Of a DNA stretch of 40,774 nt, positions 1-40,774 are shown one piece after another; the stretch's first letter is position 1, and every line of letters begins with the position of its first letter. The notes beneath the pieces are model-generated. The model was not told the DNA's origin. It worked only from the letters and a program-made list of their open reading frames with translations, and made no database searches. The stretch is taken from positions 1-40,774 of the forward strand of contig NZ_JAPYVU010000010.1 of the NCBI RefSeq assembly GCF_028276765.1, in the 5' to 3' direction. The position numbers and the translations under genes were made by a program. The DNA comes from Sulfurihydrogenibium sp. (GTDB lineage Bacteria; Aquificota; Aquificia; Aquificales; Hydrogenothermaceae).

Positions 1-149
1 TCAATCCAGGAACCGCTCATATGATGATTGTCAATCCACTTAGTGGCGATTTTATAATGAAATTATTTTCAACACATCCACCAACAGAAGAAAGAATTAG
101 AAGATTAGAAGAGCTTGCAAGAAAAATACAGCCAGGATATGGATTTTGA
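1..149 (+). CDS. htpX: Protease HtpX, C-terminal end (partial)
   Basis: Only the last 48 codons are present; the frame opens at base 3 and stops with TGA at 147-149. The translation contains [11 protein letters not shown] followed by [18 protein letters not shown], the characteristic C-terminal signature of the M48 membrane-bound zinc metalloprotease HtpX. HtpX is an inner-membrane protease that degrades misfolded membrane proteins. The HExxH zinc site and the transmembrane helices lie outside the window. The gene converges on the minus-strand TusA-like gene, with a dispersed repeat copy in the gap. Confidence 0.9.
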
Positions 150-237
150 AAACATCTAAATAATTCCTAAGTCGGGGATTTATGCCTCGAGTTCAATTTT
201 TAATCCAAAACATCTTAATAATTTCTTGATTTATTGC

Positions 238-345
238 TGAGGCTGTTCCAAAAATCCACACTGTCATCCTGAGGCCGTAAGGCCGAAGGATCTCATTTTT
301 AAATTTTATAAAAACCGATAATTTCTTACCCCAAGGTATAATCAA
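238..345. repeat. Dispersed palindromic repeat, copy in htpX/TusA gap
   Basis: Contains TGTTCCAAAA at 244-253, then GTCATCCTGAGG and a short GGCC-rich hairpin, then an AT-rich tail. The tail from about 287 to 345 closely resembles 33222-33275, so the similarity extends beyond the palindromic core. The sequence runs up to the stop codon of the minus-strand TusA-like gene and fills most of the convergent gap. It is noncoding. It belongs to the same family as the copies near 3545, 11000, 23012, 31653, 33128 and 40225. Confidence 0.75.
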
Positions 346-944
346 ACTTCTAACTTTGGGTATTTTTTCTCCCTATCTATTATATGTATGTCCTCTACAG
401 CGTATTTGTTTTCTTTTAAAAAATTGTAAATTTTTACAGCATCATCTTTTGATTTTAAACCAAAGACAAGACCACAATGTGGATAAATTTCCTTTGGAAC
501 CGGCAGCATTATAAAATTTTCAATGCCTTTGCTTTTTAAGAAATCTGCTGCTCTTAAACCTTCTGCAACAGATACGAACGTTATTAAATATTTTGGCTTA
601 TTAAATGGAATAATATCAAGAAGATGTTTTATAAAGTGTAGCTTAACACCCAAGGAGATAAACTTTATTTTATCCCAAATGCTTTCACCTTTAAAACCTT
701 TTCCTCTTTCTATAACTGCAACGTAGTAGCCGTTTTCTTCTTTGAACTCCAAAAGCTTATTACCTGTTTCAAAAGCCCATATTTCTATATCTTTCTTAAA
801 TGATTTATCATCTGCTAAAACTTTTAATCTTTCGCCTACAGGTATTTCTTTTAACTTTCTTGATACAAATGTCAGTGGTAAAGGGCAAAATAATCCTCTT
901 GTATCAACTATTTCTAATTCTTTATTTGCAGATGAGTTTTCCAA
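342..944 (-). CDS. TusA/SirA domain fused to DUF3343-like (Se/S carrier-like) domain
   Basis: A 200-residue cytoplasmic protein. Residues 10-80 form a TusA-like sulfur-carrier domain with the signature Cys20-Pro-Leu-Pro, where the Cys would carry a persulfide. Residues 118-180 resemble the DUF3343 putative Se/S carrier domain, with Cys157 in PHCGLVFGL. About 35 residues link the two. The start is TTG at 942-944, chosen because GGAGG lies 8 bases upstream; no ATG fits. It overlaps the end of the HIT gene by 23 bp and is the last gene of the miaA-hfq-hflX-HIT run. Two possible persulfide cysteines in one chain suggest internal sulfur relay, which is inference. In a Sox-bearing thiosulfate oxidiser, trafficking of sulfane sulfur is a plausible role; tRNA thiolation is the alternative. 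Confidence 0.75.
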   Translation of the reverse strand: MENSSANKELEIVDTRGLFCPLPLTFVSRKLKEIPVGERLKVLADDKSFKKDIEIWAFETGNKLLEFKEENGYYVAVIERGKGFKGESIWDKIKFISLGVKLHFIKHLLDIIPFNKPKYLITFVSVAEGLRAADFLKSKGIENFIMLPVPKEIYPHCGLVFGLKSKDDAVKIYNFLKENKYAVEDIHIIDREKKYPKLEV

Positions 945-1266
945 GTGGCTCGCCTCCTAATAAATGCCAATGTACATGAAATACTTCCTGTCCTGAATCT
1001 GGACCGGAGTTTATTATCAGTCTAAATCCTGTTTTGTCTATTTCAAACATTTTTGCAATTTCGTTTGCTTTTAAGATAATATGACCGATTAATGTTTTAT
1101 GTCTTCCTTCAAAATAAAGGTTGTTTGGTATATGCTCTTTTGGAATTATAAGTATGTGAACTTTTGCCTGTGGTCTTATATCATGAAAAGCCATTATTAA
1201 CTCATCTTCATAAACTATTTTAGCAGGAATTTCTTTATTGACTATTTTGCAAAAAACACAATCCAT
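922..1266 (-). CDS. HIT family protein (Hint/PKCI-type nucleotide hydrolase)
   Basis: A 114-residue histidine-triad protein with N-terminal CVFCKIVNKEIPA and the C-terminal triad HVHWHLLGG, the classic HxHxHxx motif. The family hydrolyses AMP-linked substrates such as adenosine phosphoramidates; the first Cys pair is commonly associated with zinc in this subfamily. The frame is open further upstream, but the ATG at 1264-1266 is the likely start because AAAGGAGG lies just before it and homologues begin MDCVFCK. That start lies inside the 3' end of hflX (about 32 bp overlap), indicating translational coupling. The substrate is not predictable from sequence. Confidence 0.9.
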   Translation of the reverse strand: MDCVFCKIVNKEIPAKIVYEDELIMAFHDIRPQAKVHILIIPKEHIPNNLYFEGRHKTLIGHIILKANEIAKMFEIDKTGFRLIINSGPDSGQEVFHVHWHLLGGEPLGKLICK

Positions 1267-2353
1267 GGTTTTCCTCCTTTTGTTTTGCATATTTTTTAAG
1301 TATATCAAAAAGTTTATCTATATTCCATCCTTTTTCTGCTGATATAGTTATGGTATTTTCCATTACATCTTCTTCGATCAAATCTTTTGATGGAACGACT
1401 TTATCAATCTTGTTAAAAACTGTTATAATTGGTTTATCTTGAAGTTTTAACTGTTTTAATACGTTTTCAACGGTTGTTTTCTTTTTCATCCAATTTTTAT
1501 CTGAAATATCAATCACATGAAGAATAACATCTGCATCTTCTATTTCTTTTAAGGTTGTCATGAATGCATCCATTATTTCAGATGGCATATCTTCAACAAA
1601 TCCAACTGTATCTGTTATTAAAACTTTCTTTTTTATATCAGGATAGTAGATTAAAGATGTTTTTGTGTCAAGAGTTGCAAAAAGCTGGTCAGATATGAAT
1701 ACATCTCTTTTTGTAAGTCTTTTTAAAAGTGAAGACTTGCCTGCGTTTGTATATCCTGCAAGAGAAACTTTTAGTATGTTTGGATTATCTTCTCTTGATT
1801 TTCTTTGTTCTTCTCTTTGCTTTTCTATTTCTTTAAGTTGTTTTTTAATTTTGTTTATTCTATCTTTGATCGTTCTTGTTTTTATCTCTCCAAGCTTTTC
1901 ACCGGCTCCTTTTGTCTTCATACCACCGCCAATTCTTGAAAGCTCTTTTCCTTTTCCGCCATAAACTCTTGGAAGCTGATGTTGCAAGTATGCAAGCTCT
2001 ACTTGGAGTTTTGCCTGTTTTGTTCTTGCATTATTCAAGAAAATTTTAAGAATTAAATCTGTTCTATCAAGAACTTCCACATTTAATTCCTTAGATAAGT
2101 TAGATATTTGAACAGGTGATAAATTTACATTAAAAACAACAGTATCTGCTCCTATTCCTTCAACAAGCTGGGCTATCTCTTTTACCTTTCCACGACCTAT
2201 AAAATAGGCAGGGTCTGGAGATTCTCTTTTTTGATACACTTTACCTACAACGGTTCCACCTGCTGCCTCTACCAAACCCTCAAGCTCTTGAATTTTATAT
2301 TCAAAGTCTTCTTCTTTATCGTTTAGATTTACTGCTACTATTACTACCTTCAC
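1235..2353 (-). CDS. hflX: Ribosome-associated GTPase HflX
   Basis: 372 residues. The N-terminal HflX domain (about 1-185) includes the glycine-rich segment YGGKGKELSRIGGGMKTKG, followed by a coiled linker (165-190). The GTPase domain has G1 GYTNAGKS at 200-207, G3 DTVG and G4 NKID. HflX binds the 50S subunit and splits stalled or heat-damaged ribosomes. The start is GTG at 2351-2353, two bases after the hfq stop, with only a weak GTAGAG ribosome-binding site, so it probably depends on coupling with hfq. The miaA-hfq-hflX order is the same as in Proteobacteria. Confidence 0.95.
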   Translation of the reverse strand: MKVVIVAVNLNDKEEDFEYKIQELEGLVEAAGGTVVGKVYQKRESPDPAYFIGRGKVKEIAQLVEGIGADTVVFNVNLSPVQISNLSKELNVEVLDRTDLILKIFLNNARTKQAKLQVELAYLQHQLPRVYGGKGKELSRIGGGMKTKGAGEKLGEIKTRTIKDRINKIKKQLKEIEKQREEQRKSREDNPNILKVSLAGYTNAGKSSLLKRLTKRDVFISDQLFATLDTKTSLIYYPDIKKKVLITDTVGFVEDMPSEIMDAFMTTLKEIEDADVILHVIDISDKNWMKKKTTVENVLKQLKLQDKPIITVFNKIDKVVPSKDLIEEDVMENTITISAEKGWNIDKLFDILKKYAKQKEENHGLCFLQNSQ

Positions 2354-2355
2354 GC

Positions 2356-2544
2356 TTACTCTACAACGATTGTACTAATTGCATGTTTATAAATAAGTTG
2401 CTGTTGACCGTTAACATCAACAAGAATAGTAAATTGGTCTGCGTCAATTATTTTTCCAACAATTCTTGTTCCTCTAATTAAGTAAATTGTCACTTCTTTA
2501 CCTTCTTTTCTATACTCGTTTAAAATTTCATCTTGTACTGACAT
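2356..2544 (-). CDS. hfq: RNA chaperone Hfq
   Basis: 62 residues, a minimal Hfq consisting of essentially the Sm fold with almost no C-terminal tail. Sm1 is the segment VTIYLIRGTRIVGKI with VDVNGQQQLIYKHAISTI forming the Sm2 region, including the conserved YKHAIS. It forms a hexameric ring that anneals small RNAs to mRNAs. The start ATG is preceded by AGGAGG, and the gene overlaps the end of miaA by 17 bp. Its presence implies that small-RNA regulation operates in this organism; no trans-acting small RNA was identified in the window. Confidence 0.95.
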   Translation of the reverse strand: MSVQDEILNEYRKEGKEVTIYLIRGTRIVGKIIDADQFTILVDVNGQQQLIYKHAISTIVVE

Positions 2545-3466
2545 GTCTTACCTCCTGGTTATATTTTCTATAAATATAGTCTAATATCTCATTAACTTCA
2601 AATTTAGATGCTTCTATTTTTTCAAAATCTGTTTTATTTCTAAAGGTTCTGATTTGTCTTTTTGCAAAATCCTTAGTATTTTCTATTATACATTTTTTAG
2701 CATCTTCAAGTGAGATTTTTTTATCTAAGTAAGGTAAAATTTCTTTGTATCCTATTGCCTGCATTGATGTTAAACTGTCTTTAAATCCCATATCTACAAG
2801 CTTTTTAACTTCTTCGACAAGACCTTTTTCAAACATTTTTTCAACTCTTATCTCTATTCTATCCATAAGCTCCTGTCTGTCTCTTTCAAGAATAAAGCCC
2901 ATAAAGTTATACCTTTTTGATTTAAAATTATGTTGATTTATGAAAAAAGAAAACGGTTTTCCTGTAAGGTAATACACTTCTAATGCTCTAACAATTCTTC
3001 TTTTATCATTTACGTGTATTTTGTTTGCATACTCTGGGTCTACTTTTTGCAACTGTGTATAAAGCTCTAAATTATCTAAGCTGTTTAATTTTTCTCTTAA
3101 AGTCCAATCACTTTCTGGTGCATCTGATAAGCCATATAAAGCTCCTTGAATGTATAGCCAAGTACCGCCCACTACTATTGGTATTTTGCCTTTTTCTCTA
3201 ATTTTTTGGACAGCTTTATCAAAATCTTCAATATACTCTTTCACAGAGTAGTTTTGAGAAGGTAAGATTACATCTATAACATAATGCTCAATTCCTTCTC
3301 TTTCTTCAACAGATGGCTTTGCCGTTCCAATATCCATATACTTATAAACCATCATAGAGTCTGCACTAATTACTTCTCCATCTAAAAGTTTTGCAAGCTT
3401 AATACCAAGCTCTGTTTTTCCCGTTGCTGTTGCTCCTGCTATAACTATCATCAAAGTTTTTCCCAT
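2528..3466 (-). CDS. miaA: tRNA dimethylallyltransferase MiaA
   Basis: 312 residues. The P-loop GATATGKT is at 11-18, followed by ISADSMMVYKYMDIGTAKP, the typical MiaA substrate-binding segment, and later QAIGYKE and KRQIRTFR. The enzyme adds a dimethylallyl group to A37 of tRNAs that read UNN codons. The first ATG (3464-3466) has no good ribosome-binding site; an internal ATG five codons later (MIVIAG) is an alternative start. It is the first gene of the miaA-hfq-hflX operon, and its upstream region is occupied by repeat-family sequence. Confidence 0.95.
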   Translation of the reverse strand: MGKTLMIVIAGATATGKTELGIKLAKLLDGEVISADSMMVYKYMDIGTAKPSVEEREGIEHYVIDVILPSQNYSVKEYIEDFDKAVQKIREKGKIPIVVGGTWLYIQGALYGLSDAPESDWTLREKLNSLDNLELYTQLQKVDPEYANKIHVNDKRRIVRALEVYYLTGKPFSFFINQHNFKSKRYNFMGFILERDRQELMDRIEIRVEKMFEKGLVEEVKKLVDMGFKDSLTSMQAIGYKEILPYLDKKISLEDAKKCIIENTKDFAKRQIRTFRNKTDFEKIEASKFEVNEILDYIYRKYNQEVRHVSTR

Positions 3467-3544
3467 AATTTGTTTTTTTGTTTAATAATATAAGCTAAAA
3501 CAATTAAAAATGGATGATTTTTATTTTAGAACTTACGTATTAAT

Positions 3545-3695
3545 TGAGGGTGTTCCAAAATTTTTGTAAATTTACCTTTCCTTGTCTCCTGAGGCCGAAG
3601 GATCTCTTTTTTTAATATTTTTTTGAAAAGAAAGAAAAAACAGAAGATTCTTCGCTTCGCTCAGAATGACGATGTGGATTTTTGGAACAGTCTCC
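3545..3695. repeat. Complete MITE-like palindromic repeat with terminal inverted repeats
   Basis: The left end carries TGTTCCAAAA at 3551-3560 and the right end its exact complement TTTTGGAACA at 3680-3689, each preceded by a similar GAGG(G)-type border. Inside, CCTGAGGCCGAAGGATC on the left faces GATTCTTCGCTTCGCTCAG on the right. Other copies of the same blocks occur through the window in one-sided or degenerate form, so this 151-bp copy looks like the full unit. It has no coding capacity. The organisation resembles a small non-autonomous mobile element; no clear target-site duplication is visible at its ends. Confidence 0.7.
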
Positions 3696-3784
3696 ATAGA
3701 ACATTCTGCAGCCGTGTAAAGAATCTCCCCCCCTTTCTTACCTCTACTTCTCGCTTCTTATTTTCTTACTTTTTAAAATATAGA

Positions 3785-3925
3785 GCCTTCGACTTTAAGG
3801 CCTCAGGGTGACGGAGAAAGGTTGAATGGTAAGCATTAAAGGAAGGATAACCTAATTTGTCATTCTTCAGCCGACTAAGAATCTTATACTTTTGTTGAAT
3901 TTCTCACCCGACGTATTTAATTTAA
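3785..3925. repeat. Degenerate dispersed repeat upstream of glnD
   Basis: Contains CCTCAGGGTGACGG and then GTCATTCTTCAGCC with an AATTTCTCACCCGACGTATTT tail (split across about 3880-3925). The same tail type recurs near 23075-23097 and 31755-31790. Together with the 3545-3695 copy it fills most of the 549-bp gap between miaA and glnD. I see no gene in that gap. Confidence 0.5.
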
Positions 3926-3952
3926 TATCTATTTTCTATAAGAGATTTTTTA

Positions 3953-3958
3953 TATAAT
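3953..3958 (+). promoter_or_regulatory. Tentative -10 element for glnD
   Basis: TATAAT lies 57 bases before the glnD start in the only stretch of this gap not occupied by repeat sequence. No convincing -35 hexamer is found 16-18 bases upstream, so the assignment rests on the -10 match alone in AT-rich DNA. Confidence 0.3.
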
Positions 3959-4015
3959 TTATTAGCAGCGATTTAGATTGCTTATGTAATCAACTTATTC
4001 TAAAAGGAGCAGAAA

Positions 4016-6625
4016 ATGGAAACGGCATTAGAAGTAAATAAAAAACAACATATTTTAGATAACTACAATAAAGCGAAAAAAGAGCTTATAGCAAAACATT
4101 ATGCTGGAGAAAGTGCACTAACAATTGTTAAAGAGTTATCGGACTTAACAGACCAAACAATCAAAGAGTTTGCAAGAATTTCTTTTCCAAATCTTAATGA
4201 GATATCAATTATAGTCCTTGGTGGATATGGAAGAAGAGAGCTATGTTTTAAATCTGATATAGATATCTCAATAGTCTATGACACAGAAGATATAGAAAGT
4301 CTAAAAGTTGGCATAGAAAATTTTTACTATTGTTTGCTGGATTTAAAATGCGACATTGGATTTTCTCCAAGAAATATTAAAACTTTTTTAGATTTGTCAA
4401 AAGAAGATTTAACAGTAGCAACAGCACTACTTCAAGGTAGATTTCTATGTGGAAATGAAGATATATATAAAACATTGTCAGAAAAATTTAAAAAACTAAT
4501 AAGGTCTAAAAGAAAAGCATACATAGAAGCTACGCTAAAAGCAAGGAAGGTTAGATACAGCAACACAGGAAGTAGCATTTATCTGATGGAGCCGCATGTT
4601 AAAGAAGGCGAAGGTGGTCTTAGGGATTTTCATGAAGTATTTTGGATAGCGAAAGTTTTAGATGATGTTAACGATTATAGATACTTTGTAGAAAAAAACA
4701 TAATCCTTGAAGAAGAATATATAGAATTGATGAATGCTTATGATTTTCTTTTAAGAATAAGAAATCAGATGCATCTATTATGCAATAAAAAATGTGATGT
4801 TTTAACATTTGCATTACAGGAGGAAGTAGCTAAAAAGATTGGTTATGCTCCTGAAAATGCAGATTATGAAGCATTAAGAGATAGCGTTGAAAGAATGATG
4901 AAACTTTACTATTTGAACGCAAGGTCGATCAATAACATAACAAACAGAATACTAAAAAATCTTACAGAGTCAGAAAGTCCATACGAAGAATATATTCCAA
5001 TTGATGATGTGTTTATAAGAACATCTTCTGAAATAGATGTTTTAAACTCTAAAAAGTTTGAAAAAGAGCCGGAGAAAAACATCCTAAAGGCTTTTAAATA
5101 CTTTAAAAAATACGGCTTGAATTTTTCTTCTAATCTTGAATATTTGCTTAGAAAAAATGAAAGATTTTTAAAAGGTAAAAAACTATCTGATGACCTAAAA
5201 GAGATTGTTAGAGAAATATTTTCTTCTATAAACAACCTTCCAAAAACGCTAAAAAGAATGCAAGATTTTTATGTCCTTGATGATTTAATTCCTGAGTTTG
5301 GATTTCAAAGATGCCATTTCCAATACGACCATTATCATAAGTATACAACCGATGCCCATGCTATCAAAGCTTTAGAAGAGTTAGAAAACCTTCCTAAGAT
5401 TGACAGCTTTCAAAAAATAAAAATCTTTGAGATTTACAAAGAAATCCAAAGAAAAGATTTATTAATCTGGGCGATATTTTTACATGATATCGGAAAAGGA
5501 CATAAGGCAGACCATAGCGTCCTTGGTGCAGAAATGGCAAGAGATATTTTAGATAGATTTGGATATCCTTTAAAAGATATAGAAACTGTAAGCTTTTTAG
5601 TAAGACATCACTTAGATATGGCTCACATTTCACAAAGGAGAAACCTACACGAACCAAGAGTTATTGAAGATTTCGTTAAAGTTATCAAAAACAAAGAACT
5701 TTTAAACATGCTAACAGTTTTAACATGGTGTGATGCAAACGCTGTAGGCTCTGGAGCTTGGAACGACTGGAAGTTTGCATTATTGATGGAACTTTACAAC
5801 AAAGCTTCTGAATATTTAGAAAGCAGCAGCATCGAAGATTTAGAAGCGCAAATTCAAAAGAGATTTGAAGATAAAAAGCGAAAACTCCTTGAACTTTTAA
5901 CCTTAGAGCTTTCTAAAGAAAAAGCAGAATTTCATCTAAACAGACTTTCAGATTACTATATTTTATCTACACCACTACAAGATATAGTAAAACATATAAA
6001 GTTAGAAGATAAGCTTATAGAAGAAAATCTTACACTTACTACCACATTTGAGAAAAACATAGGAGCAGGATATTCCGATGTTGTAATAGCCGTTAAAAAC
6101 ATAGAAAATCCACTACTAATAATCACTGGAATTTTAACTTACTTAAACATTAACATTCTTACTGTGTACAGCTTTGAAAGAAAAGATGGAATATACCTTA
6201 TAGAAACTCAAATTTCAACCTCAAGCTTAGAAGCTATTGATGAGCAAAAATTTGAAAAATTCTTAAACTTACTTTTAAAAGTAGTTAACGGAGAAGAAAA
6301 GTTTGAAAACCTAACAAGAAAAAGAGACAGAGGATTTAGAGCTTCTACCGTTCCACCACCTACATTTGTAAAAATAGACAATGAAATGTCAGAAAATTAC
6401 ACAATCTTTGATATTTCTGGAGAAGATAGAGTTGGGCTGCTTTTTGATATAATCAAAATATTCTCAAAGTACGATTTATACGTTCATATGGTAAAAGCTT
6501 CAACGCAGGGTTTGAGAGTTAGAGATGCTTTTTATATTAGAACAAAAAATAAAGAGAAAGTTTATGACAAGGAGCTTCTGGAAAAAGTTCAAAATGAGAT
6601 ATTGGAGCTGTTAAAAAATGGCTAG
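4016..6625 (+). CDS. glnD: Bifunctional uridylyltransferase/uridylyl-removing enzyme GlnD
   Basis: 869 residues, full length for the family. The nucleotidyltransferase motif GGYGRRELCFKSDIDISI is at about 68-86, with the DxD metal ligands. The HD-domain motif FLHDIGKG lies at about 488-495, with a second HH pair in VRHHLD. Two C-terminal ACT domains follow, the last beginning near NYTIFDISGEDRVGLL. GlnD uridylylates PII proteins when glutamine is low and removes UMP when it is high, controlling nitrogen assimilation. AAGGAGC precedes the ATG. It appears monocistronic; no glnB or glnA is nearby in the window. Confidence 0.96.
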   Translation: METALEVNKKQHILDNYNKAKKELIAKHYAGESALTIVKELSDLTDQTIKEFARISFPNLNEISIIVLGGYGRRELCFKSDIDISIVYDTEDIESLKVGIENFYYCLLDLKCDIGFSPRNIKTFLDLSKEDLTVATALLQGRFLCGNEDIYKTLSEKFKKLIRSKRKAYIEATLKARKVRYSNTGSSIYLMEPHVKEGEGGLRDFHEVFWIAKVLDDVNDYRYFVEKNIILEEEYIELMNAYDFLLRIRNQMHLLCNKKCDVLTFALQEEVAKKIGYAPENADYEALRDSVERMMKLYYLNARSINNITNRILKNLTESESPYEEYIPIDDVFIRTSSEIDVLNSKKFEKEPEKNILKAFKYFKKYGLNFSSNLEYLLRKNERFLKGKKLSDDLKEIVREIFSSINNLPKTLKRMQDFYVLDDLIPEFGFQRCHFQYDHYHKYTTDAHAIKALEELENLPKIDSFQKIKIFEIYKEIQRKDLLIWAIFLHDIGKGHKADHSVLGAEMARDILDRFGYPLKDIETVSFLVRHHLDMAHISQRRNLHEPRVIEDFVKVIKNKELLNMLTVLTWCDANAVGSGAWNDWKFALLMELYNKASEYLESSSIEDLEAQIQKRFEDKKRKLLELLTLELSKEKAEFHLNRLSDYYILSTPLQDIVKHIKLEDKLIEENLTLTTTFEKNIGAGYSDVVIAVKNIENPLLIITGILTYLNINILTVYSFERKDGIYLIETQISTSSLEAIDEQKFEKFLNLLLKVVNGEEKFENLTRKRDRGFRASTVPPPTFVKIDNEMSENYTIFDISGEDRVGLLFDIIKIFSKYDLYVHMVKASTQGLRVRDAFYIRTKNKEKVYDKELLEKVQNEILELLKNG

Positions 6626-6783
6626 TTTATTTCAAAAATCCACATCATCATTTTACAGCCAGACGAAAAATTTCCTTTCTTTTACTTTTCATTTATTCAT
6701 TGTTTTGTTTATCTTCGGATTTACGTTTCCAAAATAACAAAAAAATGAACTCACAAAAACTTTAAAACAGTTATACCAACTTG

Positions 6784-6911
6784 CTGAGTTTGTTCTAAAA
6801 ATCAACGTTATTCTGAAGTTGGCAAAGAATTTCATAATTTTTCTTTTCGATTCAAAAGATCAAAAGAAGATGACGGGTAAGATAGACTTATAAAAGTTTT
6901 GAAACACTCTT
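6784..6911. repeat. Decayed copy of the MITE-like repeat
   Basis: The left border GAGTTTGTTCTAAAAATC and the right border TTTTGAAACACTCTT are diverged inverted versions of the terminal repeats at 3545 and 3695, with TTATTCTGAAGTTGGC standing for the core. It lies in the 395-bp gap between glnD and the DUF302-like gene. The rest of that gap holds a further fragment (CAAAAATCCACATCATCATT near 6634) and a terminator-like hairpin; no gene is seen. Confidence 0.5.
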
Positions 6912-6982
6912 ACGCTTTAGAGAGGGTATACTGAAATTTCTGTAACTTCTATAATATATGCGTAAAAAATTATCCTAAAGAG

Positions 6983-7009
6983 AAGGTGAGCGAGCAATAA
7001 CCTCACCTT
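6983..7009 (-). terminator. Hairpin terminator candidate at the end of the sulfur-oxidation region
   Basis: AAGGTGAG (6983-6990) is complementary to CTCACCTT (7002-7009), an 8-bp stem with an 11-base loop, 12 bases past the stop codon of the DUF302-like gene. On the minus strand the stem is followed by CTCTTTAGGATAATTTTTT, so the U-tract is interrupted. It is the most convincing transcript end for the leftward sox-associated genes. Confidence 0.5.
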
Positions 7010-7020
7010 TCAAATTATTT

Positions 7021-7518
7021 TTACATTAAGTCTCTTATAGATTTATCAATTCTGTTTTCAAGTTCTTCTACTGCTGCTTTTGCCTCCGGGTACTTTGTGC
7101 CATCTAAAAGAAGTGATGGTTTAGTTCTTACGATATAAGTATATTTATCGCCTTCAAGTTGGTAAACTGTAATTACAAATGGAGATAAAACCATTGCGTT
7201 TGGGTCGTTTGTAAAGATTTTATACAGGGTTGTCATGCTTGTAACAAGGAAGTTTTGGATATAATCAACTTTTAATTTTTTATAGTCTGGGAATAGTTTA
7301 ATGTTGTTTGCAAGTGGTGCTGCTGGGTCTGTTGTTGTTACTAAGATGATTTGATTAGCTTCAAGATTTCCTTTTAGTGCAATCATAATGTCTGCAGGGT
7401 CGCCTTCAATTTTGTAAATAACCAATCCATTGCCTGAACCCTCTGTTGATGGCTGCCATGCAAAGACTGCTGAGAATGACAGAATAACAGCCAATAAAAT
7501 TACTTTAAAAACTTTCAT
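7021..7518 (-). CDS. Exported DUF302-like protein
   Basis: 165 residues with a clear signal peptide (about 1-20, MKVFKVILLAVILSFSAVFA). The mature part has the overall pattern of DUF302 proteins: a segment of about 120 residues with ITVYQLEGDKYTYIVRTKPSLLL near the end, followed by a helical tail. There are no cysteines in the mature protein, so it is unlikely to bind heme or carry persulfide. The ATG has GGAGG upstream. It is the last gene of the minus-strand sulfur region and may be distantly related to the lipoprotein at 11218-11862. DUF302 proteins are repeatedly found near sulfur-oxidation genes, but the biochemical role is unknown; the family assignment is tentative. Confidence 0.6.
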   Translation of the reverse strand: MKVFKVILLAVILSFSAVFAWQPSTEGSGNGLVIYKIEGDPADIMIALKGNLEANQIILVTTTDPAAPLANNIKLFPDYKKLKVDYIQNFLVTSMTTLYKIFTNDPNAMVLSPFVITVYQLEGDKYTYIVRTKPSLLLDGTKYPEAKAAVEELENRIDKSIRDLM

Positions 7519-7565
7519 CAGCTAAACCTCCAAATATAATTTTATAATTAATTATATCAAAGTAT

Positions 7566-8030
7566 TTAGTGTATAGGAATATAAGCATATCCTTTGTTCT
7601 GCCAATCAACCAATCCTATAAATGCGTTTGGGATTAGCTCTACGAAATTATACAGGGTCTTTGGGTCTATTTTTTTACCTTTCATTCCTTGTTCACACAT
7701 TTGAAACTTTACGCCGTAGTTAGTAGTCAAATAACTTAATTTTGATTCTATTTCTTTTTGATTTTCTAAAAGTTCTTTGTCATCTTTGTATGGTGAATTT
7801 TGTAAGTCTTTTATAAAGAATTTATATGCATCTCCATGGATGATTACAACTACCTTTAAATCTTTTAACTGGTTTTTGTAATACTCGGCTGAATTTACAA
7901 GTCCGCTTAAAAGATACATTTTAAACTTTTTTAAATCTCCTGTTGTAAGGTTGATAACAGCTTTTGGGTTTTCCTCGGCTATGGAAAAACTGAAAACTAA
8001 TAAAATCAAGACTAAAACTTTTTTTATCAT
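7566..8030 (-). CDS. Exported DsrE-family protein
   Basis: 154 residues from the chosen start. A signal peptide (MIKKVLVLILLVFSFSIAE) is followed by a DsrE/DsrF-like domain: VVVIIHGDAYKFFIKD in the middle, then VKFQMCEQGMKG containing the only mature cysteine, at the position where DsrE proteins carry persulfide. The ATG at 8028-8030 is preferred over the in-frame GTG at 8037-8039 because AGAGGTG then sits at normal ribosome-binding distance. It lies 11 bp after the SoxH-like gene. Export is unusual compared with the cytoplasmic DsrEFH proteins; a periplasmic sulfane-sulfur role beside Sox is inference. Confidence 0.75.
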   Translation of the reverse strand: MIKKVLVLILLVFSFSIAEENPKAVINLTTGDLKKFKMYLLSGLVNSAEYYKNQLKDLKVVVIIHGDAYKFFIKDLQNSPYKDDKELLENQKEIESKLSYLTTNYGVKFQMCEQGMKGKKIDPKTLYNFVELIPNAFIGLVDWQNKGYAYIPIH

Positions 8031-8041
8031 GACTATCACCT

Positions 8042-8974
8042 CTATTGAAAGTCTTCTAAGTCTAAGTCGTTGAAAATTTTATAAACGTTTGCATCATTAA
8101 AAACATCATACATAACATAATTTTTGCATGGTGAGCTTTGGTTTATGTATGCTTTTATTTCATCAAGTCCTTTGCCTTCATCTTTTAGTTTTTTCACTGT
8201 GTCTCTTGTGTAAGATAGATAGTTATAGGTAAACTCTATAGCTTTTTTGTCCATGGGTTCATTGTGTCCACCAAGAATTATTTTTGGATTAAGTTTTTCT
8301 AAATCTTTCAAAACTTTAAGCCAATTTTTAACAGAAGAGCCTCTATCTCCTGCAAATGGAATTCTGTTTAGATATACTAAATCTCCAGCAAATAAAATGT
8401 TTTCATTTTTTACAAAAATAACAATATCATTGTCTGTATGTGCAGGGTTTGTTGGAATTATGCTGATTTCATACTGCCCAACTTTTAAATCTTTCTGAGA
8501 TTCTATCTCTATATCTGCTGGTATTAGTCTTACGTTTTTGTAGATTCCGCCAAATCTTTGATTTGAGGCTTCAAGAGTCATTTTTGCTTCCGGAGAGTTA
8601 TAAAATTTGTTTAGATTTTTGTGGGCTATTACAACTGCTCCGGCTTCTTTAAAAGTAGAAGCTCCATACCAATGGTCTGGGTGGTAGTGGGTTATAATCA
8701 GATATTTAACAGGTGCTTTTTTCTCCTTTTGTAAAAGTGTTAGAAATTCCTTTGAAAGCTCAGGAGTTGAAAGAGAGTCTATAACTATCCAGCCTTCTTT
8801 GGTTAAAATTCCATATGCATTAGACATAAAACCTTTGTTTTCTGGAGATGGCATCGCATCCACACCGCGAACCATGTACATATTTTGATAAAACTTCTTT
8901 AGCTCCATTGAGTATGAAATGGTTAATATTATTAAAATTAATAAAACTGTTAAAGTTAAAGGCAGTTTTTTCAT
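8042..8974 (-). CDS. Exported metallo-beta-lactamase-fold hydrolase, SoxH-like
   Basis: 310 residues with an N-terminal hydrophobic export segment (about 4-22). The metal-binding motif THYHPDHWYG is at 95-104 (His96, His98, Asp100, His101), with further ligand positions in NPAHTDNDIV, FAGDLV and GGHNEP. This matches the periplasmic quinoprotein-relay/SoxH group of MBL-fold proteins that are often encoded with sox genes. The substrate is unknown; a thiol or persulfide ester is a frequent suggestion. Its ATG shares an ATGA with the stop of a 29-codon ORF upstream, and GAGGGAG serves as the ribosome-binding site. Confidence 0.75.
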   Translation of the reverse strand: MKKLPLTLTVLLILIILTISYSMELKKFYQNMYMVRGVDAMPSPENKGFMSNAYGILTKEGWIVIDSLSTPELSKEFLTLLQKEKKAPVKYLIITHYHPDHWYGASTFKEAGAVVIAHKNLNKFYNSPEAKMTLEASNQRFGGIYKNVRLIPADIEIESQKDLKVGQYEISIIPTNPAHTDNDIVIFVKNENILFAGDLVYLNRIPFAGDRGSSVKNWLKVLKDLEKLNPKIILGGHNEPMDKKAIEFTYNYLSYTRDTVKKLKDEGKGLDEIKAYINQSSPCKNYVMYDVFNDANVYKIFNDLDLEDFQ

Positions 8975-9060
8975 TTTAAGGCTCCCTCTTTAGACTTTGA
9001 AGGTGCGGCAATTAACAAAACAGTCATAAAACCAAAGCTTGTTAATAAGACTTTTTTCAT
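8971..9060 (-). pseudogene. 29-codon signal-peptide-like ORF, possible relic
   Basis: ATG at 9058-9060 and TGA at 8971-8973, overlapping the next gene's ATG by four bases. The peptide begins MKKVLLTSFGFMTVLLIAAP and ends SKSKEGALK, so it is almost entirely a signal peptide. It resembles the porin leader encoded at 10932 (MRKVLLTGIGLVASALIATP), identical at roughly half of the positions. AGTAGG lies upstream. It could be the remains of a duplicated exported gene, or a coupling leader peptide for the SoxH-like gene. Confidence 0.35.
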
Positions 9061-9073
9061 GCTATATACCTAC

Positions 9074-9571
9074 TTATTGCTTAAACTTTTTTAAGTCATG
9101 AACTACTGTTGGAATTAATCTATAGCCTTCTTCTTGAAGTTTTGCAAGTTCAACAACCCCTGCCGGGACTATAGTTATAAATGGCTGTAAATCTTCCTCT
9201 TTTAACCCAAGTGCTCTGATTGTGTTTCTGCATACATAAATTTTAAGATTGTAGCTTTTTGTCATTGAATTTAGCCTGTCAACAACATTTTTGTACTTTT
9301 CATAATTTTTCTTCGAGAATATCAACGCTTCTGGCCCATGAGATACTATAGCTAATGAGTACTCTCCCATTGGGTTAAACTCATCGAATGCTTTGATGAA
9401 GTTAGAGATAAAATTGACTGCCATTTCTGAATCCTTTGGGTCTTCTAACGTCCAATCAAAAACTGCTTTTATTTTGTCCGGAAGTTTAGAGTCAAAATTT
9501 GGCTTTTCTTGTGCAAATGTAGATGTTGCTAAGAATAAAAATACCAACATTAGTGATAATAATTTTTTCAT
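9074..9571 (-). CDS. Exported DsrE-family protein
   Basis: 165 residues. The signal peptide MKKLLSLMLVFLFLATSTFA is followed by a DsrE-like fold: AVFDWTLEDP, then YSLAIVSHGPEALIFSKKN, then LKIYVCRNTIRALGL with a single cysteine at the expected active position, and PAGVVELAKLQEEGYRLIP at the end. The frame is open 18 codons upstream, but the start at 9569-9571 is chosen because CGGAGG lies 7 bases before it and it exposes a normal signal peptide. It is a paralogue type of the gene at 7566-8030, and both flank the SoxH-like gene. Possible periplasmic persulfide handling is inferred only from family and context. Confidence 0.75.
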   Translation of the reverse strand: MKKLLSLMLVFLFLATSTFAQEKPNFDSKLPDKIKAVFDWTLEDPKDSEMAVNFISNFIKAFDEFNPMGEYSLAIVSHGPEALIFSKKNYEKYKNVVDRLNSMTKSYNLKIYVCRNTIRALGLKEEDLQPFITIVPAGVVELAKLQEEGYRLIPTVVHDLKKFKQ

Positions 9572-9598
9572 CTTATGCCTCCGAATTTCAAAAGAATC

Positions 9599-9639
9599 AG
9601 GAAGACAGGGAACGCTTTGTTCCACATCCCCAGCTTCCT
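9599..9639 (-). terminator. Hairpin between porin and DsrE-like gene
   Basis: AGGAAG (9599-9604) pairs with CTTCCT (9634-9639), enclosing a second stem GGAAC/GTTCC (9609-9613 with 9619-9623). There is no following U-tract on the minus strand. It may be a partial transcription barrier or an mRNA-stabilising 3' end that lets the porin be expressed at a different level from downstream genes. Confidence 0.35.
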
Positions 9640-9654
9640 CTGACTTTTAAACTA

Positions 9655-10932
9655 TTAGAAAATTAACTGTAAGCCAACGCCTATGTAATCACCAGCTTTG
9701 CCATTTCCAGGATTATAAGCTGATTTTGCTGAGCCAGACTGTTTAACATAGTGTAAATTAAGCTTCATGTTGTTTTGCTTTATATACCAGTTTAAACCAA
9801 CGTCGGTTGTTTTGAAATTACCATTACCGTTTAAGCTTGCTTTATCTCCTTGCCATTCTGCATAAGTAATGGTTGGTTCAAGGATTGTTTTGTTAGGAAG
9901 CGTAAAGTTATAACCACCTCTTACGTGCCATACTTTGTCTTTGTAATCCAAGCTTAATACATCAAAAGACCTTTTTAATTCGTCGTATTCAGCGTTAAAT
10001 GTAAAATCTTTATAGTTTGCAAGGATATCAAAGCCTAACATTTGGTTGTTTTTGAACTGAACTTTTGGCTTATTATTTGCATCTAAATAGGTATTGTTCC
10101 ATATACTTTTATCTGCAAGTGGGAATTGGTTGCTATCTTGTCCTCTTCCTTGATATGCGTAGTTAATTGCAAAAGTTATACCGTTTCTTTTTCCAAAGTA
10201 ATTGACTTTATAGCCCATTCCGTATTTTTTCATCTCTGGGTCGCCATAAGATACAGCTACTCTTGCTGTGTAGAGTAAGTTATCCCCGCCTGTTCCACCG
10301 CTAAATTTATCTACGTTAAACACTCCAAAGTTATAGTTAAGTCCAAGCTTAGTTTTTTCATCATTATACAAACCACCTATATTTACGCCAGTTTCACGAC
10401 CAGGACCGGTTCCTACTAAATGTAGTCTTGGATAAAAGTTTGTTAAAGCTTTTTCAAAGGATAATACTTCAAAGCCTGCTGTAATGCTTTCTCTGCCAAC
10501 TTGAGGTCTAAAATAACCTACGGTAATATTTGCCCAATTTTTATGAAGTGCATAAGTAAACATAGCATCCCAAACATAGAATTGTTGGTTATTAGTGTTT
10601 CCACCAACTACGCCTATACTACCATTTTTTGCAAGTGCAGTGTGTGGATCTAATCCTACGTTGTCATAAGCAAACCATACTCTCCAAGATAAATTTTCTG
10701 TTATTGTTCCTTGAAATCCAAGTCTTGATCTTCTTAGGAAGAAATCCATTCTGTTGTCGTATTTTGTGCCGTTCTCAACTCTATCCGTAGTATAAACGCC
10801 CCAAAGCTGGTTTGCAAAGAAGATTTCAAGCTCTTTTCCTTCTCCAAAATAAAACTTTGGTGCTGCGTTTGATGGTGTTGCAATGAGTGCAGATGCTACA
10901 AGCCCAATTCCTGTAAGTAAAACTTTTCTCAT
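9655..10932 (-). CDS. Outer-membrane porin, OprO/OprP-like
   Basis: 425 residues from the chosen ATG (10930-10932, preceded by AAAAGGAGG). A signal peptide ending near SNAAP is followed by an alternating beta-strand pattern throughout. The segment RMDFFLRRSRLGFQGTITEN early in the mature protein is typical of phosphate/polyphosphate-selective porins (OprO/P family), and the protein ends in GVGLQLIF with the C-terminal Phe expected of outer-membrane barrels. It sits between the sox genes and the DsrE-like genes, so it may admit thiosulfate or another anion; that is inference, since substrate cannot be read from sequence. Confidence 0.8.
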   Translation of the reverse strand: MRKVLLTGIGLVASALIATPSNAAPKFYFGEGKELEIFFANQLWGVYTTDRVENGTKYDNRMDFFLRRSRLGFQGTITENLSWRVWFAYDNVGLDPHTALAKNGSIGVVGGNTNNQQFYVWDAMFTYALHKNWANITVGYFRPQVGRESITAGFEVLSFEKALTNFYPRLHLVGTGPGRETGVNIGGLYNDEKTKLGLNYNFGVFNVDKFSGGTGGDNLLYTARVAVSYGDPEMKKYGMGYKVNYFGKRNGITFAINYAYQGRGQDSNQFPLADKSIWNNTYLDANNKPKVQFKNNQMLGFDILANYKDFTFNAEYDELKRSFDVLSLDYKDKVWHVRGGYNFTLPNKTILEPTITYAEWQGDKASLNGNGNFKTTDVGLNWYIKQNNMKLNLHYVKQSGSAKSAYNPGNGKAGDYIGVGLQLIF

Positions 10933-10984
10933 GTTAAACCTCCTTTTAAAATTTTTATTAAAAAATAGATTTTTCACTTGCTTT

Positions 10985-11190
10985 CTTTGCCATCCTGAGG
11001 CTGTAAAGCCATGTTCGGAATAACAAAAAATCTGAGATTCTTCGCTTCGCTCAGAATGACAGCATTAGACAACTTTGTCATCCTGAGGACGCAAGTCTGA
11101 AGGATCGCCTGTTTTAAAATAAAGAGATTCTTCACTTCGTTCAGAATGACAAATAAGGCTAAAATTCTTTGCCGGCTACAGAATGGCAAT
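10985..11190. repeat. Cluster of dispersed-repeat arms
   Basis: Several units in tandem: CATCCTGAGGCTG, GATTCTTCGCTTCGCTCAG, GTCATCCTGAGGACG and GATTCTTCACTTCGTTCAG, in alternating orientation so that adjacent arms can pair. The minus strand has an open frame of 71 codons containing VILNEVKNL and VILSEAKNL, which is simply the repeat translated. It separates the porin from the lipoprotein gene and could form strong mRNA hairpins if transcribed through. Confidence 0.75.
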
Positions 11191-11217
11191 ACTATTACCT
11201 CTTACCTATTCACTTTT

Positions 11218-11862
11218 TTATTGACTGACTACGTTATCAATTATTTTTTTAAGTTCTAAATCAAGCTCTTTTAATGCTTTGATTGCATCTGCGTCTAAAT
11301 TGCCCATATATTTAATGGCTGTGCTTGGTTTAAACGTTCCTACAACCATTTTTCCATCTTTTTCATACGTGTAAACTTTAAAGGGAAACTGGGATGCAAG
11401 CTGTGGATTATTCTTCATAATTACTGAACACTTAGAAAGCTTGCATACAAGGTAGATATGCATATGCTTCCAAAAGTCTTTATTTCCTTGCTCTTCTACA
11501 CCTTTTGTAATGTTTAAAACATGGACGATTTTAAAGTTATGATTTTCAAGCTCTGTTCTTAATGCTAAATCAAGCTCTTCGTAAGACATTTTTGTTGTTC
11601 TCTCATAAATATCAGACATTTCTTCATCTTCAGAGTTTGTCACTACCGCACTGGCAAGAGATTCTAAAAAAGATTTTTTCTCTGTTTTTGCTTCTGTCTT
11701 TGTTTCCGTTTTTTTCTCAGATTTGCTTAAACTCACTTTCTTTTGGGGTTTGTCATCATAACCGGTCCCTAAGTAGTCTCCTGTCTCAAAAGAGACATCT
11801 TTTATGACTCCTCCACAAGAAGCAATCAAGCTACATAGTGCAGCTAAAATAATTTTTTTCAT
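11218..11862 (-). CDS. Lipoprotein with DUF302-like domain
   Basis: 214 residues. The lipoprotein signal MKKIILAALCSLIASCGG places the acylated cysteine at residue 16. Residues 45-75 are a low-complexity Lys/Glu/Thr linker (KTETKTEAKTEKK). The C-terminal 130 residues, with KHMHIYLVCKLSKCSVIMK and FPFKVYTYEKDGKMVVGTF, resemble DUF302. There are two cysteines in the domain. AGGAG precedes the ATG, and the gene follows soxB by 10 bp, so it is cotranscribed with the sox genes. The role is unknown; membrane anchoring plus a flexible tether suggests a periplasmic binding or scaffold function. Confidence 0.65.
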   Translation of the reverse strand: MKKIILAALCSLIASCGGVIKDVSFETGDYLGTGYDDKPQKKVSLSKSEKKTETKTEAKTEKKSFLESLASAVVTNSEDEEMSDIYERTTKMSYEELDLALRTELENHNFKIVHVLNITKGVEEQGNKDFWKHMHIYLVCKLSKCSVIMKNNPQLASQFPFKVYTYEKDGKMVVGTFKPSTAIKYMGNLDADAIKALKELDLELKKIIDNVVSQ

Positions 11863-11872
11863 TTACGTACTC

Positions 11873-13606
11873 CTATAAACATTTTCCTTCAGATGTTGGG
11901 CATCCACAGTCAAAATCTAAGATTTTTACGTTTGATTTTAATGGTGGATTAACTACTTTCACTCTCTTGATGTAATCAATAGTAATGTCATAAGATGGTC
12001 TTAGTTTTTTAGCATTTTTGCCCATTTTGTATAGATTTCCACCCCAAGATGCTACTACGTAAGTTCTGTTAGGGTCAAGGTCTTTTCCGTTTACTTTTAT
12101 GTCAGATATTCTTTGTCCTGTTGGTGCAGAGATTTTTATGGCATATTCAAGACCAAGAGTTCTGCTCATATCTCCACCTTGTTGGTAAAGTGGGTTTGGA
12201 TTAAATACGTTATCTGCTACATCTTCTAATAGATTTTTAATCTGAGCTCCTGTTAGCTCAAATCTGTAAACATCAGGGTATGTTATCGCAGCCATACTGT
12301 AAACATCATCTACTGTAATATTATCTCCGGGTAGAAGTGTTGTTCCCCATCTGTAGCCTGGGTTGAATACTATTTCACAATCTGCTTCTTCTTTGATTGC
12401 ATCCATCATTACTCTGTCAAAGGTTGAATAGAATGTATCTCTTTTGTAGAGTATTGTTTCTGTTTTTCCTATAACTTCAGAAAGCTGTTTTTCATATGGT
12501 TCATATAGTTTATTTACAAGGTCTTGGACTTCTTTATCCGGTTTTATAAAGTTTGATGCAACAGGGTATAGTTTATAGGCAAAGTTTGTAATCTTTTTAT
12601 TTTTAACTTCAAGGTCTAACCTTCCAAGATATTTTCCATGGCTTCCTGCAATGACTATGATTGTATTATTTACTATCACTGGTTTTGGTGCTGGGTCGTG
12701 GGTGTGTCCGGAAAGGATAACATCAATTCCTTTTACCATTTTTGCAAGAGCTTGGTCTAATGTAAATCCATCATGAGATAATAAAACTACTACATCAGCT
12801 CCTTTGCTTCTTACTTCATCAACAAACTTTTGAAGTCTTTCTGGCTGAATTCCAAATGTCCAGCCTTCTGTAAACTCCTTAGGGTTTGCTATTGGTGTGT
12901 AAGGGAATGAGTTTCCAATGACTGCAACTTTTACACCGCCAACTTCTCTGATTGTGTATGGTTTAAAGATTAGATCGCCCCACATATCATCTGCTACGTT
13001 TTGAGATATAAACTCTGCTTTGAGATGCTTGTTTACAAGCTCTAAGACTCTGTCTTTTCCGTATGTATACTCCCAATGACCAACCATAATATCAAGCCCA
13101 AGAGCATTTTGTGCCTCAACTACCGCTAAACCTTTTGTAAATAGTCCAATAGCTGTTCCTTGCCATGTATCGCCGGAATCCATAAATAATACTTTATCAT
13201 TACCTCTTTCTGCCTTTATCTGTTTAACTAAGGTTGCTATATGTGCTACACCGCCCATCTTTCCGTATTTCTTGGCAAGCTCTTCAAAGCCGATGTAAGT
13301 ATCAAAGTAAGCTCTCATTGTATTTGACTTTATGCCGTAGTATTTTAAAAATGCCTTACCGCATAAAAATCCGGGAGTTCCTATTAGCTCCCTTGCTGAA
13401 ATTAGTGTAGATGGCTCTCTCCAATAAAGCGGTTTAAGGTGTGCATGCATATCGCATATGTGTAATAGTGTAACGTTCCCAACAGGTTTAAACTCAAATA
13501 GTTTTTCCGGGTTTAAATCGTTTAATTTTGCAAAAACATCTTCAGCTGCTAATGACAGTCCTGCTATTGCGGCAAGATGAAACAGCTCTCTTCTTGAAAT
13601 ATTCAT
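11873..13606 (-). CDS. soxB: Thiosulfohydrolase SoxB
   Basis: 577 residues, standard length. The Tat-type signal MNISRRELFHLAAIAGLSLA matches export of a folded dimanganese enzyme. Metal and active-site motifs follow the 5'-nucleotidase fold: CDMHAHLKP (51-59), DSGDTWQG (143-150), VGHWEYTYG (175-183) and SGHTHD (299-304). SoxB releases sulfate from S-sulfonated SoxY by hydrolysis. AAAGGAGG precedes the ATG. It is encoded 21 bp after soxA, in the order XWYZAB. Confidence 0.97.
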   Translation of the reverse strand: MNISRRELFHLAAIAGLSLAAEDVFAKLNDLNPEKLFEFKPVGNVTLLHICDMHAHLKPLYWREPSTLISARELIGTPGFLCGKAFLKYYGIKSNTMRAYFDTYIGFEELAKKYGKMGGVAHIATLVKQIKAERGNDKVLFMDSGDTWQGTAIGLFTKGLAVVEAQNALGLDIMVGHWEYTYGKDRVLELVNKHLKAEFISQNVADDMWGDLIFKPYTIREVGGVKVAVIGNSFPYTPIANPKEFTEGWTFGIQPERLQKFVDEVRSKGADVVVLLSHDGFTLDQALAKMVKGIDVILSGHTHDPAPKPVIVNNTIIVIAGSHGKYLGRLDLEVKNKKITNFAYKLYPVASNFIKPDKEVQDLVNKLYEPYEKQLSEVIGKTETILYKRDTFYSTFDRVMMDAIKEEADCEIVFNPGYRWGTTLLPGDNITVDDVYSMAAITYPDVYRFELTGAQIKNLLEDVADNVFNPNPLYQQGGDMSRTLGLEYAIKISAPTGQRISDIKVNGKDLDPNRTYVVASWGGNLYKMGKNAKKLRPSYDITIDYIKRVKVVNPPLKSNVKILDFDCGCPTSEGKCL

Positions 13607-13627
13607 TCTTACACCTCCTTTCTCACC

Positions 13628-14434
13628 TTATCTAACAAGTCCTGGTGCTTCTATGGTTGCCCCATTTGCTAATGATGTTACATAAAGCTCTAATGCTACC
13701 ATCTCCTTTGAGCCAAGAGGTAGAACTTTCATACCTGCTTGACTCATGCATTGTTGAAATCTTTGTTCTATTGTTACAACTTTACTTTGTGTCATTCTAT
13801 AACCAGGCCAATGGGCAGCAGCGGTTGTTCCTTTTATTCCATTAAATTCATGCCCAAGAGGATTTAGTTTCTGCATTCTCAAAACCATTCCAGCAGCATA
13901 TTCATGACAGGTTTGGCATGATAAATTTCTTTTTCCTCTTTTTAATTCAAACACATACTTTCCATAATCATAGTACTCTTTAACAACCGGGTTGGATGAT
14001 GTATCTACGTTAATTTTTTCTCCGGATGCTATATACTTTAAGTATGTAAGTAATGCAGTGTTTTCTTCACTTTTAAGCGGGAAAGGGTTTTCAACACCTT
14101 GATTTAGTTTTTGGCACATCTGAATTCTTTGCTGTAGTGATATTACAGCGTTTAATTTTTCGTTGTATTTTGGATAAGTTCCAACAGCTTTTTTAAGTTT
14201 TTCTTCACTGTGGCAAGATGCACAGGATTTATTTGATTTTCCCATAGGTGTATTAAACAGCTTTCCACCAACTTCCTGAGCAAAAACTTCTCCCGGGTTT
14301 ATTCCAGTTTTATATAATGCTAAATCTTCCTCTGATATAGCTTGTCCAGCTTCTTGTGAAATTGCTTTATTTACACTAAATGCTGAAGCTAAAACCAAGG
14401 CTCCAAAAAGCAATAGTTTACCCTTTAATTTCAT
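13628..14434 (-). CDS. soxA: L-cysteine S-thiosulfotransferase diheme subunit SoxA
   Basis: 268 residues from the ATG at 14432-14434, chosen because GGGAGG is upstream and it starts a regular signal peptide; the open frame extends 20 codons further. Two c-type heme sites are visible, CASCH (71-75) and CQTCH (173-177), so it is the diheme form. Cys229 in QRFQQCM is the active-site cysteine that is cysteine-persulfide ligated in known SoxA. With SoxX it oxidatively conjugates thiosulfate to the SoxY C-terminal cysteine in the periplasm. Confidence 0.96.
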   Translation of the reverse strand: MKLKGKLLLFGALVLASAFSVNKAISQEAGQAISEEDLALYKTGINPGEVFAQEVGGKLFNTPMGKSNKSCASCHSEEKLKKAVGTYPKYNEKLNAVISLQQRIQMCQKLNQGVENPFPLKSEENTALLTYLKYIASGEKINVDTSSNPVVKEYYDYGKYVFELKRGKRNLSCQTCHEYAAGMVLRMQKLNPLGHEFNGIKGTTAAAHWPGYRMTQSKVVTIEQRFQQCMSQAGMKVLPLGSKEMVALELYVTSLANGATIEAPGLVR

Positions 14435-14497
14435 AGCCAATTTTCCTCCCTTAAGGAATTTTAAAAAAGAGAGGGCTAAAATAGCCCTCAGCACAGA

Positions 14498-14827
14498 TTA
14501 TCCTACATTTATGTCGATTACTTTTTCTGTAACGTCCCCTTTGTTATCTTTCCAAATGATTTTTAAAGGTGCAGTTTTGGTAGCTTTTACATAGAAAGAG
14601 ATAAAGGGATTGGCACTTACAGAGCCGGAAAGTTTCATGGTAGTAATTCTTTCATCTCCATAATACACTTCTACGTCTGTAATATGATTAGCTGCAATAT
14701 ACTTTCCAGATTCTTTGTCTTTTACTAAACCTGTGTCCATTGGATGCATTATAACTGTATTGACTTTGATTAAGTCATCTTTTTTGTAATCTTTTGGGTC
14801 TATTTTTACCATTGCTGTTCTTGGCAT
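14498..14827 (-). CDS. soxZ: Thiosulfate oxidation carrier subunit SoxZ
   Basis: 109 residues with no signal peptide, as usual for SoxZ, which is exported bound to SoxY. The segment IMHPMDTGLVKDKESGK is diagnostic for the family, followed by an immunoglobulin-like beta sandwich pattern (SVSANPFISFYVKA). AAGGAGG precedes the ATG. It lies directly between soxY and soxA. Confidence 0.95.
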   Translation of the reverse strand: MPRTAMVKIDPKDYKKDDLIKVNTVIMHPMDTGLVKDKESGKYIAANHITDVEVYYGDERITTMKLSGSVSANPFISFYVKATKTAPLKIIWKDNKGDVTEKVIDINVG

Positions 14828-14851
14828 CTTTCAATCCTCCTTAATTATTGA

Positions 14852-15319
14852 TTATCCACATCCGCCTATTGTAACTTTTACAGGCTTCTGTGCTTTAATA
14901 AAGCTACCATCTGCAAGCTGTGCTATAGCGACAACGTTCATAGATTCTGCAAGTCTTATTCTCGTTGAGATGTAAGCCTTTCCGTTAGCCGGAGTAAACT
15001 CAACGCTCATCGTACGAGCATTATGGTTTTTGTCTGCTAAGATATGAATTGCTTTAACCTGCTCTATTGGCAGTTCTACTTCTACAGTAACCGGCACAAC
15101 AGCCCCGTTTTCTGCAATCTCCGGAGCAATAAGCTTTACTTTGTCTGAATCAGTGACTGTTTTTCCTCCGGTAATTTCTTTTAATGCTTCTTCATAAGGT
15201 TTTTTTGGTGGTGGTGCGTCTGCAAGCTCAACAGCAAAGACATTAGATAACAATGAGCTGCCGAACGTTAGACCAGAAACAGCCAGTGCTGCTCCTTTTA
15301 AAAGCTCTCTTCTGTTCAT
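14852..15319 (-). CDS. soxY: Thiosulfate oxidation carrier protein SoxY
   Basis: 155 residues. The Tat signal begins MNRRELLKGAALAVSGLTF. The protein ends in IGGCG, the invariant swinging-arm terminus whose cysteine (154) carries the sulfur intermediates. The middle holds the Ig-like domain that pairs with SoxZ. It is separated from soxZ by 24 bp containing the soxZ ribosome-binding site. Confidence 0.96.
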   Translation of the reverse strand: MNRRELLKGAALAVSGLTFGSSLLSNVFAVELADAPPPKKPYEEALKEITGGKTVTDSDKVKLIAPEIAENGAVVPVTVEVELPIEQVKAIHILADKNHNARTMSVEFTPANGKAYISTRIRLAESMNVVAIAQLADGSFIKAQKPVKVTIGGCG

Positions 15320-15330
15320 AAAAATACCTC

Positions 15331-15777
15331 CTAATTTGTTTTCATAAAAAATTCGTTCATATCCATCGTTTTATAACTTCCGGATGAGAAATACTCTAAA
15401 ATTTTGATAAAATCTTTTTCTTCCCAGGCTCCAAAGATTGCTTTAATTTTCTTTCCATCCGGTTCTAAGAAATAAAACATTGGCGTTCCTACAAATCCGT
15501 ATTTTTTTCTAAACTCTATGCCTTCTTTACTGCATTTTCTTAATTTTACAGGAACAAACTGCCCATTTAGCATATCTTCAACTTTTCTACTGTCAAATAC
15601 GTTAAAATCCATCATGTCGCAGTAATGACAAGATGGTGAGTAAATATACACAAAAATAAGCTTATTCTCCTTTTTTGCTATTTCAAAAGCTTTATAAAGA
15701 GGGACCCAGTTTATTTCTGCATTTGAAATGCCAAACAAAGTTAATACAAAAATCAAAATAAAGCTTTTAAGCTTCAT
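15331..15777 (-). CDS. soxW: Thioredoxin-fold periplasmic protein, SoxW-type
   Basis: 148 residues with a signal peptide (about 1-20) and a thioredoxin-like domain carrying YSPSCHYCDMMDF, the redox pair being Cys50 and Cys53. GTPMFYFLEPDGK supplies the cis-proline region. In sox operons SoxW-type thioredoxins keep the SoxY cysteine or SoxA ligands reduced. It is situated between soxX and soxY, and four bases separate it from soxX. The symbol is given by position and fold; a DsbD-like partner is not in view. Confidence 0.8.
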   Translation of the reverse strand: MKLKSFILIFVLTLFGISNAEINWVPLYKAFEIAKKENKLIFVYIYSPSCHYCDMMDFNVFDSRKVEDMLNGQFVPVKLRKCSKEGIEFRKKYGFVGTPMFYFLEPDGKKIKAIFGAWEEKDFIKILEYFSSGSYKTMDMNEFFMKTN

Positions 15778-15780
15778 ACA

Positions 15781-16305
15781 TTACTCCTGACTTAGTACGT
15801 ATGCTGTTAATTGGCAAACTTCTTCGTATGTTAGCTGTCCTGTTGTAATTTGAACTGTCATTATATGATAGTATGGAATATTTTCTAAATCCTTAGGAAT
15901 CAGTATTCTTCCATCGGCGATTTTTTGATATAGCCAGTCTACGGTTTTTTCTTCTCCTCTATAACCCGGAGCTTTAAAAAGTCCGTTTTTATAACCTGTT
16001 AAATCTGGTCCTATGTTTCCACATCCTTTTGCATCCTTAGCACAATGACAAGCAACGCAGTTTCCTTTTGCAACTGTATTAAAAACTTCTTTTCCTTTTT
16101 CAGCCAATTTCTTTAAAGATTCTTTATCTTTTAAATTACATTCAGGAGGAATTGCATACAATCTTGGTTCCGGGGGGACATCTTTTAGCATTACAGACTT
16201 GCCTTCTGGATTTTCTATTCCTGCTTCTTGTAAAGTTAAGGCATACGCACCAATTGCAGTAAGTCCTACCAATCCAGCGATTGTTAAAAACTTTTTAAGC
16301 TTCAT
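15781..16305 (-). CDS. soxX: Thiosulfotransferase monoheme subunit SoxX
   Basis: 174 residues from the ATG at 16303-16305 (upstream CCAGGTTGA as ribosome-binding site; the frame runs 9 codons further). A signal peptide is followed by a cytochrome c domain with GNCVACHC (heme site 83-87) and a likely axial methionine at 149 in PYYHIMT. Extra cysteines at 88 and 95 sit next to the heme motif. It partners with SoxA. It is the first gene of the sox operon, and its start is only about 80 bp from the end of a tnpB gene on the same strand. Confidence 0.94.
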   Translation of the reverse strand: MKLKKFLTIAGLVGLTAIGAYALTLQEAGIENPEGKSVMLKDVPPEPRLYAIPPECNLKDKESLKKLAEKGKEVFNTVAKGNCVACHCAKDAKGCGNIGPDLTGYKNGLFKAPGYRGEEKTVDWLYQKIADGRILIPKDLENIPYYHIMTVQITTGQLTYEEVCQLTAYVLSQE

Positions 16306-16339
16306 TTCAACCTGGTCAACCAAACTGTACAAAACTGTA

Positions 16340-16377
16340 AAAACGTGAAACGTTCAACGTTCAACGTGAAACGTGAA
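16340..16377. repeat. 7-bp tandem repeat array upstream of soxX
   Basis: On the minus strand the units read TTTCACG, TTTCACG, TTGAACG, TTGAACG, TTTCACG. The array occupies about half of the 80-bp gap between tnpB and soxX and would include or adjoin the sox promoter if the promoter lies in this gap. A related array lies at 16708-16742. No clear -35/-10 pair is visible in the gap. Confidence 0.7.
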
Positions 16378-16385
16378 AAAGTGTA

Positions 16386-16707
16386 TCAGCTTGCACAGTT
16401 TGGGTCAGGGTATTTGTATTCCGCCATTTCAGACACTTCCGACCCTGACAGGCGGTATTTTGGAAGTGTCATAGTCCCTGCCGCCAAGCATGCAGGAGCT
16501 AACCTGTTAGCCACTGCTATCCAATCCTTTGAAACGATTACACGCTTCAAGGGAGAAAGATCTCTGTAGGATCTTTCAAGACAGCAGAAGGCTAAGGCTA
16601 TGGAAAGAACTTGCCAGCTTTTATGTCTGCTTGTAGGCAGACCCCTCACCTGTTCCTTCCGTTGGTTGACAGGTTGTTGGGTAGCTGACTCACTCTTTCC
16701 ACTTTCT
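16386..16707 (-). ncRNA. Candidate omega RNA (reRNA) overlapping the tnpB 3' end
   Basis: This segment is GC-richer than its surroundings and dense in inverted repeats. GACACTTCC/GGAAGTGTC (16434-16442 with 16462-16470), GTCAGGG/CCCTGAC (about 16406 and 16443) and CCGCC/GGCGG (about 16421 and 16451) interleave and so could form a pseudoknot; GAAAGATC/GATCTTTC (about 16555-16578) and GTCTGC/GCAGAC (about 16624-16641) form simple hairpins. Position at and over the tnpB 3' end, on the same strand, is where omega RNAs of TnpB elements arise. Exact ends are not determinable by eye; the guide would lie at coordinates just below about 16386. The alternative is that it is a genuine protein extension. 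Confidence 0.5.
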
Positions 16708-18050
16708 AAACGTGAAACGTGAGATGTGAAATGTGAGACGTGGTTTTGTAGTGTTTTTAGGTTTTTTCTGAATTTTGTTAATTTGCTTTTTAGTTTGTTT
16801 CTTTTGTATTCGTTGTTTTCTTCTTTTAACTTTTGTTTTAATTTTGCGATATTATCTTCAATTTTTGCTATAGTGTATGATAGAAAATCAACATCACTTA
16901 ACAGCTCTTTGTAATTCTTTGGTAGTTTTTCTTTATATCCCAATCCTCTTCTCGCTATTACATAAGCTCCTGCTATGTCTTTGTCTATGTTGTGCTGTGG
17001 TGCGTATTTTAGTTTTCCAATTACTGACGTATATGCAGGATTGACTTTTACTAATTCTATTCCATTTCTTCTTGCTAAAACTTCTATTTTTTCTAATAAT
17101 CTTTTATAGCTCCATTTTTGCATTCTTCTTCTTAATTTTGCTAATCCATCTCCTCTTTTGCCCTTTGGTAGTTTATTTATATTTTCTATAGATATTGCTT
17201 TTCCCTCTTCTTTTGCTATCTCTGTTATCCTGTGTGCTATTTGCCATTCTAAGTATTGTCTTTTTTCTGAATTTACTTCTAATAATTCGTTTAAATTAAT
17301 GCTTTGATACTTTTCTAAATTTCCGTCTTTACTTGCAAAAGCTAATGCTAAATGAAATGGGTATGCGTTTACGTCTATGCCTATTATTCCATTGTCTTTC
17401 TTGATTTTTATAGATGGTAGTTTTTCTTCTATGGATATAAAAGCGTATACATTACCGTTTTTTACTTTTAGTCTGACTGAATATGGGAACCATTCTTTGT
17501 ATTTATATGCATTTTCAAGCATGAACATAAAATCTATCCATTTGTCTTTTTCTCTTCTGACATCTCTAATTACTTTTGCGTAGATATATTGTCTGTCTCC
17601 TATGTTTATTCTCAAATAAAGCTCATTATCTATCCACTCAAATCTTAGATTTAGATTTCCTTGTCTAGATTTATCTCCTCTTGAATATAAATTTCCTTGT
17701 CTGCTTTCTTTCCATTTTGCTTTTAACTGTTTTCTTCTTTTTCCTGTTAGGTGGTTTTTCTTTAGTTGCTCAAACACTTTCCTTGAGCCAAATATAAGCT
17801 TTTTTGGATTTTGACCTCTTTTTTCGCATGATGTGATTGTTGATTGTGCTAAAAATATAGCATCATCTGAGTATCTTGTGTTTATGTTAAATAGTTTTGA
17901 TAGTTGTTTTTTTAAATCTTTTCTTTTTTCGCCTTCTAATAATCTTTGGTATGCATATCTCATAGCAGATGAAAATCTACGCATTAAATTTAATACAATC
18001 TCTTTATCTTGCGTATTTTGAAATTCAAGTAGGCATTGTAGTGTTATCAT
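16386..18050 (-). CDS. tnpB: TnpB-family RNA-guided nuclease/transposase protein (IS605 OrfB)
   Basis: 554 residues. The RuvC nuclease motifs are intact: GIIGIDVNAY (Asp226), ISIENINKL (Glu289) and NIDKDIAGAYVIARRG (Asp358). The four-cysteine zinc finger normally between the Glu and last Asp is absent, as in some TnpB branches. SRQGNL is duplicated at 117-133. After Asp358 the chain is unusually long: a coiled coil (about 385-435), then about 120 residues encoded by 7-bp repeats and a GC-richer structured region, which may be RNA-coding DNA rather than true protein. No tnpA accompanies it. The start ATG has only a weak AAAGAG site. TnpB proteins cleave DNA using an omega RNA from the element's right end. 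Confidence 0.85.
   Translation of the reverse strand: MITLQCLLEFQNTQDKEIVLNLMRRFSSAMRYAYQRLLEGEKRKDLKKQLSKLFNINTRYSDDAIFLAQSTITSCEKRGQNPKKLIFGSRKVFEQLKKNHLTGKRRKQLKAKWKESRQGNLYSRGDKSRQGNLNLRFEWIDNELYLRINIGDRQYIYAKVIRDVRREKDKWIDFMFMLENAYKYKEWFPYSVRLKVKNGNVYAFISIEEKLPSIKIKKDNGIIGIDVNAYPFHLALAFASKDGNLEKYQSINLNELLEVNSEKRQYLEWQIAHRITEIAKEEGKAISIENINKLPKGKRGDGLAKLRRRMQKWSYKRLLEKIEVLARRNGIELVKVNPAYTSVIGKLKYAPQHNIDKDIAGAYVIARRGLGYKEKLPKNYKELLSDVDFLSYTIAKIEDNIAKLKQKLKEENNEYKRNKLKSKLTKFRKNLKTLQNHVSHFTSHVSRLESGKSESATQQPVNQRKEQVRGLPTSRHKSWQVLSIALAFCCLERSYRDLSPLKRVIVSKDWIAVANRLAPACLAAGTMTLPKYRLSGSEVSEMAEYKYPDPNCAS
16708..16742. repeat. 7-bp repeat array inside the tnpB open frame
   Basis: On the minus strand the units read CACGTCT, CACATTT, CACATCT, CACGTTT, CACGTTT, encoding HVSHFTSHVSR. 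It mirrors the array at 16340-16377, so the structured block is bracketed by related repeats. Because 7 is not a multiple of 3, gain or loss of a unit would change the downstream reading frame of tnpB. Confidence 0.65.
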
Positions 18051-18160
18051 CTTTATTTACTCTTTTTTTATAATTCACAATTTTACGCTTTTTGTTTTTA
18101 TATTTTTGTTATACATCTTTTTACACTTTTTTACAGAAGATAGCAACTGTTGTTAACCTC

Positions 18161-18457
18161 CTATCCTTTTAAAAAACGTTTTATTTCTCTGCCTAAATTA
18201 TCTTCTAAAACTGCAATAACACCAACATTATTTTTTCCAAAAATTTTTCCAAGCTCCTGTTTATTCTTGAAAAAATAAATTTCAAATCTATTTAACTTTA
18301 ATATATACTTTTTCGTATTCTCTGAAAGGTCATTTGCCAAAATCAAAAAGTACCTTCCTTTAAGTTTATGTAAATTTTCATATCCAAACCTCAGCTTTCC
18401 AGACTTGTAAGCAAACTGTAGTAGTGATACGACTTTCTTTTCAGCTTCTAAATCCAT
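18161..18457 (-). CDS. L7Ae-like RNA-binding protein (YlxQ-type)
   Basis: 98 residues with the L7Ae/L30e/S12e fold pattern: KVVSLLQFAYKSGKLRFGYE, then YFLILANDLSENTKKYI and NNVGVIAVL. It starts within the stop of nusA (TAATG, one shared base), as is usual for the ylxQ gene that follows nusA in many bacteria. It probably binds kink-turn RNA or the ribosome. It is the last gene of the rimP-nusA operon; its stop is 111 bp from the tnpB start, and the gap between them is AT-rich with no visible gene. Confidence 0.8.
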   Translation of the reverse strand: MDLEAEKKVVSLLQFAYKSGKLRFGYENLHKLKGRYFLILANDLSENTKKYILKLNRFEIYFFKNKQELGKIFGKNNVGVIAVLEDNLGREIKRFLKG

Positions 18458-19572
18458 TACGTGCTTGGTAGTTTTTGGATTCTCTCAAAATCTTCCTCGC
18501 TTAATATATCTATATGCCAGCCAGTCAATTTGTGAGCTAATTTTGCATTTATCCCGTTTTTTCCTATTGCTAAGGAAAGTTCATCTTTTGGAACAGCAAT
18601 TTCTATTCTTTTTTTTCTTGGAAGAAGTCTATATTTTTTAGCTTTTGCAGGAGCTAAAGCTCTAATAATGAATTTTGCTGGGTCTTCATCCCATTCTATA
18701 ACATCTATTTTTTCGCCGGATAGTTCTGAAGAAACATTTAGAATTCTGCTACCTTTTAAGCCGACTACAACACCTACAGGGTCTATATTTTCGTCCTTTG
18801 AATAAACTGCTACTTTTGCTCTTTCTCCGGGCTCTCTTGCAACTGCCTTAACCTCGATTTCACCTTCTGCAATTTCAGGAACCTCTATTTCTAATAATTT
18901 TTTAAGAAAGTTAGGATGTGTTCTACTAAGTATAACTATTGGTGGTTCGAAAACTTTTAAGACCCTTTTTAACTTTCCTTTTTCTATAATTGGATGTGTA
19001 TTCTTTTTAGAAACTTTTAAAACCAAAGCCCTTATTCTATCACCTATTTTGTATTTTTCCTTTGGAATCTGCTCCTCCTTTGGTAAAATTGCCTCAATTC
19101 TTCCTAAGTCTACGATTATATCATCACCTTCAAATCTCCTAACAGTCCCGGTTATTATTTTTCCTTCATAATCTTTAAACTCTTTATATAAAATATCTCT
19201 TTCAACCTTTGAAACTTTTTTAGCTATTACCTCTTTAGCAACGCTTAAAGCAATTCTTCCAATATCTTCAAGGTTTAATGGAGCGTATACATATTTTCCA
19301 TAATCTGCGTTTATGTCGTATTTTTTTGCTTCCTCTAAAGCAATTTCTTTTATTTCATCTTCTACAAACGGCGTGACTTTTTTCTTGATTAAAACTTTTA
19401 ATTCGTCTTTTTCTTTATCAAAAACAACTCTTACAGCATCCTTTTCCCTTAATTTAAACTCTTTTTTTACAGCTGTTAAAATACCATCTTTTAATGCTTT
19501 TTCTATAACATCTTCAGGAATATTTTTTTCTCTTGATATGGTTTCTATTACATTCTTTAGTTTTACAGACAT
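18457..19572 (-). CDS. nusA: Transcription termination/antitermination factor NusA
   Basis: 371 residues: N-terminal RNA-polymerase-binding domain, S1 domain around 130-200 (GKIITGTVRRFEGDDIIVDLG), then two KH domains containing DPVGVVVGLKGSRI and LSLAIGKNGINAKLA. It lacks the acidic C-terminal repeats of the E. coli protein, as is normal outside Proteobacteria. The ATG at 19570-19572 is preferred over the in-frame GTG at 19576-19578 because AGGGG then has a normal 5-base spacing. It follows rimP by 14 bp. Confidence 0.95.
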   Translation of the reverse strand: MSVKLKNVIETISREKNIPEDVIEKALKDGILTAVKKEFKLREKDAVRVVFDKEKDELKVLIKKKVTPFVEDEIKEIALEEAKKYDINADYGKYVYAPLNLEDIGRIALSVAKEVIAKKVSKVERDILYKEFKDYEGKIITGTVRRFEGDDIIVDLGRIEAILPKEEQIPKEKYKIGDRIRALVLKVSKKNTHPIIEKGKLKRVLKVFEPPIVILSRTHPNFLKKLLEIEVPEIAEGEIEVKAVAREPGERAKVAVYSKDENIDPVGVVVGLKGSRILNVSSELSGEKIDVIEWDEDPAKFIIRALAPAKAKKYRLLPRKKRIEIAVPKDELSLAIGKNGINAKLAHKLTGWHIDILSEEDFERIQKLPST

Positions 19573-19586
19573 GTCCACCCCTATGC

Positions 19587-20030
19587 TTAAAAGTCTAATT
19601 TTGTTTGGATAATATTTTCTAATGGAATCTCTATGGTTTCTTCCTTTTCTTTAATTTTTACTTTCTCATCTTCCAAACCTAATAGTTTACCTTTGAACAC
19701 TTTTTTGTCATTGATAGGTTCTTTCGTTTTTATTACTACATCTCTGCCTTTAAAAATATCGTATTCTTCTATATTCTTAAATTTCCTGTCTAACCCTGGT
19801 GAAGAAACTTCAAGGACATATGCTTTATCGATTAAATCTTCAACATCAAGTAAAGCTCCTATTCTTTTGCTTACCCATTCACAATCATCTATGGATGTAC
19901 CTTCCGGATTGTATATGTAAATACGCAGAATTGGTCTTTTGCTTGGTACAAACTCAATGTCCACAAGCTTAAAGTCTCTTTCTTCTAAAATAGGCAAAAG
20001 TAATTCCTTTACCTTATCTTCAACTTTCAT
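19587..20030 (-). CDS. rimP: Ribosome maturation factor RimP
   Basis: 147 residues with the diagnostic segments DIEFVPSKRPILRIYIYNPEG, DDCEWVSKRIGALLD and YVLEVSSPGLDR, and a C-terminal Sm-like domain. RimP assists assembly of the 30S subunit. It is first in the rimP-nusA-ylxQ order. The 86-bp gap to frr is AT-rich and likely holds its promoter, though no hexamer pair is decisive. Confidence 0.95.
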   Translation of the reverse strand: MKVEDKVKELLLPILEERDFKLVDIEFVPSKRPILRIYIYNPEGTSIDDCEWVSKRIGALLDVEDLIDKAYVLEVSSPGLDRKFKNIEEYDIFKGRDVVIKTKEPINDKKVFKGKLLGLEDEKVKIKEKEETIEIPLENIIQTKLDF

Positions 20031-20116
20031 AAACTAACCTCAAAGTTATTAAAAAATAGTACAATCTAATTTATAAATTTTATCATAAATTTCAAAGAGT
20101 ATTTGATTTAAGGGAT

Positions 20117-20671
20117 TTAAATGGATAGAACTTCTTTTTCCTTAGCTTCTGTAAGCTGGTTGATTTCTTCTATGTATTTGTCTGTTAATTTTTGAAGTTT
20201 TTCAAGAGCTTTCTTGATGTCATCTTCTGAAAAGCCTTCTTTTTTGAGTTTTTCTATATTTTCTTTTTCATCTCTTCTTATGTTTCTAATTGCTATTCTT
20301 GCTTCTTCTGCAAACTTATGGATCATTTTTACAATTTCTCTCCTTCTTTCTTCTGTCATCGGCGGAAGGTGTAATCTTATGACACTACCTTCTGTCTGTG
20401 GATTTGCTCCAAGATTTGCTTCCATTAACGCTTTTTCTATTAGTTTTACAGCTGATTTATCCCATGGCTGGATTACGATTTGGGATGGTTCTGGAGTTGA
20501 GATTGTTGCAAGCTGTTTTAAAGGAAGTTCTGCTCCGTAGTAATCTATTTTTATATTTTCAACCAACCCTGTAGAAGCTCTACCTGTTCTAATTCCTAAA
20601 AGTTCTTCTTTGTATTTATTAACTGCCCCCTTCATTCTTTTTTCTGCTTCTTTAAGATATTCTTCTATCAT
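20117..20671 (-). CDS. frr: Ribosome recycling factor
   Basis: 184 residues, standard length. The signatures LLGIRTGRASTGLVENIKIDYYG and IQPWDKSAVKLIEKAL are clear, with the long helical arm ending TDKYIEEINQLTEAKEKE. It separates the post-termination ribosome together with EF-G. It is the last of rpsB-tsf-pyrH-frr, 11 bp after pyrH with AGGAGG-like sequence before the ATG. Confidence 0.96.
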   Translation of the reverse strand: MIEEYLKEAEKRMKGAVNKYKEELLGIRTGRASTGLVENIKIDYYGAELPLKQLATISTPEPSQIVIQPWDKSAVKLIEKALMEANLGANPQTEGSVIRLHLPPMTEERRREIVKMIHKFAEEARIAIRNIRRDEKENIEKLKKEGFSEDDIKKALEKLQKLTDKYIEEINQLTEAKEKEVLSI

Positions 20672-20682
20672 TTCAACCCTCC

Positions 20683-21393
20683 TTATCTAACTATTGAGCC
20701 TACATCTTCTCCAAAAACGATTTTTCTAAGATTACCTTTTTTCTTTATGTTAAATACTCCGATAGGAAGCTTGTTTTCCATACATAAGGTTATAGCTGTA
20801 TGGTCCATAACTTTAAGGTCTTTGTTTATTGCATCTAAATAAGATATTTCCTTTAAGAGTTTAGCATCAGGATGTTTCTCAGGGTCTTTGTCGTAAATAC
20901 CTTCAACCTTTGTAGCTTTTAAAAGAATGTCTGCTTTTATCTCGGCAGCTCTTAGAGCTCCCGTTGTGTCTGTTGTAAAAAATGGACTGCCTGTTCCGGC
21001 AGCAAATATAACAATCCTTCCTTTTTCTAAATGTCTTATTGCCCTTCTTCTGATATACGGCTCAGCTATTTGTCTCATTTCAATAGCAGACATAACCCTT
21101 GTTGGCACATCTTTTTTCTCTAAAACATCCTGAAGTGCAAGAGCATTCATAACCGTTGCAAGCATTCCCATGTAATCAGCAGTAGCTCTATCCATTCCTA
21201 TTTCAGTACCTTGAATACCTCTGAAAATATTTCCACCACCTATGACTATAGCAATCTGAACGCCGATTTCATAAACATCTTTTATCTCATCACAAAGTTC
21301 ACTGACAAAATGGGGGTCAATTCCATACTCTTGATCCCCCATCAATGCTTCTCCGGAAAGCTTTAAAAGAATTCTTTTATAAACTAACGGCAA
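20683..21393 (-). CDS. pyrH: UMP kinase PyrH
   Basis: 236 residues of the amino-acid-kinase fold: [13 protein letters not shown] near the N-terminus, [28 protein letters not shown] and [19 protein letters not shown]. It phosphorylates UMP to UDP and is regulated by UTP/GTP in the hexameric bacterial form. Three bases separate it from tsf, in the common bacterial order. Confidence 0.96.
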
Positions 21394-21396
21394 TTT

Positions 21397-21990
21397 TTAC
21401 TCTCCAAGTTCGTATCTGCAAAATCTTCTAACTTGAATGTTTTCACCAATTTTAGCTATATATTCTTTTATCAATTCTTCAACGGTTTTTTTGTCATCTT
21501 TAATGTAAGGTTGTTCGTATAAGCATACTTCTTTATAGAATTTCTCTAATTTTCCTTCTGCTATTTTTTCTGCAATGTGAGCCGGTTTTCCTTCTGCAAT
21601 TGCAGCTTCTCTTGCAATTTCTCCTTCTTTTTCAACAACTTCTCTTGGAACATCTTCTCTTTTAACGTACTGTGGCTTCATAGCGGCAATTTGTAAAGCT
21701 ATTTCATTAGCAAGCTCTTTGAAAAGTTCGTTTCTAGCAACGAAGTCTGTTTCACAGTTTAATTCTAAAAGAACGCCAACTCTTCCACCAGGATGTATGT
21801 ATGCATGGATCAATCCTTCTTTTGTCTCTCTTCCAGCTTTTTTAGCAGCTTTTGCAACGCCTTTTTTTCTTAATATTTCAACCGCAAGCTCTAAATCACC
21901 GTTAGCCTCTTCTAAGGCTGATTTACATTCAAGCATGCCAGCGCCGGTCATTTCTCTAAGAGTCTTAACTAATTTTGCATCAATAGCCAT
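21397..21990 (-). CDS. tsf: Elongation factor Ts
   Basis: 197 residues, a short EF-Ts. The N-terminal UBA-like domain contains [21 protein letters not shown], followed by [18 protein letters not shown]. It exchanges GDP for GTP on EF-Tu. The ATG at 21988-21990 has AAGGAGGAG upstream; the TTG one codon earlier is in frame but is unlikely to be the start. Confidence 0.96.
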
Positions 21991-22035
21991 CAAAGCTCCT
22001 CCTTAGCTTCTTCTATTTCTTCATCTATATTAGAC

Positions 22036-22875
22036 TTAACTTCTTTTTCTATAACTTTCAGAAAGCCTTTCTTCTTTTGAATAATTTTTAGCTCCCATAT
22101 ATCCAGATTCTACAACATTAGCAGCTTCTGCTCTGGCTAAAAGCTCTTCTTCAATGGTTTTTGTTTCTACAGCTGTTCCGATAGATTCTCTCATCTTTTT
22201 GCCTTCTATTACAGCGTCAGCTATTTTAGAAGTAATCAATTGAACAGCTTTTATAGCATCATCATTGCCCGGAATTGGATAATCTATTTTGTCCGGGTCG
22301 CAGTTTGTATCTGCAATAGCTACAACGTGGACGCCGAGTTTGTTAGCTTCTGTAACAGCGTTATTTTCTCTTACTGTATCTACAACAAATATAATGTCCG
22401 GAACTCTGTCCATATCAACAATACCTTTTAGATACTTTTCAAGCTTTTCTTTTTGCTTCATTAAAGCTCTTGCTTCTTTTTTTGGTAAAACTTCAAATAC
22501 ACCTTCAGCTTCCATTTTCTGCAGCTTTCTTAATTTTGCAATGCTTTTCTTAACAGTTGCAAAGTTTGTAAACATACCGCCGAGCCATTTGTAGTTAACA
22601 TAGTAAGCTCCACATCTTTTAGCTTCCTCTTCTATGATGTTTTGAGCTTGTTTTTTTGTGCCAAGGAAAAGTATTTCTGCACCGTTTGCTACTTGCTCCG
22701 TAACGAATTCAAGAGCTTGTCTGAAGAGTGGAACTGTTTTTGAAAGGTCTATGATGTGAATGCCGTTTCTCTTTGTGTAGATGTACGGCTTCATTTTTGG
22801 GTTCCATCTTCTTACCGGGTGTCCAAAATGAACACCTGCTTCCAAGAGTTCTCTCATGCTAATTTCTACTGCCAT
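22036..22875 (-). CDS. rpsB: 30S ribosomal protein S2
   Basis: 279 residues, a little longer than E. coli S2 at the C-terminus. Typical segments are [58 protein letters not shown] and [28 protein letters not shown] precedes the ATG. It heads the rpsB-tsf-pyrH-frr operon and has a structured leader (22882-22952). Confidence 0.97.
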
Positions 22876-22881
22876 AAAAAA

Positions 22882-22952
22882 TCCTCCTTTAAGGGTTTAG
22901 TCTTCCACTTCCACATAAAACACCCAAACGGGCAACCCTTATGATGGAAGTG
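22882..22952 (-). promoter_or_regulatory. Structured rpsB leader, possible pseudoknot
   Basis: Two complementary pairs are visible in the 5' leader: AAGGGTT (22891-22897) with AACCCTT (22934-22940), and CACTTCCA (22906-22913) with TGGAAGTG (22945-22952). The pairs cross, so they form either a pseudoknot or two alternative structures. The first abuts the AAGGAGG ribosome-binding site. Autoregulation of rpsB by S2 through leader RNA is known in other bacteria; that it works here is inferred. Confidence 0.5.
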
Positions 22953-22970
22953 TGGTTATTTAAGAAAACT

Positions 22971-22976
22971 ATTATA
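22971..22976 (-). promoter_or_regulatory. -10 element of the rpsB operon promoter
   Basis: On the minus strand TATAAT appears within ATGATATAATAG, 96 bases upstream of the rpsB start and just before the structured leader. The -35 region is weak. Placement between the leader and the upstream repeat copy makes this the most likely start of the rpsB transcript. Confidence 0.5.
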
Positions 22977-23011
22977 TCATAAAATTTAGATTTTTTGATT
23001 AATTTTAATGC

Positions 23012-23097
23012 AGGAGTGTTCTAAAAACCCAAATTGTCGTTTTGTAGCAAGCGAAGAAACTCCCACTTTTACCCAATTTCTCATCTAACGTATTTTT
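23012..23097. repeat. Degenerate dispersed repeat between rpsB and arsR
   Basis: Contains GGAGTGTTCTAAAAACCC (a diverged terminal motif), GTCGTTTTGTAGCAAGCGAAG (23036-23056 region) and a tail AATTTCTCATCTAACG like those at 3898 and 33255. It lies between the divergent rpsB and arsR genes. Confidence 0.5.
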
Positions 23098-23134
23098 CTA
23101 TGATATAAGTCATTATTTATATAAAAAATTTTTT

Positions 23135-23148
23135 ATACAATATTGTAT
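23135..23148 (+). promoter_or_regulatory. Palindromic operator candidate for ArsR
   Basis: ATACAATATTGTAT is a perfect 14-bp palindrome ending one base before the arsR ATG. It overlaps the only -10-like sequence (TATACA), and there is no ribosome-binding site between it and the start codon. ArsR/SmtB repressors bind such AT-rich palindromes over promoters, so autorepression is likely and the mRNA may be leaderless. Confidence 0.55.
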
Positions 23149-23149
23149 T

Positions 23150-23476
23150 ATGAGAGAGAAAAAGTTAAGACAGTTTTTTCATAGCTTATCAGACGAAAGT
23201 AGATTAAAGATAGTCAGAATGCTTATGGATAATTCTGAGCTTTGTGTTTGCGATTTTATGAGATTGTTAAAGCTGTCTCAGCCTCATGTATCTTTCCATA
23301 TCAGAGTTTTAAAAGAAGCTAATGTTATCACCTGTAAAAAGGTTGGTAGATGGGTTTATTGTTCACTAAACAAAGAAAACCCACTTTTAAAAGCTGTCTT
23401 AGAATTTATAAAAGATATAGAGTTAGATAAAGAAGAAATTGGATGCTGTGGTATAAATCAGGAGGAGAAATTATGA
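23150..23476 (+). CDS. arsR: ArsR/SmtB-family transcriptional repressor
   Basis: 108 residues, winged helix. ELCVCDFMRLLKLSQPHVSFH (from about residue 31) combines the ArsR metalloid-binding cysteines Cys32 and Cys34 with the DNA-recognition helix. A further Cys99-Cys100 pair near the C-terminus could supply a third ligand. It binds arsenite or antimonite and then releases the operator. It is the first gene of a five-gene plus-strand arsenic operon and shares ATGA with the next gene. Confidence 0.9.
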   Translation: MREKKLRQFFHSLSDESRLKIVRMLMDNSELCVCDFMRLLKLSQPHVSFHIRVLKEANVITCKKVGRWVYCSLNKENPLLKAVLEFIKDIELDKEEIGCCGINQEEKL

Positions 23477-23718
23477 AAAAAATTCAAATAATTAGTGCTT
23501 CTAACTGTAATAACTGTGAGCTTCTTTATAATGTAGTAAGTACAATCGTAAAATCCAAAAATATTCCAGCAGAGGTTGAAAAAATTGTAGATATTAGAGA
23601 ATTGGCTAAATATAAAACTATGAAAACGCCTGTCTTGGTAGTTGATGGCAAAGTAAAACATGTTGGAACGCCAATTCCTGCACCACAAACAATTGAAGAA
23701 TTAATCACACAAGATTAA
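23473..23718 (+). CDS. Small thioredoxin-like protein (redox-active disulfide protein type)
   Basis: 81 residues. IISASNCNNCELLYN carries a CxxC pair near the N-terminus and TPVLVVDGKVKHVG the cis-proline segment, matching the compact MTH895/TM0996-type thioredoxins. The ATG at 23473 has CAGGAGGAG upstream and overlaps the arsR stop. These proteins are frequently encoded next to ArsP-type permeases and may provide reducing equivalents or bind the metalloid. Its partner is unknown. Confidence 0.85.
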   Translation: MKKIQIISASNCNNCELLYNVVSTIVKSKNIPAEVEKIVDIRELAKYKTMKTPVLVVDGKVKHVGTPIPAPQTIEELITQD

Positions 23719-23719
23719 G

Positions 23720-24682
23720 ATGTTTGAAATTTACGACAGCATAGCTACTTATATTACAAAAGATATTTTAAATCTAAATCCAAGTGATAAACTATACGAA
23801 GTAGCACACTTTTTTATTTATGATACTTTAAAAATCTTTACACTTTTAACGCTAATAATCTTTGCAGTATCTTTTATCAGAAGCTATTTTCCACTTGAAA
23901 AAACAAGAAAGATTTTATCTAAGCATAAAGTTATTGCAATTCCATTAGCTGCTATTCTTGGTATTTTTACGCCTTTTTGTTCTTGTTCTGCCGTTCCAAT
24001 GTTTATTGGATTTGTAGAGGCAGGAATTCCACTTGGGGCTGCGTTTGCATTTTTAGTATCTTCTCCAATGGTTAATGAAGTTGCACTTGGGCTGTTGTTT
24101 GCATCCTTTGGTTTTCAAGTTGCTTTGGCTTATGTTGTGTTTGGTGTAGCGGTTGCTATAATAAGCGGGTTTTTTATTGAAAAATTAAACCCAAGACATC
24201 TTATAGAAGATTATGTTTTTGAACTATCTTTCGGAGAAGCTGAAGAAAAACAGATGACTTTTAAAGAAAGAATAGAGTTTGCAAAAAACAATGTAAAAGA
24301 CATTCTAAGAAAAATATCAATTTATATAATCGTTGCAATAGGAATAGGTAGCTTTATCCATGGATATGTACCGGAGGAAGCAATAAAAAGCATTATGAAT
24401 TCAGCCGGGTTTTTATCTGTGCCATTGGCTGTAATTATAGGCGTTCCTTTATATTCTAACTCTGCCGGTATTTTGCCGGTTATTCAAGCATTAATAGATA
24501 AAGGTGTGCCAATAGGTACTGCATTAGCCTTTATGATGGCTACTACAGCCTTATCATTTCCAGAATTTGTTATCTTAAAACAGATAATGAAGCCAAAACT
24601 TATTGCTATATTTGCAGGCATTGTTTCTGTATCAATCATTATAGCCGGATATTTATTTAATATCATATTTTGGAGGGTTTAA
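23720..24682 (+). CDS. arsP: ArsP-like permease (DUF318/YraQ family)
   Basis: 320 residues with about eight hydrophobic helices in two halves separated by a charged loop (about 165-195). The family motif FTPFCSCSAVPMFIG (Cys87, Cys89) and its second-half counterpart GVPLYSNSAGILPV are both present. Members export trivalent organoarsenicals or other soft metalloids. It lies directly after the thioredoxin-like gene, one base beyond its stop. The organoarsenical substrate is inferred from family and operon. Confidence 0.8.
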   Translation: MFEIYDSIATYITKDILNLNPSDKLYEVAHFFIYDTLKIFTLLTLIIFAVSFIRSYFPLEKTRKILSKHKVIAIPLAAILGIFTPFCSCSAVPMFIGFVEAGIPLGAAFAFLVSSPMVNEVALGLLFASFGFQVALAYVVFGVAVAIISGFFIEKLNPRHLIEDYVFELSFGEAEEKQMTFKERIEFAKNNVKDILRKISIYIIVAIGIGSFIHGYVPEEAIKSIMNSAGFLSVPLAVIIGVPLYSNSAGILPVIQALIDKGVPIGTALAFMMATTALSFPEFVILKQIMKPKLIAIFAGIVSVSIIIAGYLFNIIFWRV

Positions 24683-24683
24683 G

Positions 24684-25109
24684 ATGAAAAAGATAGCTTT
24701 TATCTGCACAGGAAACTCCGCAAGGTCTCAAATGGCAGAAGGGTATGGAAAATATTTTGCTAAGTTGTATGGAAAAGATGTAGAAATTTACTCAGCAGGC
24801 TCTAATCCGTCAGGCTATGTTCATCCATTGGCAATAAAGGTAATGGCTGAAGATGGTATTGACATTTCACAGCAGTACTCTAAACATATTGATGAAATTC
24901 CTATCAATGAAGTTGATTATGTTATTACTCTCTGCGGAGATGCTGCAGAAACTTGTCCAGTTGTGCCGGGAGCAAAAACTGAACATTGGGGATTACCAGA
25001 CCCAGCAAGAGTAATTGGACCAACTGAAGACGCTAAGCTCGAAGCATTTAGAAAAATAAGAGACCAGATCAAAGAAAAAGTTGAAAGGCTTATAAAAGAG
25101 ATTGAGTGA
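24684..25109 (+). CDS. arsC: Arsenate reductase, thioredoxin-coupled type
   Basis: 141 residues of the low-molecular-weight phosphatase fold: FICTGNSARSQMAEG with nucleophile Cys8, then ITLCGDAAETCP with Cys84 and Cys91 forming the disulfide relay. This is the pI258-type enzyme that reduces arsenate to arsenite using thioredoxin. GGAGGG precedes the ATG. It overlaps the arsB GTG start by four bases. Confidence 0.93.
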   Translation: MKKIAFICTGNSARSQMAEGYGKYFAKLYGKDVEIYSAGSNPSGYVHPLAIKVMAEDGIDISQQYSKHIDEIPINEVDYVITLCGDAAETCPVVPGAKTEHWGLPDPARVIGPTEDAKLEAFRKIRDQIKEKVERLIKEIE

Positions 25110-26413
25110 AAGAAATGAGCAGTCTAACCGCTTATCTTTTATTTTTCATCGTATTATTTTTTATCATAAAAAAGCCGTTTAATATAGGCATTGGATGGAC
25201 TGCAACGGTTGGAGCAATTTTAGCATTAGTCCTTGGTGTAGTATCAATAAAGGATGTTTACAGGGTTGTAGAGATAGTTTGGGACCCAACCTTAGCGTTC
25301 TTAGGAATCATTTTTATATCAATCATTCTTGATAAAATAGGATTTTTTGAATGGGCTGCACTGCATATGATAGAGCTTTCAAAAGGTGATGGAAGAGTTT
25401 TATTTGTATATCTTTTACTCCTTGGAGCTTTAATCTCTGCATTTTTTGCAAACGATGGAGCAGCATTAATTCTAACACCAATTGTTTATCAAAAGATAAA
25501 ACATCTTGGACTAAGTCAAAAATATATGCTTCCATACATAATGGGAAGTGGATTTGTAGCAGACACAACAAGCCTACCGCTTGTAATTTCTAATCTTGTA
25601 AATATACTTACTGCAGACTTTTTTAAAATAGGATTTTTTGAGTATGCTTCTGTGATGGTTTTTGTAAACATTTTTTCTCTTTTGGCAACAATAATTTTTA
25701 CCTATCTATTTTTCAGAAAAGATTTAATAAAGAAAATTGATTTAGAAGCCATAGAAGACAAACCACCAAAATACGCCATAAAAGATAAATTTCTATTTAA
25801 GCTTACATGGATTATCTCTGCATTTTTATTAATTGCTTTCTTTGTTGGAGAACATTATAAAATTCCAACTTCCTTTATAATCGGACTTGGAGCTGTAATC
25901 TTTGCCATTGCTTCATTAAAAGAAAGAGTCATTGATTTAAAGTTTATTCTAACAAAAGAGACACCATGGCATATTGTTGTTTTCTCAGTTGGAATGTATA
26001 TTGTAGTCTATGGTCTAAAAAATGCAGGATTTACTAATATATTAGCTGAAATTATAGCCAAATCCGTAGAGTATGGAAATTTTGTAATTATTTTTACAAC
26101 AGGATTTTTATCAGCGTTTTTATCTTCTGTGATGAACAATATGCCATCTGTAATGCTTGTAAACCTTGCCATAGAAGAAGCAAATTTACCTATACAAACA
26201 GCAAAAATATTGGCTTATTCAAATGTTATTGGGTGTGATTTAGGACCAAAAATAACACCAATAGGTTCTTTGGCTACACTTCTGTGGTTATATGTACTTA
26301 ATAACAAAGGAATAAATATTTCATGGGGATACTATTTTAAAGTTGGTATAATTCTGACAATTCCAACGTTGATCTTTACTTTATTTGGACTTTGGTTAGT
26401 GATAAATTTTTAA
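25106..26413 (+). CDS. arsB: Arsenite efflux permease ArsB
   Basis: 435 residues, about 11-12 membrane helices. FFANDGAALILTPIVYQK and FLSSVMNNMPSVML are the two conserved ArsB/NhaD half-site motifs, and GCDLGPKITPIGSLATLLWL follows. It exports arsenite using the proton-motive force; no arsA ATPase is present. The start may be the GTG at 25106 (overlapping the arsC stop) or ATG at 25115; neither has a strong ribosome-binding site. The stop lies only three bases from the 3' end of the opposing tRNA-Ser gene. Confidence 0.93.
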   Translation: MKEMSSLTAYLLFFIVLFFIIKKPFNIGIGWTATVGAILALVLGVVSIKDVYRVVEIVWDPTLAFLGIIFISIILDKIGFFEWAALHMIELSKGDGRVLFVYLLLLGALISAFFANDGAALILTPIVYQKIKHLGLSQKYMLPYIMGSGFVADTTSLPLVISNLVNILTADFFKIGFFEYASVMVFVNIFSLLATIIFTYLFFRKDLIKKIDLEAIEDKPPKYAIKDKFLFKLTWIISAFLLIAFFVGEHYKIPTSFIIGLGAVIFAIASLKERVIDLKFILTKETPWHIVVFSVGMYIVVYGLKNAGFTNILAEIIAKSVEYGNFVIIFTTGFLSAFLSSVMNNMPSVMLVNLAIEEANLPIQTAKILAYSNVIGCDLGPKITPIGSLATLLWLYVLNNKGINISWGYYFKVGIILTIPTLIFTLFGLWLVINF

Positions 26414-26416
26414 GAG

Positions 26417-26507
26417 CGGAGAGGGCGGGATTCGAACCCGCGGTCGGGGTTTTACCCCCGACAACTTCTTAGCAGGAAGCCGCTTTCGACCACTCAGCCA
26501 CCTCTCC
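26417..26507 (-). tRNA. tRNA-Ser (GCU anticodon)
   Basis: The acceptor stem GGAGAGG (5' end at 26507) pairs with CCTCTCC ending at 26418, with discriminator G at 26417. GGTTCGAATCC is the T-loop region; a long variable arm, GTCGGGGG...CCCCGAC, identifies a type II tRNA. The anticodon loop CTGCTAA gives GCT, so it reads AGC/AGU serine codons. CCA is not encoded. Confidence 0.95.
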
Positions 26508-26520
26508 AAGACATTATAAT

Positions 26521-26548
26521 ATTATAGCACAGTTTAAAACATTCTCAA
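26521..26548 (-). promoter_or_regulatory. Promoter of tRNA-Ser
   Basis: On the minus strand TTGAGA (26543-26548), a 16-base spacer ending in TGTGC, and TATAAT (26521-26526) form a near-consensus sigma-70 promoter. The -10 ends 13 bases before the tRNA 5' end. Confidence 0.7.
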
Positions 26549-26702
26549 GATAATTAAGAGACTGCTTGCAGAAAACCAAATAACCATTCTGCAGCCATGA
26601 AAATCTCCAGTTCTAACTTTTTAAAAAGAAGATCTTTAGAACTGAAGTTTTAGGACAGATAAAAGTAAACTTGCTCATACATTTTCACAACTTGCAGGAA
26701 TT

Positions 26703-27590
26703 TTAGAATGTCCTCAAGTGAATGAGATAAGATATAAACCTATCTAATCTAAATCCCCATTTTAATAGATTAATAATATTTCTTTTATTAAAGATTTCTG
26801 GATTTTTAAAAGATTTAATGACAAGATGCCAACCAGCTGGAAGATTTCCAAACCTTAAACACATTTCACCTACATGAAAATAAAAAAAATCTTTATATTC
26901 TTTTGGAATTCTATCTTTATATTCTTTATACAGCTTTAATGTGGAAAGCATCATTTCAATATTGTTTTTACTTGTTCTATTTGCATGTTCTCTAATTTTG
27001 ATTTTATTATTATCTAAAATCTTTATCTTTAAGTCATTTAAATAGCTTCTTAAAAAAAGTTCCCAATCTTCCCTATAACTTAAATCTTCCCTAAATTTTA
27101 AAAATTTATCTCTTTTAAACCCTGATGCCGACGGATATCCTATATTTCCTGAAAAGATAACCTTTCCTGCATCAACATCTATTTTCTTTTTAGAAACTCT
27201 TTTTATGTTTCCATTTTCATCTATAAAAGTCCTTGGAAAAGAGTACACAATATCAAAGTTTTTCAATTCTTTTATAGAATTTTCTATATAATCAGACTCC
27301 CACACGTCATCATAATCTAAGAAAAATATATATTCTCCATTAGACTCTTGAAAACCTCTATTTCTTGTATAAGACCTTTCTTTATTTGATTGGTTTCTAA
27401 AATATCTTATCTTTCCTGACTGTAATTCTTCTTTAAATTTTTCTTGAATTATTTTAGGGGTTTTATCTGTAGATGCATCATCAACAATGATTATTTCCGT
27501 ATCTTTATACGTTTGTTCAAGAGCAGATAATATCGCTTGAGTTATATACTTTTCACCATTATAAACCGGAATAATAACACTAACTTTCAT
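26703..27590 (-). CDS. Family 2 glycosyltransferase
   Basis: 295 residues. The GT-A fold signatures are VSVIIPVYNGEKYITQAILS at the N-terminus, IIVDDASTDKTP, and the metal-binding FLDYDDVWE. The C-terminal 100 residues are helical and poorly conserved. It would transfer a sugar from a nucleotide donor to a surface polysaccharide or lipid acceptor; the specific reaction cannot be read. It stands alone, facing away from the ATPase operon; the 195-bp gap to tRNA-Ser holds the tRNA promoter and a diverged repeat fragment near 26585. Confidence 0.88.
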   Translation of the reverse strand: MKVSVIIPVYNGEKYITQAILSALEQTYKDTEIIIVDDASTDKTPKIIQEKFKEELQSGKIRYFRNQSNKERSYTRNRGFQESNGEYIFFLDYDDVWESDYIENSIKELKNFDIVYSFPRTFIDENGNIKRVSKKKIDVDAGKVIFSGNIGYPSASGFKRDKFLKFREDLSYREDWELFLRSYLNDLKIKILDNNKIKIREHANRTSKNNIEMMLSTLKLYKEYKDRIPKEYKDFFYFHVGEMCLRFGNLPAGWHLVIKSFKNPEIFNKRNIINLLKWGFRLDRFISYLIHLRTF

Positions 27591-27668
27591 GTTAAAAATA
27601 ATATCATATCAAAGACTGTATAAACTGAATTTGTTTTGTAATTGATTGGCTTACTATTTAATAACCCG

Positions 27669-27717
27669 TTAAACAGATTTTAATAAATCTTAACAAAATC
27701 TTAATATTTCCTTAACA
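27669..27717 (+). promoter_or_regulatory. Pho-box-like direct repeat array
   Basis: Five hexamers start at 27669 (TTAAAC), 27680 (TTAATA), 27690 (TTAACA), 27701 (TTAATA) and 27712 (TTAACA), spaced 11, 10, 11 and 11 bases. TTAACA-type repeats with an 11-bp period are the binding pattern of PhoP of Bacillus and, in spacing, PhoB. The array lies 21-69 bases upstream of a TATAAT in front of the P-type ATPase operon. Regulation by phosphate is inferred; another OmpR-type regulator could use the same geometry. Confidence 0.6.
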
Positions 27718-27737
27718 CAAAATCACTAAAATAAAAG

Positions 27738-27743
27738 TATAAT
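27738..27743 (+). promoter_or_regulatory. -10 element of the P-type ATPase operon
   Basis: TATAAT lies 24 bases before the first start codon of the operon and 20 bases after the last Pho-box-like hexamer. There is no consensus -35 at the right distance, which suits an activator-dependent promoter. Confidence 0.6.
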
Positions 27744-27767
27744 AAATTAACTTTAGAGGTGTGCAAG

Positions 27768-28292
27768 ATGGAAATGATTAGACATCAGCCAGTTCAAAAT
27801 CTATATGCGACTTTATATTTGATTCATGAAATTGAAAGTATTGAAAGTTTGGAAGAAATAATCCATAAGCTAAATAAGATTTTCAGTGATATCAACATAG
27901 AAGATATGGAAGATTTAGAAGAAAGTATTAGTGAAATGTTTTTAAAGACTCTTCAAGACAATATCCTTATATTACAAATGGTTAAAGATTTAAATCCAGA
28001 GAAAGAGGTTGTCAAGCAATTTTTGTTAAATTTTAAAGACTTGGTGAAAGATTACAGAAATCTTATTAAACAAACATTTTCAAAAAATAAAGATGATTTC
28101 TTATTGAATAAGTATTTGCTTCAAACAGAAAAAACATTACATAGAAATAAAAGAATTCTTTTAACATACCTGTTAGAAGACCCAAAAAATCTAAAAGAAG
28201 TATTGAAAATCCAAGAAATTTTGGATAAATTTAAAGAAAATGTAGAATTTATAAAATACATTTCTATGAAGAGAAACAGTAATGAAGGTTGA
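27768..28292 (+). CDS. Uncharacterised all-helical protein, first gene of ATPase operon
   Basis: 174 residues, rich in Leu, Lys, Glu and Ile, with no signal peptide or membrane segment. The whole chain looks alpha-helical with several amphipathic stretches (for example NILILQMVKDLNPEKEVV). I do not recognise the family. The ATG at 27768 is preferred to the in-frame GTG at 27759 because AGAGGT then has a normal spacing. It overlaps the next gene by 11 bp, so the two are translationally coupled. The coupling and shared promoter imply a function with the HMA2-like protein and the ATPase. Confidence 0.75.
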   Translation: MEMIRHQPVQNLYATLYLIHEIESIESLEEIIHKLNKIFSDINIEDMEDLEESISEMFLKTLQDNILILQMVKDLNPEKEVVKQFLLNFKDLVKDYRNLIKQTFSKNKDDFLLNKYLLQTEKTLHRNKRILLTYLLEDPKNLKEVLKIQEILDKFKENVEFIKYISMKRNSNEG

Positions 28293-28662
28293 ATCTTATA
28301 TACCCGGAAGGGTTAGATTTAAGTTTGAAAATCAGCTTGAAAAAAGAAACTTTGTGAAAAATATTGATGGTTTAAAAGGTATTAAAGATATTAAAGAAAC
28401 AGCTAATTCACTAACTATTAAATTTGAAGTAGATTCACAATTTGATTATTTTTTAAAAAACTTTATCATACCTTCACTTAAAAGTATGAAAATAGATTAC
28501 AGCTTAGACAAAGAAGATATATTTTTTTATATCAATCCTTTGATAAAAAACAACATTACAAAAGCATTTTGGAATATGTTAATACTTGGACCTAAAAGAG
28601 GTTTTATCACTTTTACAATATGCAGTTTAGGTGTTAGTCCATTTATTAAAAATAAATTATAG
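28282..28662 (+). CDS. HMA2-like domain protein with C-terminal hydrophobic segment
   Basis: 126 residues. The N-terminus SYIPGRVRFKFENQ matches the HMA_2 pattern (PGRxRxK), a heavy-metal-associated fold that lacks the CxxC metal site. The ferredoxin-like beta-alpha-beta pattern continues to about residue 70 (GIKDIKETANSLTIKFEVD). Residues 100-120 (LGPKRGFITFTICSLGVSPF) are hydrophobic and may insert in the membrane. It lies in the coupled operon upstream of the ATPase, whose own N-terminus looks like a similar degenerate domain. Confidence 0.65.
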   Translation: MKVESYIPGRVRFKFENQLEKRNFVKNIDGLKGIKDIKETANSLTIKFEVDSQFDYFLKNFIIPSLKSMKIDYSLDKEDIFFYINPLIKNNITKAFWNMLILGPKRGFITFTICSLGVSPFIKNKL

Positions 28663-28673
28663 GAGGTTGTATT

Positions 28674-28994
28674 ATGAATTTATTAGGTTTAAGAGTTCCT
28701 GCTACAATTGGTAGTTGTATTTCAACAACCAGCTTACTTTACGGTATTGGTGCAGTTGGTGCAATTGTGATTATAAATCAACTTTTAAGAAATTCCAAGC
28801 CGTTTTTGGTGAGCGCTACAAAAGAAGTTATATCTTTCCAGCAGTGGTTAAATTCTAATATAGAAGAATCAAAAGAATTTTGGGAAGATGTGATAGCTGA
28901 AGCAAAGCATGAGTACAAACTTGAAATTGAAAGAAAGTTAGAAATTCTTCAAAAGCAACAAGAAATTTTAGAAAAATTAAAATCATCTTTATAA
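28674..28994 (+). CDS. Small membrane-anchored coiled-coil protein
   Basis: 106 residues. Residues 1-40 are glycine-rich and hydrophobic (TTSLLYGIGAVGAIVIINQL as a membrane helix), followed by a long charged helix, ending in the coiled coil KLEILQKQQEILEKLKSSL. It begins MNLLGLRV, recalling the MNILGIAG start of the next gene. AGGAGG precedes the ATG. It may be a scaffold or chaperone for the downstream ATPase, comparable in layout to small P-ATPase-associated membrane proteins known elsewhere; the family is not identified. Confidence 0.7.
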   Translation: MNLLGLRVPATIGSCISTTSLLYGIGAVGAIVIINQLLRNSKPFLVSATKEVISFQQWLNSNIEESKEFWEDVIAEAKHEYKLEIERKLEILQKQQEILEKLKSSL

Positions 28995-29007
28995 GGAGGT
29001 AAAAGGT

Positions 29008-29223
29008 ATGAATATACTCGGAATTGCAGGAAGAGTTTTTTGTTCTAATCCATTCTCATTTGCTCTCGGCGTTGGAATTGGAGTTTTGGGATTATATATA
29101 GTTAATAAAGTAGAAGAGCAAAGAAAAATTGAAAAAATGCAAAGAGAGATTGAAGCAGCCGTTAGAGCTTTAGAATTAAAAAAATTACCACCAGTAGAAA
29201 CAAAAGAACAAGTTGAAGGATAA
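29008..29223 (+). CDS. Small membrane-anchored coiled-coil protein
   Basis: 71 residues. NPFSFALGVGIGVLGLYIVN is a single glycine-rich membrane helix, followed by a charged helix (VEEQRKIEKMQREIEAAVRALE) and a short Pro/Glu-rich tail. TAAGGAGG lies before the ATG. Its stop is three bases before the ATPase start, so the two are coupled. The shared MN(L/I)LG start and topology suggest a common origin with the preceding gene. Confidence 0.7.
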   Translation: MNILGIAGRVFCSNPFSFALGVGIGVLGLYIVNKVEEQRKIEKMQREIEAAVRALELKKLPPVETKEQVEG

Positions 29224-29226
29224 AAA

Positions 29227-31335
29227 ATGGCTATCCCGTATAAAGTAAAAGAGCTAAGAATTGGAAAAATAAAGATTTACAGCGAATTATTTAAATATTT
29301 AACAGTATCAAATCAAGCTTTTATTAATTATTTTGGCAGTCTAAAAGGTGTTAATAAAGTTATTGCAAGAAAAGAGGCAGGATTGCTGACTATCTACTAT
29401 GACCCTGCCTCATTTGATTTAGCTAATTTTTATTCTATTTTTGAAAACGGGGATAGAGAGTTAATACTCTCTCTTCTTTCATCAAATGGGTCTGAGAAAA
29501 CCCAAGCAGAAGAGAAAGAAGATATAATCTCTCCAAAAAAATGGTTTTTCTTAAATACACTCTCTTTTATACCATTTATGGCAAGAGGGTTGTTGCCGGG
29601 CGGAGTTTTATCGGGTATAGCTTTTGGTCTTGCACTACCGGTATTTTACAAAGGCTTTAACTCTCTCAAAAAAGGCAAGATTGATGTTCATTCACTTGAT
29701 TCTTCAGCAATAGCATTATCCATTATCAATGGAAATCATTTCTCGTCTTTGCTTATGACATGGCTTTTATCGCTTGGTGATGTAATTCAGGAAAAAACAG
29801 AGCAAAGAGCTCATGTAGAGATAGAAAAGCTTTTAAATTATAAAAGCGACAAAGCATTTGTAGTTGTTGATGAAAATACAGTAATTGAAAAAGATGTAAA
29901 TGAGGTAAAGCCAGGTGATATAATCGTAGTTTACGATGGTCAAAAAATAACTGTTGACGGAATAGTTATTAACGGTGATGCTCTTGTAAACCAAGCATCA
30001 TTAACGGGAGAATCAAACCCGGTTCATAAAAAGGTTGGAGACCCTGTATATGCAGGCACATTTGTAGAAGATGGAAAGCTTTACATAAAGGCTGAAAAGG
30101 TTGGAGATGAGACAGCATTAGCCAAGATTGTAAAAATTATAGAAGAAGCTGCAAACCAACCAATCGAAGCACAGTTAAAAGCAGAAGAAGAGGCTAATAA
30201 ATTTGTCATTCCAACCTTTGGCTTGGCAGGCTTAGCATACGCTTTAACAGGAGATATAAACAGAGTTACATCTACGCTGATTATTGACTATCACACAGGA
30301 ATTCATGTATCAACACCTTTATCAATTTTATCCCATCTATCCTTGGCGGCTAAAAAAGGAATATTGATTAAATCCGGAAGACATTTAGAAATTTTAAATC
30401 AAGTTGATACTGTAGTTTTTGACAAGACAGGAACTTTGACAGTAGGACATCCAGAATTAACTGAGATTGTAACCTTTGGAATTTCTGAAGAAGAAGCTCT
30501 GCAGCTTGGAGCGTCATTAGAACAGCGTATTGTCCATCCTGTAGCTCGTTCAATTGTTGCAACTGCTATTAAAAGAGGCATTGATATACTCCCAAGAAAA
30601 AATTCCGACTATCATATAGGACTTGGTGTAGAAGGTGAGGTTAATGATACCCACTTAATGCTTGGTAGTTCTAAACTTCTTGAGAAAAAACATATAAGAG
30701 TTAGCAAAAAAATTAAAGAAATCGTAGATCAATTACATGATAAAGGTGAATCGGTACTTTATTTGGTTAAAGAAGGAAAAATCGTTGCTTTATTTGGAAT
30801 ATCAGACCCATTAAAGCCGGAAAGTAAAGAAGTTGTAAAAATATTGCAAAGTATGGGAAGAGAAGTAATATTATGTAGTGGTGATAATGAGGATGCTGTT
30901 AAGAAGATAGCTCAGGCGGTAGGAATCAAGAAATACTACGGTCGTGCTTTTCCGGACGAAAAGGCAAAAATAATTAAGAAACTTAAAGCTGAAGGTAGAA
31001 AGGTTGCGTTTGTTGGTGATGGAGTAAATGATTCTCCGGCTTTATCCGTTGCAGATGTTGGAATATCAATCAGAAGCGGTGCTGATATTGCTATAGAAGT
31101 AGCCGACGTCGTAATTGGTGAGAGTATGTATCAGTTAATCGATGCTTTCAAAATTTCTGATGATGCATTGAATAATATTAAACAAAACTTCATGATTAAT
31201 AAAGTTGTAAATACAATTGGACTAATAGGTTCTCTTACAGGTGTGTTTAATCCTGTTATGTCGACAATTATTAACAATGGAGCTTCGGTATTAATGGGAA
31301 TAAATGCTATCAAGCCTATATTTAAAGAAAAATAA
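29227..31335 (+). CDS. P1B-type (heavy-metal) ATPase lacking the CPC motif
   Basis: 702 residues. A degenerate HMA-like N-terminal region (1-75) without CxxC is followed by the P-type core: TGES (260-263), phosphorylation motif DKTGT (Asp399), the P1B-specific His-Pro (437-438) and GDGVND (597-602). In the metal-binding helix the usual CPC is replaced: the sequence is DYHTGIHVSTP (354-364), with no cysteine. That places it outside the Cu/Zn-exporting groups and near the P1B-6-like group with D-Y-x-x-(A/G)-x-x-x-S-T-P. ATPases of that group occur in ferrosome (fez) clusters and are proposed to move iron. The substrate here is inferred. Confidence 0.85.
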   Translation: MAIPYKVKELRIGKIKIYSELFKYLTVSNQAFINYFGSLKGVNKVIARKEAGLLTIYYDPASFDLANFYSIFENGDRELILSLLSSNGSEKTQAEEKEDIISPKKWFFLNTLSFIPFMARGLLPGGVLSGIAFGLALPVFYKGFNSLKKGKIDVHSLDSSAIALSIINGNHFSSLLMTWLLSLGDVIQEKTEQRAHVEIEKLLNYKSDKAFVVVDENTVIEKDVNEVKPGDIIVVYDGQKITVDGIVINGDALVNQASLTGESNPVHKKVGDPVYAGTFVEDGKLYIKAEKVGDETALAKIVKIIEEAANQPIEAQLKAEEEANKFVIPTFGLAGLAYALTGDINRVTSTLIIDYHTGIHVSTPLSILSHLSLAAKKGILIKSGRHLEILNQVDTVVFDKTGTLTVGHPELTEIVTFGISEEEALQLGASLEQRIVHPVARSIVATAIKRGIDILPRKNSDYHIGLGVEGEVNDTHLMLGSSKLLEKKHIRVSKKIKEIVDQLHDKGESVLYLVKEGKIVALFGISDPLKPESKEVVKILQSMGREVILCSGDNEDAVKKIAQAVGIKKYYGRAFPDEKAKIIKKLKAEGRKVAFVGDGVNDSPALSVADVGISIRSGADIAIEVADVVIGESMYQLIDAFKISDDALNNIKQNFMINKVVNTIGLIGSLTGVFNPVMSTIINNGASVLMGINAIKPIFKEK

Positions 31336-31353
31336 TCTTAGGAGGTAATTATT

Positions 31354-31647
31354 ATGGAAGAAAAAAATTTACAACAAGAACTTGAGAAAATCAAAGCTGA
31401 GTTAGAAGAGTTAAGAAAAAAAATTGGTATGTCTGAGGAAAAAGATATTACTAAGCTTCCTCTTGAAGTTGTAAAAAAAGTTACAGATACAGCATCAGAA
31501 GTGGCTAAAACTGCCATGGAAATTGCAGAAAAAGCCGTAAAAGTTGTTACATATGCGGCAACAGGTGCAGTTGAAGGTGCAAAAAAAGCAATAAAAGAAG
31601 AACAAGTTCAAGCTACAGCAGAGAAGAAAGAAGAGAACCAGCAATAA
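31354..31647 (+). CDS. Ala/Lys-rich amphipathic helical protein, last gene of ATPase operon
   Basis: 97 residues. The N-terminus is a coiled coil (LQQELEKIKAELEELRKKIG). Residues 40-85 form a long amphipathic helix with repeated Ala, Val, Thr and Lys (for example VTDTASEVAKTAMEIAEKA), resembling phasins or lipid-coating proteins in composition. The C-terminal tail is polar. AGGAGG precedes the ATG, 18 bp after the ATPase. The composition suggests coating of a membrane or granule surface; no family is recognised. Confidence 0.7.
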   Translation: MEEKNLQQELEKIKAELEELRKKIGMSEEKDITKLPLEVVKKVTDTASEVAKTAMEIAEKAVKVVTYAATGAVEGAKKAIKEEQVQATAEKKEENQQ

Positions 31648-31652
31648 GCGAG

Positions 31653-31790
31653 AAGGGAGGTCCTTCGGACTAAAGTCCTCAGGATGACAGAAAATTGGTT
31701 GATAAATATCAGAAAAGAATAATCTTAATTGTAATTCTGCAGCCGGCGAAGAGCCTCCTACTTTTATTGAATTTTTCACGGGACATATAG
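31653..31790. repeat. Dispersed repeat after the ATPase operon
   Basis: GGTCCTTCGGACTAAAGTCC and TCAGGATGACAG form the reverse-oriented core, followed by ATTCTGCAGCCGGCGAAGAG and the AATTTTTCACGGGACATATAG tail also seen near 3900. It begins just past the operon's stop codon and could act as a transcript-ending hairpin. Confidence 0.6.
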
Positions 31791-31867
31791 TTAATTTTTT
31801 TAGTAAATTTTAAATGTATAGTAGCATTTTTGTTTAACAGGATTGGGTTTTATACTTGGGGGGAGTT

Positions 31868-32128
31868 ATGACTTTTATTAAAACAAGAAGTGGAAGATAT
31901 TTAAAGCTTGATAGTATAATAGGATTTGCCATTGAAGAAGAAAAGATGGAAATAGAAGGAAAACGTCAAATAGTCTTTGAGATAATCGCATATCTTCCCC
32001 AGCCTCTAAATCCTGCTATACTTGGAATTTTTTTATCCGAAGAGTCAGCAGAAGAAGAATTAGAAAGATTAGTTCAAAGATTAACAGCCGGAAAAGAAAA
32101 AATAGTTCAAATTAAAACAGAGATATGA
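31868..32128 (+). CDS. Hypothetical protein
   Basis: 86 residues beginning MTFIKTRSGRYLKLDSIIGF. The start is the ATG at 31868 because GGGGGAG lies just upstream; the frame also has a TTG at 31856. The pattern of a short beta-rich N-terminus (RQIVFEIIAYLP) and a C-terminal helix (ESAEEELERLVQRL) is reminiscent of small cytosolic beta proteins, but I recognise no family. It shares ATGA with the next gene, so the two form a coupled pair. Confidence 0.7.
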   Translation: MTFIKTRSGRYLKLDSIIGFAIEEEKMEIEGKRQIVFEIIAYLPQPLNPAILGIFLSEESAEEELERLVQRLTAGKEKIVQIKTEI

Positions 32129-32460
32129 TAGACCAAGAGATAAAACATTTAGAAGAGCTTATTGAAAAAATAAACAACGAACATAAACATAAGCTGAATA
32201 ACGTAAGCGAGCCTATTTTCTTAACCGTTGTTTTAAGCAATGATTCAAAAGTAGATGTTGAGATTAATAAGCATGGAGTCAAGATTTTAAAACATTTAGA
32301 GCATAAAAAATCTGATATTAACAATCATATAACAATCTCATACAAGCAGTTGATAAAGTCTTTAGAAAATAAAGCAAACATAATTAGGTATCTAATGTCT
32401 GGAAAGGTAAAAGTGAAAGGAAATTTAAAACATATATTTGACGTTTTATCTGAACTTTAA
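32125..32460 (+). CDS. Hypothetical protein, weakly SCP2-like
   Basis: 111 residues, cytosolic. The C-terminal half, HITISYKQLIKSLENKANII followed by a GKVKVKGN segment, follows the end of sterol-carrier-protein-2-like domains, in which a LxxGxxxxxGD turn precedes the last helix. The N-terminal half is a helix and two strands. The first codon overlaps the previous stop, and its own stop overlaps the convergent YkuK-like gene by four bases. Lipid binding is only a suggestion from pattern. Confidence 0.6.
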   Translation: MIDQEIKHLEELIEKINNEHKHKLNNVSEPIFLTVVLSNDSKVDVEINKHGVKILKHLEHKKSDINNHITISYKQLIKSLENKANIIRYLMSGKVKVKGNLKHIFDVLSEL

Positions 32461-32894
32461 AGATGTTTTAAAAGATAGTCAGCAACTGAAAATGCTGCGA
32501 TAGAGTTAGGTTTTAAAACAGGCTTTAAACCTTGAGATAAGACATATCCAATTGCATCTCTTACTACAATGTTTGATTTATGATTTTCGTTTGGATTTAA
32601 ATCTAAATGTATTTCTAATTTTCTACCATCAATACAGTCAAGTAAATTTAAAGCAGTATAAACAGATAGGTCAACTTCTTTCATCAGCCTTTCTCGTAAA
32701 GAACTTATTTTTCTTTCTTTTTTTAAACTATAAAAGATTTTTGCTCCTCTGCAAGAATCTATATGAATTACAACCGCCGTCACGAAGATTGTTGAATCTC
32801 TATACTGTTTTGAATCTGAACCTATGTAAATAGAAGTTTCCTTAGATGTCTCTGAAATGAACTTTTTTATTTTTTCAAATTTTAGGTCAATCAT
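32457..32894 (-). CDS. YkuK-like (DUF458) RNase H-fold protein
   Basis: 145 residues. IYIGSDSKQYRDSTIFVTAVVI at the N-terminus carries the conserved GSDSKQ motif, and LEIHLDLNPNENHKSN supplies further acidic and polar conserved residues, then VLKPNSIAAFSVADYLLK at the end. DUF458/YkuK has a ribonuclease H-like fold; its natural substrate is not established. It overlaps the upstream 69-residue gene by four bases (ATGA). Confidence 0.8.
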   Translation of the reverse strand: MIDLKFEKIKKFISETSKETSIYIGSDSKQYRDSTIFVTAVVIHIDSCRGAKIFYSLKKERKISSLRERLMKEVDLSVYTALNLLDCIDGRKLEIHLDLNPNENHKSNIVVRDAIGYVLSQGLKPVLKPNSIAAFSVADYLLKHL

Positions 32895-33100
32895 ATTAAT
32901 CTTGAGATTGTCTTCGTGATTACATTTTCTATCAAAGCACCGATAACGAAAGATTCTATCAATATCTGTTTGTCTTTATCAGTGAAATGAACATCCTGCT
33001 GTCTTTTTCTTGATTTTTCTTTTTCTCTAATGATTTTTGCATATCTTTTTTTCATAGATTCTATCTCTTTTTGTAGGTTATCAAATTCGTCAATTGCCAT
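32891..33100 (-). CDS. Hypothetical protein with N-terminal coiled coil
   Basis: 69 residues. A highly charged coiled coil (about 5-35, rich in Lys/Arg/Glu) is followed by TDKDKQILIESFVIGALIE, a more hydrophobic helix. GGAGGGAG precedes the ATG. It is coupled to the YkuK-like gene through a shared ATGA. No family recognised; a small nucleic-acid-binding or partner protein for YkuK is possible. Confidence 0.65.
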   Translation of the reverse strand: MAIDEFDNLQKEIESMKKRYAKIIREKEKSRKRQQDVHFTDKDKQILIESFVIGALIENVITKTISRLI

Positions 33101-33127
33101 CTAACTCCCTCCAATATTCTCGTTTAT

Positions 33128-33275
33128 AAAAGTACGAGATTCTTCGCCGGCTGCAGAATGACAAAAAATGTTTATCAATCAATCTTTACTTGTCATCCCG
33201 AGGGCATAAGTCCAAAGGATCTCCTTTTTAAATTCTATAAAAATCACTAATTTCTCATCCAAGGTATGATAATTT
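33128..33275. repeat. Dispersed repeat between the DUF458 pair and SAM hydrolase gene
   Basis: Contains GAGATTCTTCGCCGGCTGCAG in one orientation and GTCATCCCGAGGGCATAAG in the other, then an AT-rich tail closely similar to 287-345. It fills most of the 243-bp gap. No gene is seen there. Confidence 0.7.
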
Positions 33276-33343
33276 TATATCAAGAATTTTAAATTTCTAT
33301 TAAGAATTTGTTAAAATTTAGTTAAAAAAGTGAAAAATGTAAT

Positions 33344-34108
33344 TTACTTGCTTAAGATTTCAAACTCTTCAAATAATCTTGCATTAAATCTATCTTTAAA
33401 ACTGTCCATTGGAAGGAAAAGCTCGTAAAATCCAAAACTTCCTTTGATCAGGTTTGGCTTGTCTTTTTCTCCTTCCAAAAAGTTTCTACATGCCTTTGTT
33501 ATTCTATAGTCTTTATATATAATTTCAAATCTTTCTGGCAGTTTTTCAATATTTGTGATTGCGTTTCCGAATTTATCAAACTTTATTATTTTTCCGATTA
33601 TACGACCATCCAATACTTTTGGGTCAAATATATCATTAGTTTTTATATTCTCAATCTCATCACCAAATTTTTCCGGCTTAACCCCTTTGCTTAAATAAGC
33701 AGCTACAGGAGCAAATATATCTCTACCATGAAACGTGTTAGTGTCTGATTCTAAGAAAAATTCTTTATTTTTGATTTCTATTATCTTTTCTATTTTTTCT
33801 TTTTTTAAAACAAGTGTAAGCAGACCATTGTCTGGACATACGAAAAAGTAATCTTTTGTTTTCACGATTATAGACTTTCTTTCTGTTCCAACGCCGGGGT
33901 CAACCACAGACACAAAAATTGTACCCTTTGGAAAATATCTATAAGTTGCATTTAAAACTATGCTACCTTCTATTATGCTAAATGACTCTATCTCGTGGGA
34001 TATATCAACAATTTTAGCTTCCGGATTTATGGACAAAATGACTCCTTTCATTGAGCCAACAAACCCATCTTTTAAGCCAAAATCTGTAAGCAGTGCTATT
34101 ACGCTCAT
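33344..34108 (-). CDS. S-adenosyl-L-methionine hydrolase (SAM hydroxide adenosyltransferase, DUF62)
   Basis: 254 residues. ALLTDFGLKDGFVGSMKGVI, then IVDISHEIESF, then FVSVVDPGVGTERKSI, and CPDNGLLTLVL are the signature segments of the DUF62 family related to fluorinase and chlorinase. Non-halogenating members hydrolyse SAM to adenosine and methionine. It overlaps the cmk stop by four bases (ATGA). A halogenase role is unlikely in this housekeeping setting. Confidence 0.88.
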   Translation of the reverse strand: MSVIALLTDFGLKDGFVGSMKGVILSINPEAKIVDISHEIESFSIIEGSIVLNATYRYFPKGTIFVSVVDPGVGTERKSIIVKTKDYFFVCPDNGLLTLVLKKEKIEKIIEIKNKEFFLESDTNTFHGRDIFAPVAAYLSKGVKPEKFGDEIENIKTNDIFDPKVLDGRIIGKIIKFDKFGNAITNIEKLPERFEIIYKDYRITKACRNFLEGEKDKPNLIKGSFGFYELFLPMDSFKDRFNARLFEEFEILSK

Positions 34109-34749
34109 TTGTTTATTAAGCTCTTTATATAATCAATCACTTCTTCTATGGATTTATCAGTTGTATCAATGATAATGTAATCTTCCGTTGGTCTAAGTGG
34201 TGATTCTTTTCTCTCATAATCTAACTTGTCTCTCTCTAATATTTTTTGTAGTATATGATTATAGTCTACAACAAACCCCTTTTCTTTTAACTGCTGAACT
34301 CTTCTTTGTGCTCTAATTTCCGGTGATGCTGTCATGAATATTTTTAAGTCTGCATCGGGAAAGATTCTTGACCCAGCATCTCTTCCTTCTATAACAACGT
34401 TCTTTGCTATTTCTCCAAGCTCCCTTTGTTTGCTGACCATCCATTTTCTAACTTTTGGATACCTTGCAATGATTGATGCAACATTTCCAATCTCTTCTGT
34501 TCTGATAATTTCAGATACATCTTCACCATCTAAAAAGACTTGAGAGTCTTTTAATAATATCTGAGTATTTTCTAAAACATTCATTATTTCTTCTTCATTT
34601 TCAAGATTGACGTTTAATCTTAAAAGTTTTAATGCGGCAGCTCTGTACATAGCTCCCGAATCTATGTAAGTATATCCAAGTTCCTTAGCTAACAATTTTG
34701 CAATCGTGCTTTTGCCAGACCCTGCAGGTCCATCTATGGCTATAATCAT
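34105..34749 (-). CDS. cmk: Cytidylate kinase
   Basis: 214 residues. The P-loop IAIDGPAGSGKSTIAK, followed by LGYTYIDSGAMYRAAALK, and IEGRDAGSRIFPDADLKIF (Cmk has GRDIGT here, so DAGS is a slight variant), RRVQQLKEKG and RDKLDYERKESPLRPTED. It phosphorylates CMP and dCMP. The start overlaps the upstream HAD gene by four bases. Confidence 0.94.
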   Translation of the reverse strand: MIIAIDGPAGSGKSTIAKLLAKELGYTYIDSGAMYRAAALKLLRLNVNLENEEEIMNVLENTQILLKDSQVFLDGEDVSEIIRTEEIGNVASIIARYPKVRKWMVSKQRELGEIAKNVVIEGRDAGSRIFPDADLKIFMTASPEIRAQRRVQQLKEKGFVVDYNHILQKILERDKLDYERKESPLRPTEDYIIIDTTDKSIEEVIDYIKSLINK

Positions 34750-35507
34750 TTCTTTACTCCTTTAATAATATTTAAAAGCTCTTGTGGTTGTTTTATTTTA
34801 TACTTAGCAGGAAGGTTGTAATTATGATTATTCTGATACAAAATAAACTCTATATTTTTACCCTCTTCTCTGTTATAGTTATAAACCATCATCAAATCTG
34901 CGATTGTATCTCCAATGTAAAAAACAGGCTCTTTATAATCAAATTTTTTAAAGAATGTTTTTAATGGATAGGAAGATGGCTTTCTTAGATGTGGATTTGG
35001 TATATCATCTTCTGTGATGATAAAATCAAAGTATTTATAAATATCAAACAACTTAAAGGTGTAATCTAAATCCTGAAAAGGTCTTCCTGTGATTACCCCG
35101 ACAACATCAGAAAGTTCTCTTACTTGTTTTAAAATTTCATGTGGAATAATGAGCTGTTCTTTATCTCTGTGGACTTTATACCTATCTTCAAAGTATTCAA
35201 CCAGCTCTTGATAGGATGGTAAATTTATGTTTAACTCCTTTGCAAGTTTATAAAAGTCTTCAAGCTTTGTGCTGTAGGCTGTAAAAAGTTTTTTAAAGTC
35301 TTCTAAATTTAAACCAGATTTAGCATAGATTATTCCGGCTAAAGAGGCATCCCAATCGTTATTGATTCCAAAGGTTAGCTTAATATCTAATAAATCTTTT
35401 AGATTGTTGTCTTTCTGTGAGAAATAATCAACTGTATCTTTTATTGAGTAATGATAAGATTTTGTAACATCAATCAGCACTCCATCAACATCAAATATAT
35501 TAATCAA
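34746..35507 (-). CDS. HAD-superfamily phosphatase
   Basis: 253 residues. FDVDGVLIDVTKSYHYSIKD contains the nucleophile DxDGV motif, VITGRPFQD motif II, and FYIGDTIADLMM the acidic motif IV. The helical cap lies between. It belongs to the group related to TIGR01548 HAD phosphatases, whose substrate is uncertain. The start codon is TTG at 35505-35507: CGGAGG lies six to seven bases upstream and no ATG fits. It is first in the HAD-cmk-SAM hydrolase operon. Confidence 0.85.
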   Translation of the reverse strand: MINIFDVDGVLIDVTKSYHYSIKDTVDYFSQKDNNLKDLLDIKLTFGINNDWDASLAGIIYAKSGLNLEDFKKLFTAYSTKLEDFYKLAKELNINLPSYQELVEYFEDRYKVHRDKEQLIIPHEILKQVRELSDVVGVITGRPFQDLDYTFKLFDIYKYFDFIITEDDIPNPHLRKPSSYPLKTFFKKFDYKEPVFYIGDTIADLMMVYNYNREEGKNIEFILYQNNHNYNLPAKYKIKQPQELLNIIKGVKK

Positions 35508-35851
35508 TCTCTACCTCCGTAGATTTATAGAAATCTAATTTTATCACGATTGATTGGGATATTGCAGAGCTCTCAAAAAATTTCATATACACACCAAGTT
35601 GGTATTAGACTCTGGCATAATGGTTTAGAATATTTTGCTATTACTCCTATAATAATCACAAGTTTTTTCAAATTTATCTTTTTGGAACAGGTCAACCTTT
35701 AATATTTAATGGAAGTAGCAAAATCTGCTTAAATCCCCAGAATGGATAAGACCTTAAATAACAAACACGTGGACGATTTTATAAAGTCTCAGTTTTATCA
35801 ACTTCTCGCTTTGCTATTTATACAACAAAATTTAAGAGCCTTTTCTTATTT
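35508..35851. other. Intergenic stretch, 344 bp
   Basis: AT-rich DNA between two minus-strand operons. The first 60 bases hold the ribosome-binding site and a GATAAAAT possible -10 for the HAD gene (minus strand, about 35536-35548). The rest shows no ORF, tRNA or clear terminator. A fragment TTTTTGGAACAGG near 35679 hints at a worn repeat end. Confidence 0.5.
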
Positions 35852-37555
35852 TTAATTCTTGCTCCCACTAACGACCTTGTCTGGCTTTTGTTTATAATAA
35901 AACATTATTCTATCAACTAAATTCTTTAACACTGTAGCAGATACACCACCCCCGCCTATATGTTCACCCGGAAATTTTGGCTTAGGCTCATTTGCAAATA
36001 TAACAACTGTAAATTTTGGGTCAGAGACAGGAAAAAATCCTGCAAACCAAGTGTACCATTTAGAATTAGATAAAGCCTTTATTGCAGGGTCATATTTTTG
36101 AGCAGTTCCTGTTTTTCCTGCAATAGTAAAGTAATCAGATTTACCGGATTTAGCTGTTCCATCTTCTACAACCAATTGCAATATTGGTTTTAATTTTTGT
36201 ATGCTTTCATCACTCAAAACTTTTCTAATCTTTTCAGGCTGATAAACTTTTACGTAGTTTCCGCTATTATCAGTCAGACCTTTAACCAGCAATGGCTTTA
36301 CAAGATAACCACCATTCGCAAAAGCTGAATAAGCTAATCCAACTTGAAGAGGGGTTGCAGTCCAGTTTTGCCCGATCGATGCATAGGCTATGTTTACAGG
36401 TCTATAATCCTCCCTTAAAAATCCGGATGCCTCGCCGGGAAAAATACCTGTTTTTTTTCCAAATCCTAAATCTCTTAGCTTCTGATATATCTTTTTCGGG
36501 TCCAATCTTAAAGCTATCTTTATAGCACCTACGTTAGAAGAATGCTGTATAATCTGGACCGGCGTTAATAAACCAAATCTGTTATTGTCTTTAATTCTAA
36601 TTCCGTCTACATAAATGGCACCATTTTGACAATCAATTATTTCATCTAAGTCAACCTTTTTTTCATCAATAGCTTCTGCAAGAAAAATAGGCTTTGCTAC
36701 AGAACCTACCTCGTAAGCATGCTGAAAAATTATATTTTTATAAGTTTTATATCTTTCATGATTGTTAGGGTCGTAGTTAGGATATGTAGCTGCAGCCAAA
36801 ATTTCTCCAGTGTGTGGGTTCATGATCAAAACAGCGGCTTCCAACGGATCTCTTTCATTGACAAGTTCCTTTAATGCTTCTTCAGCTATATATTGAATGT
36901 TCATGTCTATTGTTAATACTGCGTTATATGTTAATTTTCCTAATTCAACCTTCTCTATAGAAATTAAATTACCTTGAGCATCTTTTAAAAGTTGAATTTT
37001 TGCTTTACCGCCACCAAGATAGTCGTTAAGCTGTCTTTCTAACCCTTCCATACCAAGTCCTGTTTTTTTACTCACAAATCCTATAGTACTACCCGCTGTT
37101 TCTCCATAAGGATAAACCCTTACACTGTTATCGATAACACCTATATTCCATTCTTTTAAATCTGACCTTAATTTTAGTATCTGAGGTTTTAATGCTTTAT
37201 CTACATTTGTTGAAATAACCGTGTAGTTTTTTCTTGATGTTAGTTTGTTATATATCTCTTCGTAAGGAATTTTTAAAAGTAGAGATAGCTGTTTTGCTAC
37301 ATTTTCTTTGTCTTTGATAAATTTAGGAATTACATAAACGGTAAGAGTTGGAACGCTTATGGCTACAAAATTTCCTTTAGCATCGTAGATACTGCCTCTT
37401 GGAAGATTAATTTCTTCTACTGTGTAGTATTGTTTTTCTATGTATGAAAGATACTCCTCTCTTTGAAAAAGTTTTAGTTGAAGTATTCTAAATCCTGCTA
37501 TTAAAAATGCAAAAAAGAGTAGAAACAGGATTAATTTTGTTCTTTTTTCATCCAT
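35852..37555 (-). CDS. ftsI: Peptidoglycan D,D-transpeptidase FtsI (PBP3-like)
   Basis: 567 residues. One N-terminal membrane helix (about 7-24) is followed by the dimerisation domain with LPRGSIYDAKG, and a transpeptidase domain with SVAK (285-288, nucleophile Ser285), SSN (339-341) and KTG (481-483). It cross-links septal peptidoglycan. Its ATG shares bases with the ftsL stop (TAATG). The order rsmH-ftsL-ftsI is the standard start of a dcw cluster; the mur genes that usually follow do not, since the next gene downstream is the HAD phosphatase. Confidence 0.95.
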   Translation of the reverse strand: MDEKRTKLILFLLFFAFLIAGFRILQLKLFQREEYLSYIEKQYYTVEEINLPRGSIYDAKGNFVAISVPTLTVYVIPKFIKDKENVAKQLSLLLKIPYEEIYNKLTSRKNYTVISTNVDKALKPQILKLRSDLKEWNIGVIDNSVRVYPYGETAGSTIGFVSKKTGLGMEGLERQLNDYLGGGKAKIQLLKDAQGNLISIEKVELGKLTYNAVLTIDMNIQYIAEEALKELVNERDPLEAAVLIMNPHTGEILAAATYPNYDPNNHERYKTYKNIIFQHAYEVGSVAKPIFLAEAIDEKKVDLDEIIDCQNGAIYVDGIRIKDNNRFGLLTPVQIIQHSSNVGAIKIALRLDPKKIYQKLRDLGFGKKTGIFPGEASGFLREDYRPVNIAYASIGQNWTATPLQVGLAYSAFANGGYLVKPLLVKGLTDNSGNYVKVYQPEKIRKVLSDESIQKLKPILQLVVEDGTAKSGKSDYFTIAGKTGTAQKYDPAIKALSNSKWYTWFAGFFPVSDPKFTVVIFANEPKPKFPGEHIGGGGVSATVLKNLVDRIMFYYKQKPDKVVSGSKN

Positions 37556-37875
37556 TAAGGTTTATCTTCAATAAACTTAACACTCTTATAATCTACAGGT
37601 TTCATTCCTTGTTGACCCTTTGCTAATTGAGATATTCTTTCTGGCGATGACAATATAGCAATATCTTTTTTCAATTTAAAATTTTCTGCTATCAGATAAT
37701 TTTTTTCTTGATTAAGCTGAACGATTTCATTATCTATTTTATAATTTAGTTGACTATATCCAACAAGCATAATTAGAGAAGAGAAAAAAATTGCAAAATA
37801 AAATTTATATTTACCTAAACCAATTTTTATATCTTGAATCAGCTCTTCTCTATTTATTGTTATACTTCTTGACAT
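37555..37875 (-). CDS. ftsL: FtsL-like cell-division protein
   Basis: 106 residues. A cytoplasmic N-terminus, one membrane helix (FYFAIFFSSLIMLVGYSQL, about 28-46), and a periplasmic coiled coil (EIVQLNQEKNYLIAENFKLK) give the FtsL/DivIC topology. Sequence conservation in this family is very low, so the call rests on topology and its place between rsmH and ftsI. AAGGAGG within the rsmH end precedes its ATG. Confidence 0.75.
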   Translation of the reverse strand: MSRSITINREELIQDIKIGLGKYKFYFAIFFSSLIMLVGYSQLNYKIDNEIVQLNQEKNYLIAENFKLKKDIAILSSPERISQLAKGQQGMKPVDYKSVKFIEDKP

Positions 37876-38757
37876 TCAAATCCTCCTTCCAACTCTCAGC
37901 TTAGCACTCCTTGATGCAGGATTTTCTTTAATTTCCTCATCTGATGGAGTTATTGGCTTTTTCGTCAAAATTTCTAAAAACTTTAATTCTTTGTATTTCT
38001 TAAATATATTTTTGACAATTCTATCTTCTAAGGAGTGGAAGGAGATTGCCATTACTATTCCGTTTTTTGCCAGCAGATTAATAGCTTTCTCAAGTCCTTC
38101 TTCAATATCTTTAAGCTCATTGTTAACTTCTATTCTTATAGCTTGGAATGTTCTCGTTGCTGGATGAATTTTTCCACGTCTTAAATTCGGTGGATAGCAT
38201 TTATACACTATATCTGCAAGCTCTTTTGTGGTTTCTATTTTTTTCTTTTTTCTATACTCTATTATACTTTTAGCTATTTTGCTTGCAAATTTTTCTTCAC
38301 CATAGGCTTTTATGATGTTGTAAAGGTCTTGTTCTTTATAATAGTTGACCACTTCATAGGCAGTTAGTTTTTGAGTTGTATCCATACGCATATCTAAAAA
38401 CTCTTCTCTCTGAAAAGAAAAGCCTCTTTCTAATTTAAGCTGGAAAGTTGAGACTCCAAAATCAAACAAGATTCCGTTAATTTCTTCAATTTGCAGAGAT
38501 TGTAAAACTTTATCTAAATCTTTAAATGAAGATTTAATCAGGGTGATTCTATCTTCAAACTCTTTAAGTCTTTCTTTTGCTACTTTTAATGCGAAATCAT
38601 CTTTATCTAAACCTATTAATTTTAAGTTCGGATTTTGCTTTAAAATGAGGTACGAATGTCCTCCACCCCCTACAGTCGCATCAACAAAAATTCCTCCTTC
38701 TATAAGCTTAGAAAATTCTAATACTTCTTGATGTAAGACCGAATAATGCTCAACCAA
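37876..38757 (-). CDS. rsmH: 16S rRNA (cytosine-1402-N4) methyltransferase RsmH
   Basis: 293 residues. VEHYSVLHQEVLEF at the start, FVDATVGGGGHSYLIL (SAM-binding motif I), GILFDFGVSTFQLK, NLRRGKIHPATRTFQAIRIEVN and AISFHSLEDRIVK are diagnostic. It methylates C1402 in the decoding centre. It is one base after the ODP-like gene and directly followed by ftsL. Confidence 0.96.
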   Translation of the reverse strand: MVEHYSVLHQEVLEFSKLIEGGIFVDATVGGGGHSYLILKQNPNLKLIGLDKDDFALKVAKERLKEFEDRITLIKSSFKDLDKVLQSLQIEEINGILFDFGVSTFQLKLERGFSFQREEFLDMRMDTTQKLTAYEVVNYYKEQDLYNIIKAYGEEKFASKIAKSIIEYRKKKKIETTKELADIVYKCYPPNLRRGKIHPATRTFQAIRIEVNNELKDIEEGLEKAINLLAKNGIVMAISFHSLEDRIVKNIFKKYKELKFLEILTKKPITPSDEEIKENPASRSAKLRVGRRI

Positions 38758-38758
38758 T

Positions 38759-39523
38759 TTAAACTACAAACCTTTTAGTAGGTATTTTATAAACATTGTC
38801 CATTAAATCTAATCCTGTTTCTAAGCTGCTGACCCAATCTATAAATTTATTAACCATCTCTTTTCCTTTAAAGATAGCTCCGTGCTGTGGTGCAATGGTT
38901 TCTATATCAAGCTGTTTTACCATTTTTACCCAAAGTCTTAAAGCTTTTCCGCTTGGAATATATCTTCTATGAAACCCTTCCATATATTTAATATGTTCTT
39001 CAAAATTGCTTACAAATTCATAATCTTGCCCAAGTGATGCACCAAGGTCTCCTGAATACAAGATTTTAGATACTGGGTCGTATACTTGGAAATTTCCTGG
39101 AGAATGTAGCCAATGGCCGGGAATTATATATATATCTGTATTTCCAAGTGTAATTATAGCTCCTTCGTCGTCTAATCCTTTAATTCTATCTGCAACAAGT
39201 CTGTCTACTCCAAAATGTGGAATAAATCTAAGCCATAATTTTGAAGCTAAGGCAGTTGCCTTTGTTGTCATTAACCATCCATTTGCAGCAGCAACAATAT
39301 CCGGGTCTTGATGTGAGAAAAATATCCATTGAAGATTATCAATCCCTATTAAAATTCCTATTTCTTGTAGTAAATGTTTAAAAACTTTATGACCGCCGGG
39401 GTCTAAAATCATACCTTTTCCATTATCAACAATTAAATGAACATTTGCTTGGACCATTTCTCCATGACCAAAATCTTCTAATAAGATGTTTTTATGTACT
39501 CCATTATCAAATAAAATCTCCAT
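38759..39523 (-). CDS. MBL-fold diiron protein, ODP type
   Basis: 254 residues. The metal ligands follow the flavodiiron/ODP variant: SHQDPD (His71, Asp73, Asp75), PGHWLHSPGN (His140), YSGDLG (Asp159) and APQHG (His214). It lacks the flavodoxin domain of true flavodiiron proteins. ODP proteins bind oxygen at a diiron site and have been linked to chemotaxis sensing in spirochaetes; here it is cotranscribed with a roadblock/LC7 protein and upstream of rsmH. AGGAGG precedes the ATG. A sensory or oxygen-reducing role is inferred. Confidence 0.8.
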   Translation of the reverse strand: MEILFDNGVHKNILLEDFGHGEMVQANVHLIVDNGKGMILDPGGHKVFKHLLQEIGILIGIDNLQWIFFSHQDPDIVAAANGWLMTTKATALASKLWLRFIPHFGVDRLVADRIKGLDDEGAIITLGNTDIYIIPGHWLHSPGNFQVYDPVSKILYSGDLGASLGQDYEFVSNFEEHIKYMEGFHRRYIPSGKALRLWVKMVKQLDIETIAPQHGAIFKGKEMVNKFIDWVSSLETGLDLMDNVYKIPTKRFVV

Positions 39524-39540
39524 ATTAATTACCTCCTTTT

Positions 39541-39900
39541 TTAACCTAATTCTTTTTCTAACTTTTTAATAGTTCTTTGAATTTCCATAAGTAGCAGTCC
39601 AAGTTTTGCATTAACTGGAGCGAGAACTCCAAGAACAGCAACATCCTTAATTCCTGTAAATACAACATATCCAGTAGAGCCTTTAATGTATAGCTGATCC
39701 AAGCTCCCTTTTTTTAATTCTGATGCAACTCTTTCACCAAGTGATAATATAGCAGCACCCATTGCCGCTACCCTATCTTCATCTGCCGTGCTTGGAAGCA
39801 CAGATGCAATGGCTAATCCATCAACGCTTACTAATACAGCACCCTCTGCTCCCGAATCTCTAATAAATTCTTCAAGTAATTCTGTGTACCTGGTTGCCAT
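39541..39900 (-). CDS. Roadblock/LC7 domain protein
   Basis: 119 residues. EGAVLVSVDGLAIASVLPS followed by AAMGAAILSLGERVASEL and GYVVFTGIKDVAVLGVL match the Roadblock/LC7 fold found in MglB and similar regulators of small GTPases. No MglA-type GTPase gene is adjacent. AGGAGG precedes the ATG. It is the first gene of the operon roadblock-ODP-rsmH-ftsL-ftsI and could report signals to a GTPase elsewhere. Confidence 0.88.
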   Translation of the reverse strand: MATRYTELLEEFIRDSGAEGAVLVSVDGLAIASVLPSTADEDRVAAMGAAILSLGERVASELKKGSLDQLYIKGSTGYVVFTGIKDVAVLGVLAPVNAKLGLLLMEIQRTIKKLEKELG

Positions 39901-40224
39901 GATAATTTCCTCCTATGTAATTTTCATTACTATTTAATATTTGTGTAATATGCTAATATAATTAAAACCTCGGCTGAGAAATTCAAATATAAATAAAACA
40001 TCTAAAAAACTCCTTGGTGGCAGTTAAAATTGTAATAGCAAAAACTCCATCAAGTAGGTAAAAATGCAAAAACTCTAATATTTATTTTACACTATTTCAA
40101 AAAAAATCTATGATATCATAATATTTTTACACTTCCCAGATTTCTAATTTGTTCTTCTATTCAATCCTAGTATCTGTTTAGAAAATCAAAATCAGAAAGA
40201 ATTTATAAAGTCCTTAGAGAATAT
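39901..40224. other. Intergenic stretch, about 324 bp
   Basis: Very AT-rich. It holds the minus-strand ribosome-binding site and presumably the promoter of the roadblock operon within 39901-39970 (TATTAAAT on the minus strand is a weak -10). I see no ORF, RNA gene or strong inverted repeat in the remainder. Confidence 0.5.
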
Positions 40225-40266
40225 TGAGGGTGTTCCAAAATTTTCGTAAGCTTACCTTTCCGTCAT
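40225..40266 (+). repeat. Left half of dispersed repeat, interrupted by IS110
   Basis: TGAGGGTGTTCCAAAA at 40225-40240, then a segment ending TTACCTTTCC, matches 3545-3584 nearly base for base. After GTCAT at 40262-40266 the match to the other copies (which continue CCTGAGG) stops and different sequence begins, so the repeat is interrupted here. The missing half is expected beyond the far end of the IS110 element, outside the window. Confidence 0.7.
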
Positions 40267-40327
40267 TGTATATTAAGTATACCAAAAATTTTTAAACTTT
40301 AAGAGAATAAGTTTTATAATAATTACA

Positions 40328-40500
40328 GACATGGGAGAAAAAAGGAAGGACAGATCAAGTTTCTGTCATTGGTCTTTTAAGACCGTTCAGGATGTTTTAG
40401 ACTGTCCTTCCTACAACTTCCTAAAGCCTGAATCAGAACATTAGGCTTTCAAGCCTGTATTGATTACGATGATAGGTTATCAGGAAGTTTCTCTCATGTC
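40328..40500 (+). ncRNA. Candidate IS110 bridge RNA
   Basis: A closing stem pairs 40328-40340 with 40488-40500 (13 bp with one G-U). Inside are two similar arms. Arm 1: stem AGGAAGGACAG/CTGTCCTTCCT (40343-40353 with 40402-40412), internal loop, cap hairpin GGTCT-TTTA-AGACC (40371-40384). Arm 2: stem CTTCCT/AGGAAG (40417-40422 with 40482-40487) plus AGCCT/AGGTT, internal loop, cap hairpin AGGCT-TTCA-AGCCT (40443-40456). Loop sequences match the flanking target and the element's own left end (see findings). This is the two-loop target/donor layout of bridge RNAs; folding is by eye. Confidence 0.8.
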
Positions 40501-40527
40501 AAGTATTTTATGAAAGGAGGTGCTTTT

Positions 40528-40774
40528 ATGAACAACTATAAAATTGTCGTAGGAGTAGATGTATCTAAAAAATCATTTACTGCAACAGTATTGTATGATA
40601 ACAAGAAAGAAACTTTTGAAGTTAAATCTGACCCAGTAGAGTTTGAGAAGAAAATTAAGCCTTATCTTAAAAAGTTTAAAAAGTCAGATATGCTTATCAT
40701 AATGGAGCATACAGGAGTTTATCATTTAAAGCTTGCTGATTATCTGTATGAAAATGACTATCAGGTAGCAGTTG
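40528..40774 (+). CDS. IS110-family transposase/recombinase, N-terminal part
   Basis: 82 codons are visible before the window ends. IVVGVDVSKKSF carries the first catalytic Asp (residue 11) of the DEDD RuvC-like domain, and IIMEHTGVYH the Glu (residue 60). GAAAGGAGG lies before the ATG. IS110 recombinases use a structured noncoding RNA to recognise donor and target DNA. The C-terminal serine domain is outside the window. Confidence 0.92.
   Translation, partial: MNNYKIVVGVDVSKKSFTATVLYDNKKETFEVKSDPVEFEKKIKPYLKKFKKSDMLIIMEHTGVYHLKLADYLYENDYQVAV

Follow-up and report, generated by a model that had tools for sequence, protein, structure and literature searches.

Why the mobile element at the right-hand end of the window (the whole 40,774-nucleotide stretch of DNA analysed here, from the hot-spring bacterium Sulfurihydrogenibium sp.) interrupts a dispersed repeat, and what directed it there, are the questions raised by this locus. 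A preliminary description had proposed that the element encodes a bridge RNA whose target guides match its own insertion site, and our analysis supports that interpretation. With a probability of about 0.95, we consider the element to be an IS110-group insertion sequence, close to IS621 in sequence and layout, whose bridge RNA directs insertion into a dispersed hairpin repeat. Its copies were compared in the window's genome (G000) and in the closest relatives carrying the element, G004 (one contig of 1,838,442 bases) and G005. Positions 40262-40774 of the window make up the left part of the element, with the following landmarks.

40262-40266, plus strand: retained left half of the target repeat with the core (GTC-AT); the insertion point comes next, and G004 and G005 have the orthologous site empty, as GTCAT^CCTGAGGATG
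40267-40290, plus strand: left end of the element, placed by flank-blind end searches and the circle junction
40528-40773, plus strand: N-terminal 82 amino acids of an IS110 DEDD recombinase (PF01548, E=9e-10), about 328 amino acids long in complete copies

The contig end interrupts the recombinase gene, which in the window copy is known from its N-terminal 82 amino acids. The complete element is about 1.27 kb in size. A complete G004 copy has 1,266 bases between its cores and a gene of 328 amino acids, with 262 bases upstream (counted from the core to the start codon) and 17 downstream (counted from the stop codon). The full-length relative L075, an intact copy whose recombinase lies at L075:668-1651, matched both PF01548 and PF02371, and its protein matched the IS621 recombinase structure 8wt6 with E=3e-35; the counterparts of the IS621 catalytic residues D11, E60, D102, D105 and S241 in L075 are D, E, D, D and S. 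The recombinases of IS621 and ISCro4 are the nearest solved relatives. The domain order is that of the IS110 group, a DEDD RuvC-like N-terminal domain (PF01548) followed by a C-terminal PF02371 domain with the conserved serine. The layout is also that of the group: the gene is preceded by a long non-coding left end that carries a structured two-loop RNA. The predicted circle junction, ACATAGAACATCGTATATT, contains the ATA...TAT subterminal inverted repeat of IS110-group elements (PMC11208160); judged by eye, terminal inverted repeats and other longer repeats are absent. Assignment to the IS1111 group was rejected, since that group expects a long downstream region and long subterminal inverted repeats, and here the non-coding region lies upstream, with 17 nucleotides downstream of the gene. 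Among 112 genomes of the order, carriers at E<=1e-30 were three Sulfurihydrogenibium genomes, each of its own species, and no distant relatives beyond these were found for a wider comparison of guides and targets.

The target is represented within the window by unoccupied copies.

263-273, plus strand: unoccupied target repeat GTCATCCTGAG; further copies at 11077-11087 (plus strand) and 31678-31688 (minus strand)

With at most one mismatch allowed, the window contains 8 copies of GTCATCCTGAG, where 0.33 would be expected, and exact GTCATYCTGAG sites number 208 in G000, 294 in G004 and 239 in G005. Each genome contains hundreds of copies of the dispersed repeat, a hairpin (ATYCT-GA-...-GA-AGRAT) whose two arms show matching changes; the partner of position 10 (Y) is the R of AAGRATC. 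A RAYT-type Y1 transposase (PF01797) was absent from G000, and the repeat may be called REP-like by hairpin shape alone.

To avoid bias, the element ends were searched in the three genomes blind to their flanks. More than 100 ends lay at the target site across the three species, with 53 of 61 left ends following GTCAT and 54 of 63 right ends preceding YCTGAR. By genome, left ends stood after GTCAT[CT]G in 15 of 22 cases in G000, 26 of 26 in G004 and 12 of 13 in G005, and right ends stood before T[CT]CTGAR in 16 of 22, 24 of 25 and 14 of 16 cases, respectively. Most exceptions were mutated or shortened target sites (GCCAT, CTAAG, TCTGAG, CTAGG); the sole right-end exception in G004, which is clipped by the locus end, reads CCTTAG. 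Degraded variants aside, the expectation that other copies would interrupt the same GTCAT/YCTGAG site was thus confirmed in all three genomes. Since the flanks beyond the repeat fell into 46 distinct left clusters and 58 distinct right clusters, the insertions appear mostly independent. Could the shared flanks instead have arisen without targeted insertion, through duplication of the repeat together with the insertion sequence or through homologous recombination? A few copies do share long flanks, and recombination between copies of so abundant a repeat is likely; against the many distinct flank clusters and the empty orthologous sites in two relatives, however, we judge this explanation extremely improbable.

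Those empty sites (L283 and L284), which G004 and G005 have at the locus orthologous to that of the window copy, read GTCAT^CCTGAGG, with an uninterrupted GTCATCCTGAGGATG followed by tRNA-Ser. The flanks of the insertion form one continuous empty site in both relatives, as in scarless insertion. Contig C51 of G000 begins inside the element and runs through its right end into CCTGAGGCTG, followed by the same tRNA-Ser(UGA) and flanking sequence. On synteny of this one tRNA-Ser, with about 320 extra bases in between, C51 very probably continues the window copy. A right flank resembling CCTGAGG had been predicted in the preliminary description; the CCTGAGG found on C51 therefore confirms it, the link to the window being one of synteny.

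Several copies were rearranged or incomplete. At least six G004 copies (L078-L081, L085, L088) contain, inside the recombinase gene, a second transposon that is of the IS256/mutator type as judged from its translation; the insertions lie at differing positions within one short stretch of the gene, as if at a hotspot. At L147 (G004:884105, 886649), two left ends point in opposite directions and no right ends lie close by; two right ends are similarly arranged at L149 (G004:975207, 979893). Both are possibly traces of recombination between element copies. At L158 (G000:C8 18826, 19864), the same left flank adjoins each of two element fragments that lie about 1 kb from one another, which suggests a local duplication. 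Short copies consisting of a left end only in G000 were considered as guide-only mobile elements, a notion that was rejected because their ends and flanks show degraded or contig-truncated copies.

We then asked what the left end could encode. The predicted RNA has the following parts.

40328-40500, plus strand: two-armed bridge RNA, with an outer stem of GACATGGGAGAAA (40328-40340) and TTTCTCTCATGTC (40488-40500)
40344-40411, plus strand: target-binding arm, with stem GGAAGGACAG/CTGTCCTTCC, an internal loop and the apical hairpin GGTCTTTTAAGACC (40371-40384), from fold and consensus
40415-40489, plus strand: donor-binding arm, with stem AACTTCCT/AGGAAGTT, an internal loop and an apical hairpin at about 40441-40456, from fold and consensus
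40294-40314, plus strand: possible weak 5' stem-loop (AAACTT...AAGTTT), read off the sequence

Positions 40320-40527 folded with z = -7.4 into an outer stem and two arms, and the RNAalifold consensus of 28 copies had the identical two-arm architecture. No compensatory base changes supporting the stems occurred in these 28 copies, which are too alike to provide covariation; the argument for the stems is therefore one of stability and known architecture only. The 5' stem-loop was missing from the consensus. Among the covariance models of Rfam, no family reached its gathering score, and a match with E=0.79 was at chance level.

Within the internal loops we located four guides and two candidate handshake guides, to be read against the donor sequence AACATAGAACATCGTATATT and the target sequence TGTCATCCTGAG.

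40364-40369, plus strand: left target guide TGTCAT, identical to the top strand of the target; the bases just upstream vary among copies
40387-40393, plus strand: right target guide TCAGGAT, whose reverse complement is ATCCTGA; the T at 40386 can wobble-pair with the next G
40435-40441, plus strand: left donor guide AGAACAT, with the same sequence as the element's right end, ...TTTAACATAGAACAT
40465-40470, plus strand: right donor guide TACGAT, reverse complement of the ATCGTA that most copies have at the core and left end
40394-40395, plus strand: candidate target-loop handshake guide GT, pairing with donor C7 and A6 if the core is taken as AT (rule from PMC11208158)
40471-40472, plus strand: candidate donor-loop handshake guide GA, pairing with target C7 and T6 if the core is taken as AT (rule from PMC11208158)

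Loop 1 corresponds to the target and loop 2 to the donor, and in each loop the left guide is like the top strand, the right guide is complementary to it, and the two overlap at the core. This is the arrangement of one guide per strand with overlap at CAT that had been taken as the logic of IS110 elements, and it is the arrangement of IS621 (PMC11208160). In the left end of the window copy, T replaces C at the site of the right donor guide, which gives a G-U pair. When positions 40281-40510 were shuffled 200,000 times, no shuffle contained all four guide motifs, and three of the four came together in 5. The handshake bases fit the IS621 pattern, and their pairing is predicted from that fit.

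The segments on which the preliminary description had been built, TTTCCGTCATT (40257-40267), TTTCTGTCATT (40360-40370) and TTCAGGATG (40386-40394), lie exactly at these positions, and the pairing proposed between the right loop and the sequence that follows GTCAT in the dispersed repeats is that of TCAGGAT with ATCCTGA. The match of 11 nucleotides between left loop and left flank was upheld in part. GTCAT occupies 40262-40266, and the final T of the flank 11-mer (40267) lies beyond the core, at a position that in most copies is a C belonging to the element. The outer four bases of the left guide (-4 to -1) vary (TTCT, GTTT, GACT, CTTT, TATT) among copies that all use the same site. Their agreement with the flanks was weak (shuffle p=0.02 when all copies were pooled, 0.11 within genomes), and the sequence upstream of unoccupied repeats is similarly rich in T. 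Because the outer bases vary without demonstrably tracking the flanks, the match reads as (T)GTCAT; the outer TTTC and the final T have no demonstrable specificity, and a role of the outer bases as specificity determinants is not supported.

The donor side and the circle junction, like the co-variation of guide and target presented below, go beyond the preliminary description. In the junction, the order of right end, core and left end gives AGAA-CAT-CGTATATT, with the core probably the AT inside the shared CAT. TATATT at 40269-40274 in the left end would be a -10 box, and TTGACA in the right end would complete the promoter with a spacer of 17; the joined ends thus read TTGACA-N17-TATATT, as in a sigma70-like promoter.

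If the RNA selects the target, the two might be seen to change together. The right target guide differs among the species, with GGATG or GAATG: G005 copies have mostly CAGAATG, young G000 copies CAGGATG, and G004 copies mainly CAGGATG and in some cases CTGTAGAATG. At occupied sites, the ratio of C to T at position 10 was 2:12 in G005, 13:5 in G000 and 18:6 in G004 (G005 versus the other two genomes, p=1.3e-4), compared with an unoccupied background of 125:114, 82:126 and 158:136, respectively. The shift from each genome's own background followed the prediction of its common guide (p=0.006 in G005, 0.011 in G000 and 0.054 in G004). Per copy, CAGGATG was found with 11 C and 3 T, the T giving a G-U pair, and CAGAATG with 0 C and 4 T (p=0.011). 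The right guide CTGTAGAATG, longer by one base and present in five paired G004 copies, fitted the flanks less well and, with 4 C and 1 T, did not track position 10. A right target guide longer by one base, CTGTAG[AG]ATG, was observed in all three species (L086, L145, L146, L152, L154, L157, L162, L210), and the usual target fitted it poorly.

These data bear on whether the recombinase itself might recognize the hairpin repeat, the likeness of the RNA to target and ends being incidental or only regulatory. The target is indeed a hairpin repeat, and recognition of REPs by the transposase has been proposed for IS3-family elements (PMC1525189). However, each half of the target and each half of the donor is matched by a separate guide, with order and strand as in IS621, and the target allele moves with the guide between species; we therefore hold direct recognition to be very unlikely and favour guidance by the bridge RNA.

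Position 10 was also examined against its partner in the hairpin. A mismatch was present at 8 of 48 occupied sites versus 6 of 213 unoccupied repeats (p=0.001), in a test that was devised after the data had been seen, involves small numbers and covers the right flanks of L074-L212 and the window copy with L299. Where the copy's own guide is known, the deviating base agreed with it in 5 of 6 cases, as compared by hand. Copies may have converted one another, bases may have been carried over at recombination, or constraint may have been relaxed. A simple swap of the position 10 base between element and target, checked by hand, does not fit most copies. Only tentatively, and with more doubt than confidence, do we read the drift from CAGGATG to CAGAATG or the reverse, together with the drift in target use, as natural stepwise retargeting of one IS110 lineage in three congeneric species, in which the base just to the right of the core additionally changed upon insertion or later, often so as to fit the guide better.

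If the element is active at present, its cycle might run as follows. The left end would encode the bridge RNA upstream of the DEDD/Ser recombinase. An excision circle would join right end, core and left end and so create the TTGACA-N17-TATATT promoter, from which bridge RNA and recombinase would be transcribed. In the presumed complex of RNA and protein, the donor-binding loop (AGAACAT; TACGAT) would recognize the junction of the circle. Its counterpart, the target-binding loop (TGTCAT; TCAGGAT), would recognize GTCAT-YCTGA within the 5' arm of the dispersed hairpin repeat. Recombination within the shared CAT would then insert the element there in a single orientation.

RNA-guided recombination by IS110 elements (PMC11208160, PMC11208158), the seekRNA with its natural reprogramming (PMC11187229) and the use of REPs as IS110 targets (PMC1525189) are established. 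In the papers searched on Sulfurihydrogenibium and insertion sequences, no description of the element was found, and a paper on Aquificales non-coding RNAs contained, by keyword, no mention of IS110 or transposases. The element provides an IS110 recombinase from a thermophile for which bridge RNA, target and donor are all predicted in full. Its roughly 60 natural insertions, with their guide variants, form a data set on which the wobble rules of the right guide, the importance of its outer bases in the left guide and the handshake pairing can be tested. With it, a REP-like repeat of Sulfurihydrogenibium joins the landing sites of IS110 elements.

Among known systems, ISPpu9, ISPpu10 and ISPa11 of the IS110 family likewise have all their listed copies in a palindromic repeat (PMC1525189), but in another repeat and host, and G000 lacks the Y1 (RAYT-type) transposase that is the usual partner of REPs. 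ISEc21, known for its seekRNA, has its target in a conserved stretch of the transposase genes of the IS3 family, whereas the Sulfurihydrogenibium element targets a dispersed hairpin. IS621 of Escherichia coli likewise encodes its bridge RNA in the left end, ahead of a recombinase equal in length, and shares the two-loop RNA, guides for both strands that overlap at the core, a promoter rebuilt at the RE-LE junction and palindromic repeats as target (PMC11208160, PMC11208158). The Sulfurihydrogenibium element differs from it in its guides and target (GTCAT^YCTGA) and in its core, which is probably AT in the shared CAT rather than CT.
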